Source: Rhizophagus irregularis
Lineage: Eukaryota > Glomeromycota > Glomeromycetes > Glomerales > Glomeraceae
Assembly (NCBI RefSeq): GCF_026210795.1
Contig: NC_089434.1
Span: 1,116,001-1,180,000 of the forward strand
Direction of reading: 5' to 3'
DNA length: 64,000 nucleotides
The position numbers and the translations under genes were made by a program. A model generated the notes under the pieces. That model did not search any database, was not told the origin of the DNA, and saw only the letters and a list, made by a program, of their open reading frames with translations. Of the stretch, positions 1-64,000 are shown piece by piece; within the stretch, counting starts at the first letter, position 1, and the number at the start of each line of letters is the position of its first letter.

Positions 1-653
1 GGTGAAGATGAAGTAGTTAATAAACATAGGCAAGGGTTCTTGTACAAAGAAACATCTAAATAATTTCATAATCAACTAAAGATTATACTGCATTGGAGGT
101 AGTAAGTACTGTATAATTAATGAAAAACGAAAAGAAGATAACCAAATAAAGACAGTAGAACATAAAGTCAGCGTTTAGGATACAAGCGGATCAAGAAAAC
201 CAATGAATGAAGAATTTATAGAATTTCACGATGTTAATTTGGCTTGCATCTCACGTTTACTAAAAAATTAAGTGAAAGTTGACAAAAAGTAAGTACAAAA
301 CGAACTAGTAATGAAGTGTGCAAGAAGGTCTGAATCAATCATGTAACGAGAGCAAAAAAGAGAAAAAGAGTAAAAAGAAAACTCAAGAGCTCGGGAAGAG
401 ACGAATAATGCTCAGAAAAAGTTGATGCATTGAATAAATATAGAAAGGCGGATGGTAAGACCAATCGATTGAGATCGATTGACATATTCAAATGACATTT
501 GATTGGACGAAAGTGCTTTATTTACAACAGGACGAACAAACAGAACAAATAAAAGAGTATAGAAATTCGGTATCGAAAGAGGTTTTCGTGGAGTATTTAA
601 AAGAACAAAAGTTAAATAAACATTATAATGAAGATGGTAATCCATCGTCATAG
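1..653 (+). pseudogene. degenerate coding-like segment, family unknown
   Basis: Purine-rich on the plus strand, unlike the flanking DNA, with short open pieces in different frames: a GEDEVVNKHRQG-type stretch running from base 1 to a TAA at 61-63, Lys-rich pieces around 340-420, a piece ending ..RLRSIDIFK at a TGA at 493-495, and a 53-codon ORF from ATG 492 to TAG 651-653 (starts MTFDWTKVLYLQQDEQ). The last two overlap by 4 nt and together look like one reading frame broken by a frameshift. I do not recognise the family; the charged, coil-like composition would fit a transposon-derived or hypothetical protein. The minus-strand ORF over the same bases looks like a shadow. Confidence 0.3.
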
Positions 654-857
654 TTTTTTTTATTGTAGTAAATTTAACTAATCATAAATTTTAGATTAGT
701 TTATAATAACAAAAAATTTTTCATGTTATTTTTATTTTGTATATACTTTATTGATAACATGCATAGCGTGCACATCTTGGTAACATGATATTTTGTTATC
801 AGTTATCAATAAAGAGAGTTATTAAAAAATTAATTCCTATTAGTTTCAGTTAAATAA

Positions 858-1265
858 TGCAAACTTGGTACAAACTCCAAATTTTTCGTTGAACTTCATA
901 ATCTACAATTTATTCTTTTGCTAGCAAGAAACTCTAATTTCCGCTATTATGAAAAAGCAATAAATTGAATCATGTGTTATCCAACCATCAAGAATTTTAA
1001 CTATGCTTCGAATAGCAAAATGAAAACTTATGCAACTAAATATTGTATAGCTTTAATAATTTTAGTAACTTTCTGACCTCATGAGATACTGTTAACATTT
1101 CTCTCCGAAATAATAAAAACCTATTATACAATTTCCATTTGATTTTCCAACTGTAGACAAACATGATAACGCCAAATTAGATTTTTCCTCTCATATTCTA
1201 TACGGTATTATACCATACGTCCTTATTAAAAGATTAGACTGTAATAATATTAAAGTAAATATTAA
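858..1265. repeat. direct repeat copy A (MITE-free)
   Basis: Runs parallel to 2035-2910: both carry, in order, an AAGAARCTCTAAYTTCYRCTATTA block, AAAAAGCAATAAATKRAATCATGTGTTA, GAATTTTAACTATGCTTCG, a shared AT-rich block, then ..GATAACG.., and TACGTCCTTATTAAAA. At 1166-1173 it has ataacgcc where copy B has the hAT-type MITE flanked by ataacgac, so it serves as a paralogous empty site. No gene is visible here. Confidence 0.75.
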
Positions 1266-2034
1266 AACGATTTTATCAATTAAGTTTAGGAAATACTTTT
1301 AAGAAATGAAAAAATTAATTTTACGTGAATCTATAGAAATGAAGTATACAATATAATAATTGTGGATTAAATTAAAAATTATCTTGGAAAAATGGATGCA
1401 ATAGGCATAATATATATTTGTTTTGTAGTACAATTATCTACATCTTTAGAGAATAAAATAATTGTTAAATTTACATGCTAGTTAAACCTATTGGAGTAAA
1501 AAAAAAAATCGACATTCCTCTAATTTTTATCATAAATTGTAATTGATAAAATTTATTAATATTCAATCAGAAATTCTAAATCATAGACATTAACATCAAG
1601 CAACATTGTGAATTCTTTAGTGTCTTTGAACATTTTTTATTATAAAAATATTTTCAGTTTTTAGATTTTTGTTTGCGTAGAAAGAAGGATTACTAATAAC
1701 ACGATTTTTACGTGTTAATGATATTTTTGGTGTCATAATAATTCATCTACAGTAACAATGTGAATGATACGGTAAATTCCGGCCGCAGCATGGCGCAAAA
1801 AAAAATTTCTCTTTTACTTATTATCTCGGAGCCAAGACAAAACGACATGGCTACATTCGTGAGTGGGAGGGCGGGTTGCCTGTGGCAACACCGCGGGGCT
1901 TTCATTTTTTTATATCAAAGTGGATATGTAGTCAAATGAGAACTCCCGCAGGAGAGGAGTAATCATGTGATATGTCATCATATGAGCAGAAAATTTTGGA
2001 TGCAAAACGCCCACTTTATAACTACTTGCATTCT
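1266..2034. other. spacer with short GC-rich island, no gene seen
   Basis: Lies between the two copies of the direct repeat. Mostly AT-rich with no supported ORF. A short GC-rich patch at about 1775-1960 (motifs CCGGCCGCAGCATGGCG and GGGAGGGCGGGTTGCC) stands out against the background and may be a promoter fragment or transposon relic. Confidence 0.4.
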
Positions 2035-2910
2035 TGCAAACTTTGTATAAATCCCGAATTTTTTGTTGATCTTTTTCTGGAAAGAAGCTCTAACTTCTAC
2101 TATTAGAAAAAGCAATAAATAAAATCATGTGTTACCTAATGATCCAATCATCAGGAATTTTAACTATGCTTCGCTTAAAAAATAATAACTTATGTAATTA
2201 AATATATATAGATATAACTTTAATCGTCTTTCATGAGGTCAAAAAGTTATTAAAATTATTAATTAATTTATTTAACATTTTTTCTCCAAAATAATATTAT
2301 ACAATTACCATTTTATTTTCCAATTATAGATAAACACGATAACGACTAGAGTTTGGAACCGGTTCTATTTTCGAAAACCGAATTTAAAACGGGTGCAACC
2401 GGTTCGATCCGTTTCAAACCGATTTCGCAAAACCCGATTGAAACCGAATAACCGAATCGTATATATTTGATAATTCCGGCCAGAATTAAATGTGATCGGC
2501 ATAAATCTGGCCAAGTTATAATTCCGGCCGGAATTACAACCCTTGTGTAACACAATACGAAATTTTGTGGGACACAATTATCTGTAATAAAATTTTGTGT
2601 AACATAACTTACCCGGTGGCTAAACTATTTAGCCGTGGTCACGTGATTTTAATTCGTAATTCGGGCCAGCACTATAAAGTTTCAATATCAAACCGGGTTG
2701 GAAATCCGGTTGCACCCGTTTTAAACGCAAACCGGTTTCAGAATATGAATTCGGGTCAAACCGAATTGTCAAAAAATCGGTTGGAACCGATTTTTAAACC
2801 GGTTGGTGCAACCGGTTCCAAACTCTAATAACGACATATTAGATTTCTCTCTCATAATCTATACAGTACGTCCTTATTAAAATATTTAGACTGTAAAAAT
2901 ATTAAATATT
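2035..2910. repeat. direct repeat copy B (carries a MITE insertion)
   Basis: Second copy of the ~400-bp repeat at 858-1265, diverged by substitutions and small indels. It is interrupted by the 481-bp element at 2347-2827 plus its 8-bp duplication. The match with copy A resumes immediately to the right (..CATATTAGATTT.., CAGTACGTCCTTATTAAAA). Confidence 0.75.
2347..2827. mobile_element. hAT-type MITE, 481 bp, TIR TAGAGTTTGGAACCGGTT
   Basis: Ends are inverted: TAGAGTTTGGAACCGGTT on the left and AACCGGTTCCAAACTCTA on the right. Exact 8-bp target duplications ATAACGAC flank it (2339-2346 and 2828-2835). An 8-bp duplication of form nTnnnnAn and a TIR beginning YARNG are known hallmarks of the hAT superfamily. 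The interior has no credible transposase and is packed with AACCGG / CCGGTT / AACCGA motifs in both orientations, especially near the ends. The paralogous empty site at 1166-1173 supports the boundaries. Confidence 0.9.
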
Positions 2911-3070
2911 TACAGCAACTGATACTTCAACATACTATATATATACTGCCTATATACTATATAAAAATTAAAATGTTGACGTCATCGGATGTTTTGCTTT
3001 TTCAAGCAAAAAATAGTTTAACTTTGGAATTAATCATATATTATGTATGTAATAATTATAAAATTATAAT

Positions 3071-3263
3071 AGGACCGAAATATATATGTGAAGGTCAAGT
3101 GATTTCAGAAAATTGTTTTTCAGGGCCGAAACTATGCTAACCTCAGTCAGTTACTAAAATAGGTAATAAAATTTTGATTGGCATTATCTAAAGAAATTTT
3201 CTAAAAAGGAAAGATCTACACGATTTTTTCGCTACCTTACCTTTATATATATTTCGGGGTCCC
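3071..3263. mobile_element. MITE of the AGGACC family, copy 1, 193 bp
   Basis: Left end AGGACCGAAATATATATG, right end CATTTATATTT-like complement ending CGGGGTCCC; the flanking 8-mer ATTATAAT is present on both sides (3063-3070 and 3264-3271). The flank is palindromic, so alone it could be read as TIR, but the two other copies in this window (11693-11926, 22064-22277) fix the boundary at AGGACC with an 8-bp duplication. No ORF inside. Confidence 0.75.
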
Positions 3264-6200
3264 ATTATAATATAAAACTTCTTTGTATATTAGACTATCA
3301 AATAAGGTACATTCAAAAGAAACTAGCGATGAAGCTTTTTTCTTAATTTGATTGCGGTCAATGATTATTCCTTTTTGTAATACCATCAGATTATTCAAAT
3401 TATTTGAGATCGGTCCAAACCGGGATGTTTTGCACCAAATGTACCAAATACCATATTATCAACCGGTCTTTATTATGAGATTTTGTACAGATAATGAAAA
3501 TAATATGCAAATATGCAAATTAAATATTTTATTGAGAAAATACTAATGTATACGTAATCGCCATAATATCTATTATATTTAAGTAATAAATTGTTATTAT
3601 TTAACTGTTTATGGTTATAACAAATTAAATAACAATTGAATACTTTATATTATAGTTATCTCCAATATCTCCAATCAAATTAATGTTTGTTACATTTTCG
3701 GTAAAAGCCCTGCTGTTTCTGCATAGCCCGAATTTTGCCAAAAAAAATTGCGCCACGCGTCACCTTTAGCTCTGCCACATTTTTGTATATATAAACCCCT
3801 TGTTTTTATTCAACTCTAAAAATTTACTTCTACTCAACGCTTATATTTAATCACCCACTTTACTGAAAAGTTAATATTCTATTATTAAAAAAAATTTCCC
3901 AGCAAATTAACTTATTCTTAAAATAAAAAAATTTCTCCTATTTAATACTTATGCATGAAAATTATTCCAAATACACCTTAGCATTAATATAAAATAAAAA
4001 ATTATTTTTTTTTATCCAAAGATTCTCTTCAAAGATTAAGCTAGAACCGAGATGGTCTAACAAATCATTTATAATCATTTGTATTGATTATATTAGCAAA
4101 TTATATGATTGGAATTTTTCATGAATTTAATAAATTCAATAACAACATATTATTGATAAACTATAAATAAATCGTAATTTATTCAAATAATCAATATTAA
4201 TAATAAACTTTCACTTTATCCATATCCCATTTATTCATATTTTTATATTAACAAATTTCTCTTATTCCAAATAATATTTTTAGACCAAAAAATCATATAC
4301 TTCTATATTCTTATTTTTACTTTTAGATACAATACTCAACAAACGGATTCGGTAGATGCATTTCAATCAAAGACTGTCCATTTTTTGAATGCATATGCCA
4401 AGGAATCAAGCATTAACAATATGCAACTGCTGAATTTATTAATCAAGAATAGCAATATTTTGATTTGAAGAGAGCAATAAAGAATATATCCTGATCAATT
4501 ATTCAACATAACATAGGATTGTTAAAGCTTAAGCGATTATATTGTACGATCAATAATCTTTAAATGGCAATTTAATCTTATCAACTCTTCTCACTTGAAA
4601 CTTCAGTGAATTACTATATTTATCATTATCCTATCTAAAATATGAATGAAATTTTTTTTATTAAAATAGTAATATGAACAAATATATTTGATTATTATTA
4701 ATTCATATACAACTATATTAATAGATAACTCAATTTTTATTTATATAATTTGACTCTTTAATCACTTTCAAACATTTGTTCGCCGTATTTTCATTAAAAG
4801 TCATATTTTCTTTCATTTATTAGGTGTCCCATTTTTACTTTTCGTTTATTAGATATCACATCTTCATAATTAAGCTTTCATTTAAAAATTGAAGAACTTT
4901 TGACTTTAAACCCTTATCTAATGATATAGAAAAATATGCATTACTGTTTATTCCTCACTTAGATAGAAATCAATATATGATTGACAAGAAAAGGGAACAT
5001 TTCAAAATATAATTAATATACATTATAAATTTGGATGTATGAAGAGTATATGAACACTTCAATAATTTAAATATGACAGACATACATATATAAAGACAAA
5101 TTTCTCTTGAAATATTTTCAGCCTTATATATTATATAGATTTATTGAAAATAAAATTTAAATATTTTATTTACATCCTTAATAGCTAATTCCAAAGAACA
5201 ATTTTAGATTTATAATTGATTTTATTGTTTAATAAATGGCAAAAATAAATGAAAAATATAATTAAATAATTCTCAGATAGAACTTACATTGATGATAATA
5301 CGTTAAGTAGCATCAGAATTACCAATTAATTTTCAATATACAAACTCAAATATCAATAATATCACAGCAATTGTCAAATTTATTAATTTAAATCAATATT
5401 GCAGCACCTCTTAATTAAAATTAGGTTTGACAAGATTTGTAAAATCAATACTAAATTGAATAGATATGTTTGTTGAAATACAATTTAAAAAGTATAAATA
5501 AGCTTATATATAGTCCATTCTTTAACATATTTAGTAGTTAAAGAAAGAAAGCTGTTTTATTGGTGAAACATCTTTAATTTCAGAGAATAAATTTCATGAC
5601 ATCAATATATAATCTATCATTGTCACACTTTGTTAAGAATTAGATGGTATAACCTGTTCCCTATTATACAAAAATTTGCATGCAAAATGAAACTTGCAAT
5701 GGAAGCCCAAAAATTACAAGATCAATTCATTCCCCAACAAGAAAAATTAAGTTGCTTCTATCTTTTTATGTTCAATTGGTCCCTTTACTTTCCTAAAATA
5801 AGGGAGTATTGAAAAAAATGACAACTACACTTTTTTTAACTACTTTATAATAAGCATTCTTATATAACCATTGGATTCACATCAGACAAATGTTTTTTCT
5901 TTTGGGAAATTTATGTTTTATCTGAAGAATATTATAGAACATTATAGAAACAATTCAAATAACTAAATATTAGGACTTTATAATCTACAGAAATTAATTT
6001 TAGTAAAGACATATTTAGGATCAAACATGAAGATTTCAAACTTATTCATGTTTTAATAGTAAAATATTTATTTTATCCTTTCTATTTGAGATTCATCATA
6101 CTACATATATATGTTGGACAATTTAAGAGATTATTATAATTTAAAATAATAGAAACCATAAAAGTTTTAGAATAATTCTGGAAAAAAAAATCAAAAATGC

Positions 6201-7601
6201 AATAGACAATATTATTTAAAAATCATCAATAATGAGAATACAAAGAGACAATCTTTATATTTACAAACCCACTTACATACCGAAGAAAACAGAAATTTCA
6301 TCAATGTAATTGTTGTAGGTTTAACACAAATATACCATTAAATCATTTGGATACTATTTACACCAAATGGGAGTTTTTAGAAGAAACGTAAGCAGTGACT
6401 CCAGGTTACAGTGATGATTATTTTTATTTTATAAGAAAATATAAAAGTTATATAAATCTGATTATGAATATTTTTCAAACAGAATCATACCGAGTAATGG
6501 AAAGAAAACAAAGAGTTCAAAATAGATATAAAGACATGCATTTTTGATTCTGGAGAAGTATACAAAATGAAATACTCACTCCATTAATATTAAAAATACT
6601 ATAAGCATTTCTTTAACAATTGATCACCATCTAAAGATATGAATTTTGTAAAAAAAGCTGAATATTGGCATAGTATATCACACTTTTAGTCATAGTTTCA
6701 TAGAATGCACCAAAATTTTTCTTATTTCAATATAAAAACAATATTTTAAAATACTTTATAACTTTTCACATTTTTTAAGATTAGATTATTCACCTTTGGT
6801 TGTATTACTAAAGCAAAAACTTCCATAATAGCATATTATTTGACATTTTTCAAAAATTTCAATTCCTTCCTATCCTTATAAGTTGGAAAAAAATTGAGCT
6901 CACAGATAAAGATATTAGATTAATTTCAAATGCTTTATCGCTCATTTGGAACAAAACAAACAAAAAAGTTGATACTTGTAGATTTGAAAAGAAGTCTCAG
7001 AGTCTGAACTTTTTTATCATAATATAATTTGACTATTGGATTATTTTCTATCATCTGATTTTCATTTCTTTCAATGAATTTTTGAATTAAAAAGCGCGAA
7101 AGGTGTTGCATATTTCATATGCAAAAAATACTCACAGTTTGTTATGTCCATGAATTTTCATGCAGATTTCACAGCTAAATTTAAGACTGATACCAAACTA
7201 ATAGAAGAAAGCTCTTTTATTTCCAATCCCTAAACCTCATGATTGGAACTGCAACTATCAAACACTCATTCTATAACATTATTAGAAACACCAAGAAAAC
7301 TCATGGTCTCTATAATATGAAAGAAACTACAAACTCATCAGGTTTTAAAAAAGAGTTAAACCATTATGCATTTATAATCAAGGAGAAAAATGCTATCGAA
7401 TATCTATTTTATATTAATGATATTTATAAATCATAATTGTCAATTCTTACATTGTTTAAACTGAATTGCTACATTTGATTCTAATCTATCTATTATGACC
7501 TTGCAATGCAGAAATGTAATGTGACCACTAAGCATGGCTGCTGTGTCATCATTCGGTCAATCAAGAGTCATCATCAATTTGGCTGAAAAAAAAAGAATTA
7601 T
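3264..7601. other. gene-poor AT-rich stretch
   Basis: Long AT-rich tract with frequent stops in all frames. The only distinctive piece is a promoter-like block at about 3700-3800 with CG-containing elements (GCCACGCGTCACC) followed by TATATATAAACCCC at 3786-3799; no ORF follows it, so it may be an orphan or transposon promoter. ORFs of 60-65 codons at 5630 and 7239 have no recognisable family and are not annotated as genes. Confidence 0.4.
3786..3799 (+). promoter_or_regulatory. TATA-like element downstream of a GC-rich block
   Basis: TATATATAAACCCC preceded within 60 bp by ACGCGTCACC and GCTCTGCC. It resembles a fungal core promoter, but no coding region is visible downstream within about 1.8 kb. 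Confidence 0.25.
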
Positions 7602-7832
7602 ATGATGGAAGGACAATGTTCTGTGCACTACAACAAATCACTCACGAACAGAGTGTCAAAGAAAAGAGAGTTTAAAAGATTGCAAGATTTAATTGCTGCA
7701 GGTATCACATTTGACCAAATTGTTAATAATGGTATGACCATTACAGACTTTGAAACAGATAATATTTATTATATGAAATTTTCACATATTGATGATGGCC
7801 AAAAAATTGATAAATGCAAAATCCAACTGTAA
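7602..7832 (+). CDS. hypothetical 76-residue ORF, possible relic
   Basis: Open frame of 77 codons with balanced composition for this AT-rich region (starts MMEGQCSVHYNKSLTNR). It includes a helix-like middle section (KKREFKRLQDLIAAGITFDQ), which argues for past or present coding. No domain is recognised. It sits beside degenerate repeats, so it may be the surviving part of a mobile element rather than a host gene. No introns or promoter could be assigned. Confidence 0.25.
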   Translation: MMEGQCSVHYNKSLTNRVSKKREFKRLQDLIAAGITFDQIVNNGMTITDFETDNIYYMKFSHIDDGQKIDKCKIQL

Positions 7833-7935
7833 GGTTAGCAAAAATCACCAAAAAATCTATTACAAAAACAACTCATGCTATTGTTTCACAGGCATCTTTC
7901 AAACTCTCCTTTATCTATTGACCAACCCATTTCTT

Positions 7936-8012
7936 CTCTCTCTCACTCTCTATCCGTTAAACTCCTTTCTTCTCTCTCCTCACTCTATCCATTAAACTCC
8001 TTTTTTCTCTCT
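7936..8012. repeat. short pyrimidine-rich direct repeat
   Basis: Two copies of a CTCTATCCRTTAAACTCCTTTYTTCTCTCT-like unit of about 37 nt, adjacent, with a few differences. Low complexity; function unknown. Confidence 0.5.
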
Positions 8013-8275
8013 TATAACTTTATTTTTCTCATTTTTTTCGGTGAAAAATAATGGACAAAACTAAAATAATCAGAATGTTTGATATATTGGCACGATTATA
8101 CAAATATTAATATACATAAATATTAGCCATAGATATTTTAAAATAGATGTGTTTATATTAATATCATCACACTTTTTTACCTGTGATTATATCAGAAAAT
8201 GAAAATTAAGGGAGTTAGATTTAATAGAAGACATTTAATGATAAAATAGAAATATTATAAAATATATTTTTTTAA

Positions 8276-9840
8276 GCATCTCCCTCACACCTTTCCATCA
8301 CTGAGGCCACCAGGAAGATACAGAAGCAATCCCTACTCAACACTGGTGGTATATTGGAGGGTTTATAGATAGAATAATTATTAGATCTCAGTCTTAAATT
8401 AGTAATAAATTTTTAGAGGGTAATTATCTAAAATTTAATATAAAAGAAATCATAAAAAAACAGTATTCATTAGGAGAAAATTATTATCCAGTTTTAATAC
8501 ATAACAAAGAAATATTTAAACATCTAGAAAACAAACTTACAAAAATTACAGAAAAACTATAAGAAGAAAATGAGACATTTAATGATAGAATTCTTTACCT
8601 TCATTAAGTTAACTAAAAAGTTCTAGCTCACTTATGTAATAAAAATTATAAAAAAATAATGCCTGCGAAACCATCTATGGTCTGTTACGTTCATGAATCT
8701 AGGGAACATCTAAGCTGTTTCTTTATATGCGCAGAAATATTATAAAAATATATTTCTTTAAATATATTCTATTGAAAATGACTGTGTCTCCATCACACCT
8801 TCCCATTATTGAGGTCACCAAGGAGATACAGAGCATATTCTAAATGATTGGAAAAAGTCCATAATATTCTTTATTTACTTGATTCTCAGGCATTGGCTAG
8901 AAGGAAATAAAAAAAATTGAAAAAATTGAAAAGAAGAATTATGCATGTTCAGGGTCCAATTTCTTATGGAATACAGATGGATATGACAAATTACCACATT
9001 GGGTTTTTATGTACATGGATGTATAGATGCATATTGATATATTATTTATCTGGCTTCATATCAGAAATTCAGAATTACTTCAGATAAAAAATCACAAGTA
9101 ATTCTAAAATATTATTTAGATACTCTCTGACTTTTGGAAAGATGAATATAACAAAAAATAAATATAGATAGTGAAATATATTCAAATATACTTAATCCTA
9201 TCAAAGATGAAGAATGGTTAGAAGTTATATCAACTACCATTATTATTATACAGATTATTGTACATAGATTTGAAGAAATATATTATTTTATATGAATTTT
9301 TAATCTAAACAATTCTATTTTAATTTGCATGTTATTACTGCTAATAATATCTTTACAATTAATTTGTAAATATACGTTTCAAATTTCATTAAATATACTG
9401 GTAATATATTGGAGGTTTAATATAATTATTGTAAATAAGCTGAAATTATTTTCAAAAATAATACATTTCTTTAAAAATATTCTATTGAATAATATCTGCA
9501 TCTTTTTCATGCATATCCATCACTGAGACTACTAAGAAGATACAGAAGTAACCCCTATCCAATACCAGTAGTTAATAGAAGGGTTAATATAGAAGCATCC
9601 CTTACTCAACACTGGTGGTATATTGGAGGGTTTGTAGAATAATTATTAGATTAATTAGTTTCAAATTAGTAATAAATCATTAGAGAATAATTATCTAAAA
9701 TTAAATATAAAAGAAATCATAAAAGAACAGTATTCATTTAGGAGAAAATTATTATCCAGTTTTAATACATTACAAAGAAATATTTAAGCATCCAGAGAAC
9801 CTACAAAAACTGTAGAAAGAACTTTAATATACTTTATTTC
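8276..9840. repeat. diverged repeat family with coding-like remnants
   Basis: A ~250-bp segment at about 8317-8575 recurs at about 9590-9838 (shared landmarks CTCAACACTGGTGGTATATTGGAGGGTTT, AATAAAAGAAATCATAAAA, CAGTATTCATT.AGGAGAAAATTATTATCCAGTTTTAATAC). A shorter block CCATCAC.GAG.CCACCA.GAAGATACAGA occurs three times, near 8297, 8797 and 9516. The first copy reads IKEIIKKQYSLGENYYPVLI in one frame but is broken by stops, so it looks like an old protein-coding element. The class cannot be determined from what remains. Confidence 0.6.
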
Positions 9841-11468
9841 TGCACAAATGAATTTATAAGTTTTAAAATTAAATTATTTATTTATCTACTTTTAATTACT
9901 CATTTTTAACATTAATAGTTGATATAATATTAGTAAATTATACTGCAATACAGTCATGTTCTTTCAGTTTATTTAAATCTATCAAATGCTAAACTACTAG
10001 TGCTACTATATCTCAAAAGACACTGAATGATTTGCTGTCTACTATAGTACAAGTTTATAACCAGAAGTGAGAACTTATCAAATTTACAAATATATTCGGA
10101 GCTAGTAATCCCTTATACATTGATCAAATAGAAATTCATATACTCTGGTTGGTGAAGTAGGCTGATTATAATGCTGCCAAAATATATTTCCCTATATTGA
10201 TGATGTAGGGTATACATATACATTTATTTATGGTATTATTTACATGATAATACAGGTCAAAACTAACACCTTTTATTTATCATCATGTTGAAAAATTCAA
10301 AACTTTAATTAAATTAAGTTGCATTCAATTAAAAATAATTACCAAATTTTTAATTATAGTAGTAATTTTAGCAAATTATAAATAAAACAATGGAAAATTA
10401 TTAAGTACCATCTCTTATATCTGGAATACTTTCTCTTAACTGTTTATTGATTTCTCTAATATCTTTGAAAATTTCATTCCTCTTAATCTAATAATTATGT
10501 ATTAATCTATTTTATAATAATTATTTTTTTTCACAAATCTTATTATTATGTTATTCATCTATAATATGGTTAAAACATTTATTAAAAAATGTGATATTAC
10601 ACCAACATACTAAAAATATATTTTTTAATACATCAATATAGAGTAAGAATTTAAAAAATTTAATCTTTAAATAGAACAATAGCAATTTAAAAATAGATCA
10701 CAAAAAATATTTTATTATTAAGTAATCAATTATTATAGAAAAAAGAAAGTATAATTAAGATAAAAAATAATTACAATATTGTAATTAATATGCATGCATT
10801 AATTAAAATTAAGGCAGATAACTTTATATTGATAATGACTCTAAAAAAATCTTTATAAAGTATTTATGATTTCTTTAATTCTTATAATAGACTTTACTTT
10901 TATGGAAACAAGTATTCCCATAGAATGAGTTTGAAAAAGTAATCAAAGATATATAAATAATGCATATAATATAAAAACACAAAAGGAATTCCTTCATTTT
11001 TAATGACTGTAGCTCTTAGTTCAAAATATTTAAAATTTCTTTCTTATAATTAATTCCATTATTCCACAGTAGATAAAAGTAAATATAAGAAAGAAACAGA
11101 AGGTGAAATAAAGAATATTCATCTGTATAAGACAAAATATTAGAATATACTGGTATTATAATTATCCTCAAATTTGATCCAGCTGAAAAAGATTGAGTTA
11201 TAAATTCAGCAAATGAATTTCAAAATGGTGTTGATTTATCTAATAAGTTCTAGCTAACAATTATGCAAGGCAAATAAAATTATGATTCAGTGAAATTAAC
11301 AGAACCTGTATAATATATTATCAACAATAACTGTCCATTAACTGAACTGAAGATGAACTCAAAAAAAAGATAAAAAAATACTGAATAAATATTTTATTAA
11401 TATACTATATGAAGAATAAGATTCCCAAAAAAAACTGATCTTTCATAGAACATGATAGTAAGATGAGA
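9841..11468. other. AT-rich intergenic DNA, nothing supported
   Basis: No ORF with credible composition, no TIR pair and no recognisable domain in either strand. Confidence 0.4.
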
Positions 11469-11692
11469 TACAGTGGTGTGCAAAAAAATGACAATTTTTT
11501 TGAGTAATGATCAGCAGGCATAACTTATCCGATTTTAGTCATATCTACACAAATAAATATGCGTATGAAAGCCCCGTGATTACTTTATTTTTTAACGAAA
11601 ATTTTTTCCCATATATAATAAAATTGTATTTTATTAACCGTATAAAATGCCACTATCTAAGCAAGAAACTCAAAGACAAACGATATTACAAT

Positions 11693-11926
11693 AGGACCCA
11701 GAAATATATATAAAAGGGTCAGGTTTGAGTTTGCGTATTTTGAACTAAAAAAATCATGGAAATCTTTCCTTTTTTAGATAATTTTTGATAATTCCAGTCA
11801 GAATTTTATTTCCTATTATAGTAACCGACTGACATTATCATAATTCCGGCCCTGAAAAAATGCGTACAGCTCATAGTAAAAAAAATTTTTCATCACCTGA
11901 CCCCTATATACATATTTCTGGGTCCT
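11693..11926. mobile_element. MITE of the AGGACC family, copy 2, nested in Tc1
   Basis: 234 bp, left end AGGACCCAGAAATATATATA, right end CATATTTCTGGGTCCT, with 8-bp duplications ATTACAAT at 11685-11692 and 11927-11934. It has landed about 15 codons into the transposase ORF; omitting the MITE and one duplication keeps the transposase frame open, so the insertion post-dates the Tc1 element. Interior contains a pair of AATTATC.AAAAAGGAAAG-like motifs shared with the other copies. Confidence 0.92.
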
Positions 11927-12331
11927 ATTACAATTCTGGAGGCAAGGAATACGTACTGCTGCCAAAATTCATTCTTTGACAAAGATACCACTTAGGACAA
12001 TATATAGGAACCTTAAAAAAATCAAAAAAACCGGAGATGTGAAACATAGAGGTGGCAATGGACGTATTAGTAAAATAACGCAAAAGGCTGCTCGTGAAAT
12101 TGGACAATATATTCGAAGAAAACCCACAATTACCACCAAGTTCATTGCTGCCAAATTGGAAGATGTTGGTGTTAACGTCTCTTGCTCAACAGTTTCAAGG
12201 TATTTGACCAGTCACGGATACAAAAATGCACTCCCCCTTGCTACACCAATGCTTACTCCAGCCCATAAGCATAAACGTATTGAATGGGCACAAAATCACA
12301 TGAATGATGACTGGCAAAATACTTTATTTAG

Positions 12332-12598
12332 TCATCATCTTCTACCTATTTATCTTCGTCCTTGTCAGACAATGCTATTCATTTGAATCAAAATATGTAT
12401 CAAACAATTAAAGTAAGTATTTTTTTATTATCTGTCATTGAATTTTCCCAAATATTTACATTTATTTATTATTTATAGAAAGAAGTCTTTATCTGGGTAG
12501 ATTCTGAATTAAAGAATATATATGAGATCGATAGTGAACGAACGTGGCTTGAGCAAAAAGAAAATATAATTACAAAATTACTTCCACCGCTTTATAAG
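12332..12598 (+). other. inserted gene fragment with an intron, inside the Tc1 transposase
   Basis: Between ACTTTATTTAG and TTAGTGATGAGAC the transposase is interrupted by 267 nt flanked by a 4-nt repeat TTAG (12328-12331, 12599-12602). The extra DNA reads as an exon from 12332 (Ser-rich, SSSSTYLSSSLSDNAIHLNQ) to about 12412, a donor GTAAGTATT, a 66-nt AT-rich intron ending TTATTTATAG, and a second exon (KEVFIWVDSELKNIYEIDSE.. to ..LLPPLYK at 12598) in the matching frame. It looks like a piece of a host gene carried inside the transposon. I do not recognise the source gene. Confidence 0.65.
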
Positions 12599-13262
12599 TT
12601 AGTGATGAGACAGCTTTCCAGCTATTCCGCAACACAGTAAGACATTGGTATAAAAAACAATGGCCAATTCGTCCCATACCAAAAGACCGAAGTAAAATTT
12701 TTGCATGGGGTGGTTTTTGCATAAGAGGTAAAACAAGTCTTTTTTGTTTTAGGGGTATAATGGATGGAAAATTTTACACAAAAATATTAGAAAGACAAAT
12801 TCCAGAGGTGTACAGTATGTTAGGAGATAGTTGGCGGCTGCAACAAGATAATGATCCTAAACATACTAGTCGGGTTGCTAAGGAATTTCTCAAAAATAAT
12901 GTCCCAGAGGTTATGGACTGGCCATCCAATAGTCCGGATCTAAACCCATAGAAAACCTTTGGGCAATTGTTAAGAGAAATACAGAGTTGCGTAGACCAAA
13001 AAATCTTAATGAATTAGATGTTTTTTTGCATGAAGAATGGGTAAAAATTCCAAATAACCTCTTAATTAATCTTGTAAATTCAATGCCGCAACGTTGTAGG
13101 GAGGTTATTGACAGAAATGGTGAACGAATACCATATTAATTTTTTTTAATAAAGTCTACTATGTTTTAGCTTTAAAATAATACTTTTTATTTTTTGATTG
13201 GTTTATTGGTTAAAAAATTAACGTGACTTGAAAAATTGTCATTTTTTTTGCACACCACTGTA

Positions 13263-15424
13263 TACTTTTTTATAAGAATTAATGATTATAAACATTAATA
13301 ATAATATAATAATATAGGAATAAATAATAATAACATAATAATATAGGAATAATTTAGTAATATAATAATAAATATATCGAAAATTATGTGCAAATAAAAT
13401 AATGAATTTAAAATACAAACCTTGAAACTCTCAAAAATCACGTATAATACACATAATGATTACAAGCAAATAATTAATCAATCATCATATTAATACTATT
13501 TATGCGTCATATAAGTGATTTGGACAAGTGAGCTTCATGTCGATCTAAGATATAATAGAAGCATATTCCAAAAAAAAATATTCCATTAAATCATATCTAT
13601 TAAAACAATCCTTAGCATATGGAAACTGAAATATCTAATTTAAACAACTGATCTGAATACCTCAAAACAAGTTAAAAGTAATTGTAGAACAAGCCATGGC
13701 ATTTACTGACAATGCATTTATGGAAGATTCTTTATGTCAATTAAGATTTTTCAAATCCTACAACAATTTAATTAAAAATTTTTACAAGCATTTCAGATTT
13801 TTATTATGGTATAGTGATATTTGTTAGTATTCATGCAATAGGACATGAAAAACTCCAAAAATATATTTTACTCTCAAAAAAGTATTTCTCAAGAAAAAAC
13901 TTTTTTTATAAAAAGAAAAATTTTATAACAAAAAATCTAACTGTTTTATATATTTATCATAAAAAATCCCAAACATTAAAATTTTAACAAGTCAGGAACT
14001 ACTAAAAAGTAAGCTAAACAAAATATTTACAAAACTACTCGAGATAAACAAATTAATTAAAAAGAAATATGGACAAGAAAAAATAAGCCTAAACCTACAT
14101 TTAACAATCTTCACCCTTGGAGTTAAAAATGTAATTTTTTGACATTTGATTTGTAATATCTAATATTAGATTTATAATTTTTTAATATTAATATTTTTCA
14201 TTTAAGGGAATCCACATACCCAAATTCTTTGTGAAGTGGCTAATTTTTACTTATTAAATATTTTTTTTTTATTGTTATACTTGCCACTATTTCTTTACCT
14301 CATAACAAAATCAAAAAAAGCCTAGAAAACGAAATAAATAAATTATAAAAGATCCTGATTTATATATGTAAAAATCTGAGCATCTCCTCAAAGAAAAGAA
14401 CATTTTAGGCAACAATGTATTGCATCAAATATAAAACCATTAGAATGTAGTAAATAAAAAAATATTGATAAATAAGGTAAAAATATAAATACAATAAATA
14501 CAAACTTATGAAAAAACAAGATCAAATACAATAGTAATATAATAGAAAGATAACAAATAATGATAACTAGAACAATGAAATAACAACTAGCACTGGTAGA
14601 AAGGCAACTAGTATTAGTGATATAACTATTAGCACTAGTAAGAAGACAACCAGAATAAGATTTCTATGATAATGTAAAAAATCCTAACATGAAAAAATTA
14701 TATTCAAATTATTAATTGTTTTCTCAATTTCTTTCATATTATCAATGGTAAATAAATACTACCACCTAACACAAAAATGTCAAACTAATATTACAAAGTC
14801 ATAATTTGAATACAAAAAAATTTAAGATACAAAAGACAATAAAACTCAGATGCTAAAGAAAATAGAACTGAAGAAAAAGTGAAGAACTGAAGGTAAAAAC
14901 AGAGATACTGCTGCAAATTCTGCTGTAGCAGAAAATTTTATTTCAAATATACTTTATTAATAAAAATGCCTCAGGATACTCTCAGGAGTCAGGACTAAAG
15001 TTATTTATAGAATTTAAGGTTTGAAGATTACATCTATATCAAATACACATTTAAGCTGGATATTAATAAATAGTTTGACGCCATCATCTTACTACTTCCA
15101 ATTGTTTCAATTCCATAAAAATTAAAAATTCCAAGTAAAAAATTGAATTTGAATTATAATCTTGATTATTAGATAGCCAATTATAAATTTCTTGTGGATT
15201 TATATTTTAATCAAGAAAATCAAAAACTTCCTTCTTTAATGAATAATGATTTCTATTATTTAGAATTTCAAAAATAAATTCTGTAATATTATGGTAAAAT
15301 ATTTTGGCTAATAATTTGATTACTTGTTGATGTCGTGAATTTCATTATTTCTTTTGTATTTCAATTATAATACCATTTTCATAAATAAATAAAAAAATGG
15401 TAAACTTACCAGTATAAAGCTTAA
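13263..15424. other. AT-rich intergenic DNA with simple repeats
   Basis: Holds an AATAATAATATAGGAATAA-type microrepeat (about 13300-13375) and a small degenerate repeat of an AGCACTAGTAAGAAGGCAAC-like unit (about 14580-14655). No supported gene. Confidence 0.4.
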
Positions 15425-16399
15425 CATATTCAATAGGAAGTATCAGGAACAGTGGTTTCTCTATGACCTTGTACAATTTGGAAGGCTAAACTACTATCAT
15501 ATGACTCTCCTTCCACATAAAAAGGTGGTTTACCATTTGATATAATTTCCCATAAAAGTACGCCTACACTGTATACGTCACTCTTCTTATTTAAAGAATA
15601 AAATCTATTACTGAAATTTTTTTGGATCCAAATAAGGATTACACCAAATAAATCTTTTTTCTTTTTAGTCAATGCTTCGATTCCTTTTCCAATTTAATAG
15701 TATCTTGATTGACTAATACATTATAAGAATGCTATAATAAGAAAATATAATATAAATTGTTAAGGTAAAATAATATAAATTGATGTAATAATATTTTATC
15801 AATAAATTGAATGAATTACCAAATCGCGATGTATTATGTCTTCATCATGCAAGCATGATACGGCACTAGCCAACTGAAAAGCAAGTTTAAGTTTATCTTC
15901 TCATGTAAGATTCTCGAAATTTCTTTCAAATAATTGTTAAGAGAATCACCATCAGCGTACTCCATTACTAAAAGATATTTCTTAATGCTGTTACTTTGAT
16001 TCTCTAAAATAATAAAGAATTTATCACTTTAAATAAATTATAATATAATAATACACATTATTTTTTTTTAAAAAATATTTTATTAATTAATTACCTTGAC
16101 CTGAAATAGTAAACTCCATAAAAGCTAATAATGTTATTATGGAAAGTAACTTCACGTTGAAGTTCAATCTATTTGAATTATACATAAAATAAATATGAAT
16201 ATAAATTATTTATTTACCAATACATATTTTATAATCACCTCATGATCAATATTAAGAAGAGATTTTAACGCAAAATATTGATACGATTTTTTCCAAACCG
16301 GTACCAATTTCTTGAATATTTTTTATATTCGTAATGTTTAATATGTTTTTTAGCAATAGCTTCATCTATCCACTTAAATAATTTGTTCATTTAAGACAT
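15425..16399 (-). pseudogene. TKL-type protein kinase, degenerate
   Basis: Read on the minus strand from an ATG at 16399 (followed after one codon by a stop, TAA). The order of pieces is that of a fungal TKL kinase: WIDEAIAKKHIKHYE N-terminal motif, a damaged P-loop (..IQEIGTG, then frameshifted), LKSLLNIDHE|, REVTFHNNIISFYGV, LLVMEYADGDSLNNYLKE, a frameshifted stretch whose correct frame ends SCLHDEDIIHRDL|, NVLVNQDTIKL, and finally SDVYSVGVLLWEIISNGKPPFY..VPDTS. The DFG segment is missing between IKL and KGIEALTKKKK. Donor/acceptor sites are still visible. Multiple frameshifts, an early stop and loss of the activation-loop start show it is dead. Same subfamily as the relic at 40321-42454. 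Confidence 0.85.
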
Positions 16400-17506
16400 T
16401 TTGAATATGTAAATAATATTGTTATGGAAAAGTTATATTTATTCAAGTACGAAAAAAAAAAGAGAAAAAAAGTTTTTTATTATACAATTGCAGGTCGATT
16501 ATTTGAATATTAAAAAAATCTGATTTTAATCACATGAGCTATCATCATATTGCATATTTCACGTATTAAACTATGGTGGAATTAAGAATAAGTTTGGCAC
16601 GTTCATTAATATTTTTCAATAAATATATGATTTATAATCAATTTCGTATAGTTCCTGTTTTTTTGTTAGTAGTATTTATGAAAAAAACTTTTGCCTTGAT
16701 GAGAATTAATGTTATGTTAATCTTCTATTTTGTTACGTTTACGATAGGCTGCGGAAATCACCTGACCTGTGTATTTTGGTGACCCTAAAAAAGGCCCAAT
16801 CATTGATACGCCCAATAAAATAGTTAAAAATAATGGTGTAGGTCTCAATGAAATCTAAGTGATGTAGAAAAAACGGATTACAAAATAAGTTTAGTATAAG
16901 ACCAAATAATAATAAAAATCTAACCCAGAATTTCAATTTTTTACTGAGGTCAGCCGGATATTCATTCATGTGACTCAGCCGATCATTGAATAAGAATATA
17001 GACGCTTTATAAGAAATTTCCATTTAATATTTTACTTTGTTATACATTTTTGATCTTTTTGATTGGGCCGTTGTATTATATTATTTCAATGATAATTTCA
17101 TTTCATTCTATTTTGATAAGTAAATACATGTACATTCGTTATATACTATAAAGAGACACTTTGTTTTACCCATTCAATCATATGTGATGATGATCCCGTT
17201 AAATTTGCTTTCAAATAAATTATTACGTTTTACATAAACAATAAATTATGTAACAAAAAATCCCTTTACAAACAATACAAATTTAAACACAAAGATATAT
17301 TTTATTTTTAAACATATTTGTACTATTATTATTAAAGAAATTTTCGATTAATCCAACAGTTTCAGAATTCATTTATAAATGATTAAAAAGATTAAGTAAT
17401 CAAGAATTCAAGATATATAATAAAACATTTTATTAAAAAGTGACTGGTAAATTTATTCATCATATAATACAAAAATTTTACTTGCACAATTTTCAAATTT
17501 TCATAA
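16400..17506. other. intergenic DNA, no supported gene
   Basis: Contains overlapping opposite-strand ORFs of 69 codons (16573 plus) and 94 codons (16739-17023 minus). The minus ORF has a hydrophobic middle (FWVRFLLLFGLILNLFCNPFF) but no recognised family and no matching start context; both are left unannotated. Confidence 0.35.
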
Positions 17507-18358
17507 ATGCGAGAAATCATTATGATCATTACGATCATCATCATCATCATACCCAATCTCGTTCTTGCTCAAAATGATAATTCCAAATATGATCCAAGTC
17601 AGGATGTTTTCGAGTTTTTAGTAAATGGTTTGACACCACTTTTAATTATCTTACTTTTTGATCGTTCCTCAAAAGATGGAAACCGATTTCAAATAATAAA
17701 TATAATCGATGATTGTCTTATGGTACTCTTCGTGTTCGCTTTTCCACCATATTATAATTATATATTTTATTCAACACAATCAAATTTGGAGAAAATTAAA
17801 TGGTTCTTATATTCTCTTATTAATATAATTGGTTTAATATGTAGTTTACAATTTTATAAGAAAAAAAAGACCGCACCTTTCTGGATTTTTACTTTTCCTT
17901 TTATCGCATTATTTTCTATCACTTTAGTAAGAAATGTAAGGAATAAACATTTTGATCGACCACCTACGAATTGTACTCAAAAATTTGAGGAAATAAATTG
18001 TATAATAACTTTATATATTATATATTTTATCATTTTTATTTATATCAACATAATTAGTCTTTATATAATTATGTATCATTGTTTAAAAAAATCATGTCAA
18101 AGATTAATAAATTTTATAAGAATAGCATACACAACCTCACTTATTATAATTATTCTTTTAGAAGGTTATATAGTTGCCGTATTACTTAGTAATAGTGTTT
18201 ATTTAACTAAAGGATTATTAGGATTAATTGCTTTAGGAATTAGTAGAATAATTGAACATACTAGAGATCAGAAAGATAATGTTAATACTATGGTTTCTAA
18301 AATTATTAATGCACATTATTTTATGAAAGAGGATGATGATATTGACTCAATTACATAA
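17507..18358 (+). CDS. secretory-pathway multi-pass membrane protein, unknown function
   Basis: Single-exon ORF of 283 residues. The start MREIIMIITIIIIIIPNLVLA is a strong signal peptide with a likely cleavage after VLA (about residue 21), followed by a short polar segment (QNDNSKYDPSQ). About six hydrophobic segments follow: residues ~36-50, ~70-86, ~100-117, ~127-142, ~167-190, ~205-228 and possibly ~230-245. A cysteine-containing loop (CTQKFEEINC, ~156-165) would be lumenal or extracellular. The C-terminus is charged (MKEDDDIDSIT) and probably cytosolic. No enzymatic motif is recognised; the topology resembles lineage-specific membrane proteins of these fungi, but that is inference. The ORF is undamaged, so I consider it a real gene. 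Confidence 0.75.
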   Translation: MREIIMIITIIIIIIPNLVLAQNDNSKYDPSQDVFEFLVNGLTPLLIILLFDRSSKDGNRFQIINIIDDCLMVLFVFAFPPYYNYIFYSTQSNLEKIKWFLYSLINIIGLICSLQFYKKKKTAPFWIFTFPFIALFSITLVRNVRNKHFDRPPTNCTQKFEEINCIITLYIIYFIIFIYINIISLYIIMYHCLKKSCQRLINFIRIAYTTSLIIIILLEGYIVAVLLSNSVYLTKGLLGLIALGISRIIEHTRDQKDNVNTMVSKIINAHYFMKEDDDIDSIT

Positions 18359-19785
18359 AGTAATGTATATATTATATTATTATTATAAAAAGTTGGAAAT
18401 TAAAACTTTTTTTCTATTTTCAAAATTTATTCACATTACAAATTTTTTTAACATTTTACAACATAATAATTAAAATGTCAACATTATAAACAATTTAATA
18501 AGCAAATATTACACGAATTCCATTCTAGGGAAATAAGGAACGGTTATAATTGAAAAAGGAAGCATTGTTTCATTGTGAATAATGCGCTTTTTCAATCGGA
18601 AATTCATTTCCAAAATAAGTTTATCACGTGATAATTAGAATTTATTAACAAGTGCCCATTTTATTTTCAATATTTAAATATTTAAATATTATTTTTTTTT
18701 GATTTATATGAAGAATATTAGATATGTGTACACGTTATTTAAAAGTTTTTATTGATTGAAATCAGTTATCAATGTAAAAAAAAAAAATTTTTAAAATTTG
18801 TATATATTAAAATGTAAGCATTAGTTATAACTTGACATAGCAATACATAAAAGATTTATTATATGTTACATAATTAAAATTAATTTAAATTTTCAGAACT
18901 AATAATAGTGCAGCCGTGAAAACCATTAATATCCACGAAATAACTATTACTATAATTTAATAAATATTACCAGAAAAAGTTAGTAAAAAAAAAATAATAA
19001 ATGAATCAGAAAGAGAAGACGTTTGTCGTAGCTCGACCCATAAATAACAATACATATGTATAGTATTAATATAGGTTACAAAAAAAAATAAAGAAAAATA
19101 TATAAAAAAAAAAGAAAAAGAAAAAAAGAAAAAAAGGAATAATAAAAAAAACATTAATGCAAAGAAGATTTCAGTGCACGATCTCATATTTTTTAATACA
19201 TAATATTTGCCATTCCCATTTTCTGCAGATCGTTTGCGGTTGACGAGTTAAATAAAGAAAAATAAATTTTTTAGTACGATCTGCTACGGCCATTCATACT
19301 ATCCCAAAGAGGACTGATAGCCGAAAAGTTTTCCAACCATAATAAAAAAAAAGGGATTGATTGGGCGCAGGCATGTTACAGGTTTCCATGTTACACGTTC
19401 AAAATTTACGTGGCATTAATTATTATATTCGATTTATTTGGTAAGTGCCGGAAATCTCGGGGAAAATTAAGTTTAGTCATAAATCCACAAGTAATATTGG
19501 TATAGAGTAGAAATTTATCGTCATTTTCGGGAATTTAAAAGAAATTTTCCTTTAATTAAATATAATGCCAAGCCAATTTTGGCATCTATACTATATCTCA
19601 GGATAAAATGCGATTGGTACTAATTTTATTGGTACTTCAAAGATTTTTACCTTTCTATTTTGATTTTTTTTATGTATGTAATCATTAAATTAAATTATCA
19701 TCTAACCTTTATTTTTACATATATAAGAGCCGAAACTTCCCAAACCTTTTTTTATCAATTTTACTATTTAATAGTTTTTAAAAAC
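18359..19785. other. intergenic DNA including upstream region of the P450 relic
   Basis: AT-rich; polyA-rich tract at 18775-18790 and A/AG-rich tract at 19080-19150. The block from about 19200 to 19630 is less AT-rich with several CG-containing words and may be the old promoter of the P450 relic. Minus-strand ORF 18957-19187 is a poly-Phe shadow of the A-rich tract. Confidence 0.4.
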
Positions 19786-20711
19786 ATGATTTCTACAATT
19801 ATCTCATCTTTTGAAATTTCTAATATCCCTTCTCTATTGATAATTTCTTCAATTATCTATGTAACTCATTTTTATGATTGTTATTTTACTCGTCCTAACC
19901 CTTTACCAGGTCCATTTCCACTTCCAATTATTGGAAATGCTTATCAACAAATTAGATATGGAGTTGATAATTGGTTATTATCATTACATAAAAAATATGG
20001 TGATATGTATGAAATAATTTTAGCAGGTGAGCGTATGATAATACTATGTAGACCCGATTTAATTGCATGAAAATATGAATATACCTTTATACCTTCAACA
20101 AAGTCTAAATAACCTATCAGATAATACGGAAGGATTCGCGGAATATGGACTTGATGGTGTAGGAGTAGCATTAAATAATGATCTTAAATCTTGGAAATAT
20201 AATCGTCAATTTTTTAGTCAAGTAATAATGACTCCAAGTTTCAATTATCAAGCTATTGAATGGACAAATGATTTATGGAATGAAATGGATTCTTATTTGA
20301 ACAAACTTGGTGAAGATTATGAATTAGACCTTATAAAATGGATGCGTAGATTTACAAATGAAATGATTTTTAAAATTGCTACTGGAACGAAAAATGATGC
20401 TATTGCTTCTTATTATAATATGTTAATTAATTATAATAATAATTCTTTAAATAAAAAATTAAATGAATCTAAAAATTTCATTGAATCAATTGAAACTTAT
20501 TTACCAGGAATATTTTATTTTTTCGCTTTTAATAAGTTTAGTCGTAATTATATTCCATTTATTCGTGGAAAAGCTAAGAAATTATTGAAAAATAAAGATT
20601 ATTTATTTGATAAATTATACACCATTGTTAAAGAAAGAAGGATTGAGATTGAATATACACCATTAGATCAACCACTTCGTCATAAAGATCACACAAAAAT
20701 TGAACATTTTC
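19786..20711 (+). pseudogene. cytochrome P450 N-terminal half, broken
   Basis: ATG at 19786 begins a membrane anchor (ISNIPSLLIISSIIYVTHFY) followed by the Pro-rich hinge RPNPLPGPFPLPIIGN that is diagnostic of microsomal P450s, then YGDMYEIILAGERMIILCRPDLI. A frameshift and a stop at 20068-20070 break the frame; the sequence resumes as ENMNIP..TEGFAEYGLDGVGVALNNDLKSW (helix C with the W/K..R pattern) through KWMRRFTNEMIFKIATGT and ..IVKERRIEIEYTPLDQPLRH. After about 20700 the P450 similarity ends, before the I-helix (AGxDTT), ExxR and heme-Cys motifs. Two or more small lesions plus loss of the entire heme-binding half make this a non-functional relic of an endoplasmic-reticulum mono-oxygenase. 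Confidence 0.88.
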
Positions 20712-20867
20712 TATATCCTAAATTTAAGTTGTACAAAAATTGCATACTTTTAATATGCTTTGAAAAACTTCATAGCTATTTTTATCCAAAAATCTGCAAT
20801 AATTGTACAATTTTCACACGGACTTGAACAAATATTGTACAAAAATTGGATGATTTTTTTTCATAGG

Positions 20868-20912
20868 GGTTTAAATAATTCTTCAGATATCAGTGACGAT
20901 TTTTTAAATGAG
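20868..20912 (+). pseudogene. isolated kinase-exon relic
   Basis: Fifteen codons reading GLNNSSDISDDFLNE, preceded by TTTTCATAG and followed by a donor-like GTAAATAAC. This matches the end of the N-lobe exon of the kinases in this window (compare LKCLNNSQSVINDLLNE| at 27455-27499), including the phase-0 splice position. It lies about 160 bp beyond the P450 break, so a kinase gene fragment has been joined to, or inserted next to, the P450 relic. Confidence 0.6.
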
Positions 20913-21737
20913 GTAAATAACTTGTATATATAGATAACATAATAGATAGCTAGGTTGACTTAATACAGAGAATATTTTTTAGTAGAGAATTAATAACTAC
21001 ATTTTAAGCATTATGGAAATTTAGTCAAATGTTATAATATTTAATAAGAACAACATACGATATCATTTTGAGAAGACATGTTTTTGAAAAAATTTTTTTA
21101 ATAAAAAGGTTTTATATTTCTTAGTTATCTTAGTTACATTTCGGACTAATAATTTTATGAATCTTAACCTTATCTTTTCTTTTTCGCTTAGTCTCGTATG
21201 ACTAAAAATTGCTGTGATATTTTTATTATCCCATAATGACATAATCATCTTACTTAACCACATCTTGATAAAATTCATCAATACTCATATTTTCCTAAAC
21301 TGGAAGTCCTTCCCAGCCAAAAACTGATTCGGAATGATATTTTACATTTTTAAATGATCTGATAATTTATAATTTATATCAATTTATTTCGTGATAATCA
21401 TATGATATACAAAATACAATAAAAAAAAAATACATATAAAAAAATTCCCGTATCATTTTTAAATTTTATGAGAATCTAAAATTTTTTTTTTGCCCAGCCT
21501 AACATTTACGTAATTCGTAAAGTCTATTTTGTATTTCTGTTACATTTTTGCAATTTTACACTTTCTTGAAGAATTTACAGGACGTTGAGTATTTAACGAG
21601 TTTTGAAAAATTGGTAAAGGTGACCCAAAACATATACATTGTTAAATTTATAGCTATATTAGTTACATTAGTACTAAATTTAATCTTTTCTATTTATAAT
21701 TCAAATTAATACCATCGAGCATCATCATATATTAAAT

Positions 21738-23447
21738 TCAATTTTCTTTTCTTTGAAATATACTCAAAGAATTTAATAATCTACTAGTATAAATTGCTCC
21801 AGGGTGAGTTTTTATAGCATATTCAGGGCCAAGCTTCCTTTTTTCTATTAATTTTAGTCGTGTTGTTTCAGCTTCATAAAATTGGTCAATATCTTTTATC
21901 TTATGCACCCACATACCAATAGTTTTTCGAATTTCTTTTATATGTGGTCTTTTTGAAGAATCAGAATCCCAACATTTTTTCATTAAATTAGCAAAACATT
22001 CAGGAGTATCATTTGTTATTTCAGGTTGCTTTCCATCAATAATTTCAAGAATAAGATCAGTATAGGACCCGAAATATATATATAGAAAGGTCGGAGGCAG
22101 CCAAAAAATTTTTACTAATAGCTGTGCGCATTCTTTCAGGGCAGGAATTATGATAATTTTGGCGAGTGATCAAAAAAGGAAATATCTTTTCACCGGGAAT
22201 TATCTAAAAAAGGAAAGATTTTCATGATTTTTTTTGGCTGGTTGTACAAACTCGGATCTGACCTTTTTATGGGTCCTATCAGTATCATGTTCAGAATCAG
22301 CGAAAGGTTTACAACCTGAAGTTAATTCCCACATAATCATACCCATACTATAAATATCCGATTCTTTTGAAAATGCTTTATCAATAAATATTTCTGGAGC
22401 AACATAAGGTATTACTCCATATATATTGTTATTTGATGAAGTTATATTTACAGGGCATGAATAATCCTAAGTCTCCAATGTGCCATTTATGACTTGTAGA
22501 GTATTCATTTTTGACTGATATATTTCCGCTATGTAAATCTCTATGTATATAATTCTCTTCATGAATGCAATCAACTCTAAGACAAAGCAATAAAGTTAAT
22601 TAACATTATATAATAACTAATAATAATTAATAAATAAATACCCTCTTAAAATTTCTAATATAATGGCCAACTTGACATTCCATGTAATATCTTTAAAGCA
22701 ATAATTATGTAAATCTCCTCCATTTGCATATTGCATTATTATCATATGGTCTCGTGTTTCAGGATCTTGTGTAATGCCATAATATTTAATAATATATTCA
22801 AATCTATTATGATATTGATCAAATGATTTTAACTAATATATAAGGTAGTTGTTGGTTAATTTAATTAGGTAATACTGTAATAGAAATAAAAGATTAACTT
22901 TACATATTTACCTCATTAATAAAATCTTTACTGATATCCTGTGAATTTAAAAATTTTTTTGCAGCAACAATACTACTACTATATGATTCTAAACTTTTAT
23001 TATTCCAAGTTGCTTTATAAATAATACTGAATCCTCCTCCTGCTATTTTTTCAAAATCTTCAGTTTCAGAATACAACTAATTTTAACTTTATTTTTAATG
23101 AACTCATATATTTTTAATGTACTATTCATATATTTAGCAAGTAGAATCAAGAAATTCATCTATATTATGATTTCCATTAATACTAATAGGTTCCACTCTT
23201 TTACATTTTATACATTGAGATTGGATTGTAAACCCAAAAGTAATATTTGTTGTTAAACAATATCCACATCAAATTATAAAACAATGCAAACACCATTTTT
23301 GACGGTGAGATTTATATTTAAAATATTCTCCACAAGTTATACAATTACTAGATGTATCCCACCAAGGTAGATATAGAATTAGAATTTTTGTTTAGTTAAA
23401 ATTGATTCTGTATATCCAGAAGAAACTGAATAACAATCCAAACACAT
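21738..23447 (-). pseudogene. TKL-type protein kinase with Cys-rich N-terminus, degenerate
   Basis: Minus strand, possible start ATG at 23447 (MCLDCYSVSSGYTESILTKQ). Next comes a Cys-rich stretch (NCITCGEYFKYKSHRQKWCLHC) interrupted by a TGA, then IDEFLDST, P-loop AGGGFSIIYKATW, lysine strand VAAKKFL, exon end ISKDFINE|, YYGITQDPETRDHMIIMQYANGGDL, intron, IHEENYIHRDLHSGN (intact HRD), GDLGL (DFG position), a frameshift, then IYGVIPYVAPEIF, SDIYSMGMIMWELTSG, the MITE at 22064-22277, and DLILEIIDGKQPEITN..KKCWDSDSSKRP to the end at 21738. Stops, frameshift and the MITE show it is dead, though the catalytic residues survive. Confidence 0.88.
22064..22277. mobile_element. MITE of the AGGACC family, copy 3, in a kinase relic
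   Basis: 214 bp, left end AGGACCCGAAATATATATAT, right end CTTTTTATGGGTCCT, 8-bp duplications ATCAGTAT at 22056-22063 and 22278-22285. It interrupts the kinase relic between codons for ..FADSEHD and LILEII..; omitting the MITE and one duplication leaves the kinase frame continuous. Shares the internal AATTATCTAAAAAAGGAAAGATTTTC word with copies 1 and 2. Confidence 0.92.
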
Positions 23448-24634
23448 GAAAAAAATTCTATATCAAGAAAATTTATACTTATTTAATATATTTCTTTTAA
23501 ATTTATCATCGACATAATTTCTTTATCATATTGATCCAAAAACAACCAAATTTATAAAAATGAATGGAAGGCAGGTATTAATTAAGATTTTTTTTCCGAT
23601 AATTTCTAATTAAGACAAATGCTAAATTATTATTTTAATGATTATAAAAACTACGTAACTTAAAAAATTTGATTATGTACAGTATTCCTTAGTGATTTAA
23701 ACGGATTAACGGAAATCATACTTAAAAGTTAATTATGAGATATAAATAAATATAAGTGATAAGATGAAAATAAAACAAAGAACAAATTAATCACATTTAT
23801 CAAAATTAAGTATAAAGTTTTCATATAGCAGTAAAGTAAAAACCAGCTATTTCGTTTATACTGTATATAATTTAAACTATTTCTTCCCTATCATACGTCA
23901 AATAAGCTATAATATACACATTATTAAGAATGTCATGCCATACGTATAAGTACTTTTTTAGTTATTACATATTGACCTTTTCTTTGATGAGAAATTTTTT
24001 TATGAAACAGATTCATATATTATATACTACAGTACATATGTGAAATTAGAAGTTATTAAATTATTATTTTTTTCTTTCATTAAAAAAAATCGGTATACAG
24101 CTTTCTAAAATAATCGTAAATTTTTTTTTTAATTAAAGAATTAATATAGCTTTAATTTAACGAGTTGCTTTTATTTAATTGGTTTTAGTTTTATTTAAGA
24201 ATGTTATTTATAAGCAACAATTAAAATGTCATGTGATACATAGTAAATAAAAATGTGGGCTCAGAACAAGCTATTAAAAATAAAAATAGAATCAAAAATT
24301 AATCGTAAATTAACTTATTAGTTTATATTTTTTTTGAAAGTGTCACAGCAAATTTTTAAAAAAATCAATTTTAGAATTTAATTCAAGTTACGGTACAAAA
24401 GTTTAAAGTTTGTTTTATCAATAATGCTCATCAATCATCATGGTCATTCCTGTTCAAAAATGTTTTAATATTTTCTATTCTCGAATGTTGTGAAAAAGAG
24501 ATTTACCGAGGATGACCTGTGAAGTACTAAATAAATTTAATACCAAATAATAATACCCTTTTATTCCCTTTTTATTCAATGCAATGTATACTTTAAAAAT
24601 TTTCCAAATCTTTATTTTATCGATTTGTGCAACA
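23448..24634. other. AT-rich intergenic DNA, nothing supported
   Basis: No credible ORF, TIR pair or domain on either strand. Confidence 0.4.
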
Positions 24635-25322
24635 TAGAGTTTGGAACCGGATGCACCATCCAGTTTTTAAACCAGTTCCACCCGTTTTTTTACGATTCGG
24701 TTCAATCCGGATTCATGCTGCAAAAACCGGTTTGCGTTTAAAGCGAGTGCAACCGGGTGCTCAACCCGGTGTGATATTGAAACTTTATAGTGCCAGCCCG
24801 AATTACGAAATTATAAATCATGTGATACCGGATAAATAGTTTAGCCACTGGGATTTTTATCAGTTATAGAAAATTATGCTCTGGAATTGTATTACACAAG
24901 CTTTGTAATTCTGCCGAAATTATAAACTCAGCCAATTATATGCCGATCCCATTTAATTCTGGCCAAAATTACAGTGTACTGTACACTTGACAAATTCATG
25001 TGGGTTGTCGGCAAATAGAATTTTGTAATTTGTCACGTGTCCCGTACATTTTGAAATCAGTGTAAGCCAGATGCAAAAATGGAAACTCTAATAGATCATA
25101 GTAGAATTCCATAAGTTAACTGTTAATAATTGAAAACCAGGAACGTGACTTCAGATGCGGCTAACTATTACTTTATTATTTATTTATTATAATTAAACAA
25201 ATATAAAACCGGGTACAAAAATTGGTTTCAACCGGGTTTGTAAAAACCAATTTGAAAAGGGTCGAACCGGTTGCACCTGTTTTAAATCCGGTTTCCAAAA
25301 ATACAACCGGTTCCAAACTCTA
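24635..25322. mobile_element. hAT-type MITE, 688 bp, same family as 2347-2827
   Basis: Left end TAGAGTTTGGAACCGGATGC, right end AACCGGTTCCAAACTCTA, with exact 8-bp duplications GTGCAACA (24627-24634 and 25323-25330). The interior shares words with the 2347-2827 copy (GTTTGCGTTTAAA, TTGAAACTTTATAGTGC, GTGATA..GGATAAATAGTTTAGCCACTGGG and complements) and is again rich in AACCGG motifs near both ends. The 70-codon plus ORF over its left half looks incidental. Confidence 0.9.
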
Positions 25323-25738
25323 GTGCAACATGTTAAACAATGTCATAATGTCATATGGTGTACGCACATCATCATGACTGACTCTTCAGTCTCTTCACCG
25401 TACAATAATTACATAAAGAGAAAATTAAACAGTGAGCAATAAGTAGTATTATATTCATAAATTATTATATGCCCGCTTTTCAAATTGATTAATATATTTG
25501 GTATGATAATTGAAAGTTTCACTAAATTTTTTTGCCCTTATTAATGTGGCCATTACTAAAGTTTTCCAATTGTAATAATTACTAAATAAGAACTGAAAAT
25601 ATATTAGTATATCGCAAATTACTTTTATGAAATATATATAATCCTTATTTTTTCTGTTAATAGAATTGTAAATGTAACCTAAAATCTAATATTTATAGCT
25701 GAATAGCTCCAAGAAAATTTTATCATTTGTACCATTCA

Positions 25739-25840
25739 ATATGGCTCACTTGATAATCGAAATGTCGATTTTTTTTGGCTAAAATTAACGTTAATTTTGG
25801 CCAAAATGATTGACATTCCGATCATCAAATCCGCCCATAT
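25739..25840. repeat. 102-bp near-perfect hairpin (foldback MITE)
   Basis: The two arms ATATGGCTCACTTGATAATC.. and ..GATCATCAAATCCGCCCATAT pair along their whole length around the centre AAAATTAACGTTAATTTT (centre 25790/25791), with scattered mismatches. No ORF. Most easily read as a tiny foldback MITE; a small-RNA precursor is an alternative that the sequence cannot decide. It lies about 165 bp upstream of the kinase gene at 26004. Confidence 0.8.
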
Positions 25841-26003
25841 GTTGATAATATTTTGATCTGCATTGTACTGTATGACAAATTTATTGAGTAATAGTATTAT
25901 GTTACACTTAAAGAAAAATGGCGTAATTATAAATTATGGACACCTCTTTAATTAACGCCGATTATTGTTTTTTTTAAAAAAAAAAAACAAAAAAATTTAA
26001 ACC

Positions 26004-29000
26004 ATGTCATCTCAAGATGATATTATATGTAAAAGCTGTGATAAAATATGTACAAATATTATGTTTAAATGGTGTAGACCATGTGCAATAAATAACTTAA
26101 AAAAAAATTTCACGAACTGGACTAGTGGAAATGAAAAGATTGATGATTTTATTCAAAAAATGCAATTAAAAATTGAAAGTTATGATGATATAATTGTTGA
26201 ATGGATACCTTATGACCAATTTAATAATGTTAAAAAAACAAATAAAAATGGTTTTGCTACAGCAATATGGAAGGATGGTTTATTAGAATATAATGAAGAA
26301 GAAATGAAACGTATAAGAATATCTAATATAGAAGTTTCTTTAAAATGCTTGATCAATTCACAAAATGTTATTAATGAATTTTCAAATGAGGTATGAAATT
26401 TTTATTTTTTGTAATTTAACCTTTAAAAATAACTTTATTATAACAACTTTTATATTTAAAAGGCCAAAGCATATTCCATTAAATACAGTAAACTACATAA
26501 ATATAACCTTGATATAATGGATGGTATTCCTAAAATATATGGAATATCCCAAAATCCAGATACAAATGATTATATTGTAGTACTTAATAATAGTTATTGT
26601 AAAGAATGTAGTGAAATATATATAGAAATATGGTCAAAATGGTGTAGACCATGTCAAATAAATAATTTAGAATTAAATCATAGTGGAAATAAAAAAATTG
26701 ATGAATTCATTCAAGAAATGCAATTGAAAATTGAAAAATCTAGTGATATAATTGTTGAATGGATACCTTATAACCAATTCAATAATGTTAAAAAAATAGG
26801 CAAAGATGGCTTTGCTACAGCAATATGGAAGAATGGTCCATTAGAATATAATTATAATAAAGAAAAGCATAAGTATGAAAGAAAATCTAATAAAAAAGTC
26901 ACTTTAAAATGCTTGAATAATTCTCAAAATGTTATTAGTAACTTGTTAAATGAGGTATGAAACTTCTACTTTTTGTAATTTAACCTTTAAAAGTACTTTA
27001 TTATAACAACTTTTATATTTAACAGGCTAAAACATATTCCATTGAAAAATATAAACTTGATATTCCTGAAATATATGGAATATCCCAAAATCCAGATACA
27101 AAAGATTATATTATAATTCTTTGTGGTTTTTGTGAAAATTGTGGTGAAATATACATAAATATATATTGTCAATTTTGTAAATCATGTTATTTAATACAAA
27201 ATTTTGCTAAATGGACTAGTGGGAATGAAAAAATTGATGAACTTATTCAAGAAATGCAATTAAAAATTGAAAAATCTAGTGATATAATTGTTGAATGGAT
27301 ACCTTATAACCAGTTTTATATTATTAAAGAAATAAGCAAAAATAATTTTGCTAGATTATATTTGGCAATATGGAAAGATGGTTCATTAATATATAATTTC
27401 AATAAAAAAAAGGGTATTTATGAAAGAAGTTCTAATAAAGAAGTCATTTTAAAATGCTTGAATAATTCACAAAGTGTCATTAATGACTTATTGAATGAGG
27501 TATTGAGACTTCTAATTTTTTTGTAATTTAATCCTTAAAAGCACTTTATTACAACAACTTTTATATTAAACAGGTTAAAGCATATCCCATTAAAAGAAGT
27601 GAATATAAATATGATATTCCTAAAATATGTGGAATATCCCAAAATCCAAATACAAGTGAATATATTATTGTATTTAAAGATGGTCATTATTGCAAAAACT
27701 GTGGTAAAATATATACAAAGATAAGTTTAGAATGGTGTAAACTATGTCATATAAATGGTTTAAGACAAAATTTTGTAAATTGGACTAGTGGGAATGAAAA
27801 AATTGACAATTTTATTCAAAAAACGCAATTAAAAATTAACAATTATAATGATACAATTGTTGAATGGATACCATATAACCAGTTTAATAATATTAAAGAA
27901 ATAGGTAAAGGTGGATTTGCTACAGTCTATTTAGCAATATGGAAAGATGGCCCATTAGATTATCAATTTGATGATAATAAACATATAAGAACACCTAATA
28001 GAGAAGTTGCTTTAAAATGCTTACATAATTCACAAAATATAACTAATGAATTTTTAAATGAGGTATGAAATTTATTTTTTTAGACTTCATTAAACACTTC
28101 TCAATAATAATTGTTTTTACTTTTTGATAGGTTAATGCATACTCTATTAGTAATAATAATGGAATTCTTAGAATATATGGAATATCCCAAAATCCAGATA
28201 CAAATAACTATATTATTGTACTTGAATATGCAAATGGTGGAAATCTTGATAATTACAATAATAATATCATTAGGAATCATAATTGGATTAGAAAATTAGA
28301 TGTATTAAGTAATATTGTTAGAGGTCTTAACATAATTCATGAAAATAAAGTAGTTCATCGTGATTTCCATACAGGAAATATATTGGTATCATTTAGTTAT
28401 AACAATTCTGATGGCTTTACTGGAGATTCTTCTAGTCATATATATATTTCAGATATGGGATTATGTGGAGAAGTTAGTAATATAGACAAAACAAAAATTT
28501 ATGGAGTTATGCCATTTGTAGCTCCTGAAGTATTAAGAGGAAAGCCATATAATCAAGCAGCAGATGTATATAGTTTTGGTATGATTATGTATCATATTGC
28601 AACTGGAAGACAACCTTTTGCCAATTGTGCTCATGATAGTATTTTAGCATTAAATATATGTAATGGAATTAGACCTGAAATAAATGAACAAGAAGCACCA
28701 AAATTTTATATTGATTTAATGAAAAATTGTTGGGATCCAGATCCAGATAAGAGACCAAGTGCTATTGAAATATATGAACTCAATAATTTGTTTCATAGTT
28801 CTATTTTTGAAAGTAAAGATAATGAAATTAAAAAGCAAATTAAAAAAGCGGATGAATATAGAAAAGCAAATTTTTTATCTACTGGAAATGGTCAATCAAT
28901 TCATCCACAAGCTTGTTATACTTCTCGATTACTCAATCAATTTACAAAAGATCTTTCAAAAGATGTTACTGATTGTTTAGACTGTATGATTAATGATTGA
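26004..29000 (+). CDS. TKL-type protein kinase with four tandem Cys-rich/N-lobe exons
   Basis: Five exons, all introns phase 0: 26004-26390, 26463-26954, 27026-27499, 27574-28062, 28131-29000; 903 residues, fully open. Exons 1-4 each encode a C-x2-C...C-x2-C module, WTSGNEKID, a VEWIPYNQF motif and a kinase N-lobe ending at the beta-3 Lys (xxLKC). Exons 2-4 also begin with the segment that opens exon 5 (YGISQNP.T..YII). Only module 4 keeps a complete glycine loop (GKGGFATVYLA, ~562-572; Lys ~599); modules 1-2 lack three residues there. Exon 5 gives HRDFHTGN (HRD ~690), DMG in place of DFG (~722), APE (~745), DVYSFGMIM and CWDPDPDKRP. Probably a cytosolic Ser/Thr kinase; substrate unknown. Introns are nearly identical in sequence, so the duplication is fairly recent. 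Confidence 0.88.
26572..28190 (+). repeat. three tandem ~540-bp exon-intron duplications in the kinase gene
   Basis: The unit runs from the Cys-rich part of one exon, through the N-lobe, the phase-0 intron (GAG|GTATGAAA..TTATTATAACAACTTTTATATT..AG), to the YGISQNP segment of the next exon. Corresponding points recur at about 26572, 27108 and 27655, i.e. about 540-bp spacing. The coding frame and splice sites are kept in every copy. Confidence 0.85.
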
Positions 29001-29459
29001 ACTAAAGCTATTATAAATTACTATTATTACTTATTTATATTGTTTTAATCAGATAGTTAAAATTAAAATTTATAAAAAAAATGTTGATTCGTGTATTATA
29101 TTTCTGTTTTTTCCATAAATGTACCATTTTTACAGAATTTTTATGAAAGACATGGAAATATTCGGATGAAAATTTTTTATGGGGCTATTGAATGTTGGTA
29201 TAATAATATTTGATGATATTTAACATATTCATTATTTCATTTTTATTTTTATTTTCTTTTAAAGTGAAGACTTAAAATTCTGTTTATTATATTATCATGT
29301 TTTGAAAATAAAAATTAATTATTATTATTACAAAAATTATATTTCCCACCATAATCATCATTATGCTAGTAATATAACGTTATAATTTTTTCATTTATTT
29401 GTTATTCTGTATTATTAGTAGTTTAGCCAAATTGCTTTCATTAATATACTTATAAGAAA

Positions 29460-29562
29460 CAGTTTATATGTATGATTTTGGTATAATTATATATTATATC
29501 GCAATTAGAAGATAATCTTTTTGCAAATTGCGTTCATAATAATAGTTTTAGCAACTAGTGTA
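29460..29562 (+). pseudogene. kinase C-lobe fragment
   Basis: Reads YMYDFGIIIYYIAIRR, stop, SFCKLRS, matching DVYSFGMIMYHIATGRQPFANCAHDS of the gene just upstream (28565-28640). Stops and truncation show it is a relic, probably left by a partial duplication of that gene. Confidence 0.65.
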
Positions 29563-29629
29563 CTTTTGGATATAGTGAGTGAGTTTATTTTTAAAGTATA
29601 CTAATAATACTAATAAATTAATTTTATAA

Positions 29630-30097
29630 CAATAGATTGTGTTTAGTGATATTTATAAAAAAAAATTTCAAGAGATTTTTTTTTTTTAATAAGAATAGTT
29701 TGGTATAAAAATTTTCTAGGATTTTTATTTAATAACAATATATATATCAGTATAGTACAATAGGGTTAACCATTCAATAAATAGATATAATAAATTTTTT
29801 TTTTGGGGATTCTTTCTTTAATGACACTAGATTGGTATAGTACAATAGATAGGTATAATAAAAATTTTCTAGGATTTTTTTTTTAATTACAATAGATCGG
29901 CAATAGACATTATTAACTGAAGTTAATAATTGTTTTTTAGTAAGATTTTTTTTATAGTTCACAGTAACACTAATATTACTAATAAGTAATGATAATAAAA
30001 GATTTTTTATAACAATAGATTACATTTAATAAGGTAAGGTTAATAAATAAATTTTCTGAGATTTTTTTTTTTAATAATAGAATGGTATAGTACGCCA
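29630..30097. repeat. degenerate tandem repeat of a T-rich unit
   Basis: About five to six units built from TTTTTTTTTAATAA.AATAG, GGTATAGTACAATAGATAGG and AAATTTTCTAGGATTTTT, with variable spacing of 60-90 bp. Simple-sequence expansion is the likely origin. The minus-strand 62-codon ORF here looks like a shadow of the repeat. Confidence 0.65.
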
Positions 30098-30103
30098 CTG
30101 GTC

Positions 30104-30485
30104 TATGGAAAGCCGTCCTTGACAAAAGGTTGATATCCAGACATCATGTTGGATAATGTCTAGACATCATGTTTGATATATGTAGAATAATGTTTGTACA
30201 TCATTCAACATGATGCTCAAGCATCAACCGACATGATGTCTTAGACATGTTACCAAATATAGTAAATTTTATTTTGTGTAACTCATAAATATACTATATT
30301 TGGTAATTTGATCAGCATGATGTCTAGACATCATGTCGGTTGATGTCTTTCACATCATGTTAAATAATGTACAAACATCATCCTACATATATCAAACATA
30401 ATGTCTAGACATACCATCATGATGTCTAAATATTATATTTCATGATGTTTGGACATCAACCTTTTGTCAAGGACGGCTTTCCATA
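30104..30485. mobile_element. long-arm foldback element, 382 bp
   Basis: The ends TATGGAAAGCCGTCCTTGAC / GTCAAGGACGGCTTTCCATA pair and the complementarity continues inward almost to the centre (..ACCAAATATAGTA / TACTATATTTGGTA.. near 30253-30305). The arms are made of many ACATGATGTCTAGACATCAT words that are themselves palindromic. Flanking CTGGTC is present on both sides (30098-30103, 30486-30491); because the adjacent TA is ambiguous, the duplication could be 6 to 8 bp. No ORF. Mobilised in trans if mobile at all. Confidence 0.85.
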
Positions 30486-30880
30486 CTGGTCAAATGATGA
30501 GGTATCAGCCAGATTTCATATACCTGATATCTGTACGATATATCATGTATAGTGGTCCGATATGTTAACGATTTATGTCTCACCTATGTTAGGTTACATA
30601 CAAGTTACATATCGGGTTGTTGCATATCATACTCTCATAATCATATCGGTATCTTGATATTTCAATGATATTTATATTATCAAAATACGATGTTTCATTA
30701 ATTATATCCTAATATCTCATGTTATATCCCGATATTTTGCTGATTTTTATGTGTATTGTATATTATTATATTTATTTTATTTATTTAAAACTAGATATCT
30801 ATTTAATATATGCGTTACATTAATATTTTATCTTTCTAAACTATGTTGTTAATGGTTTAGAACATTGTTCCAGTTGGTTC
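30486..30880. other. AT-rich spacer with GATAT-rich words
   Basis: Contains many ATATCNGATAT-like words (GATATATCATG, CATATCGGTATCTTGATAT, TATCCCGATATTTTG). No gene seen. Confidence 0.35.
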
Positions 30881-32263
30881 AATTCCAACAAACAACTTCT
30901 AATATCTCATCGCGTCTACGTTTCCTATCCAAAAAACCTACAAAAACAAGAAGGCATTATTAGTTTTGTCTAATAGCACCATTATCACACCATTTAATAA
31001 AGAACCTATGTATCATGATAAATGTTTCGCCACAAAATTGTTCAAAAGCCTAAAAAAACAAATTAAATAATGGTGTTAGTACTACAATTAACACCATCTC
31101 ATAATTATCCAAAGAAATTTACTGACCACGTTCAAGAATCATCCAGAAATCTAAAAAAAATAAGAAAAAAGCGTTAACTTTATTAAATTATACGCCATTA
31201 ACATCCACACAAAGAAACCTACTACGAATTGTCCAAGAATCGTCCAGAAACCTAAAAAAAGAAGAAATAAATAGCATTAGTACGATATTAATACCAATAA
31301 CGCTCACCCAAAATAACTTACCGCAAAAATTGTCTAGAATCGTCTAGAAACCTAAAGAATAAAAAAAAAGCATTAACAAAGTTTAATAATGCCGCTATTA
31401 ATACCCACCCAAAGAAACTTACTGTGAAGAGTTATTTCAGGAACCTAAAAACAAAAAAAAGGCATTAATTTAGTTTAATAACGCCATTAACACACCCAAA
31501 AGACCTACCGTGAAGAGAATCTGCTAAAAGAATTCATTCCTGTTGTTCCCGTAATACCACAACGGAATGCATGTATGAATTTCGTTTCTAAAAGCAAAAA
31601 ATATAAGTAAATAACGGAAAAATATGTTTTGTAATATATTTTGTAATTTCCGTTTTTACCTTCCAAGCTCTGACTTTTAACTTAAAAATAAAAATTAGTT
31701 TTTTTTTTTGAAAAAAAAAAATAGATTGTCGGATCATCAGTAAATCAGTTTAACTGAAACCGCAGTTACCAATAATCCAATAACTGTGACCCAGCCATTT
31801 CATAGTCCAGTATGCCGAAAGTCAAAACCCCATATTGCCGAAATGAGATGCTGAAACCTTTCAACATAGTTTCAGTAGTCGATTTGTAATTTCGTCCAGC
31901 GTTCCCTATAAAAGAAAGAAACATTAGTCATGTTTCTAAAAATCAAAAGAAAAAACGTTAAAAAAAAGATAAAACTACCCTCCCATTTACCTTTCGCCCA
32001 AAGTCCGGTTCCTGGCGTTCTTACAAAAGAAGAAAGAAATGTTGGTACGTTTCTTTAACACAATTGAACGCCATATTCTCCCCTATATATTTAAGTCCAA
32101 AAGTAGCCTTTTCTTTATCACTCTGCTCTAATTTTGCAAGTCTGGCCTCATTCTTTTCCATAGCCTGTCTTAACTTAGCATTTTCAGCTTTAACCTTGGC
32201 ATTTTCAGCCTTAATCTCGTCATTATCAGTCAGGAGCTTGATGACGTATAGTTCAGATTGCAT
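30881..32263 (-). CDS. coiled-coil protein gene with an array of tiny exons (possibly decayed)
   Basis: ATG at 32263 opens a coiled coil (DNDEIKAENAKVKAENAKLR..ARLAKLEQSDKEKA). Downstream on the minus strand, strong polypyrimidine-AG acceptors and GTA(A/G) donors delimit small exons: 31991-32019, 31770-31905, 31660-31680, 31509-31587, 31423-31444, 31322-31351, 31223-31251, 31123-31150, 31006-31049, and one from 30937. From 31423 leftward, exons have a GTTTCTGGACGATTCTTGGA-like core and introns of 70-73 nt share TTAATGGCG and TTTAATAAAGTTAACGC words, so exon and intron have been amplified together. Several exon lengths are not multiples of three and the donor after exon 1 is weak, so the full mRNA cannot be reconstructed by eye. 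No function recognised. Confidence 0.5.
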
Positions 32264-33061
32264 ATTCAATAACGCCTTTCATATAGAACATGATTTATTT
32301 AAAATGCATTTTACCTAAGTAGTCTAACTTTTTTTATTTTCCATATCCCACGAAAATATACTTGATACAGTGTTTTCGGCTTGAATTCTTTATTGATGTA
32401 GTAAATAAATTACATGATTCTGCTTGTAACCGTGATACATAAATTTACGAGCGAAATGGTGTTTCTACAGTTAATACTTGCGGTTCACCTAAACTATTCA
32501 CACTAACATATTATCCCAACAATAATTTCATGATCTTTCATTTATCCTATTACTCGATGTTCTAGATAGAATAAAGTATAAAACGGTCAATAGTTATTAC
32601 ATACTCGATATATGCAGTGTCGGAAAATAAATCAACAGTTAATAACACTAACCTTATAAGTCCCGTTAAATTTTATGTTGTTTGATGTTAGTAAGGTCCA
32701 CGAAGAAAAATATTTATTAATTTGTAGACTCTGAGATCGTTCTTCTTGTAAAAGCATAGCCACAGCTGAAATATTCATACATTAATTGCGTATTATCGCA
32801 TCCAGGCTTCGTGACGGCTTGGTACTTGGTAGTTGTATATATGAATCTTAACATAGTTAACCGCTGCGCTTAAATATTCCTGACAAAGCTACAATGTTAA
32901 TTTATCTTGATTAAAAAAAAACAAATATTTTCTTCTCAAGTTGACCATCGGGTTGTGGATTAAAACTGGTATATAAAACTCAAGAATCTATAACCATAAT
33001 AACCATAAATAAGTTTTTCTTAATAACCATTTTTAGAAAAATGCGTTAAAGATGTATTTAC

Positions 33062-33202
33062 CAGGTTCTTCCAAATTCCTAAGAGTCCGATAACCTAAAA
33101 AATGAAAAAAAGAAACGTTAGTACGTTTCATTAACACAATTAGACACCATACCCTCCCCCATATATTACCGGGTTCTTCCAAGTTTCTAGGAGTCCGGTA
33201 AC
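33062..33202 (-). repeat. two 33-nt microexon-like units with intron between
   Basis: Minus-strand units 33170-33202 and 33062-33094 are both 33 nt (core CGGACTC.TAGRAA.TTGGAAGAACC), each preceded by ..TTTTAG and followed by GTAATA / GTAAAT. The 75-nt spacer has the branch-point-like GTACTAACGTTTC and a polypyrimidine tract. The same spacer words (GGGGAG.GTATGG.GT..AATTGTGTTAA.GAAACGTAC) recur at 32030-32085, linking this to the gene that starts at 32263. Confidence 0.7.
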
Positions 33203-33219
33203 CTAAAAGAAACAAAAAA

Positions 33220-34405
33220 AAAATTTATTTTTTTTTAATTAAATGAAAAAAAGCGTGTTTGTAGATTATCAACGACCAGTTAAAAAACTGATCAGGGCTT
33301 AACTGAATAAAGAAATGCCAAAATTGTGCAGTTTCAGCTTGCCGAAATCTAGTTGCCCATCCTTATTTTTAATATTATTTAAATATTTTGGGTCAAAAGG
33401 AACTACACTAGAGTGTATTTCCTTCAAAAATATTATCTAATTATTCCAATTTTATTAAATGTATTAATACTAAGAAACATATGTTCTATTATTGTAAATT
33501 GGATTGAAACTAACAAACGTTTACATCCTCTCAGGATGATCAACCGCAGCAGATCGCGTTTTCTTTTTTCTTAAACTGTATCTTTTTTTCGGTCTAATAT
33601 TTTTTTTGATCCTTTTTTTTGACCGGATCTTTCTCTTTATAATAATCTATGCTATTACTGTATTTTTTTATATATGTATATTATCGTTATTATTTATTTC
33701 ATCTTTAGGCTTAGATCTGTGATCAGTGATCGGATCAATCAGATTGATGATGTAAGCGTGATTTTTTACTTTTAATGATTTTTTTCTTATTTTTTTCATT
33801 TTTTCACCTCTTAGGTTTGGAATCGGCGATATAATCAAAATAGAATATTTTTTTATTGAATAAATATGATTTGTAAGTATTTTTTTTTACCTAAAAATGA
33901 AAAAAAACATGTTAATATTAGTTTATCTACATATAAAACAAAAATTTTATTGTTATATTGATTTAAATTCATTTAATCCTGTTGCAACGCAACAAACTAC
34001 AGCTAGTTATAAAATAAATTTATTATTTATTCTATTTATTCTAATTTAATTATTTAAACATTTTAATTTATAGAATTAATCATTTAACATTTTTAATTTT
34101 ATTTAATTATGTGAGTTTATAATTATTTAAAAATCAAGCTGCAGTAACAGAAAAAACATATAAGATAATCACGAACAAACTCATCTCTTAAGTTTTATCA
34201 TAATAATATTGTTAATCAAAGATGTACGGTTCTGGACTGGTCCTGAATGAAAAACCAGTCTATTTGAAACCAGTCCATTTGCATTTATATATTTGTCATG
34301 AACAAAAAAAAATCTCAAATAAATAAATAATTTGTTTTAGAAAAGCAAGTTTTAAAGCAACTTTAATCAATCAGTTGTAATAATTTTACAAATATTACAA
34401 ATATC
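33220..34405. other. AT-rich intergenic DNA, no supported gene
   Basis: T-rich tracts at 33560-33900 with several TTTTTTAG-like ends resemble intron 3' ends but no exon pair can be confirmed. Nothing else seen. Confidence 0.35.
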
Positions 34406-36647
34406 TTATAACTTATCAATATTCCATATATAGTCATCATTATCATCAAAGTCAATAACTAAATCACTATATCTTCGGACTATAATATTATGTAACTTGA
34501 ATTCCCTCACTTCATCTTTCAAATCAAACAATTCTCCATTTTTAATATTCTTAATAGCCAAATACTTGACTCTTTTTTCCTTCATAATATATTTCTTTAT
34601 GTAATTTAAAATATCATCACTACCACTTTTTAGTTTTATTAACAATTTATTAATAAAAATATACTGAGAATTTTCTAAGAATACTCTAAAATCACTTTCT
34701 TTAATAGTAAAATCTAAACTTATGTAATCTAATTTAGAAGGGAGAATTTTCCCTAGATTTTTTAATATGATTGAACTACAAGTTGAACAGGGTTCAACTG
34801 GACATATTTTGATTATAAGATAATTGAGACTTTGTTTAATATTTTTAATTAAATTGATTTTTTGATAAGTAGAAATCTCACTTTCAAATTCAACAAAATA
34901 AAGAAAATTGCGGTTATGCCTTACAGTGTCCGGTCTGATGATCTTTCTGAGTCCAGTCATGTCAATTTTTAGTACAGTCATGTGGATTTGGGTCCGGACC
35001 CTCGGACCATGCGGTCCGATGATCCGCTTAAAATCACTTGAGTCCGATTAATTGGAAAGCTTTGATCTACACTGGATTTTTTTTTGCCATTCGCTTCATA
35101 ATGAGTCATTAAAAAAAAATATTTTTAATTTAATGAGATATTACTATTATGCCATAATGAATAATTATAATGTCATTAATATTATATAATTAATAATTTT
35201 AATTAATAATTTCAAATTTGTAAGCCTTCCAAATGAAATATTTCTTTCAATTTTTCATGTATTTAATTTTATAAAGAAAAACATGGATGTAATTAACATT
35301 ACTGAAAATAATAAAAATAATATTACATTTAGTTCACTAATAGAAATACCAAATGTTAGTTATAAAATTTTCGTGTCAATATTAATATTGATGTTATATT
35401 TTATAATAATATTAAATACTATTATAATTGTAATTATTAAATTCAAGAAATGTAGATCAGATCAGTCGTGTAAATTTAGTTCAGTCCGATTGATCAACAT
35501 CACAGGACTCGGCACAATTAACTCAGTCCGATGGTAGTGAAGTCCGATCAAAGTTTAAATTCAATCCGCATCAAAATTCACATGACTGTGCTAAAAACTG
35601 ACATGACTGGACTCAGAAAGATCATCGGACCGGACTCAGTAAGGATATACTCAGAAAATTGATATTGTTACAATATTTTAATAATTGTGATATATCATGA
35701 TTAGTACAATAAATTGTACTACACCCGAAATTTTTTAAATAATCACCAGATTTTAGTAATAATTGTTGCAATGATTCAATTTGTGTTACCTCATTTAAAA
35801 TTAAAGATTTTAATTTAAATGGTTTAGTCAAATTAATAATTTGTTGAGTAAAATAATTATTTAAAGAACAATTAATGATATGAATGGATTCTAAAACATT
35901 TAATCGTTCAAATACTTTATCAAGATTGATTACTACACTAAAATCGACGTCATAGAAAATGATAATATTTAAGGTATTTGACCAATAATAATCTTTTGAT
36001 AATAATAATTGACATAAAGATAAAAAATTTCCATATATTAAAATTTTCTTAAGATTTTGATGTAAATGAATTATTTGTGATATATGGTTATTAATTATCG
36101 TATTGTCGTTATCACCTCTGATATAATTAACTTTCAAATTTCCAATATTGTGAATAAAATTTTGATTTTGCAAAATTAACTCAAGAATTTCATTAAGTTC
36201 TCTGTAATAAATAATTGCGGCCTTAATTTCAAGAGTATGTAAATTTACTTCATTTTTAATAAAAATTTTAAATAGTGACATAGTAATAAATCTCTCAAAA
36301 TTTTGTTCAGAAACACCTGTTCTAATTCCGAATTTTGAATTCCTAGCAGAATCAAACCACTTAGCAACAGAAATGAATAACTCAAATGTATTCAAATATT
36401 TTAAAAAACAATTGAACGTATTATTAATAATTTTATATTCATGATTTAAGTAAATTTCAATAAAATCATATTTTCCGGTATGAAATGAAAATGGATTTTC
36501 CCATAATAATGGAATTACTAAACGACACAATAATCTGTTAACAAAAATGCATGAATGTAAAGTTGAAAAATCATTCTGAAAATATTTTATAATTTCGTAA
36601 GTTAATTCAGCAGGTAAATCTCCTAAAAATAATTTTGAACACGACAT
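34406..36647 (-). pseudogene. F-box protein gene split by a TIR element
   Basis: Minus-strand ATG at 36647 opens an F-box (LPAELTYEIIKYFQ..FSTLHSCIFVNRLLCRLVIPLLWENPF), the motif that binds Skp1 in SCF ubiquitin ligases. It is followed by Leu/Ile-rich repeats of LRR-like character (NLKKILIYGNFLSLCQLLL, LESIHIINCSLNNYF, LKSLILNEVTQIESLQQLL). The frame runs to ..NNINFLSISL, where the element 34924-35639 begins. Beyond it the same kind of sequence continues (RNFLYFVEFESEISTYQKIN.. to TAA at 34406). Discounting the element and one TA, the frame is continuous and the total (about 500 residues) fits this family. As it stands the ORF ends after five element-encoded residues at 35622, truncating the substrate-binding region. 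Confidence 0.82.
34924..35639. mobile_element. 716-bp TIR element with TA duplication, in the F-box gene
   Basis: About 60-bp inverted ends: left CAGTGTCCGGTCTGATGATC.., right ..GATCATCGGACCGGACTCAG, continuing inward as TTTCTGAGTCCAGTCATGTCA and its complement. TA flanks both ends (34922-34923, 35640-35641), as in the Tc1/mariner group. Interior holds repeated AGTCCGAT words (near 35040, 35480, 35525, 35545), likely binding sites for a transposase encoded elsewhere. The only ORF (84 codons at 35283, one hydrophobic segment) is not a transposase. Confidence 0.85.
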
Positions 36648-37693
36648 GTTGTAATTTAAGGGAGCATGTCATGAGAGTTAAACGAGTTGGGTAAATTATA
36701 TATGATTCTGATGTCGCACAACTCATATAATTCATTCTTGATTAATATGCTACTCCTAATTATCTAAGCATATTAAACATTTAACTAAAATTATAGTTTT
36801 ATCAAAATTTACTTACGCTACTTATTTTTTGCTCTGTATGTATGTCTGTAAATATTTTAAAGTTTTATTTATTGTGTTAAACTGGGTAAATTATGGAACA
36901 ATGATTCCAATTTATACAATTCATTCTGACTAATTGTGTGTAACATGTTTCAATAATTAAGTACAGATTTAATTAAGCTATGGAACGAAAATCATTGTTG
37001 TTTAAGAATTATGTATAGTGAAACAATTGAAACATGTATAAATTTTGTAAGTTTAATAATTTTTGTGTAGCATAATTTTGTTTTGTTTTGTTGCACTATG
37101 TTATAGTGCTAAATTTATTAATTTATAATTATTTAAAACTGAAATTAAACCCCAAAAGTTAAAATATTTTTGCTTGAAGGTCAAAAGTCAAATTAAAAGT
37201 TCAAAATGGCCGAATTAACATTATATCATATAATGATTAAACAATATAAACTTTGAAATTTAATAGCTTCGTCATTATCGATCCGATTGCAATTATTTTA
37301 CAACCATTCGAATTAATGAAACTTGATTTTTCGGTTCTCATAACATAACAATTTTGAAAATGATCCGGCAACCCGGTTTTTAATTTTTTATTTTAACTTT
37401 TAAAAAGATCTCACCCGGTATAATAGTAATAATAAATTTTTTTACAAAAAACTGACCCGGCCGGGATACGAGAACCGAAAAACTAAGTTTGTATGGCCTA
37501 ATATTGTGATTTCAAACTATATTTTTTTTCGAAATTTGAATTCAGAAAAGAATATAATACAATAAATAAAATAAAAATGTATTGAATTTACATCTAAAAT
37601 ACAAATAATATAAAATACAATATATTTATAAAGTCTGTAAAACTTAAATAAGTAATATAAAGTTTATAATATACACAAGTATAATGTCCTTCT
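36648..37693. other. intergenic DNA upstream of the F-box gene
   Basis: No ORF. Around 37320-37480 an imperfect inverted arrangement is visible (TTTTCGGTTCTCATAACATA .. CGAGAACCGAAAAACTAAG), suggesting a small decayed element. The first ~200 bp presumably hold the F-box promoter. Confidence 0.4.
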
Positions 37694-38246
37694 TAGAGGT
37701 TGGAACCGACCAAAAAAACCTTAATCGATTAATAATCGATTAATATTAAAATATTAAAAATTTTTTTTTTTTTGACCGCAGATTGCACCAAATTGTTTTT
37801 GATCATACATTTAGTTATAGGAAAGTCTTATTTATTATTATTATCTTTTTTTTATTTTTATTTTTAAGATATAGACTCGACTGGGGTCGAACGCTAAATA
37901 GGAATAAACATGGTCTAAAAGATCAATAAATTCTGAGCTAGTGTTTTACCCAACCTCTCAGGAGAAGCCTGAAGGGGTCGTCTTGCCCATTATTCTATAG
38001 AACAATCAAGCATAACCTGGAGTCTAGAACGGACTATCCAAAACCAGTAAAAAAAGAACGAGAAAATAAAAAAAGGAAAAACTAAAAATACAAGGGAAAG
38101 GAACAAAACGTGACAAAAGGTGAGTTCAAGTATATCACTGGAATCCGTATTTTTCTTTTGTCATAAAGACACCACACGTAAATACTGTCAGGTGTGGAAT
38201 GGTGCATGATTTGAAGGTCCGGTGTTGTTGTACTCAATCAAGTGAG

Positions 38247-38453
38247 TTAATCATGTGACGGCGTAGGCGGGAATTCCACAACGGAAGGTCCTTCACTAGC
38301 CGAGAGGTAAGTAATGTCGCTCATGGTAGTGTGCGAATCATTGTCCGGGGGAGGTGTACGCCGGAAATAGAGGTTCGAATCATTAAAGATTTGTTGATCC
38401 TTCTTTTTGATGTGGTAAGAAACGTTAGGAGGTGATTGTATAGAATTCATCAT
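38247..38453 (-). CDS. small ORF overlapping the end of the element's main ORF
   Basis: Sixty-eight residues (MMNSIQSPPNVSYHIKKKDQ.., ending ..EFPPTPSHD). Its ATG overlaps the stop of the upstream ORF (the shared bases read ATGATGA at 38450-38456 on the minus strand). Polar and Pro/Ser-rich. It could be translated by reinitiation, could be the displaced C-terminus of the 488-codon protein after a frameshift, or could be non-coding. No family recognised. Confidence 0.35.
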   Translation of the reverse strand: MMNSIQSPPNVSYHIKKKDQQIFNDSNLYFRRTPPPDNDSHTTMSDITYLSASEGPSVVEFPPTPSHD

Positions 38454-39916
38454 GACGAATTTGGCATGATGTTGGCGGTATAGCTCAACCGCTTTGGAAT
38501 AACCGTAATTGTATTGGGGATCGAACTGACATTATAGCGTCGTCTAATATTATAATCAAACAGGTTAATATTATACGTAACGTAATAATATGTACGCTGG
38601 TCTCCAACAAAACCAGCAGGTAGGGGAGGTAATTGTTTCTTGAGACGGTTGCGTTTTTTAGTGCGACGGATCCAATTCTTGATCCTTTGACATGCGCGTA
38701 TTTGATTATAGTGCCTAAGACCGTTAGGCGAATTTTTGAAAGCGTCAGAAAGTTGTATAGGTGTACGTCCTATGTAATGGTCCGGGAGATGATGGATGGT
38801 TTTAAAAACCATTTGTCCAGGGGAGTTAGGAAGTAAGCGAGGTAGGATAGTCTGGTTGGAGTGGTTACGTCTGAGTGTAGACGTAATTAATCTATTCCAT
38901 CGTGCCTGCTGTTGAGGTGAACGAACCGCATCGAAACGTAACGTGCGGTATTGTTTGTAATATGGTCGAACCGTTTTATTGTCATTGCTAGGTAAATTTA
39001 AATCAACCGAGCGAAATCGTTTAAATTGAACGACATAGCTAATGCCGAGGCGATTAGAATGAATTTCTTTGTGGTTCTTTTTATTCTTGTGATGTCGGTT
39101 TACCGTACGGTTAAACTGTTCAGCGTAGAATCTAGGCTCTACTGGATGACGAGTAGTAGTGTGCGAGACCTGTCGAATCAGTTTGAGATGACCTCCGCAA
39201 CGCCAACGATTATTTGATTGTACGAAGGCGGGGGGGTGGATACATAGTGAGCCCTCATTCTCACCAGGTGCAAAATGTAGCGTACCGCAAGGGAAATAAA
39301 AACCCAAGTAGATCACGTGGGGGCCGCAGCTGAACCGGATAAATGTTTTAGTTTTTCTATCATTATTATCAGTTGATTCTAATCGATATCGTAGTGCTAG
39401 GAGTTTTTCTTTTAATAATTGGCGTAAACGGTTAAAGTATTTGTCCACAGCATCCTTGTGAAATTGTCTATTTAAAGAAAAGACAAATGTGAGATAAATT
39501 CCTAAAATGTAATTTAAATTTGGTTTGTTAGATGTAGATCGAAATGTATGACGATGATTTTTTGATAATTCAATATCATTGGTGTAAATCAGGTATTTGT
39601 CAATTTCCGTAAGAGGAAGATCGGCTTTTTCAGACAGCCGAAGAAGGTAATATCGTCCTTTTCTAGTATTGTACAAAGTTCCACTGCCACGAGTGTCACA
39701 TGACAGGTAGGGCGAGAGCTTGGAAATTCTCATGGAAATGTTAAAAAATTTTGTAATAGGTTTGTAAAGACGTAAAATAGCCTGTGAAACAGGCGGAGGG
39801 GTAGTAGAGTCGGGTGAAGAGTCCATAGGCCGAGCTTGAGAAGGCTTTGTGAGTTTATGATTTATTATTATTATCATTAAAAAATTAATACAAATTCTTC
39901 CAAGTTCGGAGAACAC
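38450..39916 (-). CDS. unrecognised Arg/His/Asn-rich protein in a hAT-ended element
   Basis: Open frame of 488 codons; the likelier start is the internal ATG at 39826 (MDSSPDSTTPPPVSQAIL), giving 458 residues, because the first 30 codons are AT-rich like non-coding DNA. Visible features: a Cys/His cluster (FSCGPHVIYLGFYFPCGTLH..SLCIHPP..RWRCGGHLK), a strongly basic middle (TTRHPVEPRFYAEQFNRTVN, HHKNKKNHKE), repeated Arg-rich patches (RIKNWIRRTKKRNRLKK) and a Tyr/Asn-rich end (RTYYYVTYNINLFDYN). This fits a nucleic-acid-binding protein, but that is inference. No DDE, BED, hATC, RT or integrase motif seen. Its base composition differs sharply from the host genes here, consistent with acquisition by or co-evolution with the mobile element. 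Confidence 0.65.
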   Translation of the reverse strand: MFSELGRICINFLMIIIINHKLTKPSQARPMDSSPDSTTPPPVSQAILRLYKPITKFFNISMRISKLSPYLSCDTRGSGTLYNTRKGRYYLLRLSEKADLPLTEIDKYLIYTNDIELSKNHRHTFRSTSNKPNLNYILGIYLTFVFSLNRQFHKDAVDKYFNRLRQLLKEKLLALRYRLESTDNNDRKTKTFIRFSCGPHVIYLGFYFPCGTLHFAPGENEGSLCIHPPAFVQSNNRWRCGGHLKLIRQVSHTTTRHPVEPRFYAEQFNRTVNRHHKNKKNHKEIHSNRLGISYVVQFKRFRSVDLNLPSNDNKTVRPYYKQYRTLRFDAVRSPQQQARWNRLITSTLRRNHSNQTILPRLLPNSPGQMVFKTIHHLPDHYIGRTPIQLSDAFKNSPNGLRHYNQIRACQRIKNWIRRTKKRNRLKKQLPPLPAGFVGDQRTYYYVTYNINLFDYNIRRRYNVSSIPNTITVIPKRLSYTANIMPNSS

Positions 39917-40320
39917 GTGACCAAAAATTCACAGCTCTGGGCCGCATTAGATAATTTGACCAGAATTATGGGTTGATAATTTTAATCGATTAACCGATTT
40001 TTGAGATACCTTAATCGATTAACCGTCTTAGTCGATTAATTAATCGATTAACCTTAATCGATTCCAAACTCTAGTCCTTCTTAGCATAGTTGATATGGTA
40101 AATCTAATAATATATTGATTTTATTTAAGTAAATTCATCATGAATTTTATATAGATATTAGCACATGATATTAGAAATTATCAATAAATATTTAAAATTA
40201 TGAGTGGCAATTTAATAATTATTTAAAAAACAGAAAATAAATAACTGTAGTAGCGGTGATTTTATTTAAATGTTTAAATAAATATTTTTAATTTATTGTT
40301 CTTTATTTCCTATTTTTTAG

Positions 40321-42454
40321 TTATTCTAATCTATTTTGAGCTTCTTGAACTCCTTGTTCAGCTGATTTTTTGTACCAATAAATAGCTTTATCTATATTTT
40401 TAATAATTCCTTCTTCATATTCATACATGGTAGCAAGATTATATTGAGCTAAACTGTTTCCTAAATCTGCTGCCTTTTGATATAATTCAAATGCTTTTTA
40501 CTTATCAATATTAGTACCAAATCCATTTTTATAACAATATCCTAAATTATTTATTCCAAAAGGATTTCCTAAATCTGCTACCTTCTGATATAATTTAAAT
40601 GCTTTTTGATAATCAATATCAATTCCAATTCCATTTTCATAACAATATCCTAAATGATTTATTCCATATGAATTTCCTAAATCTGCTGCTTTTTGAAATG
40701 ATTCAAATGCTTTTTTATTATCAATATCAGTTTCAATTCCATTTAGTTAACAATATCCTAAACTGCACATTCCAGATGAATTTCCTAAGTCTGTTGCCTT
40801 TTGATATAATTTAATAGTTAATGATATGATTAATTTTGATATTGATAATATTGAAGTAGGGAAACAAAAATTTCCAACTTATCTTAATAGCCGTAATCTA
40901 ACTTTACAAGAGTTTAATAATTTATTATTAAATAACCAAAATAATTCAAATTCTCTTGCCTTACTTGGAGATTTTAATTTTCTTGGACTTGGAATTGGTA
41001 TTAATAAGTCAAAAGCATTTGTATCAAAGTTATTCTCAAATTGGTTACTTGATGACATCAAAGATTCTATTTCTTTTGTATTCATCATATTGAAGTTTTG
41101 AATGACTTGAGACATGTAATGAATCAATATTTTCAGAAATTTTACCATCCAAAATTGGCTGCTGATTATTAGATGATTGTGTAATATTATTATCATTAAA
41201 TAAGTGAAAGTCTTTAATAATTATATTTTCTTTTTTTATAATTTCTTTTAATCTATCAAACACTTTGTTGATAAATGGACGATCATCAGGTTCAATATTC
41301 CAACAATCTATAAAAAATATATATTAATTGAAATTTGTATTTTATTTTTAAATCATAGGTTTAAATAGTATTTACCAGTATAAATTTTTATATATTCTTC
41401 AGGTGTATCAGGAATGGATATCTCTCTAAGACCTTGCAAAATTTCTATAGCCAAACCGAGATCATTCAATTCATTACAAAAAGGTGGTCGTCCACTAGAA
41501 ATTTCCCATAAGAGTATGCCAATACTGTAAACATCACTCTGGCTCGTTTAATGAGTATACTTCCGGTTGGTTATTGTTAATATTTCTTCTTCTATTGAAT
41601 ATTTTTGGATCAACATAAGTAATCATTCCAAATACTTTTGATTGAAGATTGGATGATTCCTCAATCCTTTTTGAAAGTCCAAAATCGGCTAACTTAACAG
41701 TATTCTGATGAACTAATATATTTTTGGAGTGCTATTATTAAGTATATAAGATTAAACTAAGATAAAATGAGCATTAAATAAAAAATAATTATAATAAATC
41801 ATAAATTGATTAATTACCAAATCACGGTGCACGATTTCTTCACCATGTAAGCATGATACTGCATAAACCAGTTTGAAATGCAAAGACTAAATTTATCGTT
41901 CCAAGTAAGATTTTCAAAATTTTCTTTCAAATAATCTCGCAGTGCACCACCGTTAGCATATTCTATTACCAACGAATATTCTTTGATTTGATTTCTTTTA
42001 AAAGAAAACAGACAAGTTAATTAATGATTATATGTTAAAAAATGATTATTGAAAACTTATCATATCCCTACTGAAAGTTGTCACGCCATAAAAACGGATA
42101 GCATTATCATAAAAATCAACTTCACGATGATGTTGAATCTAAATAAAAAAATAATTTTTTATTAGAAATGTAAATATTATAATAATTAAAAATTTCTTTT
42201 TTTTATATTATAATTACCTCACGAACAATCGCTTTAATTGTAGCATCATTTAAATTATAAAAAGATTTAAGTGCACAACATTTATGAGAATCCTTCCAAT
42301 CTGCACGATAAACTTTTCCGAAGCCTCCAGAGCCAATTTCTTGAAGATTATAAAATTGGCCAAATTCATAAAATTTAATAAGTTTTTTAGAAATTGCTTC
42401 TTCTATCCAATCACACTCATTTGAATTATTAATAAGTTCAGTGTTATTAGACAT
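40321..42454 (-). pseudogene. TKL protein kinase-Sel1 repeat fusion, degenerate
   Basis: Start ATG at 42454 (MSNNTELINNSNECDWIEEA). Exon 1 to 42218 contains the intact glycine loop IGSGGFGKVYRADW and ALKSFYNL, ending REV|. Then HHREVDFYDNAIRFYGV, a frameshifted C-lobe start (correct frame ..SCLHGEEIVHRDL|), [20 protein letters not shown], a frameshift at about 41540, [33 protein letters not shown]|, CWNIEPDDRPFINKVFDRLK, a frameshift near 41050, then four or more Sel1 repeats (AFKLYQKVADLGNPFGINNLGYCYKNG-type, ~36 residues each) with TAA stops at 40498-40500 and near 40748. Kinase-Sel1 fusions are common in these fungi. Key residues persist, but at least three frameshifts and two stops make it a pseudogene. 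Confidence 0.9.
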
Positions 42455-42599
42455 TGTTAAGTGCAGGGAAATTTTTACTGTGGAAGTTAATTTTACGGTT
42501 TTATAAAGGTAGAATTTAAAAAAGAAAATACAAATATTTTTACTATTTATAGATAGGATAGTAACACCAGACATTTCTATGTCGAAAGTCCGCACGAAA

Positions 42600-43539
42600 T
42601 TTGAGGAAAATAGTAATTCCTGGATAAATTTGGAAGTTTCACAAAATTAGAATTTTTTTTTAAAAAAATTAAATATAATATCTAGGTCTTTAGCAGATCA
42701 GAAAATTAAGATGGATGTTTATTTTAAACTATCCGTGAATTATTACTTCCTCATTTTAAAGACAAAGATTTAGTAACTTTAGTCATTTTAACAGTATCCT
42801 TAAACGCTTACATAAATACAAAAAATTGTTATTATTTCCAATAAATTATTAAATCTGTTTTCTGTTCCTAAATTTAAATTGAACATAATCTTAATTGAAA
42901 TGTCATATCGATTTCTTGTATATAAAATTCATTTAAAATATTTTTCATTGACAAATTTTGGTTCAATCATGTTTCGGAACATGTTTAGATTCTCAATTTT
43001 TTGAATAATCGAAATGGAGATAAATGATTTAACAAACATTGTATATTTTTTTACTTGAGCATGCATTTTAACGTCTTGTATGATTGCAGTGAAATAATAA
43101 AATTTTTGGCGAGATTATTTTACAAAATAGAACCGGTAATATCCGTAATAGTACGTCATATAGGTTGTGCTGTTCTTTTCCAAGTATCACTGATCATCAT
43201 TCACGTGATCCAGGTAATTATTTTCGGTAACTGCAAGATATTCGAAACATTTATTTTTTTGTTTATTGTATTTACACAACACTAAAAAATCACATAACTA
43301 TGCGAAAGATTTAAATAATAACAGAATGTACTGGGAATAATATTGTAGCTTTGTTTTATTATTACTAATACAAAAATGACAAACAATTATCTAACTGTAT
43401 TAAAATTAAAATATTGATGGAAAGATAAGTTATTGGAGTAGTAATTCTAATATTAGAATGATTTACCGTAATTATAATTGTTTGTAATACCATCTTTCAT
43501 TTTTTCCAACAAATTGAAATTTGGCAGAATTTTCTTTAA
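42600..43539. other. intergenic DNA, nothing supported
   Basis: AT-rich upstream flank of the kinase-Sel1 relic. The 76-codon plus ORF at 43055 has no recognised family. Confidence 0.35.
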
Positions 43540-43770
43540 TCATAGATAACCTTTTGGTTTATTGCGTGATTCTTCTAACACCTTTGTCTTTAAATATAAC
43601 AGTAAATTAAAAAATTAAAATTATTAATAAATGATCAAATAAATAGAATTTGAAGATACCTTATTTATTTCATGCAAATAAGCTAAATCAGTTTCATAAA
43701 TACGTCGTTCTTCGTCATCAAATTGAATCCTCCAAATAACATGTAAATACTTCAATAATTTTTTCATCAT
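43540..43770 (-). CDS. small spliced gene, about 52 residues, possibly truncated
   Basis: Exon 1 43660-43770 (MMKKLLKYLHVIWRIQFDDE.., 37 codons) ends AATAAG|GTATCT; a 72-nt intron ends GTTATATTTAAAG|; exon 2 starts at 43587 and reaches a TGA at 43540-43542. Both exons join in phase 0 and give a charged, helical protein (EERRIYETDLAYLHEINK | TKVLEESRNKPKGYL). After the TGA the same frame continues with coding character (LKKILPNFNLLEKMKDG..), so the stop may be a recent nonsense change in a ~80-residue protein. Family not recognised; a small mitochondrial or ribosome-associated protein would fit the size and charge, but there is no direct evidence. Confidence 0.5.
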
Positions 43771-46700
43771 ATTTATTTTTTATAAATGATATAATCCATT
43801 ATCCGCAGCGGAAAGTACATTATAGCTGTAACTTAAATATGGAATAAAAAATTTCTCTTATTATAGTATGCAGTATTTCAGTGCATGACCAAAATCATCC
43901 TTTAATAGATTAATAATAAATTAAACCAAATTATGTGTTAAAATTCTTTTGAAAAATCAAAAAAAAAGAGGAAACCATTGAATTTGAGTTAATAACGTTT
44001 AGAGTTTTTGAAGGTATGTTTTTCTTCAGCTACCATAGGATATATTTTCCAATTACAATTGGGATACGTCTTTTGTGGTGCTAATATAGTGTACTTACAG
44101 TAAATCGTAGGATATCAGCAAAGTAGTAATGGAATCGACATTAGTGATATTAGAAAATCAACTGGATATTTAAGAATAACTGGGAAAATAAATCTATTTT
44201 AGAAAAATTCTTCGTCTTTGCGTGGTTTCTGAATATTCATTTGGTGAAGCCTGGCCTGACCTGCTCAATGATAAATCTTAAAATTTGATGCTTGTTTCTT
44301 AGAAGAATTGTAATTTATTTACTTAAATATTACTCACGCATAATTTTTTAAAAAACTGATATTATATCGCTTTTAATAATTATGTACCATATTATTTGCA
44401 ATAATGTTCAGAAAATTCGGCCAACTTAAATCAATGATTCTCATATATTTTAGTATCTTTATTAAAGTTTTTAAGAGCTAAATAGTAAAATAGAGGACCC
44501 AAATATAAATAGTGATAAGTGAAGTGGATAGATAGGGTAACAAAACTAGGTAACGGGATCCGTTGTAATGTCCGAAGCACTCGTTTAAAATCATAAAATC
44601 TGATCACGTGATAATAATCAATAATACATCTTATTGGTTAATCACGCGTGCGGACAGACATACCTTGCATTACAATGTGTCTAACCGCTAACTACGCTTC
44701 GGACAATAAAAGAACGAATTATCAACATTTATCCAACTTTTTAATATGTATATTTATGATTTAAAAATGACCCAAATCTTCCTTATTTTATGTCAATAAG
44801 ATTTTCATTATACTATACCATAAACATTCCATTTTTATGTGACTAGCTTGATAAAACTTTATCCAAGCGAGTGATTTTAATCTATTTATTATATCCGTAC
44901 TTTTAAAATCAGATTTGGTATTGCATGATGACGTGTAATATACTAAATTAATTTTTTTATTTTACAAAAAATTGTTATCTGTTATAAAGATAATTGTAAT
45001 TAAAAATTTTGTCTTTTTTTTGTAAAATTTAATTAAAATAAGAAAATGTTCAATTTCCCTCACAAAATTATATTCTTTTTTTTTATTCAATGTTTTATTT
45101 TTACGAGCATTTGCAAAATATTGAATCTATAATTCTATAATCAAATTTATACAAGCAATAATAATTTATAGTCCAGATAAATATCGTTCTAATTAATCTT
45201 TTCATTATATTCCACACTTTATTGTGAAAGAATATACTCTATATCATTTTATTCATTTAATAAGTCTTTACGATTTGACTTTATTGCTCAATCACAAACT
45301 GATTTTGTTCATTTATAGTAAAAAAGTTTTATAATTACTAATTTGTTATTTTTCACTTTCATTTTCAATTGAAGCTCCTATAAAAAATTAAAATTAATTT
45401 AAAAGTTTTAACAAATTTTTTTTAATTTAAAAGAAAGTTTTTATTAGAAATAACATACTATGTAAAATCAATAACATCAACTGAAATTTGATTTATACTA
45501 AAATATATTTTATAATGTGGCTTATAAAAAAATTCTTATGATGACGTCTTATACATACTGTGCACGAAATAATTGCGGTACTGCGGTACTACGGCTAGAT
45601 TTTGGAAGATCTTTTGTAAATGAATCAAGTAATCGAGAAGTATTACAATGAATAGATGATTGGTCATTTTCAACAGCTGGAAGGATGTGATTTGAATCCT
45701 GGTTATAGGGAACAAGAATATTATAGAATTAAATGAAAATTTTCAGCTATATTATATAAAACGGAAATTTGGGTATAAAATAAATGATAATTTATATTTT
45801 ATACATATTTAAATCTAACGCTAATACGAGTTCTGTTCTTCGAAGTTCAAAGTTAAAGATAATGATCTTTGTTTTTTATCAAAATATGATAATTGCGGAT
45901 ACTATTTCATCTTTTTGGCGAACATACAATCTATAATATAAATCACAGATGTAACTGATCTTGACATGATATCTCAGTTGTTCGAGATACAACATCAATA
46001 ACATTTCAATTTACAACAACGTATATTTGTTTAGTTTGGCTATACCTGTGATAATAAAAAAGTTTGACTCATATGGTTGGCCACATCAGTAAAAATTTAT
46101 AGCCGATCATCAATTAATCCATGTGATATTGCCCACATACTATAATACCTATAATATTATTATTGTCTGGGCTATTAAAAAATAATCAATATCCGATATT
46201 AAATAATGTACAGTATATAGTTTATCCATTTAACTGATGCTATAAGCTATATCACGGTCAAATAATACATTCCCAAGTATGTAACACTTATTATGATACC
46301 TCTATTATCTGTAATGTATAAATCTGCGTCATTATATATAATTGCTGGAAAAGCTTATGCGGTGATAATTATATCGCTCAAAATTACTTGTAGCTAAATG
46401 TCCAAAGCAAAAATATAGTAAATATATCAATATCTATCCTTTACCAATATTAATTTACTTTAAATTTTATTATTTTTGATTATGATATTTTAGAAAAAAC
46501 TTGATAATTTTTTTTAATTAACTGTTAAGATTCATATTACAGTACAAGTTTCAGATCAATTAGCTTATGAATCAATTGATGTGACAAATGTGACTCATCT
46601 TTATAAATATAAATCTACAAATACATAATATGCCGATATGCTGATTTTTTACTGCAAAATATTATATAGGTTTACATTATATAAAGCTTATGTATAAGTC

Positions 46701-46805
46701 AATACATCAGTGCTACTGATATATAGGGGTAAATCATATTGAAACAAATGTGACTCATACATGATAATCTTTATTTTTTTTATGAGCTATCAAATGTTTT
46801 TACAA
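43771..46805. other. gene-poor intergenic stretch
   Basis: Includes a less AT-rich patch at 44540-44710 with GTCCGAAGC near one end and GCTTCGGAC near the other (140 bp apart), containing CACGTG and ACGCGTG words; it could be a bidirectional promoter or a small TIR relic. Apart from the coding relic at 45560-45780, no gene is supported. Confidence 0.35.
45560..45780 (+). pseudogene. short coding relic, family unknown
   Basis: Reads LDFGRSFVNESSNREVLQ, stop, IDDWSFSTAGRM, stop, and in another frame NPGYREQEYYRIK, stop, KFSAILYKTEIWV, stop. The composition is that of AT-rich coding DNA from this genome, with stops arising from single-base changes (TGG to TGA or similar). Not recognised. Confidence 0.35.
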
Positions 46806-46806
46806 G

Positions 46807-46816
46807 TATATATATA
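46807..46816 (+). promoter_or_regulatory. TATA box of the hydrophobic-protein gene
   Basis: TATATATATA about 120 bp before the ATG at 46938, followed by CCCTCACTTCC and a leader containing four copies of an CAAATATTATTTTTCAAA-like word. Confidence 0.5.
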
Positions 46817-46937
46817 CCCTCACTTCCTCAAGAAAAAAATTCAAATTTCAAATATTATTTTTCAAACTTTCAAGTAATATTTTTCAAATCTCAATATTAT
46901 TTTTCTCTCAAATATTAATCTTCTATATCAACTGAAA

Positions 46938-47441
46938 ATGTCTTATCAATTGTGCGCAAATATTATCTCTACTGTTTTCAATGAAATACCAATCAACAAA
47001 TGCTATAATCTTCCTCAACAAATTGAAACTCCTCAACAAATTGAAATTCTTCAACATCCATCATTATTTCAACATCTACCATTACTTCCATTACTTTTTT
47101 ACATTCTTTTTATAATCCTTCTCATAAATACCAATCTCCTCAATCATATAATTGTTTTGTTTTTTATTTCATTGAAATACATAATTATTATACTCTTTTT
47201 CATTCTTAAACATCTCCCTTCTCTTCCTTCATATCTCTATAATTTATTTTACGCTTTTAAAAATTTTTTGCTATATATATTATTATCATTTACTCTTTAT
47301 ATATTATCTACCTTATCATCAATTCTTCTTCATCTTCTTTATTTGCTTAATTGCATAATTTATATTCTCCACTTTTTTTATTCTTTGCTTTATAAATTAA
47401 CCTATTTATTAAATGATATTATCCTTTTAATTTCCCAATAG
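46938..47441 (+). CDS. small very hydrophobic membrane protein, unknown function
   Basis: Single exon, 167 residues. A soluble start with a Gln-rich repeat (LPQQIETPQQIEILQHP, ~25-41) precedes a nearly continuous hydrophobic region from residue ~48 to the end, which could form four or five membrane segments (LPLLPLLFYILFIILLI, HIIVLFFISLKYIIIILFFIL, YILLSFTLYILSTLSSILL, LNCIIYILHFFYSLLYKL). There is no enzyme motif and almost no charge. A well-placed TATA box and leader support it as a transcribed gene; alternatively the frame may be open only because T-rich DNA encodes Leu/Ile/Phe. Localisation to an intracellular membrane is likely if it is made. Confidence 0.5.
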   Translation: MSYQLCANIISTVFNEIPINKCYNLPQQIETPQQIEILQHPSLFQHLPLLPLLFYILFIILLINTNLLNHIIVLFFISLKYIIIILFFILKHLPSLPSYLYNLFYAFKNFLLYILLSFTLYILSTLSSILLHLLYLLNCIIYILHFFYSLLYKLTYLLNDIILLISQ

Positions 47442-47577
47442 CTTAGTTACTATCTTTTTCTTTTCTTTTTTTCTTTCTCAATAATCTTATATTACGTAGC
47501 TAGGTCCATTGCTTACCAAATATAGCATGGAGACGTAATCTTATACCCTTTGGTCAACTCGGGAATACTTGGCCATT

Positions 47578-47815
47578 CTTAGATAGATAATTTTTATAAG
47601 GGGATCGTTTGCATCGCCCATGAAGCATTGCACAGCGCTGATTGGTGTCAGAGAGATCCTTTGTCTTATAAAAATTTACCCTTTTTTGATCATTTGACCC
47701 TTAGATAGATAAATTTTACAAGGGGATCGTTTGCATCGCCCTTTTTGCACTATGCGAATTGGTGTCAGAGAGATCCTTTGTCTTGTAAAATTTACCTTTC
47801 TTGATCATTTGATCT
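47578..47815. repeat. tandem duplication of a ~120-bp unit with internal fold-back
   Basis: Two copies (47578-47699 and 47700-47815) of CTTAGATAGATAA..AAGGGGATCGTTTGCATCGCC..GGTGTCAGAGAGATCCTTTGTCTT..TTGATCATTTGA. In each copy GATAA.TTTTA.AAGGGGATC can pair with GATCCTTTGTCTTGTAAAATTTAC. It lies directly downstream of the 46938 gene and could be in its 3' region. Confidence 0.8.
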
Positions 47816-48035
47816 ATCTCATGTGATTTCATTCTTCACATGTGATACCCTTTATTTCATTCCTTTGTTGAGTTCTTTCCTTAATAACTTATTAACTCAA
47901 CATTATCCATCACCGTTGGTTCCACAATTTTTGTGTCCAAGTTCAATTCTTGGAGGTGATTTTCATTTTCTTACTAATTAGTCTTTTTTTTCAGTTTTCA
48001 TTTGATGTGCGTGATATTTTAATAATGTTTGATGG

Positions 48036-48275
48036 GTGCAACAAAAAAAATGGGGGTCAAAAAATTGTAAGCTTTCTCTCTGGTGTAGAAGTCACAACCA
48101 AAATGCCTTTGAAATGAATAATATTGCGCCAAAGGAAGCTGTTGAAGTCATAAAGGAGTATCGCGTGGACGGGAAAATAAAGTACATACAAAACAAAGTG
48201 ACCGATGATACATCAGGTCTAAAAGAGGTAAAGGAAAAGCTCACTTTGAGTAACTTATTTGATTTAAAAATGTAA
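48036..48275 (+). CDS. hypothetical 79-residue ORF
   Basis: Reads IAPKEAVEVIKEYRVDGKIKYIQNKVTDDTSGLKEVKEKLTLSNLFDLKM at its C-terminal part, which has clear coding composition and helix potential; the first 30 codons are less convincing and the true start or an upstream exon is uncertain. A homopolymer A8 near the start is a possible frameshift site. Family not recognised. Confidence 0.3.
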   Translation: MQQKKWGSKNCKLSLWCRSHNQNAFEMNNIAPKEAVEVIKEYRVDGKIKYIQNKVTDDTSGLKEVKEKLTLSNLFDLKM

Positions 48276-48996
48276 AAAAAATGGTAGATTTTTAGATAAA
48301 CATAATTTTTTTTTAAAAAAAACGCAGCACAAAAGATGTGATGCTACGATCGACAATGATCAACAAAATACGATTTAATAATATCGTAAACATTGGGAAC
48401 TAAGTAAAAAAAATTATTTGAAATGAAATTTATATTTCAAATCTTTTGCGTTTAATATATTCTTAACTATTAAAAACAAATAATTTACTTCATTCTTTAA
48501 TATAGTCGCTTATACGCGATTAAATGGAATTGAGTTTTAATTGAGAACATATTTTCTTAGCTATTAATATTTTACAAAACGCATAACGATAAAAAATATA
48601 TAATTTATTAAATCAGAAGGTTAACAATTGTTTGCTGTTATTTACTTCATGTATTAGTAAGTTATAATAAAAAACTGATTTAGCATAACTAATTTAAAAA
48701 ATCAACTCTTTATTAGTTACATGCCACAATATACGCGAGAGTAGTCGACATATCCTGATACTAACTTTTTTTCAACTAGAAAATTTAGCCTCTCACAATT
48801 AGTTAGATTTTTGGGAAAAATTGAATTAATTATGCCATAGCATATTATGATGAATTGTACTTGTTCAAAGAAGAATTTTCTTTATCTATTATTTCTAGGC
48901 ATTGGAAGTTAAATAAATAATACGCGTATTAATAATACGTGTCAAATTAACTTCTTTTGTATTTATAAGTATTGTTTTACGCCAATAAATGAACAG

Positions 48997-49005
48997 TATA
49001 TATAG
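48997..49005 (+). promoter_or_regulatory. CCAAT and TATA elements before the HMG-box gene
   Basis: CCAAT at 48982-48986 and TATATATAG at 48997-49005, 33-56 bp before the ATG at 49038, with a pyrimidine-rich initiator CTCTCCCCACATTTTCGCTCTT between. Confidence 0.55.
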
Positions 49006-49037
49006 AGATTCTCTCCCCACATTTTCGCTCTTAAACT

Positions 49038-49860
49038 ATGATAAAAAAAAACAAAAGAATCTTCAAGTATAGAAAGAATCAAGAAATTACAATCTTCTGT
49101 GCGAGATCAATCCAAATCATTAAATTTAAATGAACATGAACCTAGAATAAAACAGTTGATTATTGATTTAATTAATAAATACGGCGATATTAAAACAATT
49201 TAAATTTGCAAGAATTATTATTATCTCCTTCAAATGCAACAAGATCGAAAAGCATACCAAGACCTCAAAATCCATGGGTTCTATATCGCAAAAATATTTC
49301 GAAGGGATTAATAGGATTAAATATGTCAACTGGTGAAATTTCCGGTATTGCATCTAATTTTTGGAATGAAATACCTGAACGTGAATCGCAATTTTGGACT
49401 GAATTGTCTCATATCACTAAGGAAATTCATTCAATAGAATATCCTAATTATAAATATTCTCCTGTTAGATCTCATAATCAAAATAAAAGTTCAAAAAAAA
49501 TCATTTCGCAAAATACTAATTTAGATACTTCGGTGTCGAAAGATTCTTCAGAAATTGTGTCACACACTACTTCAGAAATTGATATTTCGCCGGAAATTGA
49601 TATCAATCTGTCGGAAATTGATATAGATATGTCGGAAGTTGATATCGATATGGTAGCTGCAGATCTTTTTCAAAGTGATTTTTTGGATGTTGATATGAAT
49701 CCCTCCTTATTTATACTTTATAGATCAATCCTTGACAGATTCATCGTATACAGATCCATTCTTAATAGATCCATCATTAATAGACCCATCCTTCTCTTTT
49801 ATCGACCCTTCTTTGATGGATTATTCCTTAGAATTTACTCAAGATAATTATAATTTGTAA
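49038..49860 (+). pseudogene. MATA-type HMG-box gene, frame-disrupted
   Basis: The HMG box is clear: IPRPQNPWVLYRKNISKGLI through ISGIASNFWNEIPERESQFW and ITKEIHSIEYPNYKYSPVR (about 49251-49470), the fold of MATA_HMG DNA-binding regulators related to mating-type genes, many of which exist in arbuscular mycorrhizal fungi. The frame with the box has no ATG before it. Coding-like N-terminal sequence (SIERIKKLQSSVRDQSKSLN.., ending ..INKYGDIKTI) lies in the next frame, linked to ATG 49038 only across an A9 run. The box frame continues through an acidic EIDISPEIDINLSEIDIDMSE repeat, and the C-terminus (IDPSLIDPSF..MDYSLEFTQDNYNL, TAA 49858-49860) is again in the other frame, shifting near 49715. 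Three shifts suggest a pseudogene, unless some are assembly errors in homopolymers. Confidence 0.78.
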
Positions 49861-50241
49861 TAAGTTGTCAAACGTGGTTTTATTTTTTGTATGTTGTTCA
49901 TTAAAACAAAGCACAAAATTGTAACATCTAGGCATAAAAAAATTTTTGTTTTAGTAAACCTATAGAATTAGAAAATGGTAGTACAGAAAATTGTTAATTA
50001 CTTGTTAATTACTTTATATTAATTAATAAATTTAATTAAAACAAAACATAATTGTGATCGTTAAGCTTTTTTTAGTATGTGGCGTAGATTGGTGTGATGT
50101 GACTCTTCCATCGGATAAATGGTAAATAATACGCGTGTTATTTACGCGTTAATTATTTTCTTAGCTTTTAGTAAAAATTTACGCCGTATAAACTTGTTAC
50201 GAACAGTTGTCGATCATCGGATAATCCGATTTTATTTTAGC

Positions 50242-50249
50242 TATATATA
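50242..50249 (+). promoter_or_regulatory. TATA box of the ML-like gene
   Basis: TATATATA about 40 bp before the first ATG (50288) and about 120 bp before the first in-frame codons of the mature protein. Confidence 0.5.
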
Positions 50250-50287
50250 CAGTACTCTTTACAGTACAAACAAAAACGCAGAAAAAA

Positions 50288-50836
50288 ATGAATTCTTTTA
50301 TTTATCTATTTTACGAATGCTTTTGCAATTCAGCATCCAACGAACTTTTTATATGATCGCCAAGTGATTGATGAATTGAGTGGATTCAGAAATTGTACTG
50401 ATTATGATTATCCAATAAAATTAACTGAGTTGAGTTTCGTCCCATATCCAATTGTTATTGGAAAATGGTTTTTTGCGAAATCTACTGGAATTAACAAAGT
50501 TGCAATACAGCAAGGAGCAACTATTACATCTTCATTTTCCTACAGCGGTAAAACATCTATTAAAAAATTAGATTTTTGTAGTGTATTTAGATGTCCTTTT
50601 GTAGCTGGAAATTTTAATGAAACTGTGTTAAACATCTTGCCATCTGGCCCTAATGATCCTGTTAATACGAATTTTATCTTTGATACTAAGTTTGAAGGTA
50701 AGTATGCAGTAATTTAATTATTTGTGAAGTAAATCAATAAATAGACTCTAACGCTAATATTTGAAATTTAGTTGATGGAACTGATCAAATGAAATTGATG
50801 TGTATTGAAGGTCCTTTAGCAATTAATTTTCCTTAA
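50288..50836 (+). CDS. secreted ML (MD-2/NPC2-like) lipid-recognition protein, start frame disrupted
   Basis: Exon 1 to 50697 and exon 2 50772-50836 join in phase 1 across a 74-nt intron (GTAAGTAT..AATTTAG). The product reads ..ILLFIYFTNAFA (signal-peptide core) AIQHPTNFLYDRQVIDELSG FRNCTDYDYPIKLTELSFVP..GKTSIKKLDFCSVFRCPFVA..LPSGPNDPVN..MKLMCIEGPLAINFP. The beta-rich pattern, cysteines at FRNC, DFC, RCPF and LMC, and the length resemble the ML domain of small secreted lipid carriers such as NPC2 and fungal PG/PI transfer proteins; this is my best match, not certain. The ATG at 50288 is one frame away from the signal peptide (a TGA at 50289-50291 lies in the gene frame), so either a 1-nt lesion or error lies at 50288-50300 or the start is elsewhere. 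Confidence 0.6.
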
Positions 50837-50874
50837 CTCTAAAATTATATAACAACTCTCATGAAAATTATTAT

Positions 50875-50900
50875 CCGGGCGGGGCGGGCGGGGCCGGGCA
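50875..50900. repeat. G/C-rich microrepeat
   Basis: CCGGGCGGGGCGGGCGGGGC-type run of about 26 bp in otherwise AT-rich DNA, just 3' of the ML-like gene. It could form a G-quadruplex. Confidence 0.7.
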
Positions 50901-51061
50901 GTTAAAATTTATATTTTGCATTATAGCATTAAACATTTTTATTTATAAAATGCTTTATTTATTTATTGCATAGCAAAATCGGTAGTGTTATAAATACAGA
51001 AACGAATAATGCAATTAGTATAGTTTGTCAGTTACATATAATTATGCTAATTATGCTAATT

Positions 51062-52266
51062 AGTCCGGAGCGAAGCGAAGGACTATATACTATTCGTAAC
51101 GGTTTCACAAATGCCCCGTTGTCCGCCCGCTTGTCCTGTGAGTCGATGCATACAATACATATGTTACGTGCTTTATTTCTTGATAAAGCAAAATGTATCA
51201 TGTTCATTATATAGATTGACTGATTGTCCAAACTCCAAAAGCAAATGTCACGTCGCGTTCTTTCCTTTTCCTTCATTCTTCTCTTTCCTCTCTCTTCCCT
51301 TTTCCCCCTTCTCTCTTACTTTCCGTTGAAAGATAACATTTTCTAGTGTTCGATTTTTTTCTTTTTAGGCTGTCCTTTTAGACTTCCCGGACGTGACATT
51401 TCAGTAGGGTTTCATTTTTTTTTCTTAATTTTTTTTTATCTTAATGAAAAGGTTTTAACATTCTTTTTTCTTTCTTTAGATGGTTGCTTTTTAGCTCTTT
51501 TGACACAGAATCTTGGTTAGGAAATCTGGAAATATATTTTTTTTCGAATTTATTTATTCTAACGAAACTTTCAATTATTCCTTTTTTTTAGATGGTTGAT
51601 GACGTTTAAATCCAAACAAAAGACTAAAAGAACCTTTTAATTACCAGCAGTGCTAATGAAAAATAATGAAAAAAATGTCTTATACGCGTAGAATTTTGGT
51701 GGACTTCACTTTTTTTAGACTTTTTTTCTTTTTTCTTTTAACGAACTGTTTCTAACAGTTCGTTGTCTTTTTTTAGACGGTACATAGAATTTCGGTGGCT
51801 AACCATACGATCTGATGTAATATTATTAGTTTTGTTTTTTTTTAAATTTTTTATTATTTTTAACGAACTTTGTTATAATATTGTAGTTCTTTTTTTTATT
51901 TTGATAGGCGGTCGGTTTTGACTCTTTGGCTTTTAATTCATCTTTTTTAACGAAATGGTTATTAAAGATGATAATCACATGACACTAGATAATAATCAAA
52001 CAACCAACCAACTTCTCTCTTATTTACATTTCGTTATTTTCTTTTTTTCAGGCGGTTGGTTCCTTAGATTCTGAGAGGTGGTTATCGGATTTTTATTTAA
52101 AAAAAATTTTTTAACAAAATGATCATTAATGCTTCGTTATTTTTCTTTCTTTATTTTAGGTGACCAGTTTCTCGAATCTCCTTGGTGGATTTCGATAAAG
52201 ATGGGAGTGTTAATATATATCATGTGTTATTTGATCACGTGCCTTATCGCTCATTCGCTCCGGACT
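51062..52266 (+). repeat. 1.2-kb element with AGTCCGGAGCGAA ends and tandem exon-intron-like units
   Basis: Left end AGTCCGGAGCGAAGCGAAGGAC and right end TTCGCTCCGGACT are inverted. Between them seven polypyrimidine-AG 3' splice-like ends occur at 51368, 51479, 51591, 51776, 51907, 52051 and 52159 (spacing 108-185 bp). Each is followed by a short G-rich piece resembling GRYGGTTGGTT..TTGGTGG and each spacer has TTAACGAA. A T-rich run precedes each AG. This looks like a tandemly amplified exon+intron unit, on the plus strand, inside a TIR-ended segment. Target duplication is ambiguous (TA or TTA). Confidence 0.6.
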
Positions 52267-52303
52267 TAACAACGTGTTACCATTTCCCTAGTTTTATCAA
52301 ATA

Positions 52304-52812
52304 CACAGTGAAATTCGATAAACCGGATCTTCGATAAACCGGATTTGGGCCTAAACCGGACTTTTTTGCTGGAACCAAATCACGTATATTAAAATAGGTT
52401 CGATATACCGGAGTTTACTAGTAAAAGCTCGATATTCGCTATTACGGATCAATTTTCTAACCAGCTATAGTAAAAAATGATTCGATAAACCGAATCACGT
52501 GATCATTAACCAATAAAATTTAAGTAACGTGATGCGGTAAATCTTAATTTTGGCCGGAATTATAAAAATCTTAATTCCGGCTGAAGTTTTGTATTACTTA
52601 TATATTTAATTAAAATATTTTATATTCATTTTCATGACCTCTATGACTTAAAACTAAGATGAAAAATTTAATTATATGGTGTATATTAATTTTATTAGCA
52701 TGAAAATTTTTTAAAAATTCTGTATAATAGATTTTCAATATATCGAAATTTTTTCGCTAAACCGGATATTTTTAGTGGAACCGACAGATCCGGTTTATCG
52801 AATTTCACTGTG
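52304..52812. mobile_element. pogo/Tigger-like MITE, 509 bp
   Basis: Inverted ends CACAGTGAAATTCGATAAAC (left) and GTTTATCGAATTTCACTGTG (right), extending through CCGGATC, with TA on both sides (52302-52303, 52813-52814). Interior repeats TTCGATA..CCGGA words in both orientations (TTCGATATACCGGAG, CGCTAAACCGGATAT). TIRs beginning CAGTG with TTCGAT/CCGG words are typical of the pogo branch of Tc1/mariner. No ORF. Confidence 0.88.
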
Positions 52813-52814
52813 TA

Positions 52815-55278
52815 CTACTATACTCTATAGTATGATGATAAAAAAATTAATTATTATAATTTTTTAATTATTCATCAATTTGTAAAGAGTTTACTTAATC
52901 TGGTGTAACCAAGTTTAATCTACTAGTGAATAATCGTTCATATCGCATAGGTCATGTGACCAGTAATCAGCAAGTTTCACTTTTAAAGTGGTTTCAACAT
53001 GTTCAATATACTACATAGTATGTCAAAAATTCAAGGCATGTACTATACAATAAATATAGAGTTTTTGCAGTTCGTAGTTACACTATACTCAACTCTAGAA
53101 TATATTGTAAAAGGAATTACCGTCATTTTTCATTTTGTGTTTGTCAAATACATACTATAAACCTATACTTGTAATAATTAACTTGAAATTTATCAAATTT
53201 AACATCTGCCGTAATGTGTGTATTTGAGGGTAAAGGCTAAAAAGTCAAACAACGTTCTTAAATAGAATGAATAGAAATGGATTTGTAAATAAATTATGTA
53301 ATATATGCTGTACTTACATGTTTATGAGCAACTGCAGCTTCTATCTACTATTGTATGTTGTTAATAATAGTGTAACCATAGCTTCTACTATTGTATGTTG
53401 TATATACCTGTACAGTACATTCGTATTTACCCGAATTTTTGTCTTCATTGGTAACGTAAGAAAGTAACTTTAAAATAATCCTCTCTGCTTCTTTTACTAT
53501 CATTATTTGTTATTTAACTTCGTTGCACATTAGCTTTTGATATTTTACTTAATTATTGAGTACGGTATGATAAGGGAAATTTCCCGTTTAATATAAGTTC
53601 ATTTTTGCGATAGAAATCTCCTGTTACAATGTTACAATAACAATCACGATAGGGTTATTCCGTTTATCATGCATAAAACCTTTGTTCCGAAATAATATAA
53701 AAAGATAACAATTTGAAATATTTTATTTGTATTACAAAAGAGATCGTACTGAATTTCGCACCGAATAAAGCAGTATGAAACGATAAAAAAAAAAGAATAC
53801 GAACGTTTCTGATAATTCTAACCAATTTTATGAACGAAATGTTTTAAGGAAAGTAAATCGAAAATGTTGAAAATGTTAAAAAGTTATAAACCATTGTTTA
53901 TACATGCAACGCAATTCACTATTCGAGTGAGATAAATCGTATATATTCATATGAATTATAGATCTGTAAAATGATGTAATGTCCATTATTTAACTCCTTA
54001 AAATGCGCCTTAGGATTTAGATCTTTGCGCAGTATAATTGGTTCATTTACTTCTAAAAAAGATAAATATACATTATCAGATATAGTTGCAAGTATAAACA
54101 TTTTGGGAATAATGGTCAATGTGCAAGTAGCATGCATTTGATAAACAAAAAAAGAAATAATCGAAGATTTAAACTATAATAAGTTTAAGTTAAATTTCAT
54201 ATAGAAGACTTAGATAGAAGTTTGGCGTATCTATCGAACAAAAACAAACAGAATAAAAAAAAACAAACCTGACGTAAGTATAGTTTACGTATGCCTTAGA
54301 ATTAAAAAGTGAGCATCGGATTATTCTAAATTGTTCGGATTTGAAAATCCATCAAAAAAATAAAAAAAAATACATTTAAAAATCTAAGGATTTACACGGT
54401 TATCAACAATTTGGGTAATTTATTTATTGATTATTTTAAGGAATGGCGTAAAAAAATAATGTTAAACCTAAAATCCAAAAAGAATATTTAATACATATTA
54501 TAACACATGATTATCAATCACTTTCTTTAAATATGCTAAGCATAAAAAAGAAAATGGCAAATTTAAAATGTTTGATGTTGCAAATATTTTTCTTTTTTTA
54601 GCCTGTAAATATTCATAAATCATTTTTTTTTTATTTTTTTATTTTTTTAAGAAAAAGATAAAAAAGATGATCTTTTGATGTTCAAAATTTTTTTTTTCAT
54701 TGGTTCCAAAAATAGTTCTGTATATAAAATCTCATGCAAGTATTTGAAATTCAAGAAAATCGTTTTTTAAAAGTGTATTAGTAAATTTTTTTTTAGGGAT
54801 TACCGAATAAGTCGTTTTGTTTTTTTCATTTATTTGTCTTACGCTGTTTACAGTAACATATTTACAATTCCTCTATAAGGCAATCACGCGACGTCAAATA
54901 AGGATGAAATGCCCAATTAAAAATTCTTGTTTCAAATTCGTAATACATGGCGCTTGCCGTATTCTCCGTATTCCCGTTAAATTAAATGAACTACTTCTTG
55001 ATTACGCCCCGGAAAGTTACGGGTTTTCATTTATTAACTTTATTTGTTTTAAAAAAATATGTTAATCACAAAAGAATAAGTCTAACCATGTTTCGGCGTA
55101 AATGATATCATAATAAATATCCACCACGTATATAATATATATCCGGTATATATCCGGTTAGTATCAGAATTCGAAAAATTATATAAATAAATGCCATAGT
55201 TTATTTAAAATTATCAACTAGGTTTTTTTATTAAAAAAAAAAAATTATTTTTTTTATAGAGAAATTCCATAATTCAAT
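52815..55278. other. intergenic stretch upstream of the endopolyphosphatase gene
   Basis: No ORF with recognisable family; the 66-82 codon ORFs at 53267, 53919 and 54817 are not supported. A small direct repeat (GCTTCTACTATTGTATGTTGT twice, 53337-53402) is visible. Region 54860-55030 is less AT-rich and coding-like but without a clear frame. The promoter of the 55279 gene should lie in 55080-55260 (repeat of ATATATCCGGT at 55137-55160). Confidence 0.35.
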
Positions 55279-57248
55279 ATGGTGGTCTCTCTTCAAATAT
55301 TTTATTTTATCGCATTATCGTTCCTTCTCTCACTAGTGATAACTCCTTTTTATGTTTTTGAGCCAAAAACAACTCCATTAGAAGACTCAACAAATGTTGA
55401 GCTTCACGGAAATTTTCTTCATATAACAGATTTTCATCCAGATCCTAATTACGTTTCTAACGTTACTGCAAGATCAAGATGTCATGAAGTTTTTCAAGAT
55501 ACAAAGAGACCAAAACATATGAAAAAAGGTATATCTGGTCCTTGGGGAGCTCCGGCAACCGTTTGTGATTCTCCTTTTAGTCTTATAGATACAACTTTTG
55601 AGTGGTTAGAAAATAATTGGAAAAATAAACTTGATTTTGTTATATGGACCGGAGATAATGCTAGGTAAATTTTTTGTAACCTTTTGAAAAAAAAATTTTA
55701 TTAATATTTCATGCGCAAGCAAACATCAAGTATTTAAGTATTAATATTCACCTCTTATTATTTTATTTATATAGGCACGATAATGATGATAATTTTCCTC
55801 GAAAACCAGAAGAAGTATTCATGTTAAATCGTATGATAGCTGAAAAATTTCTAAAAACTTTTGGTGACGAAAATAATTTTAGAAAAAAACGTGGTCCACA
55901 TTTCATTCCTATTATACCATCAATAGGAAACAATGATATTCATCCTAATAATATCATTTCCTCAGGACCAAATGATGTTCTTACAATACTTTATAATATT
56001 TGGTCTCCTTTTATTCCTAAAGGACAACATAAAACTTTTCTTAATGGAGGATATTTTTATACAGAAGTCATACCTAACAAACTTATGGTTGTTTCATTAA
56101 ATACGTTATATTTTTATAAAGCTAATACTGCCGTTAATGGATGTAAAGAAGCAGATCAACCTGGTACAATTGAAATGAAATGGTTGAATGATATTTTGAA
56201 GAAAGCGCGTAAACGTGGAATGAAGGTTTATTTGACGGGTCACGTTGCTCCAAGAGCTAAACAATATACAAGATCATGTTATAGAAGATACGGACGATTG
56301 GCATTAAAGTTTCACGATATGATATTAGGACATTTTTATGGACATTCTAATATGGATCATTTCTTCTTCATTGATGCCAAATCTATAAGGAGACGTACTC
56401 GAAGACGACGCAAGTTTCTCGTAGATGATGCAAATATATACGATGATAAAGAAGAAGATATATATGATGTCGATGATGACGATATCGATGATGATGATGA
56501 CGATGATTATTACGATGACGAAGACGAGTATGAGGAAGAAGATGAGGAGGAAGATGATGACAATGATGAAAGTCTTGAAATCAAAAGTCAAGAAGTTCAA
56601 AAAGATGACGATTGTGATGATGATGAAGAAAATGGAAAAGTTGAAACAAATGTTTATGATATTGACAACTATACGAAGAGACTTATTAATCACTATAATA
56701 AAGTTCTTCCGCGTTCTAGAGAATTCGTAGAGAAAGAATATGCTGTTATACATATTAATCCATCTATAATTCCTACATTCTTCCCGGCTTTGAGAATATT
56801 TAAGTATAATACAACTGTGGTAACAAAAGGAGATATAAAAGAAGATACTAAAAAAGATACAATAGATGATGATGTCGATTCAACAAGAAGACGTAGAAGA
56901 GATCGTTCCTCAGCCACAAACACTTTCTTGACGCCTTTAGGATATACGCAGTATTTCATAAATCTCACTCATGCAAATTTATATCCAAACATTACACCAG
57001 AATATACAATTGAATATACTACATGGGACGACTATCATATGAAAGATTTGACCGTTTCAAGTTGGCTTCAATTAACACAAAAAATTGTAAGTCGTGGCTT
57101 AAGAAGTTCTTTGTGGAAAAAAATTCAAGAACATTTAATGGTAGGAACGAGATCTTTAATTAGAAGAAAAAAGAAGAAACATTATGAACCTGCAGAAAGT
57201 CGTGAAAAGGGTCCAGAAGATTATTTGGTTTCAGAACTTGCGTTTTAA
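55279..57248 (+). CDS. endopolyphosphatase, Ppn1-like
   Basis: Two exons, 55279-55664 and 55775-57248 (intron 110 nt, AG|G phase 2), 619 residues. An N-terminal membrane anchor (FYFIALSFLLSLVITPFYVF, ~8-27) is followed by a calcineurin-like metallophosphatase domain: LHITDFHPD (D51, H53), WTGDNARHD (D126, H130), GNND (~180-183), TGHVAP (~285) and GHSNMDHF (~318-325), the set seen in vacuolar endopolyphosphatases and acid-sphingomyelinase-like relatives. It would cleave long inorganic polyphosphate chains inside vacuoles, a central phosphate store in mycorrhizal fungi. Between ~330 and ~415 is a low-complexity insert: a basic patch (RRRTRRRRK) then a long Asp/Glu run. A second basic patch (STRRRRRDR) precedes the C-terminal part, possible protease-processing sites. 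The frame is intact. Confidence 0.93.
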
Positions 57249-59720
57249 AACCTTTTTGTAGAAAACCCTTTTTTTCCCTAATTGTAGATATTTTATTTTT
57301 TTTTTATTGAAAAATCTTGTATATCCAAGTTTTTTTTATATATATAATAGAGTATTTAGAATTTATTTCAAGATTTTAATTCATTTATTACATTAAACTC
57401 GCATTGTATTTATATCACATTATCATATAGAATTTTTAATTTCTTCAGATTTATTAATTTCATTTTTTACAAAAGACAACAATAGAATAAAAAAAACATA
57501 TAAATTATTCTTGAATCAAAAAAAAAAATTTAAAGTGAAAAAATTTATACATGTACTTAAAAAGAAATTGGTAAAAAGATTTGTATAATCATTTTTGTTG
57601 CACTCCAAATTCGTTATTTAATAATAATATGAAACCACGTTATCTGTTATTCTCGAATCATAAAAAAAAAAATAACGGGAAGAAATTTGTACGTGTGGTT
57701 AGCATTTGTATAGGTAATCATTTTTTGTTGCGCTATGATATTCAAATATCTAATTTATATCTGTTATCTGTTATTCCAACATTTTGACGCTTGAGATCTG
57801 ATTGATATCATGTGATCTCTGATCTCATGAAGACAACAGTCTAACATTCCATATCGAGGTTTTTAAACTCCTGTAATCTACCCACTATGGGAATTTTTGA
57901 TGTGGCTTATATTTAATCTCGAGACACCACAAAAACAGTATTTTTGTTTTGACCTGACTAACGCTGTATTTCCAGTAAAAAATCTCATCTCGATAGGCGA
58001 TAGCCGATATTATATTCACAATCAATTTTATAACTATTTTTTGTCAAATATCAATAAGAAAATATGGAAATATACGATTTTGACGACGACGCGTGTCTTG
58101 TAGAAATATTAGAGACAATTGGAAGGCGAGAAACTGCGCTCTGTTAGGAAGGACTGCGAGTCACTACGCTATTGTGAACTGCGGGTTACTAAGTTTATAA
58201 GTCTTGGGGGCTTTGAACCATTCAAGACCTAACCGTTGTATCCCGTAACCGTTTTTAAAACTGGTTCACTATAAATATAGAATTGCTGCTTTGGGAGACC
58301 TAAAAAACAAAACTCTAAGCGGGTCTGATTTGTGAGTATATATTTGTCAGATTCTTGTTATTTAACTACAAAAATAGTTCATTACAATTATTACAATTTC
58401 TATTTCTTTTTATAAGGAAGTGTTATGAAATATTAAAGAGGTATTGCTTCAGCTGTTGATACGGAAATTGAAAGACGGGACTGAAGCAAGGGTTTCAACA
58501 AAAAAGACAAAGAATCGCTCCAAAAAAAAAGAAAAGGAAAAATCAGCGAACACATAATTTCCTTGCTACCGAGTTTAATATGAATAAGTTTCTTAAAAAG
58601 ACTCAATGTGAGTCTTTATTAACATGATTTTAGTGAGAGTCTTGATTGTGAATTACATAATATTCAAGAGAAAAAGGTTGATGCAATGGAAAATCTTGGG
58701 TGAGGGAGACAATGAAGAAAGAAATTTCATTGTTGATTGATCATAGATATCAAAATATATTTCATTTTATTATATTGGAAAATGATAAAACCTACATACG
58801 TTGTATGTTATGCGGTGTGGGCGTGTACATGCGTCGGAATAAAAGAAAAAAAGACCAATTCAGGCGAATTTATTAGTTTCAAATTGCATTACCATAACTA
58901 TTGATATACTCGTTTCTTAATCCTTTCCCTCCATCGATTCGATAACAATTCACTTAACAATCATTAGAATTTTCAAATATGGTGAGTTTTATTAATAATG
59001 TTTTGGGGTTTTTTTTGATACTCTTTAATAATTTGTAATTTGATAAGAGTATCAGTCTGTTCTCTCATTCTAATAACTCTGATATTATGATACTAGGATA
59101 ACCTTTATACAGACAAACCGTGATTCATAGATCGAAAAAATTTAATTGAAAAAATCGAACGAGTCACGTGATTTTCGTGCGTCACGTTAAATTAAAAATC
59201 ATATCACGTAATCGTGCTATACTTACTATACTTGCTATACTTGCTATAAATTACTCAATTCTTACCACAATTCCAGGAATTCAAATATTGTGATACCGTA
59301 AGTTTATTTTTTTTTTAGTAAAGTGTGTTACGTTTTAATTATTGTTATGGACAAACTCATTTTTTATTGTTGTAGTTTGTTAATTATAGCAGAATGATTT
59401 CAAACCTTATTTCAGTAATTTTATAATAAAGGAAAAAAATTTTTTGCTAAATTTAAATTTATTTATAAAAAATGAGTATTTTGGTTTAAAAAAAAATTCT
59501 CTAATGAGATATGTATAAATGCGTTCCAGATATGTATGTGCGTCTCAGATATGTGAAATAGATTGAATAAAATTGGATTATTTACAATACAAATTAAGAC
59601 ATTTGTAAGAAATCCTGCTACTTTTAATCTTAGTGGAGTGGGTAAATAATTTTAAAATAAAAATAATAAAAAGAAAATTTTATAATAAGGGATATAAGGG
59701 ATGAAAAAATTCGTTTATAT
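57249..59720. other. intergenic stretch between endopolyphosphatase and pseudokinase genes
   Basis: 57249-57560 is the T-rich 3' flank of the endopolyphosphatase gene. At 58100-58330 a less AT-rich block with ACTGCG repeats (ACTGCGCTC, ACTGCGAGT, ACTGCGGGT) is followed by ACTATAAATATAG (58269-58281), promoter-like but without an ORF behind it. At 58979-58981 an ATG is directly followed by GTGAGT, a possible start-codon intron (see findings). Nothing else supported. Confidence 0.35.
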
Positions 59721-62110
59721 CTAAATATCTAGAAAAAAAAATTTTTATTAATAAGAAAGAAAATTTTGGCCGTTGTACCTTTAACTTCCGTTCACTTCCG
59801 TTCACATAAAAAAATAAAATTTACCATCGAGAGAATCCGATCCATCTTGTCTTTCAGAATGATATACTTCATCATCGTCGTCTTTATTACAATAAAATAA
59901 AAATTAATTTAAAATTATTATAATTATGATAAATACTATAAATATAAATACTGTATATTATGACATTTTTACTTTACCATCAAAATCCGATCCTTTTGTT
60001 TGTGGGTTTGATTTATTTTTATCATCGTTATTAACGTCTAAATAACGATCATTATTTACGTTAATAAATTTAATAAAACAATATCTGATATGATAATATT
60101 AACATTTTTTTACTTACCATTCTTTTTCTGTAATTTTTTAAGCATTTTAGTTAACTTTTTATTTTTGGCTAAAAATTCGAAATATAAAATATATCAGATA
60201 AATCATTACTTATAAAAAAATTTTACCAAAAAAAAAATATATATATATCAAATAAAATTACCCTTAAAAATCTTTGATATGCTTTTATTATTCTTATTGT
60301 TATCTTCTAGAAAAAAAGAAGAAAGATAAAAATTAATAATTAAGAATTTAATTATACAAATTATACAATAAATTCAATAAATTCAATAAAAAAATACTTA
60401 CTATTATTATATTCATGTAATTTACTATAAAACACTATAAAATAAAAATAATTTAATTTAATATTACCGTAAAATATATTAATATAATACCGTAAAAAAA
60501 ACGTATATATATATATCTATATTTACCTTTTATTTCATCTATTTATTTATTTATCATTAAAAGAAAAAAAAATTTGTTAATAATATATAATTGGAAAAAA
60601 AATAATATATATATATTTATTATATATTTACCTTCTGTTGCATTCCTTGGTTCAGGTAAATTTTCAAATTGATAAATCTTACTTGTAAATAATTTACTAT
60701 TTATACTATTACTTGCTTTATTTAATTTTAAATCATCATACATTTCTGTTTTAACAGAATCATCCGTTATACCTTGATAATATGAATTCATTTCTCTTAT
60801 TTTTTTCATAAGTGTAAAAAGATCAGGTCTTTTTAATGGATTAGCATCCCAACATTGTTCCATTAAATTTTTATATTCTACAGGAATTTTTAAAGTAACT
60901 TTTGGTCTTATACCATTAATAATATTAATTGCAAGATTATAATTATGACCATAATTTATAAATGGAGGATGACCAGATGAAATTTCCCACATTAATATTC
61001 CAATACTATAAATATCAGATTTAAAGGTATAATCAATTTCTTTAATAACCTCAGGTGCTATATAAGGAAGATTTCCATATATACATGATGAAGGTTTATT
61101 AGCGGGACCAGAAAATCCAAGATCACTAATATACCATTGATTATTAAGTTGTGAATATAAAATATTTCCTGAATGTAAATTTTTATGAATTGAATTTTCT
61201 TTATGAATAACATAAAGTGCTCTAATTATTTCAAAAGTAATATTAATTTTTTGTTTCCAATTAAGTTTATTATGATTCTGTTGTAAATATTTTCTTAAAT
61301 CTATATCCCTTATATCCATTACAAGCATATAATTTCTATTTGATATGTCTTGTGTTAAACCATAACATTTGACAATATCTGAATGTTTATTGCTTATAGA
61401 TAAATGTGATTTAGCCTATAAAAAAAAAAAAGAAATTTGTTAAATATTAAATAAAACATAAATTTTTAGAATTACAAAAGATTTTATTATTTACAAACCT
61501 CATCAAACCAACTTTGATTTGCACTTTCAATATTTTCTAATTTTTTAAGTACAACTTTTGTAATTAAATTTTGTATTCCAGGTCTTTCAACTCTTTTTAA
61601 TTGACGAATTTTAATATCCCATTCTTTATAACAACCACCAATCCAATCTGCAGTATAAATATCTGAATAACCATCTTTTGTTAAACATTTAATATTTTGT
61701 AATTTATTAAAAGGGATCCATTCAATTATCATTTGTGGATGAAGAATTTCCATTTGACATTTTTGTATTAAATTATCAATATTATTATTACCAGATGACC
61801 AATTTAAAAATTTTGATTTTAAATGATTTCTAATACAATATTCACAATATAATGTACCTAAACATTTTTCTTTACAATTTTCACATATCCTTTTTTTTCC
61901 TGAATTTTTAAGAATTTTTTCTCGATCATATTCTTTATTTAACCATTTTATTGCTTCAATTTTTTCAAATTTTGTAAGTGTATTATCATTATGTATTGTT
62001 TGTTTACGAAATTCATGTCTTTTATGTATGTCATTGTGAATATTAAAATCTGTTAATCCATGAGATCTAGTAATTGCTGCGGAAACGAATTTATCTCGAA
62101 TGTCAGACAT
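59721..62110 (-). CDS. TKL-type pseudokinase with microexon-encoded C-terminal tail
   Basis: Nine exons on the minus strand: 62110-61499, 61415-60632, 60538-60527, 60434-60402, 60306-60262, 60168-60118, 60037-59978, 59881-59825, 59728-59721; 553 residues. Residues 76-92 form a Cys cluster (CENCKEKC..CEYC). The kinase fold follows: WIPFNKLQNI, a degenerate glycine loop (KDGYSDIYTADW), VVLK (Lys ~189), YGLTQDISNRNYML, then IHKNLHSGN where the catalytic HRD Asp is replaced by Asn (~283), SDLG (~301-304) and PYIAPEV (~324). Loss of the catalytic Asp and loop glycines suggests a pseudokinase or scaffold. Exons 3-8 are 12, 33, 45, 51, 60 and 57 nt, all phase 1-1, encoding a Lys- then Asp-rich tail ending G-D-I-stop. 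All splice sites are GT-AG and the frame is intact. Confidence 0.87.
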
Positions 62111-62690
62111 GGAATTATTATTTTTTTTTTAGAAAAATAAATAAAAAAAAAAATTAGATAAACAAATAAATAAAAAGTTTTGAAAAAAAAAGAAATTTTG
62201 TGAAAAAAGAAAAAAAAAAATAACGGCGATATAAAGGGAAAAAAAAGAGTGGCTAAATCGGAGTTTTATCCGAAAATATTTACTAAAACGTTTCACCCTC
62301 ACGTGATTAAATTTTCCTTAATTATCACAACGGGCGTTCGTCACGTTATTTGTCACCATTAATCATGTGAAAATGAAACTTCACTTGTGGCGTACCAAGG
62401 TAATTAATTAAGAAAGTTCATTTTTATTGGATAAAAAAAAATCCATTTAATAATTATTATAGTCGGTTAAATTTGGGATTGAATGTAAAAAAAATGATAA
62501 TGATAATTAAAATACTATTTTTATAAATCCTTTGTAAAACAATGAAAATTGTAAACAATATTAAAAATATTTTAAGATATTACAATGGTTTTTTTTTTGT
62601 CGCGCGATGTGAATTTAAGGGGAAGGTTATTCACTATCCAATCAAAAATGATAAATTATAACTATCCAAATAGAGAATAATATTTAGTCA
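62111..62690. other. promoter side of the pseudokinase gene
   Basis: A-rich leader (62120-62240), then CACGTGATT (62291-62299), CACGTTAT and CATGTGA words that resemble bHLH-type sites; GTCGCGCGATGTG at 62599-62611. No ORF. Confidence 0.4.
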
Positions 62691-62694
62691 TTTC

Positions 62695-63152
62695 ATTACG
62701 GATTATGATTAGAATTAATAATTTCTTTATTGTATAATTACGATCACAAAAGTACATAATTATCATTAATGACAATTTAATCAAAAAAAGTTTCATATAT
62801 AATTTAATCTATTTTATAAAAGTTTACTACTGTATCGAATTTTAAATTATTTACTTTTCCACTTTTCCTACTTTTCCTCTTATTAGTAGGTCAAACGTTT
62901 AAATAAATTTATATTACCGTTACGGATTATAATTAATTTTTTTTGTAAACTAAACCCGACCCATTAACTGTTAATATAATATTAATTATGGATAATTACG
63001 ACCATATAAATACATAATCATCATTCATATTTAATCAAGGTTTTACATAATTTAATCTATTCGTTATAAAACATTGTACAAAATTTCAAATTAAAAATTC
63101 TAGATAATTTACTTTTCCTGTTAATAATCTTAATTTATCCAGTAGGCTGAAC
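62695..63152. repeat. diverged direct repeat, two ~200-bp copies
   Basis: Copy 1 (~62695-62895) and copy 2 (~62920-63152) share, in order, TACGGATTATRATTARAATTAAT, TAATTACGA.CA.A.AA.TACATAAT.ATCATT, TTTAATCAA, TAATTTAATCTATT.RTTATAAAA, AATTTACTTTTCC and AGTAGG.TGAACG-like ends. No coding potential. Confidence 0.65.
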
Positions 63153-63512
63153 TTTTTTTTTTTTTAAAAAAAAAATTTATTTTACTGAATATTATTCGGT
63201 TTTAAAATTTTTTTCTTTATAATATTATTATTTTTAAAATTAATAATACGAAACATTAAAACCTATTTTTTTTTAGCGCTATACTTTTATATATAAATAA
63301 ATCATCAATGGAGTAAAGTTGAGAAATTCGATTGTTAAAATAACTCAAGAAAAAATTCAACATAAAATCTTTTCCGTGGTTTCAGCATATGCACAACGAA
63401 ATTCGATATACTGCACCGGTTACATTAATATATCGATTTCCTTGGGACATCCATGTCGACATACCATATCTTCGTAAAAAAGGTCACAACTGAAAAAGTT
63501 TTTGCATTAGGG

Positions 63513-63800
63513 GCTTCTGGCCATTTGAATATTTGGTGGCAACTACCGCATAGCGCTGCATATAGAACTCCCGAGAAACTCAGCTTAGATTGAATAGTAC
63601 CCTGGGGGTACAATAGTACCATAATACCCTAGTACTATATAAGGGGAAGTACATCAAGCTTCTGGTCATTTGGTTAAATATTTGGTGGCAACTACCGTAT
63701 AGCGCTGCATATAGAACTCCCGAGAAACTCAACTTAGATTAAATAGTACCCCGGGAGTACAATAGTACCATAGTACCATAGTACTATATAAGGGAAATAC
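63513..63800. repeat. tandem duplication of a ~140-bp unit
   Basis: Copy 1 63513-63652 and copy 2 63658-63800, about 90% identical by eye: GCTTCTGG.CATTTG..ATATTTGGTGGC.., CGCTGCATATAGAACTCCCG, then AATAGTACCC.GGGAGTACAATAGTACCATA..CTAGTACTATATAAGG. Each ends in CTATATAAGG, so a TATA-like box is duplicated. The 65-codon minus ORF at 63425 lies in this repeat and is probably not a gene. Confidence 0.85.
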
Positions 63801-64000
63801 TTTTGTAGAGTACTGTTATGCCGCGCTCTTTTCGTCACGGGGAAGGTCTCATGATATCCATGCCCTATCCTGTCAAAAGATTAAATTAATCCGTCAATTC
63901 CGTATTTTACTTAAGGGTCGATTACTCTGATATATGGTTACTGTGTATATATCTCCTTTTTTAATATATTCAGGCACCTTACTCAATTAGTACGCTGATT
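63801..64000. other. window end, no feature resolved
   Basis: Less AT-rich than average (CCGCGCTCTTTTCGTCACGGGG near 63832) and immediately downstream of two TATA-like boxes; a transcribed region could begin here and continue past the window. Confidence 0.25.

Follow-up and report, generated by a model that had tools for sequence, protein, structure and literature searches.

Repeated kinase N-lobes ahead of a single C-lobe in predicted genes of Rhizophagus irregularis

Results

A five-exon gene with four N-lobes and one C-lobe

The window (the whole stretch of Rhizophagus irregularis DNA that was analysed, 64,000 nucleotides) carries on its forward strand a kinase gene of five exons (Table 1), all of whose exon lengths are multiples of three and all four of whose junctions lie in phase 0; the spliced product would have 903 amino acids plus stop. 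The initial annotation had proposed just such an open five-exon gene with phase-0 introns, and our gene model, in which all four introns are GT-AG, agrees with it. As it had also described, each of exons 1–4 supplies a Cys module and an N-lobe: the four lobes align along both the Cys part and the N-lobe, with the beta3 Lys present in all four. The Cys/N-lobe parts are 78–80% identical in DNA among all four modules, a likeness that excludes a chance origin, and the exon ends are spaced 564, 545 and 563 bp apart, as direct repeats in register. Introns 1 and 2 are 93% identical, 2 and 3 90%, and 1 and 3 80%, with intron 4 at 55–69% to these three.

Table 1. Position of the poly-N-lobe kinase gene and its parts within the window
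Feature	Position	Strand	Evidence
Poly-N-lobe kinase gene, full coding region, five exons from ATG to stop	26004..29000	+	gene model
Exon 1: start Met, Cys module 1, N-lobe 1 (beta1-beta3, helix C start); loop without V-Y-L	26004..26390	+	
Intron 1, GT-AG, phase 0, 72 nt	26391..26462	+	
Exon 2: N-lobe 1 end (helix C end, beta4-beta5), Cys module 2, N-lobe 2; loop without V-Y-L	26463..26954	+	
Intron 2, GT-AG, phase 0, 71 nt	26955..27025	+	
Exon 3: N-lobe 2 end, Cys module 3, N-lobe 3; glycines gone from loop	27026..27499	+	
Intron 3, GT-AG, phase 0, 74 nt	27500..27573	+	
Exon 4: N-lobe 3 end, Cys module 4, terminal N-lobe 4; intact GKGGFATVYL, AxK Ala	27574..28062	+	
Intron 4, GT-AG, phase 0, 68 nt; dissimilar to introns 1–3	28063..28130	+	
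Exon 5: N-lobe 4 end, hinge, C-lobe (HRD, DMG, APE), C-terminal tail, stop	28131..29000	+	PF00069 E 4.2e-34
Cys module 1 (CxxC..CxxC)	26028..26126	+	pattern
Cys module 2 (CxxC..CxxC)	26595..26678	+	pattern
Cys module 3 (CxxC..CxxC)	27128..27220	+	pattern
Cys module 4 (CxxC..CxxC)	27688..27789	+	pattern

The introns interrupt the lobe directly 3' of the helix-C Glu, judging from general kinase anatomy and from how the spliced lobe aligns with PF07714 (residues 34–119 of the lobe on model positions 4–79). Each following exon then carries the end of helix C, beta4 and beta5 (..YGISQNPDT..YIIVL) and completes the N-lobe begun in the exon before it, so that each upstream lobe is whole as an N-lobe and ends where a hinge and C-lobe would be expected. 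In exons 2–4 this lobe-end segment is followed by the opening of the next Cys module, and lobe 4 alone continues into a C-lobe; the exon anatomy thus bears out the earlier description of four N-lobes feeding one C-lobe. Exons 2–4 had been called chimeras that begin with the hinge segment of exon 5. The opening segment is indeed common to exons 2–5, as one repeat family, but it comprises the helix C end and beta4-beta5 and so extends beyond the hinge. The alignment likewise confirms that the glycine loop is intact in lobe 4 alone (GKGGFATVYL): lobes 1 and 2 lack exactly V-Y-L, and lobe 3 reads SKNNFARLYL.

A genome-wide family

With window exon 4 as the query, at least 150 matches (from 4,803 candidates) were found in at least 74 clusters, at least 40 of them with two or more matches; 39 multi-match clusters and the window together made up 40 loci, which were annotated with four profile HMMs. 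The usual layout is that of the window gene (one opening exon, then chimeric exons, then the exon with the C-lobe), with longer gaps or split lobes in some loci. A single C-lobe was found in 35 of the 40, behind three to nine N-lobes: three in one locus, four in 13, five in six, six in four, seven in eight, eight in one and nine in two (the counts for L023 and L032, whose stretches start with the first lobe, are minima). The annotated loci had one C-lobe per array and none with two or more whole kinase domains per protein. Among the five loci in which no C-lobe was found, L006, L024, L029 and L031 reach or almost reach the end of their stretch, and L027 goes on for about 720 bases more, in which no C-lobe was matched. 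A phase-0 GT-AG intron was assigned under a strict rule at 188 of 225 lobe-to-hinge junctions; the other 37 fail this rule, many having just a partial hinge match. None of the 188 modelled introns in the 40 loci could be read through.

Ten random draws from the 34 single-match clusters gave nine multi-lobe loci and a single-lobe one (L061). As a control that started from the catalytic half, 18 exons were drawn from the 102 matches taken as C-lobe exons (139 matches in all): nine had three lobes in the 1.5 kb upstream and seven had one, and the other two were L044, with one lobe and a long gap, and L051, with a partial C-lobe match only. The nine three-lobe genes form a second subfamily, B, the window-type family being subfamily A. 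A subfamily-B exon used as query gave at least 150 matches in at least 58 clusters, with no overlap with the A set among the matches listed, and the largest B cluster had 12 modules among the matches listed. The two queries together gave at least 300 module matches in at least 132 clusters, at least 71 of which held two or more. The peculiar architecture that the initial annotation had reported is therefore real in the window gene but is shared by many loci; on the evidence of these searches, repeated N-lobes before one C-lobe are a genome-wide architecture in R. irregularis and not the oddity of a single gene.

Upstream lobes in domain and structure searches

Against Pfam, exon 5 exceeded the cut-off for PF00069 (E 4.2e-34) and for PF07714 (E 1.1e-33) and was the only single exon of the window gene to reach one. 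Once spliced, window lobe 4 scores 28.3 bits against PF07714 (cut-off 23.1), and all nine spliced terminal lobes that were searched, this lobe among them, match that family. Matches to PF07714 among 15 upstream lobes numbered three and were so weak (best E 0.017) that such lobes are likely to be overlooked by domain annotation. Since lobes 1–3 align with lobe 4, and lobe 4 matches PF07714, the upstream lobes are, by sequence comparison, homologous to bona fide kinase N-lobes.

The closest of the solved-structure sequences to exon 5 was the mixed-lineage kinase MAP3K9 (E 2.7e-22). Searched against the same sequences, a profile of nine terminal lobes found one kinase, EGFR (E 0.0001), and a profile of 15 upstream lobes found no confident kinase (best kinase E 0.063). 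AlphaFold2, given an alignment of the four window exons with exon 2 as first row, returned a low-confidence model (pLDDT 48, pTM 0.42), and a Foldseek search of the PDB with this exon 2 model (pLDDT 48) found no match at E <= 0.001. The Pfam family BCS1_N was matched by eight of the 15 upstream lobes (best E 0.00023) and was taken as a cross-reaction; it was set aside because it fell below the cut-off in the member for which bits were shown and appeared in five of nine terminal lobes as well. Two CxxC pairs, as a zinc ribbon would have, were recognised by pattern in 33 of the 35 terminal modules and in 175 of the 187 upstream ones; the only Pfam matches to a zinc-ribbon family were sub-cut-off ones to PF08772 (NOB1 zinc ribbon) in exons 1 and 4 of the window gene.

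One lobe predicted to be ATP-competent, next to the C-lobe

The residues of the ATP pocket were summarized in a four-residue signature (second loop glycine, Phe or Tyr, Val/Ile/Thr, and the AxK Ala), and of the 235 lobe matches in the 40 loci the 216 full-length ones were used (the other 19 are incomplete, some of them frame-split). Over the 51 poly-lobe genes that have both kinds of lobe, the signature is present in the lobe adjoining the C-lobe in 49 and in one of 188 upstream lobes. For subfamily A the figures are 40/42 terminal and 1/170 upstream, and for subfamily B 9/9 and 0/18 (L044_1, scored as upstream in the control sample, is of uncertain standing). When a lobe was chosen at random from each A gene, the count averaged 8.7 and never exceeded 21 in 20,000 draws, against the observed 40 of 42; in B, where there are only nine genes, most of them read for three lobes, the mean was 3.0 and the maximum 9. 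Lobes 1–3 of the window gene all fail the signature. The two terminal exceptions are L018, in which Val replaces the AxK Ala, and L059, in which the signature fails in the terminal lobe and passes in lobe 2.

Residue by residue, both loop glycines are present in 35 of 35 terminal lobes, and the second of them in 13 of 148 upstream lobes of loci with a C-lobe, the commonest replacement being Asp (67). When loci without a C-lobe are included (n = 181), the upstream lobes retain W25 in 181, E24 in 180, L74 in 179, W50 and G53 in 175 each and the beta3 Lys in 163, E24 and W25 being the beta1 Glu-Trp pair; what they lose is the Ala of AxK and, from the loop, the glycines, Phe and Val. Taken alone, the AxK Ala is still present in 41 of 170 upstream A lobes, so the rule is weaker for this residue. 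As a rule, the genes are predicted to have one ATP-competent lobe each, the one next to the C-lobe.

The catalytic half of the window gene has its glycine loop, beta3 Lys, helix-C Glu, HRD Asp and DFG-type Asp (DMG for DFG), a set found in 34–35 of the 35 subfamily-A arrays. The HRD Asp, catalytic Asn and DFG-type Asp occur in 34 of these 35, L009 being split at that place, and in 51 aligned poly-lobe C-lobes the HRD Asp is present in 50 and the DFG-type Asp in 49. By these residues, lobe 4 and the C-lobe belong to the protein kinase superfamily and are predicted to be active.

Coding retention and selection

Nearest-locus pairs (40 pairs sharing loci; 31 alignments at >=75% identity) gave 3.6 frameshifting indels per kb in upstream exons, 5.3 in terminal exons and 3.9 in the C-lobe exon, against 33.2 in introns; the respective substitution rates were 0.124, 0.136, 0.118 and 0.134. 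Indels in multiples of three made up 274 of 531 in coding sequence and 39 of 233 in introns. Between the window gene and L015, the indels in exons 1–4 are in multiples of three, and the gaps in exon 5 (3, 3, 10, 5 and 1) are not scorable; between the window gene and L025 those in exons 2–5 are in multiples of three, the exon 1 piece, whose frame is not open, being unscored.

With mutation bias corrected by neutral rates derived from the introns, omega was 0.67 in upstream exons (bootstrap 0.59–0.81, 17 pairs), 0.65 in terminal exons (0.59–0.72, 17 pairs) and 0.73 in the C-lobe exon (0.63–0.89, 16 pairs), with overlapping ranges; a plain counting method gave 0.56 upstream and 0.52 terminal. An omega of 0.65–0.73 is, on these sequence comparisons, weak constraint in all parts of the gene. 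Positive selection had come under consideration since several recent pairs had a dN close to dS or higher, and it was rejected: because omega is 0.65–0.73 everywhere once the intron mutation spectrum is used, we claim fast evolution and not positive selection. The upstream exons appear to be under constraint on frame and amino acids about equal to that on the catalytic exon.

An in-frame Met precedes the Cys module in 29 of 34 first exons, 36 of 114 internal exons and eight of 35 terminal exons, and in several of the terminal exons it is part of beta5; exon 4 of the window gene has none. With 27 of 35 terminal exons lacking such a Met, most have no start of their own that would keep the Cys module, and some could have one. 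An internal start is possible in those genes whose internal or terminal exons have the Met, which counts against the reading of each array as a single protein, as do the five of the 34 first exons that have no in-frame Met before the Cys module.

Evolution of the arrays

Lobes 1, 2, 3 and 4 of the window gene are each nearest to lobes 1, 2, 3 and 4, respectively, of L015, a paralogue on C14, and the four-lobe state therefore predates the copying of the gene between C14 and C6. The initial annotation had seen a tandem duplication here; the repeats are in register as it said, but this pairing speaks against a recent local triplication, the array having come with the gene. By a simple motif count, 26 lobes at 12 loci have the V-Y-L deletion.

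A maximum-likelihood tree of 75 of the 286 lobes, with the loop and AxK columns removed (its bootstrap values are unsettled and many forks open), separates A from B (100/99), intermingles upstream and terminal lobes inside each subfamily, and leaves the single-lobe genes outside that portion of B which holds the poly-lobe genes; gene conversion (concerted evolution) inside the arrays could give the same picture. For 33 of 35 terminal lobes the nearest relative is another terminal lobe, and for the 148 upstream lobes it is a terminal lobe in 17 cases and lies within the same locus in 28. A single origin of all upstream lobes is disfavoured, as A and B (100/99) each hold upstream and terminal lobes of their own. 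The favoured reading of this tree is that the N-lobe was multiplied at least twice independently, with the same residues lost in parallel.

Discussion

The expansion of tyrosine-kinase-like (PF07714) genes in R. irregularis has already been published (PMC6123716, PMC8647823, PMC10234402), and 2,533 kinases have been counted in this fungus (PMC10234402). The genes described here come from the same genome and the same family, exon 5 matching PF00069/PF07714 and the terminal lobes PF07714; in their available parts, those papers treat gene counts, gene age and closeness to transposons, and repeated N-lobes do not appear there (PMC6123716, PMC8647823, PMC10234402). In the open literature searched, which took in few subscription papers, we found no description of repeated N-lobes.

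The closest parallel in concept is offered by the tandem kinase proteins of plants, those of the kinase-pseudokinase type (such as Pm57 and Lr9; PMC11153570), which likewise combine an active kinase with degenerate kinase parts in one protein, and in which the degenerate part has been proposed to be an “integrated decoy” (PMC11153570). According to the sections of that source available, the plant proteins repeat whole kinase domains (PMC11153570), whereas here the N-lobe and Cys module alone are repeated, three to nine times in the genes annotated, before one C-lobe.

Metazoan JAKs carry a dead kinase part N-terminal of the active one and controlling it. They share with the present genes this placement of a dead part ahead of the active kinase, but theirs is one complete pseudokinase domain, with both N- and C-lobe. 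MAP3K9 has a C-lobe of the tyrosine-kinase-like type, as exon 5 has, and differs in being an ordinary kinase with a single domain. To our knowledge, the N-lobe alone as a repeat module is not known from any described kinase.

The architecture is well supported by the sequence, and for its mechanism we lean towards a single polypeptide that has one active kinase, with the ATP-dead N-lobes as its regulatory or recognition modules. One transcription unit would yield, through one mRNA, one protein with the Cys module and N-lobe four times over and then one C-lobe, of which lobe 4 and the C-lobe would be an active tyrosine-kinase-like kinase. Lobes 1–3 would still fold on the N-lobe scaffold that they have kept, would have lost ATP binding along with its contacts, and hence would not be enzyme halves; most likely they are tandem binding or regulatory modules in cis that would either pick out partners or substrates or govern the active half. 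N-lobes are regulatory surfaces elsewhere, by helix-C contacts in EGFR-type dimers and side to side in RAF dimers, and for this reason the lobe array could restrain the active lobe, or could offer binding sites to partners, to substrates or to further kinases from this family. New versions might arise by gain and loss of modules and by their fast divergence. Weighing against this reading, besides the Met counts, are the 37 junctions that fail the strict splice rule, the exceptions L018 and L059, the weak constraint in all parts of the gene, the poor exon 2 model with its empty Foldseek result, and the upstream-lobe profile that found no confident kinase.

The initial annotation had suggested a decoy or regulatory role for the extra lobes. 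A role apart from ATP gains support from the specific loss of ATP contacts in exons that stay in frame and are constrained about as much as the catalytic exon, and a regulatory or decoy module fits this pattern better than decay does, because frame and constraint are kept while the nucleotide contacts go. Decay is nonetheless the core of another account, in which unequal exchange in an unstable family keeps adding N-lobe exons that have no function and decay, the last lobe alone being selected. The loss of the ATP residues upstream, the high omega along the whole gene and the broken lobes (19 of 235 matches incomplete, some frame-split) would all follow from it. We consider it unlikely, however, since frameshifting indels are no commoner upstream than in the catalytic exon, introns having about nine times as many, omega is the same upstream as in the catalytic exon, and scaffold residues and Cys pairs are kept upstream; selection for an open frame, through which the downstream kinase must be translated, could account for part of this but not for the equal omega.

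Somewhat less credible still is that the exons are alternative cassettes, with exon 1, or exons 1 and 4, spliced straight to exon 5 to give several kinase isoforms. Exons in multiples of three with phase-0 junctions would allow it, as any skip stays in frame and joins half lobes, but alternative catalytic N-lobes ought to retain their ATP residues and one of 188 upstream lobes does. The last lobe and C-lobe could also be an ordinary single-lobe kinase with its own start, the upstream lobes lying in other transcripts, as single-lobe relatives do exist (seven of the 18 sampled kinases, and L061) and eight of 35 terminal exons have an in-frame Met before the Cys module; this is very improbable given that 27 of the 35, the window's included, lack that Met while 29 of 34 first exons have it, and that terminal exons, which follow a splice acceptor, begin by finishing another lobe. 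Assemblies commonly go wrong at tandem repeats, but an array misassembled from a single unit is scarcely believable with window modules only 78–80% identical, an assembly built from Nanopore long reads and Hi-C (as described in the accessible part of PMC10234402) and a pattern that recurs at many independent loci.

Carrying the preferred reading, that of one active kinase with regulatory or recognition N-lobes, to the whole family gives a proposal that we put forward tentatively and with some doubt: in at least two subfamilies the N-lobe may have turned into a repeat module, forming an ATP-dead, fast-evolving and exchangeable recognition array before one catalytic core in more than 100, perhaps several hundred, genes, as the kinase-based equivalent of those repeat-based recognition families that serve in symbiosis or in telling self from non-self. 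Arbuscular mycorrhizal fungi are well known for their kinase expansion, which has so far been poorly explained. Should poly-N-lobe genes form a good part of it, most modules would have been missed by domain annotation, because the upstream lobes lie below Pfam cut-offs; the N-lobe alone would have become a repeat module; and the last-lobe rule would offer a direct, testable handle on kinase function. The two subfamilies are concentrated in different places: of the 150 A matches listed, 57 are on C14, 55 of these in its first 1.25 Mb, and of the 150 B matches listed, 73 are on C2, 67 of these between 4.5 and 5.95 Mb.

Related kinase sequences in the window

Another kinase gene in the window, which is of the same kind as the poly-N-lobe gene and has a single N-lobe, has open frames at 61487-62110 and 60543-61328; its product is probably a pseudokinase, since the kinase motifs, read by eye, are degenerate (the loop is TKDGYSD, another motif reads VVLK, and HRD is replaced by HKN). 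The window also carries broken pieces of related kinases and a short match to the 3' end of the C-lobe exon. By eye, a short stretch just 3' of the poly-N-lobe gene (29461-29560) is similar to part of that exon; neither the HMM scan nor the blastn scan of the window reported it. About 1.1 kb behind the gene begins a MITE-like palindromic element.

Features in the window and exceptional related loci
Feature	Location	Strand	Evidence
Single-N-lobe kinase gene	60543-62110	-	lobe HMM matches
Broken kinase pieces	21765-23343, 41383-42391, 15460-15666	-	lobe HMMs
Match to exon 5 3' end (gene coordinates 2910-2958)	45600-45648	-	49 bases, 88%
Palindromic element, MITE-like	30104-30485		68-nt arms, 88% complementary
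L061, subfamily-A gene, one N-lobe only in stretch read	G000:C3:3882802-3886573
L059, array	G000:C1:5110988-5114855

Introns and lobe number

Within the stretch of the poly-N-lobe gene that holds introns 1 to 3 (26391-27573), introns 1 and 2 are 93% identical and introns 2 and 3 90%, whereas the modules they separate are 78-80% identical; this difference may reflect either faster divergence of the exons or homogenisation of the introns. Elsewhere in the genome, the one lobe of L061 in the stretch read groups with lobe 4 of the window's poly-N-lobe gene, its terminal N-lobe, in the lobe tree, and this gene may have lost modules or may retain the ancestral state. In L059, and in no other array, the terminal lobe fails the four-residue ATP signature while one of the upstream lobes, lobe 2, passes it.

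Follow-up and report, generated by a model that had tools for sequence, protein, structure and literature searches.

Within the window analysed here, a stretch of 64,000 nucleotides of the Rhizophagus irregularis genome (C6:1116001-1180000), two mobile elements lie one inside the other between positions 37694 and 40073. The outer one ends in hAT-type tips, TAGAGGTTGGAA at 37694 and TAGAGTTTGGAA on the minus strand at 40062-40073, and is flanked by a perfect 8-bp target duplication, GTCCTTCT, with its left copy at 37686..37693 and its right copy at 40074..40081. Both features had been reported in a preliminary description of this DNA and hold, and the tip pattern has 11 matches with at most one mismatch against 1.5 expected. 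That description had, however, taken the whole interval for one element, whereas we found a hAT-type MITE whose left part (37694..37845, plus strand, including the site of the second insertion) and right part (39860..40073, plus strand) abut each other in other copies, and whose middle, 37846..39859, is a separate insertion. The insert is a 5'-truncated copy, 2,014 bp long and on the minus strand, of a protein-coding retroposon with a LINE tail. It has its own 16-bp target duplication, ATTTATTATTATTATC, at 37830..37845 and 39860..39875, the second copy of which forms the first 16 bp of the right part of the MITE, and an A-rich end on the 3' side of the gene. Its GC content is 40%, compared with 26% in the rest of the window, in agreement with the earlier remark that the ORF is much less AT-rich than any host gene here.

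The nesting was read from a search of the genome (146.7 Mb, 32 contigs) with the whole 2,380-bp stretch, in which the best 40 of 326 candidates were scored and three kinds of match appeared: the window itself, 32 places where the MITE parts abut, and seven places where the middle alone matched (within query positions 145-2166). At these uninterrupted places, of which 32 is a minimum because the best 40 candidates were scored, the left part ends at query 152-155 and the right part begins at 2162-2167, the two overlapping slightly. About 30 bp extra stand near the left end in most of these copies, query positions 1-155 being matched in one piece in 4 of the 32; in eight copies the alignment runs straight across the junction. 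Among the MITE copies that were read, 21 of 22 could be delimited, at 348-389 bp and with hAT-type tips, and 17 of these 21 have a perfect 8-bp duplication. The shell therefore has both the 8-bp target duplication and the terminal inverted repeats, judged against the hAT consensus, of a hAT-type non-autonomous DNA transposon. Two more hAT-tipped elements, of 481 and 688 bp, lie at 2347-2827 and 24635-25322 of the window with the perfect 8-bp duplications ATAACGAC and GTGCAACA; they are related to each other (78-84%), stand in opposite orientation, and have little beyond the tips in common with the 350-bp MITE. By eye, positions 11901-12383 resemble the N-terminus of a Tc1/mariner transposase, and a tandem array of about 108-bp units next to the element, at 40300-40814, looks like a Sel1-like repeat gene.

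The 488-codon minus-strand frame noticed earlier is present at 38450-39916, and a small ORF of 68 codons at 38247-38453 overlaps it as had been described; the small ORF is, however, the C-terminal end of the same protein and not a separate gene. A one-base frameshift divides what is a single protein of 526 aa into these two frames; in comparison with a relative on C15 it is a one-base deletion near 38516. This full-length C15 relative has an unbroken frame for a 526-aa protein (MDSSPDST...) that is 97% identical to P0001 (GLOIN_2v1828557), an entry of R. irregularis DAOM 197198, and that has the sequence of the 68-codon ORF, bar one residue, at its C-terminus. The start of the intact relative (MDSS...) corresponds to the window ATG at 39824-39826. 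The main piece of the protein, which is related to DUF8211, thus runs from the native ATG to the post-frameshift stop (38450..39826, minus strand), with the C-terminal piece in the shifted frame at 38247..38453 (minus strand), and the first 30 codons of the long frame (39827..39916, minus strand) are natively non-coding DNA, namely the residual 5' UTR (to 39859) and MITE sequence. Owing to the nesting and the frameshift, the 488-codon gene is an artefact, and the window copy, with about 270 bp of its 5' end missing and its frame broken, is presumably dead. The ORF was rightly called unrecognised, as the window frame has no Pfam match over the cut-off and a best E of 0.28 in a PDB sequence search; searches with intact relatives against Pfam, PHROGs, and NCBIfam also gave nothing over the cut-off. 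We consider it highly probable that the region is a hAT-type MITE of about 350 bp split by a 5'-truncated, frameshifted, LINE-tailed element, likely inserted by a LINE in trans.

The preliminary description had offered another reading, in which the ORF travels as cargo between the hAT ends with the help of a hAT transposase acting in trans. As this reading requires, both tips and 8-bp duplication are genuinely of hAT type, but the 32 MITE relatives lack the ORF, the MITE-plus-ORF composite occurs once among the best 40 of 326 candidates scored, and the ORF segment has a 16-bp duplication and an A-rich end of its own. Moreover, hAT tips bracket the ORF at none of 29 other family loci, some of which overlap (1.5-kb flanks, one mismatch allowed); at L013, a one-mismatch tip pair stands beside the ORF and not around it, and relatives of the insert elsewhere stand without hAT ends. 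The cargo idea thus fails the check that had been proposed along with it, whether copies of the ORF always lie within such ends. We rejected it because, in the copies scored, the ORF has not been multiplied together with hAT ends, and we consider it extremely improbable. The ORF does lie in a mobile element, but its carrier is a LINE-tailed retroposon instead of a hAT element.

Full-length relatives of the retroposon are about 2.28 kb long, and five copies of the window's subfamily begin at a common point, about 270 bp farther upstream than the truncated window copy. Members of the family have the 5' end AAACTCTYTCCC, one ORF for a basic C-C-C-H protein, and an A-rich tail. Target duplications of 13-19 bp (median 14) flank 14 of the 16 full-length family copies, while those of L018 (8 bp) and L014 (6 bp) are short and that of L027 is of low complexity. 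Mispaired-flank controls (n = 240) had a mean of 5.6 bp, and six of them reached at least 11 bp, five of the six falling among L008, L018, and L021, three copies embedded in repeats of one type. The motif AAACTCTYTCCC N20-50 CAGTA has 97 exact matches at 96 distinct places, compared with 0 for the reversed pattern, and at least 36 of the 96 places have a family match on the same strand no more than 1.5 kb downstream, compared with 0 and 0 in the upstream and other-strand controls. Conversely, the exact motif stands in front of 51 of the 159 family places listed, which represent the best 65 of 445 and the best 88 of 433 candidates, the latter from a six-frame search. Two motif places were opened: L068, which is among the listed family matches, has a broken family ORF, and L069, which is not among the matches listed, has by eye a degraded one. 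Target duplications of variable length, the A-rich 3' end, and 5'-truncated copies with a common 3' end are those expected of non-LTR retroposons, the products of target-primed reverse transcription (TPRT). No reverse transcriptase (RT) was found in the family: it has a single long ORF, for which neither the window ORF nor any of three intact relatives gave a Pfam family over its cut-off, and on this evidence it lacks the RT and endonuclease of an autonomous LINE. The 5' start of the family, a C followed by a pyrimidine run (CTCTTTCCCC), is one that we take to resemble the 5'-TOP motif, and such a start could tie transcription or translation of the element to growth signals. On C16 (about 3333600-3336800), a family copy is apparently split into L005 and L020 by tandem repeats whose period is about 100 bp.

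The 3' end of the insert connects it to a LINE, as its last 198 bp (37846..38043, minus strand) are 97.0% identical to the 3' end of a LINE whose open frame has 2,119 codons. Of the six LINEs whose 3' ends we inspected (L074, L076, L078, L079, L080, and L081), five (L074 and L078-L081) were compared with the insert and one of these, L081, matched; the identity sets in about 15 bp ahead of the stop codon that closes the open frame. That frame contains an RT match and an endonuclease domain, the LINE also has a 768-aa ORF1 with a CCHC-like motif (by eye), and this copy is flanked by its own duplication, ATACTAAAATTAG. At 41 scored places the tail follows an RT match in 8 cases, ends a family element in 17, and does neither in 16, and the strand-flipped controls gave 0 for RT and 1 for a family element. 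The spacing between RT and tail in the 8 cases is 3.09-3.35 kb and exactly 3,097 bp in five of them. This count used 28 of the 159 family places, picked by eye for nearness, together with the 96 motif sites, and the RT places were the best 150 of 793 candidates. Within the family, the LINE tail was found on the window's subfamily and on a single other group, to which some of the 17 elements belong and whose members are about 2.5-2.7 kb long and have family matches (e.g., C24:1178700, C16:2596254, and C7:469367). The tail folds no better than shuffled sequences (z -0.99). A 198-bp LINE tail on an element without its own RT would mean that the element was likely inserted by that LINE's machinery in trans, and on this sequence evidence the retroposon is likely to be trans-mobilised by its partner LINE through the borrowed tail.

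Tails may also have moved between the elements themselves. The 165-bp tail of L008 is 99% identical on L083 and L084, whose DNA otherwise aligns with that of L008 only in the first 300 bp or so at the 5' end (84%), and this suggests tail exchange among elements. A LINE donor of the L008-group tail was not found, with an RT at 0 of 40 places among the matches listed (1 in the flipped control). A further LINE family, seen at L066 and L073-L076 (C22, C8, and C5), begins, like the retroposons, with AAAAACTCTCTCCC and has an ORF2 frame of some 1,820 codons but no A-rich tail; it ends at GGAAAAGGATAAAAC, and since the copies read have this word on either side, the family looks site-specific.

Two protein searches found 39 and 45 relatives; those with a species name are from R. 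irregularis and R. clarus, and the others are unnamed metagenome entries. When a distant relative was used as the query, 77 proteins were found, of which 76 are precomputed as PF26638 (DUF8211) and the named ones are all from Rhizophagus. Alignment of the two protein sets with hhalign gave 99.8% and an E of 9e-29 over 297 columns, and a conserved C-C-C-H stretch occurs in both; judged by these profiles, the family of the window protein is homologous to the domain of unknown function DUF8211. The DUF8211 proteins of Rhizophagus thus resemble the window protein in profile, in the C-C-C-H region, and in the 5' element end, but close relatives of the window protein are not precomputed as DUF8211, except for P0031, a joined model, and long C-terminal helices are predicted in the DUF8211 model. 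A Pfam search of P0031, which is precomputed as PF26638, returned no family, and the PF26638 model seems to be absent from the Pfam copy searched. A literature search found no publication under the name DUF8211. All seven proteins computed have a pI of 9.4-10.2, and binding of RNA would be a guess from this charge and the C-C-C-H motif. The two structures modelled with AlphaFold are of low overall confidence (mean pLDDT 58.6 and 62.7), too low for a function to be assigned, with a confident core at residues of about 280-395 (pLDDT about 90) in that of P0049, a DUF8211 protein with a 100% match to an entry of R. irregularis DAOM 197198; structure searches with both models gave no convincing match. 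P0018 (784 aa, R. irregularis) is a gene model that fuses a LINE RT fragment with a family protein, for which the insertion of a retroposon into a LINE is the best reading.

A protein of this kind next to a LINE's 3' end could also come from a half-LINE similar to HAL1, the ORF being the ORF1 of a LINE that has lost its ORF2. The 3' end shared with a LINE, a basic protein in the ORF1 position, and the long C-terminal helices of the DUF8211 model are all compatible with such an origin. Nevertheless, P0001 did not match the 768-aa, CCHC-like ORF1 of the partner LINE (tblastn best E 0.85; one LINE copy), and the 5' part of that LINE, of which 5.8 kb was read with C8:3424001-3427999 left out, has no DNA similarity to the retroposon. 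We rejected this candidate because the ORF is not homologous to the ORF1 of the partner LINE in the one copy read, and consider it quite improbable.

The protein itself has been under constraint. With the Nei-Gojobori method, and with only those copies included that have a stop-free frame of at least 400 codons, dN/dS was 0.15-0.25 (about 0.2) in six between-lineage pairs with measurable dS, values that are approximate because dS between lineages is 1.2-2.9 and near saturation (four L063 pairs are saturated). For pairs inside the window's lineage it was 0.20-0.38, for those inside the L008 group 0.37-0.56, and for L012/L015 0.23. The purifying selection across copies that was to be looked for is therefore present, with dN/dS below 1 in all measured groups (0.15-0.56). 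The protein was thus kept during the spread of the element, and it may have been kept because it helps its own element or because it also serves the host; the data fit both. Together with the family-wide 5' end and the single ORF, we count this constraint among the established parts of our explanation.

If service to the host were the whole reason, the copies might be processed host genes, in which DUF8211-like cellular genes are selected by the host, their mRNAs are retroposed by LINEs, and the mobile look is a by-product. Many copies are indeed annotated as Rhizophagus genes, the protein is constrained, and A-rich tails and duplications would look alike in both cases. However, the 5' end is common to lineages with less than 50% protein identity, the 3' end is the LINE's own, and L008 and L083/L084 carry the same tail on DNA that otherwise aligns only near the 5' end. 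In addition, four of the seven R. clarus proteins named in the search results were placed in a tree of 19 and form one clade (100/100), as expected of separate, lineage-specific amplification. We therefore regard processed host genes as unlikely, and a LINE-tail parasite that codes for a protein remains the most economical account.

For this LINE-tail parasite, the nesting, both target duplications, the A-rich tail, and the tail common to RT-encoding LINEs are likewise counted as established, and the following steps can be proposed. A polymerase II transcript would be made, starting at ACTCTYTCCC; the LINE RT would recognise the borrowed tail and prime reverse transcription at the nicked target, and such TPRT would account both for duplications of 13-19 bp and for the 5' truncation. 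With less confidence, we speculate that the basic C-C-C-H protein may bind its own RNA or the LINE RNP and so raise the chance of its own RNA being copied, which would explain why the protein is kept. The full proposal, that these are protein-coding, RT-less parasites of LINEs which swap tails (some of them LINE-derived) and whose basic C-C-C-H protein captures the LINE machinery, so that DUF8211 would be a selfish RT-recruitment factor and not a host gene family, is a tentative one to which we give somewhat less than even chances. If true, a LINE-tail parasite keeping a conserved protein would be an unusual case, and it would become testable whether a non-autonomous element encodes its own helper for stealing reverse transcriptase.

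A large orphan protein family is thereby placed in a class of mobile elements with an identified LINE partner. Unclassified repeats have been put at 32% of the R. irregularis genome, or 24% without high-copy and orphan genes (PMC8647823), and at about 30% before curation (PMC11075540). LINE families (PMC8647823, PMC11075540) and SINE families (PMC11075540) have been named in this genome beside a large unclassified fraction, and young lineage-specific genes and small RNAs have been described (PMC10234402); the element is not mentioned in the available parts of these three reports (PMC8647823, PMC11075540, PMC10234402).

Among known systems, SINEs have target duplications, as the element described here does, and their bodies are short, non-coding, and transcribed from a Pol III promoter. 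Many SINEs also share the 3' end of their partner LINE, and several LINEs need their own 3' UTR (PMC3747384). SINEs with a LINE-derived tail, which form stringent SINE/LINE pairs, resemble our element in being RT-less, in the partner's 3' end, and in the presumed trans-mobilisation. The element has the LINE-derived 3' end of a SINE, but in place of a short non-coding body it has about 2.3 kb (2.28 kb) with a 526-aa ORF under purifying selection. HAL1, the half-L1 of mammals, which encodes the ORF1p of its LINE (PMC5753468), is likewise non-autonomous and LINE-dependent and has one protein only, whereas the ORF here is unrelated to the one ORF1 of its partner LINE that was read. In powdery mildew, the EKA family, with AVRk1 and AVRa10, is similar in that a very large set of fungal paralogues proved to be carried by a retrotransposon; it derives from part of a LINE ORF1 (PMC4641428), whereas the element in Rhizophagus shares with its LINE the tail.
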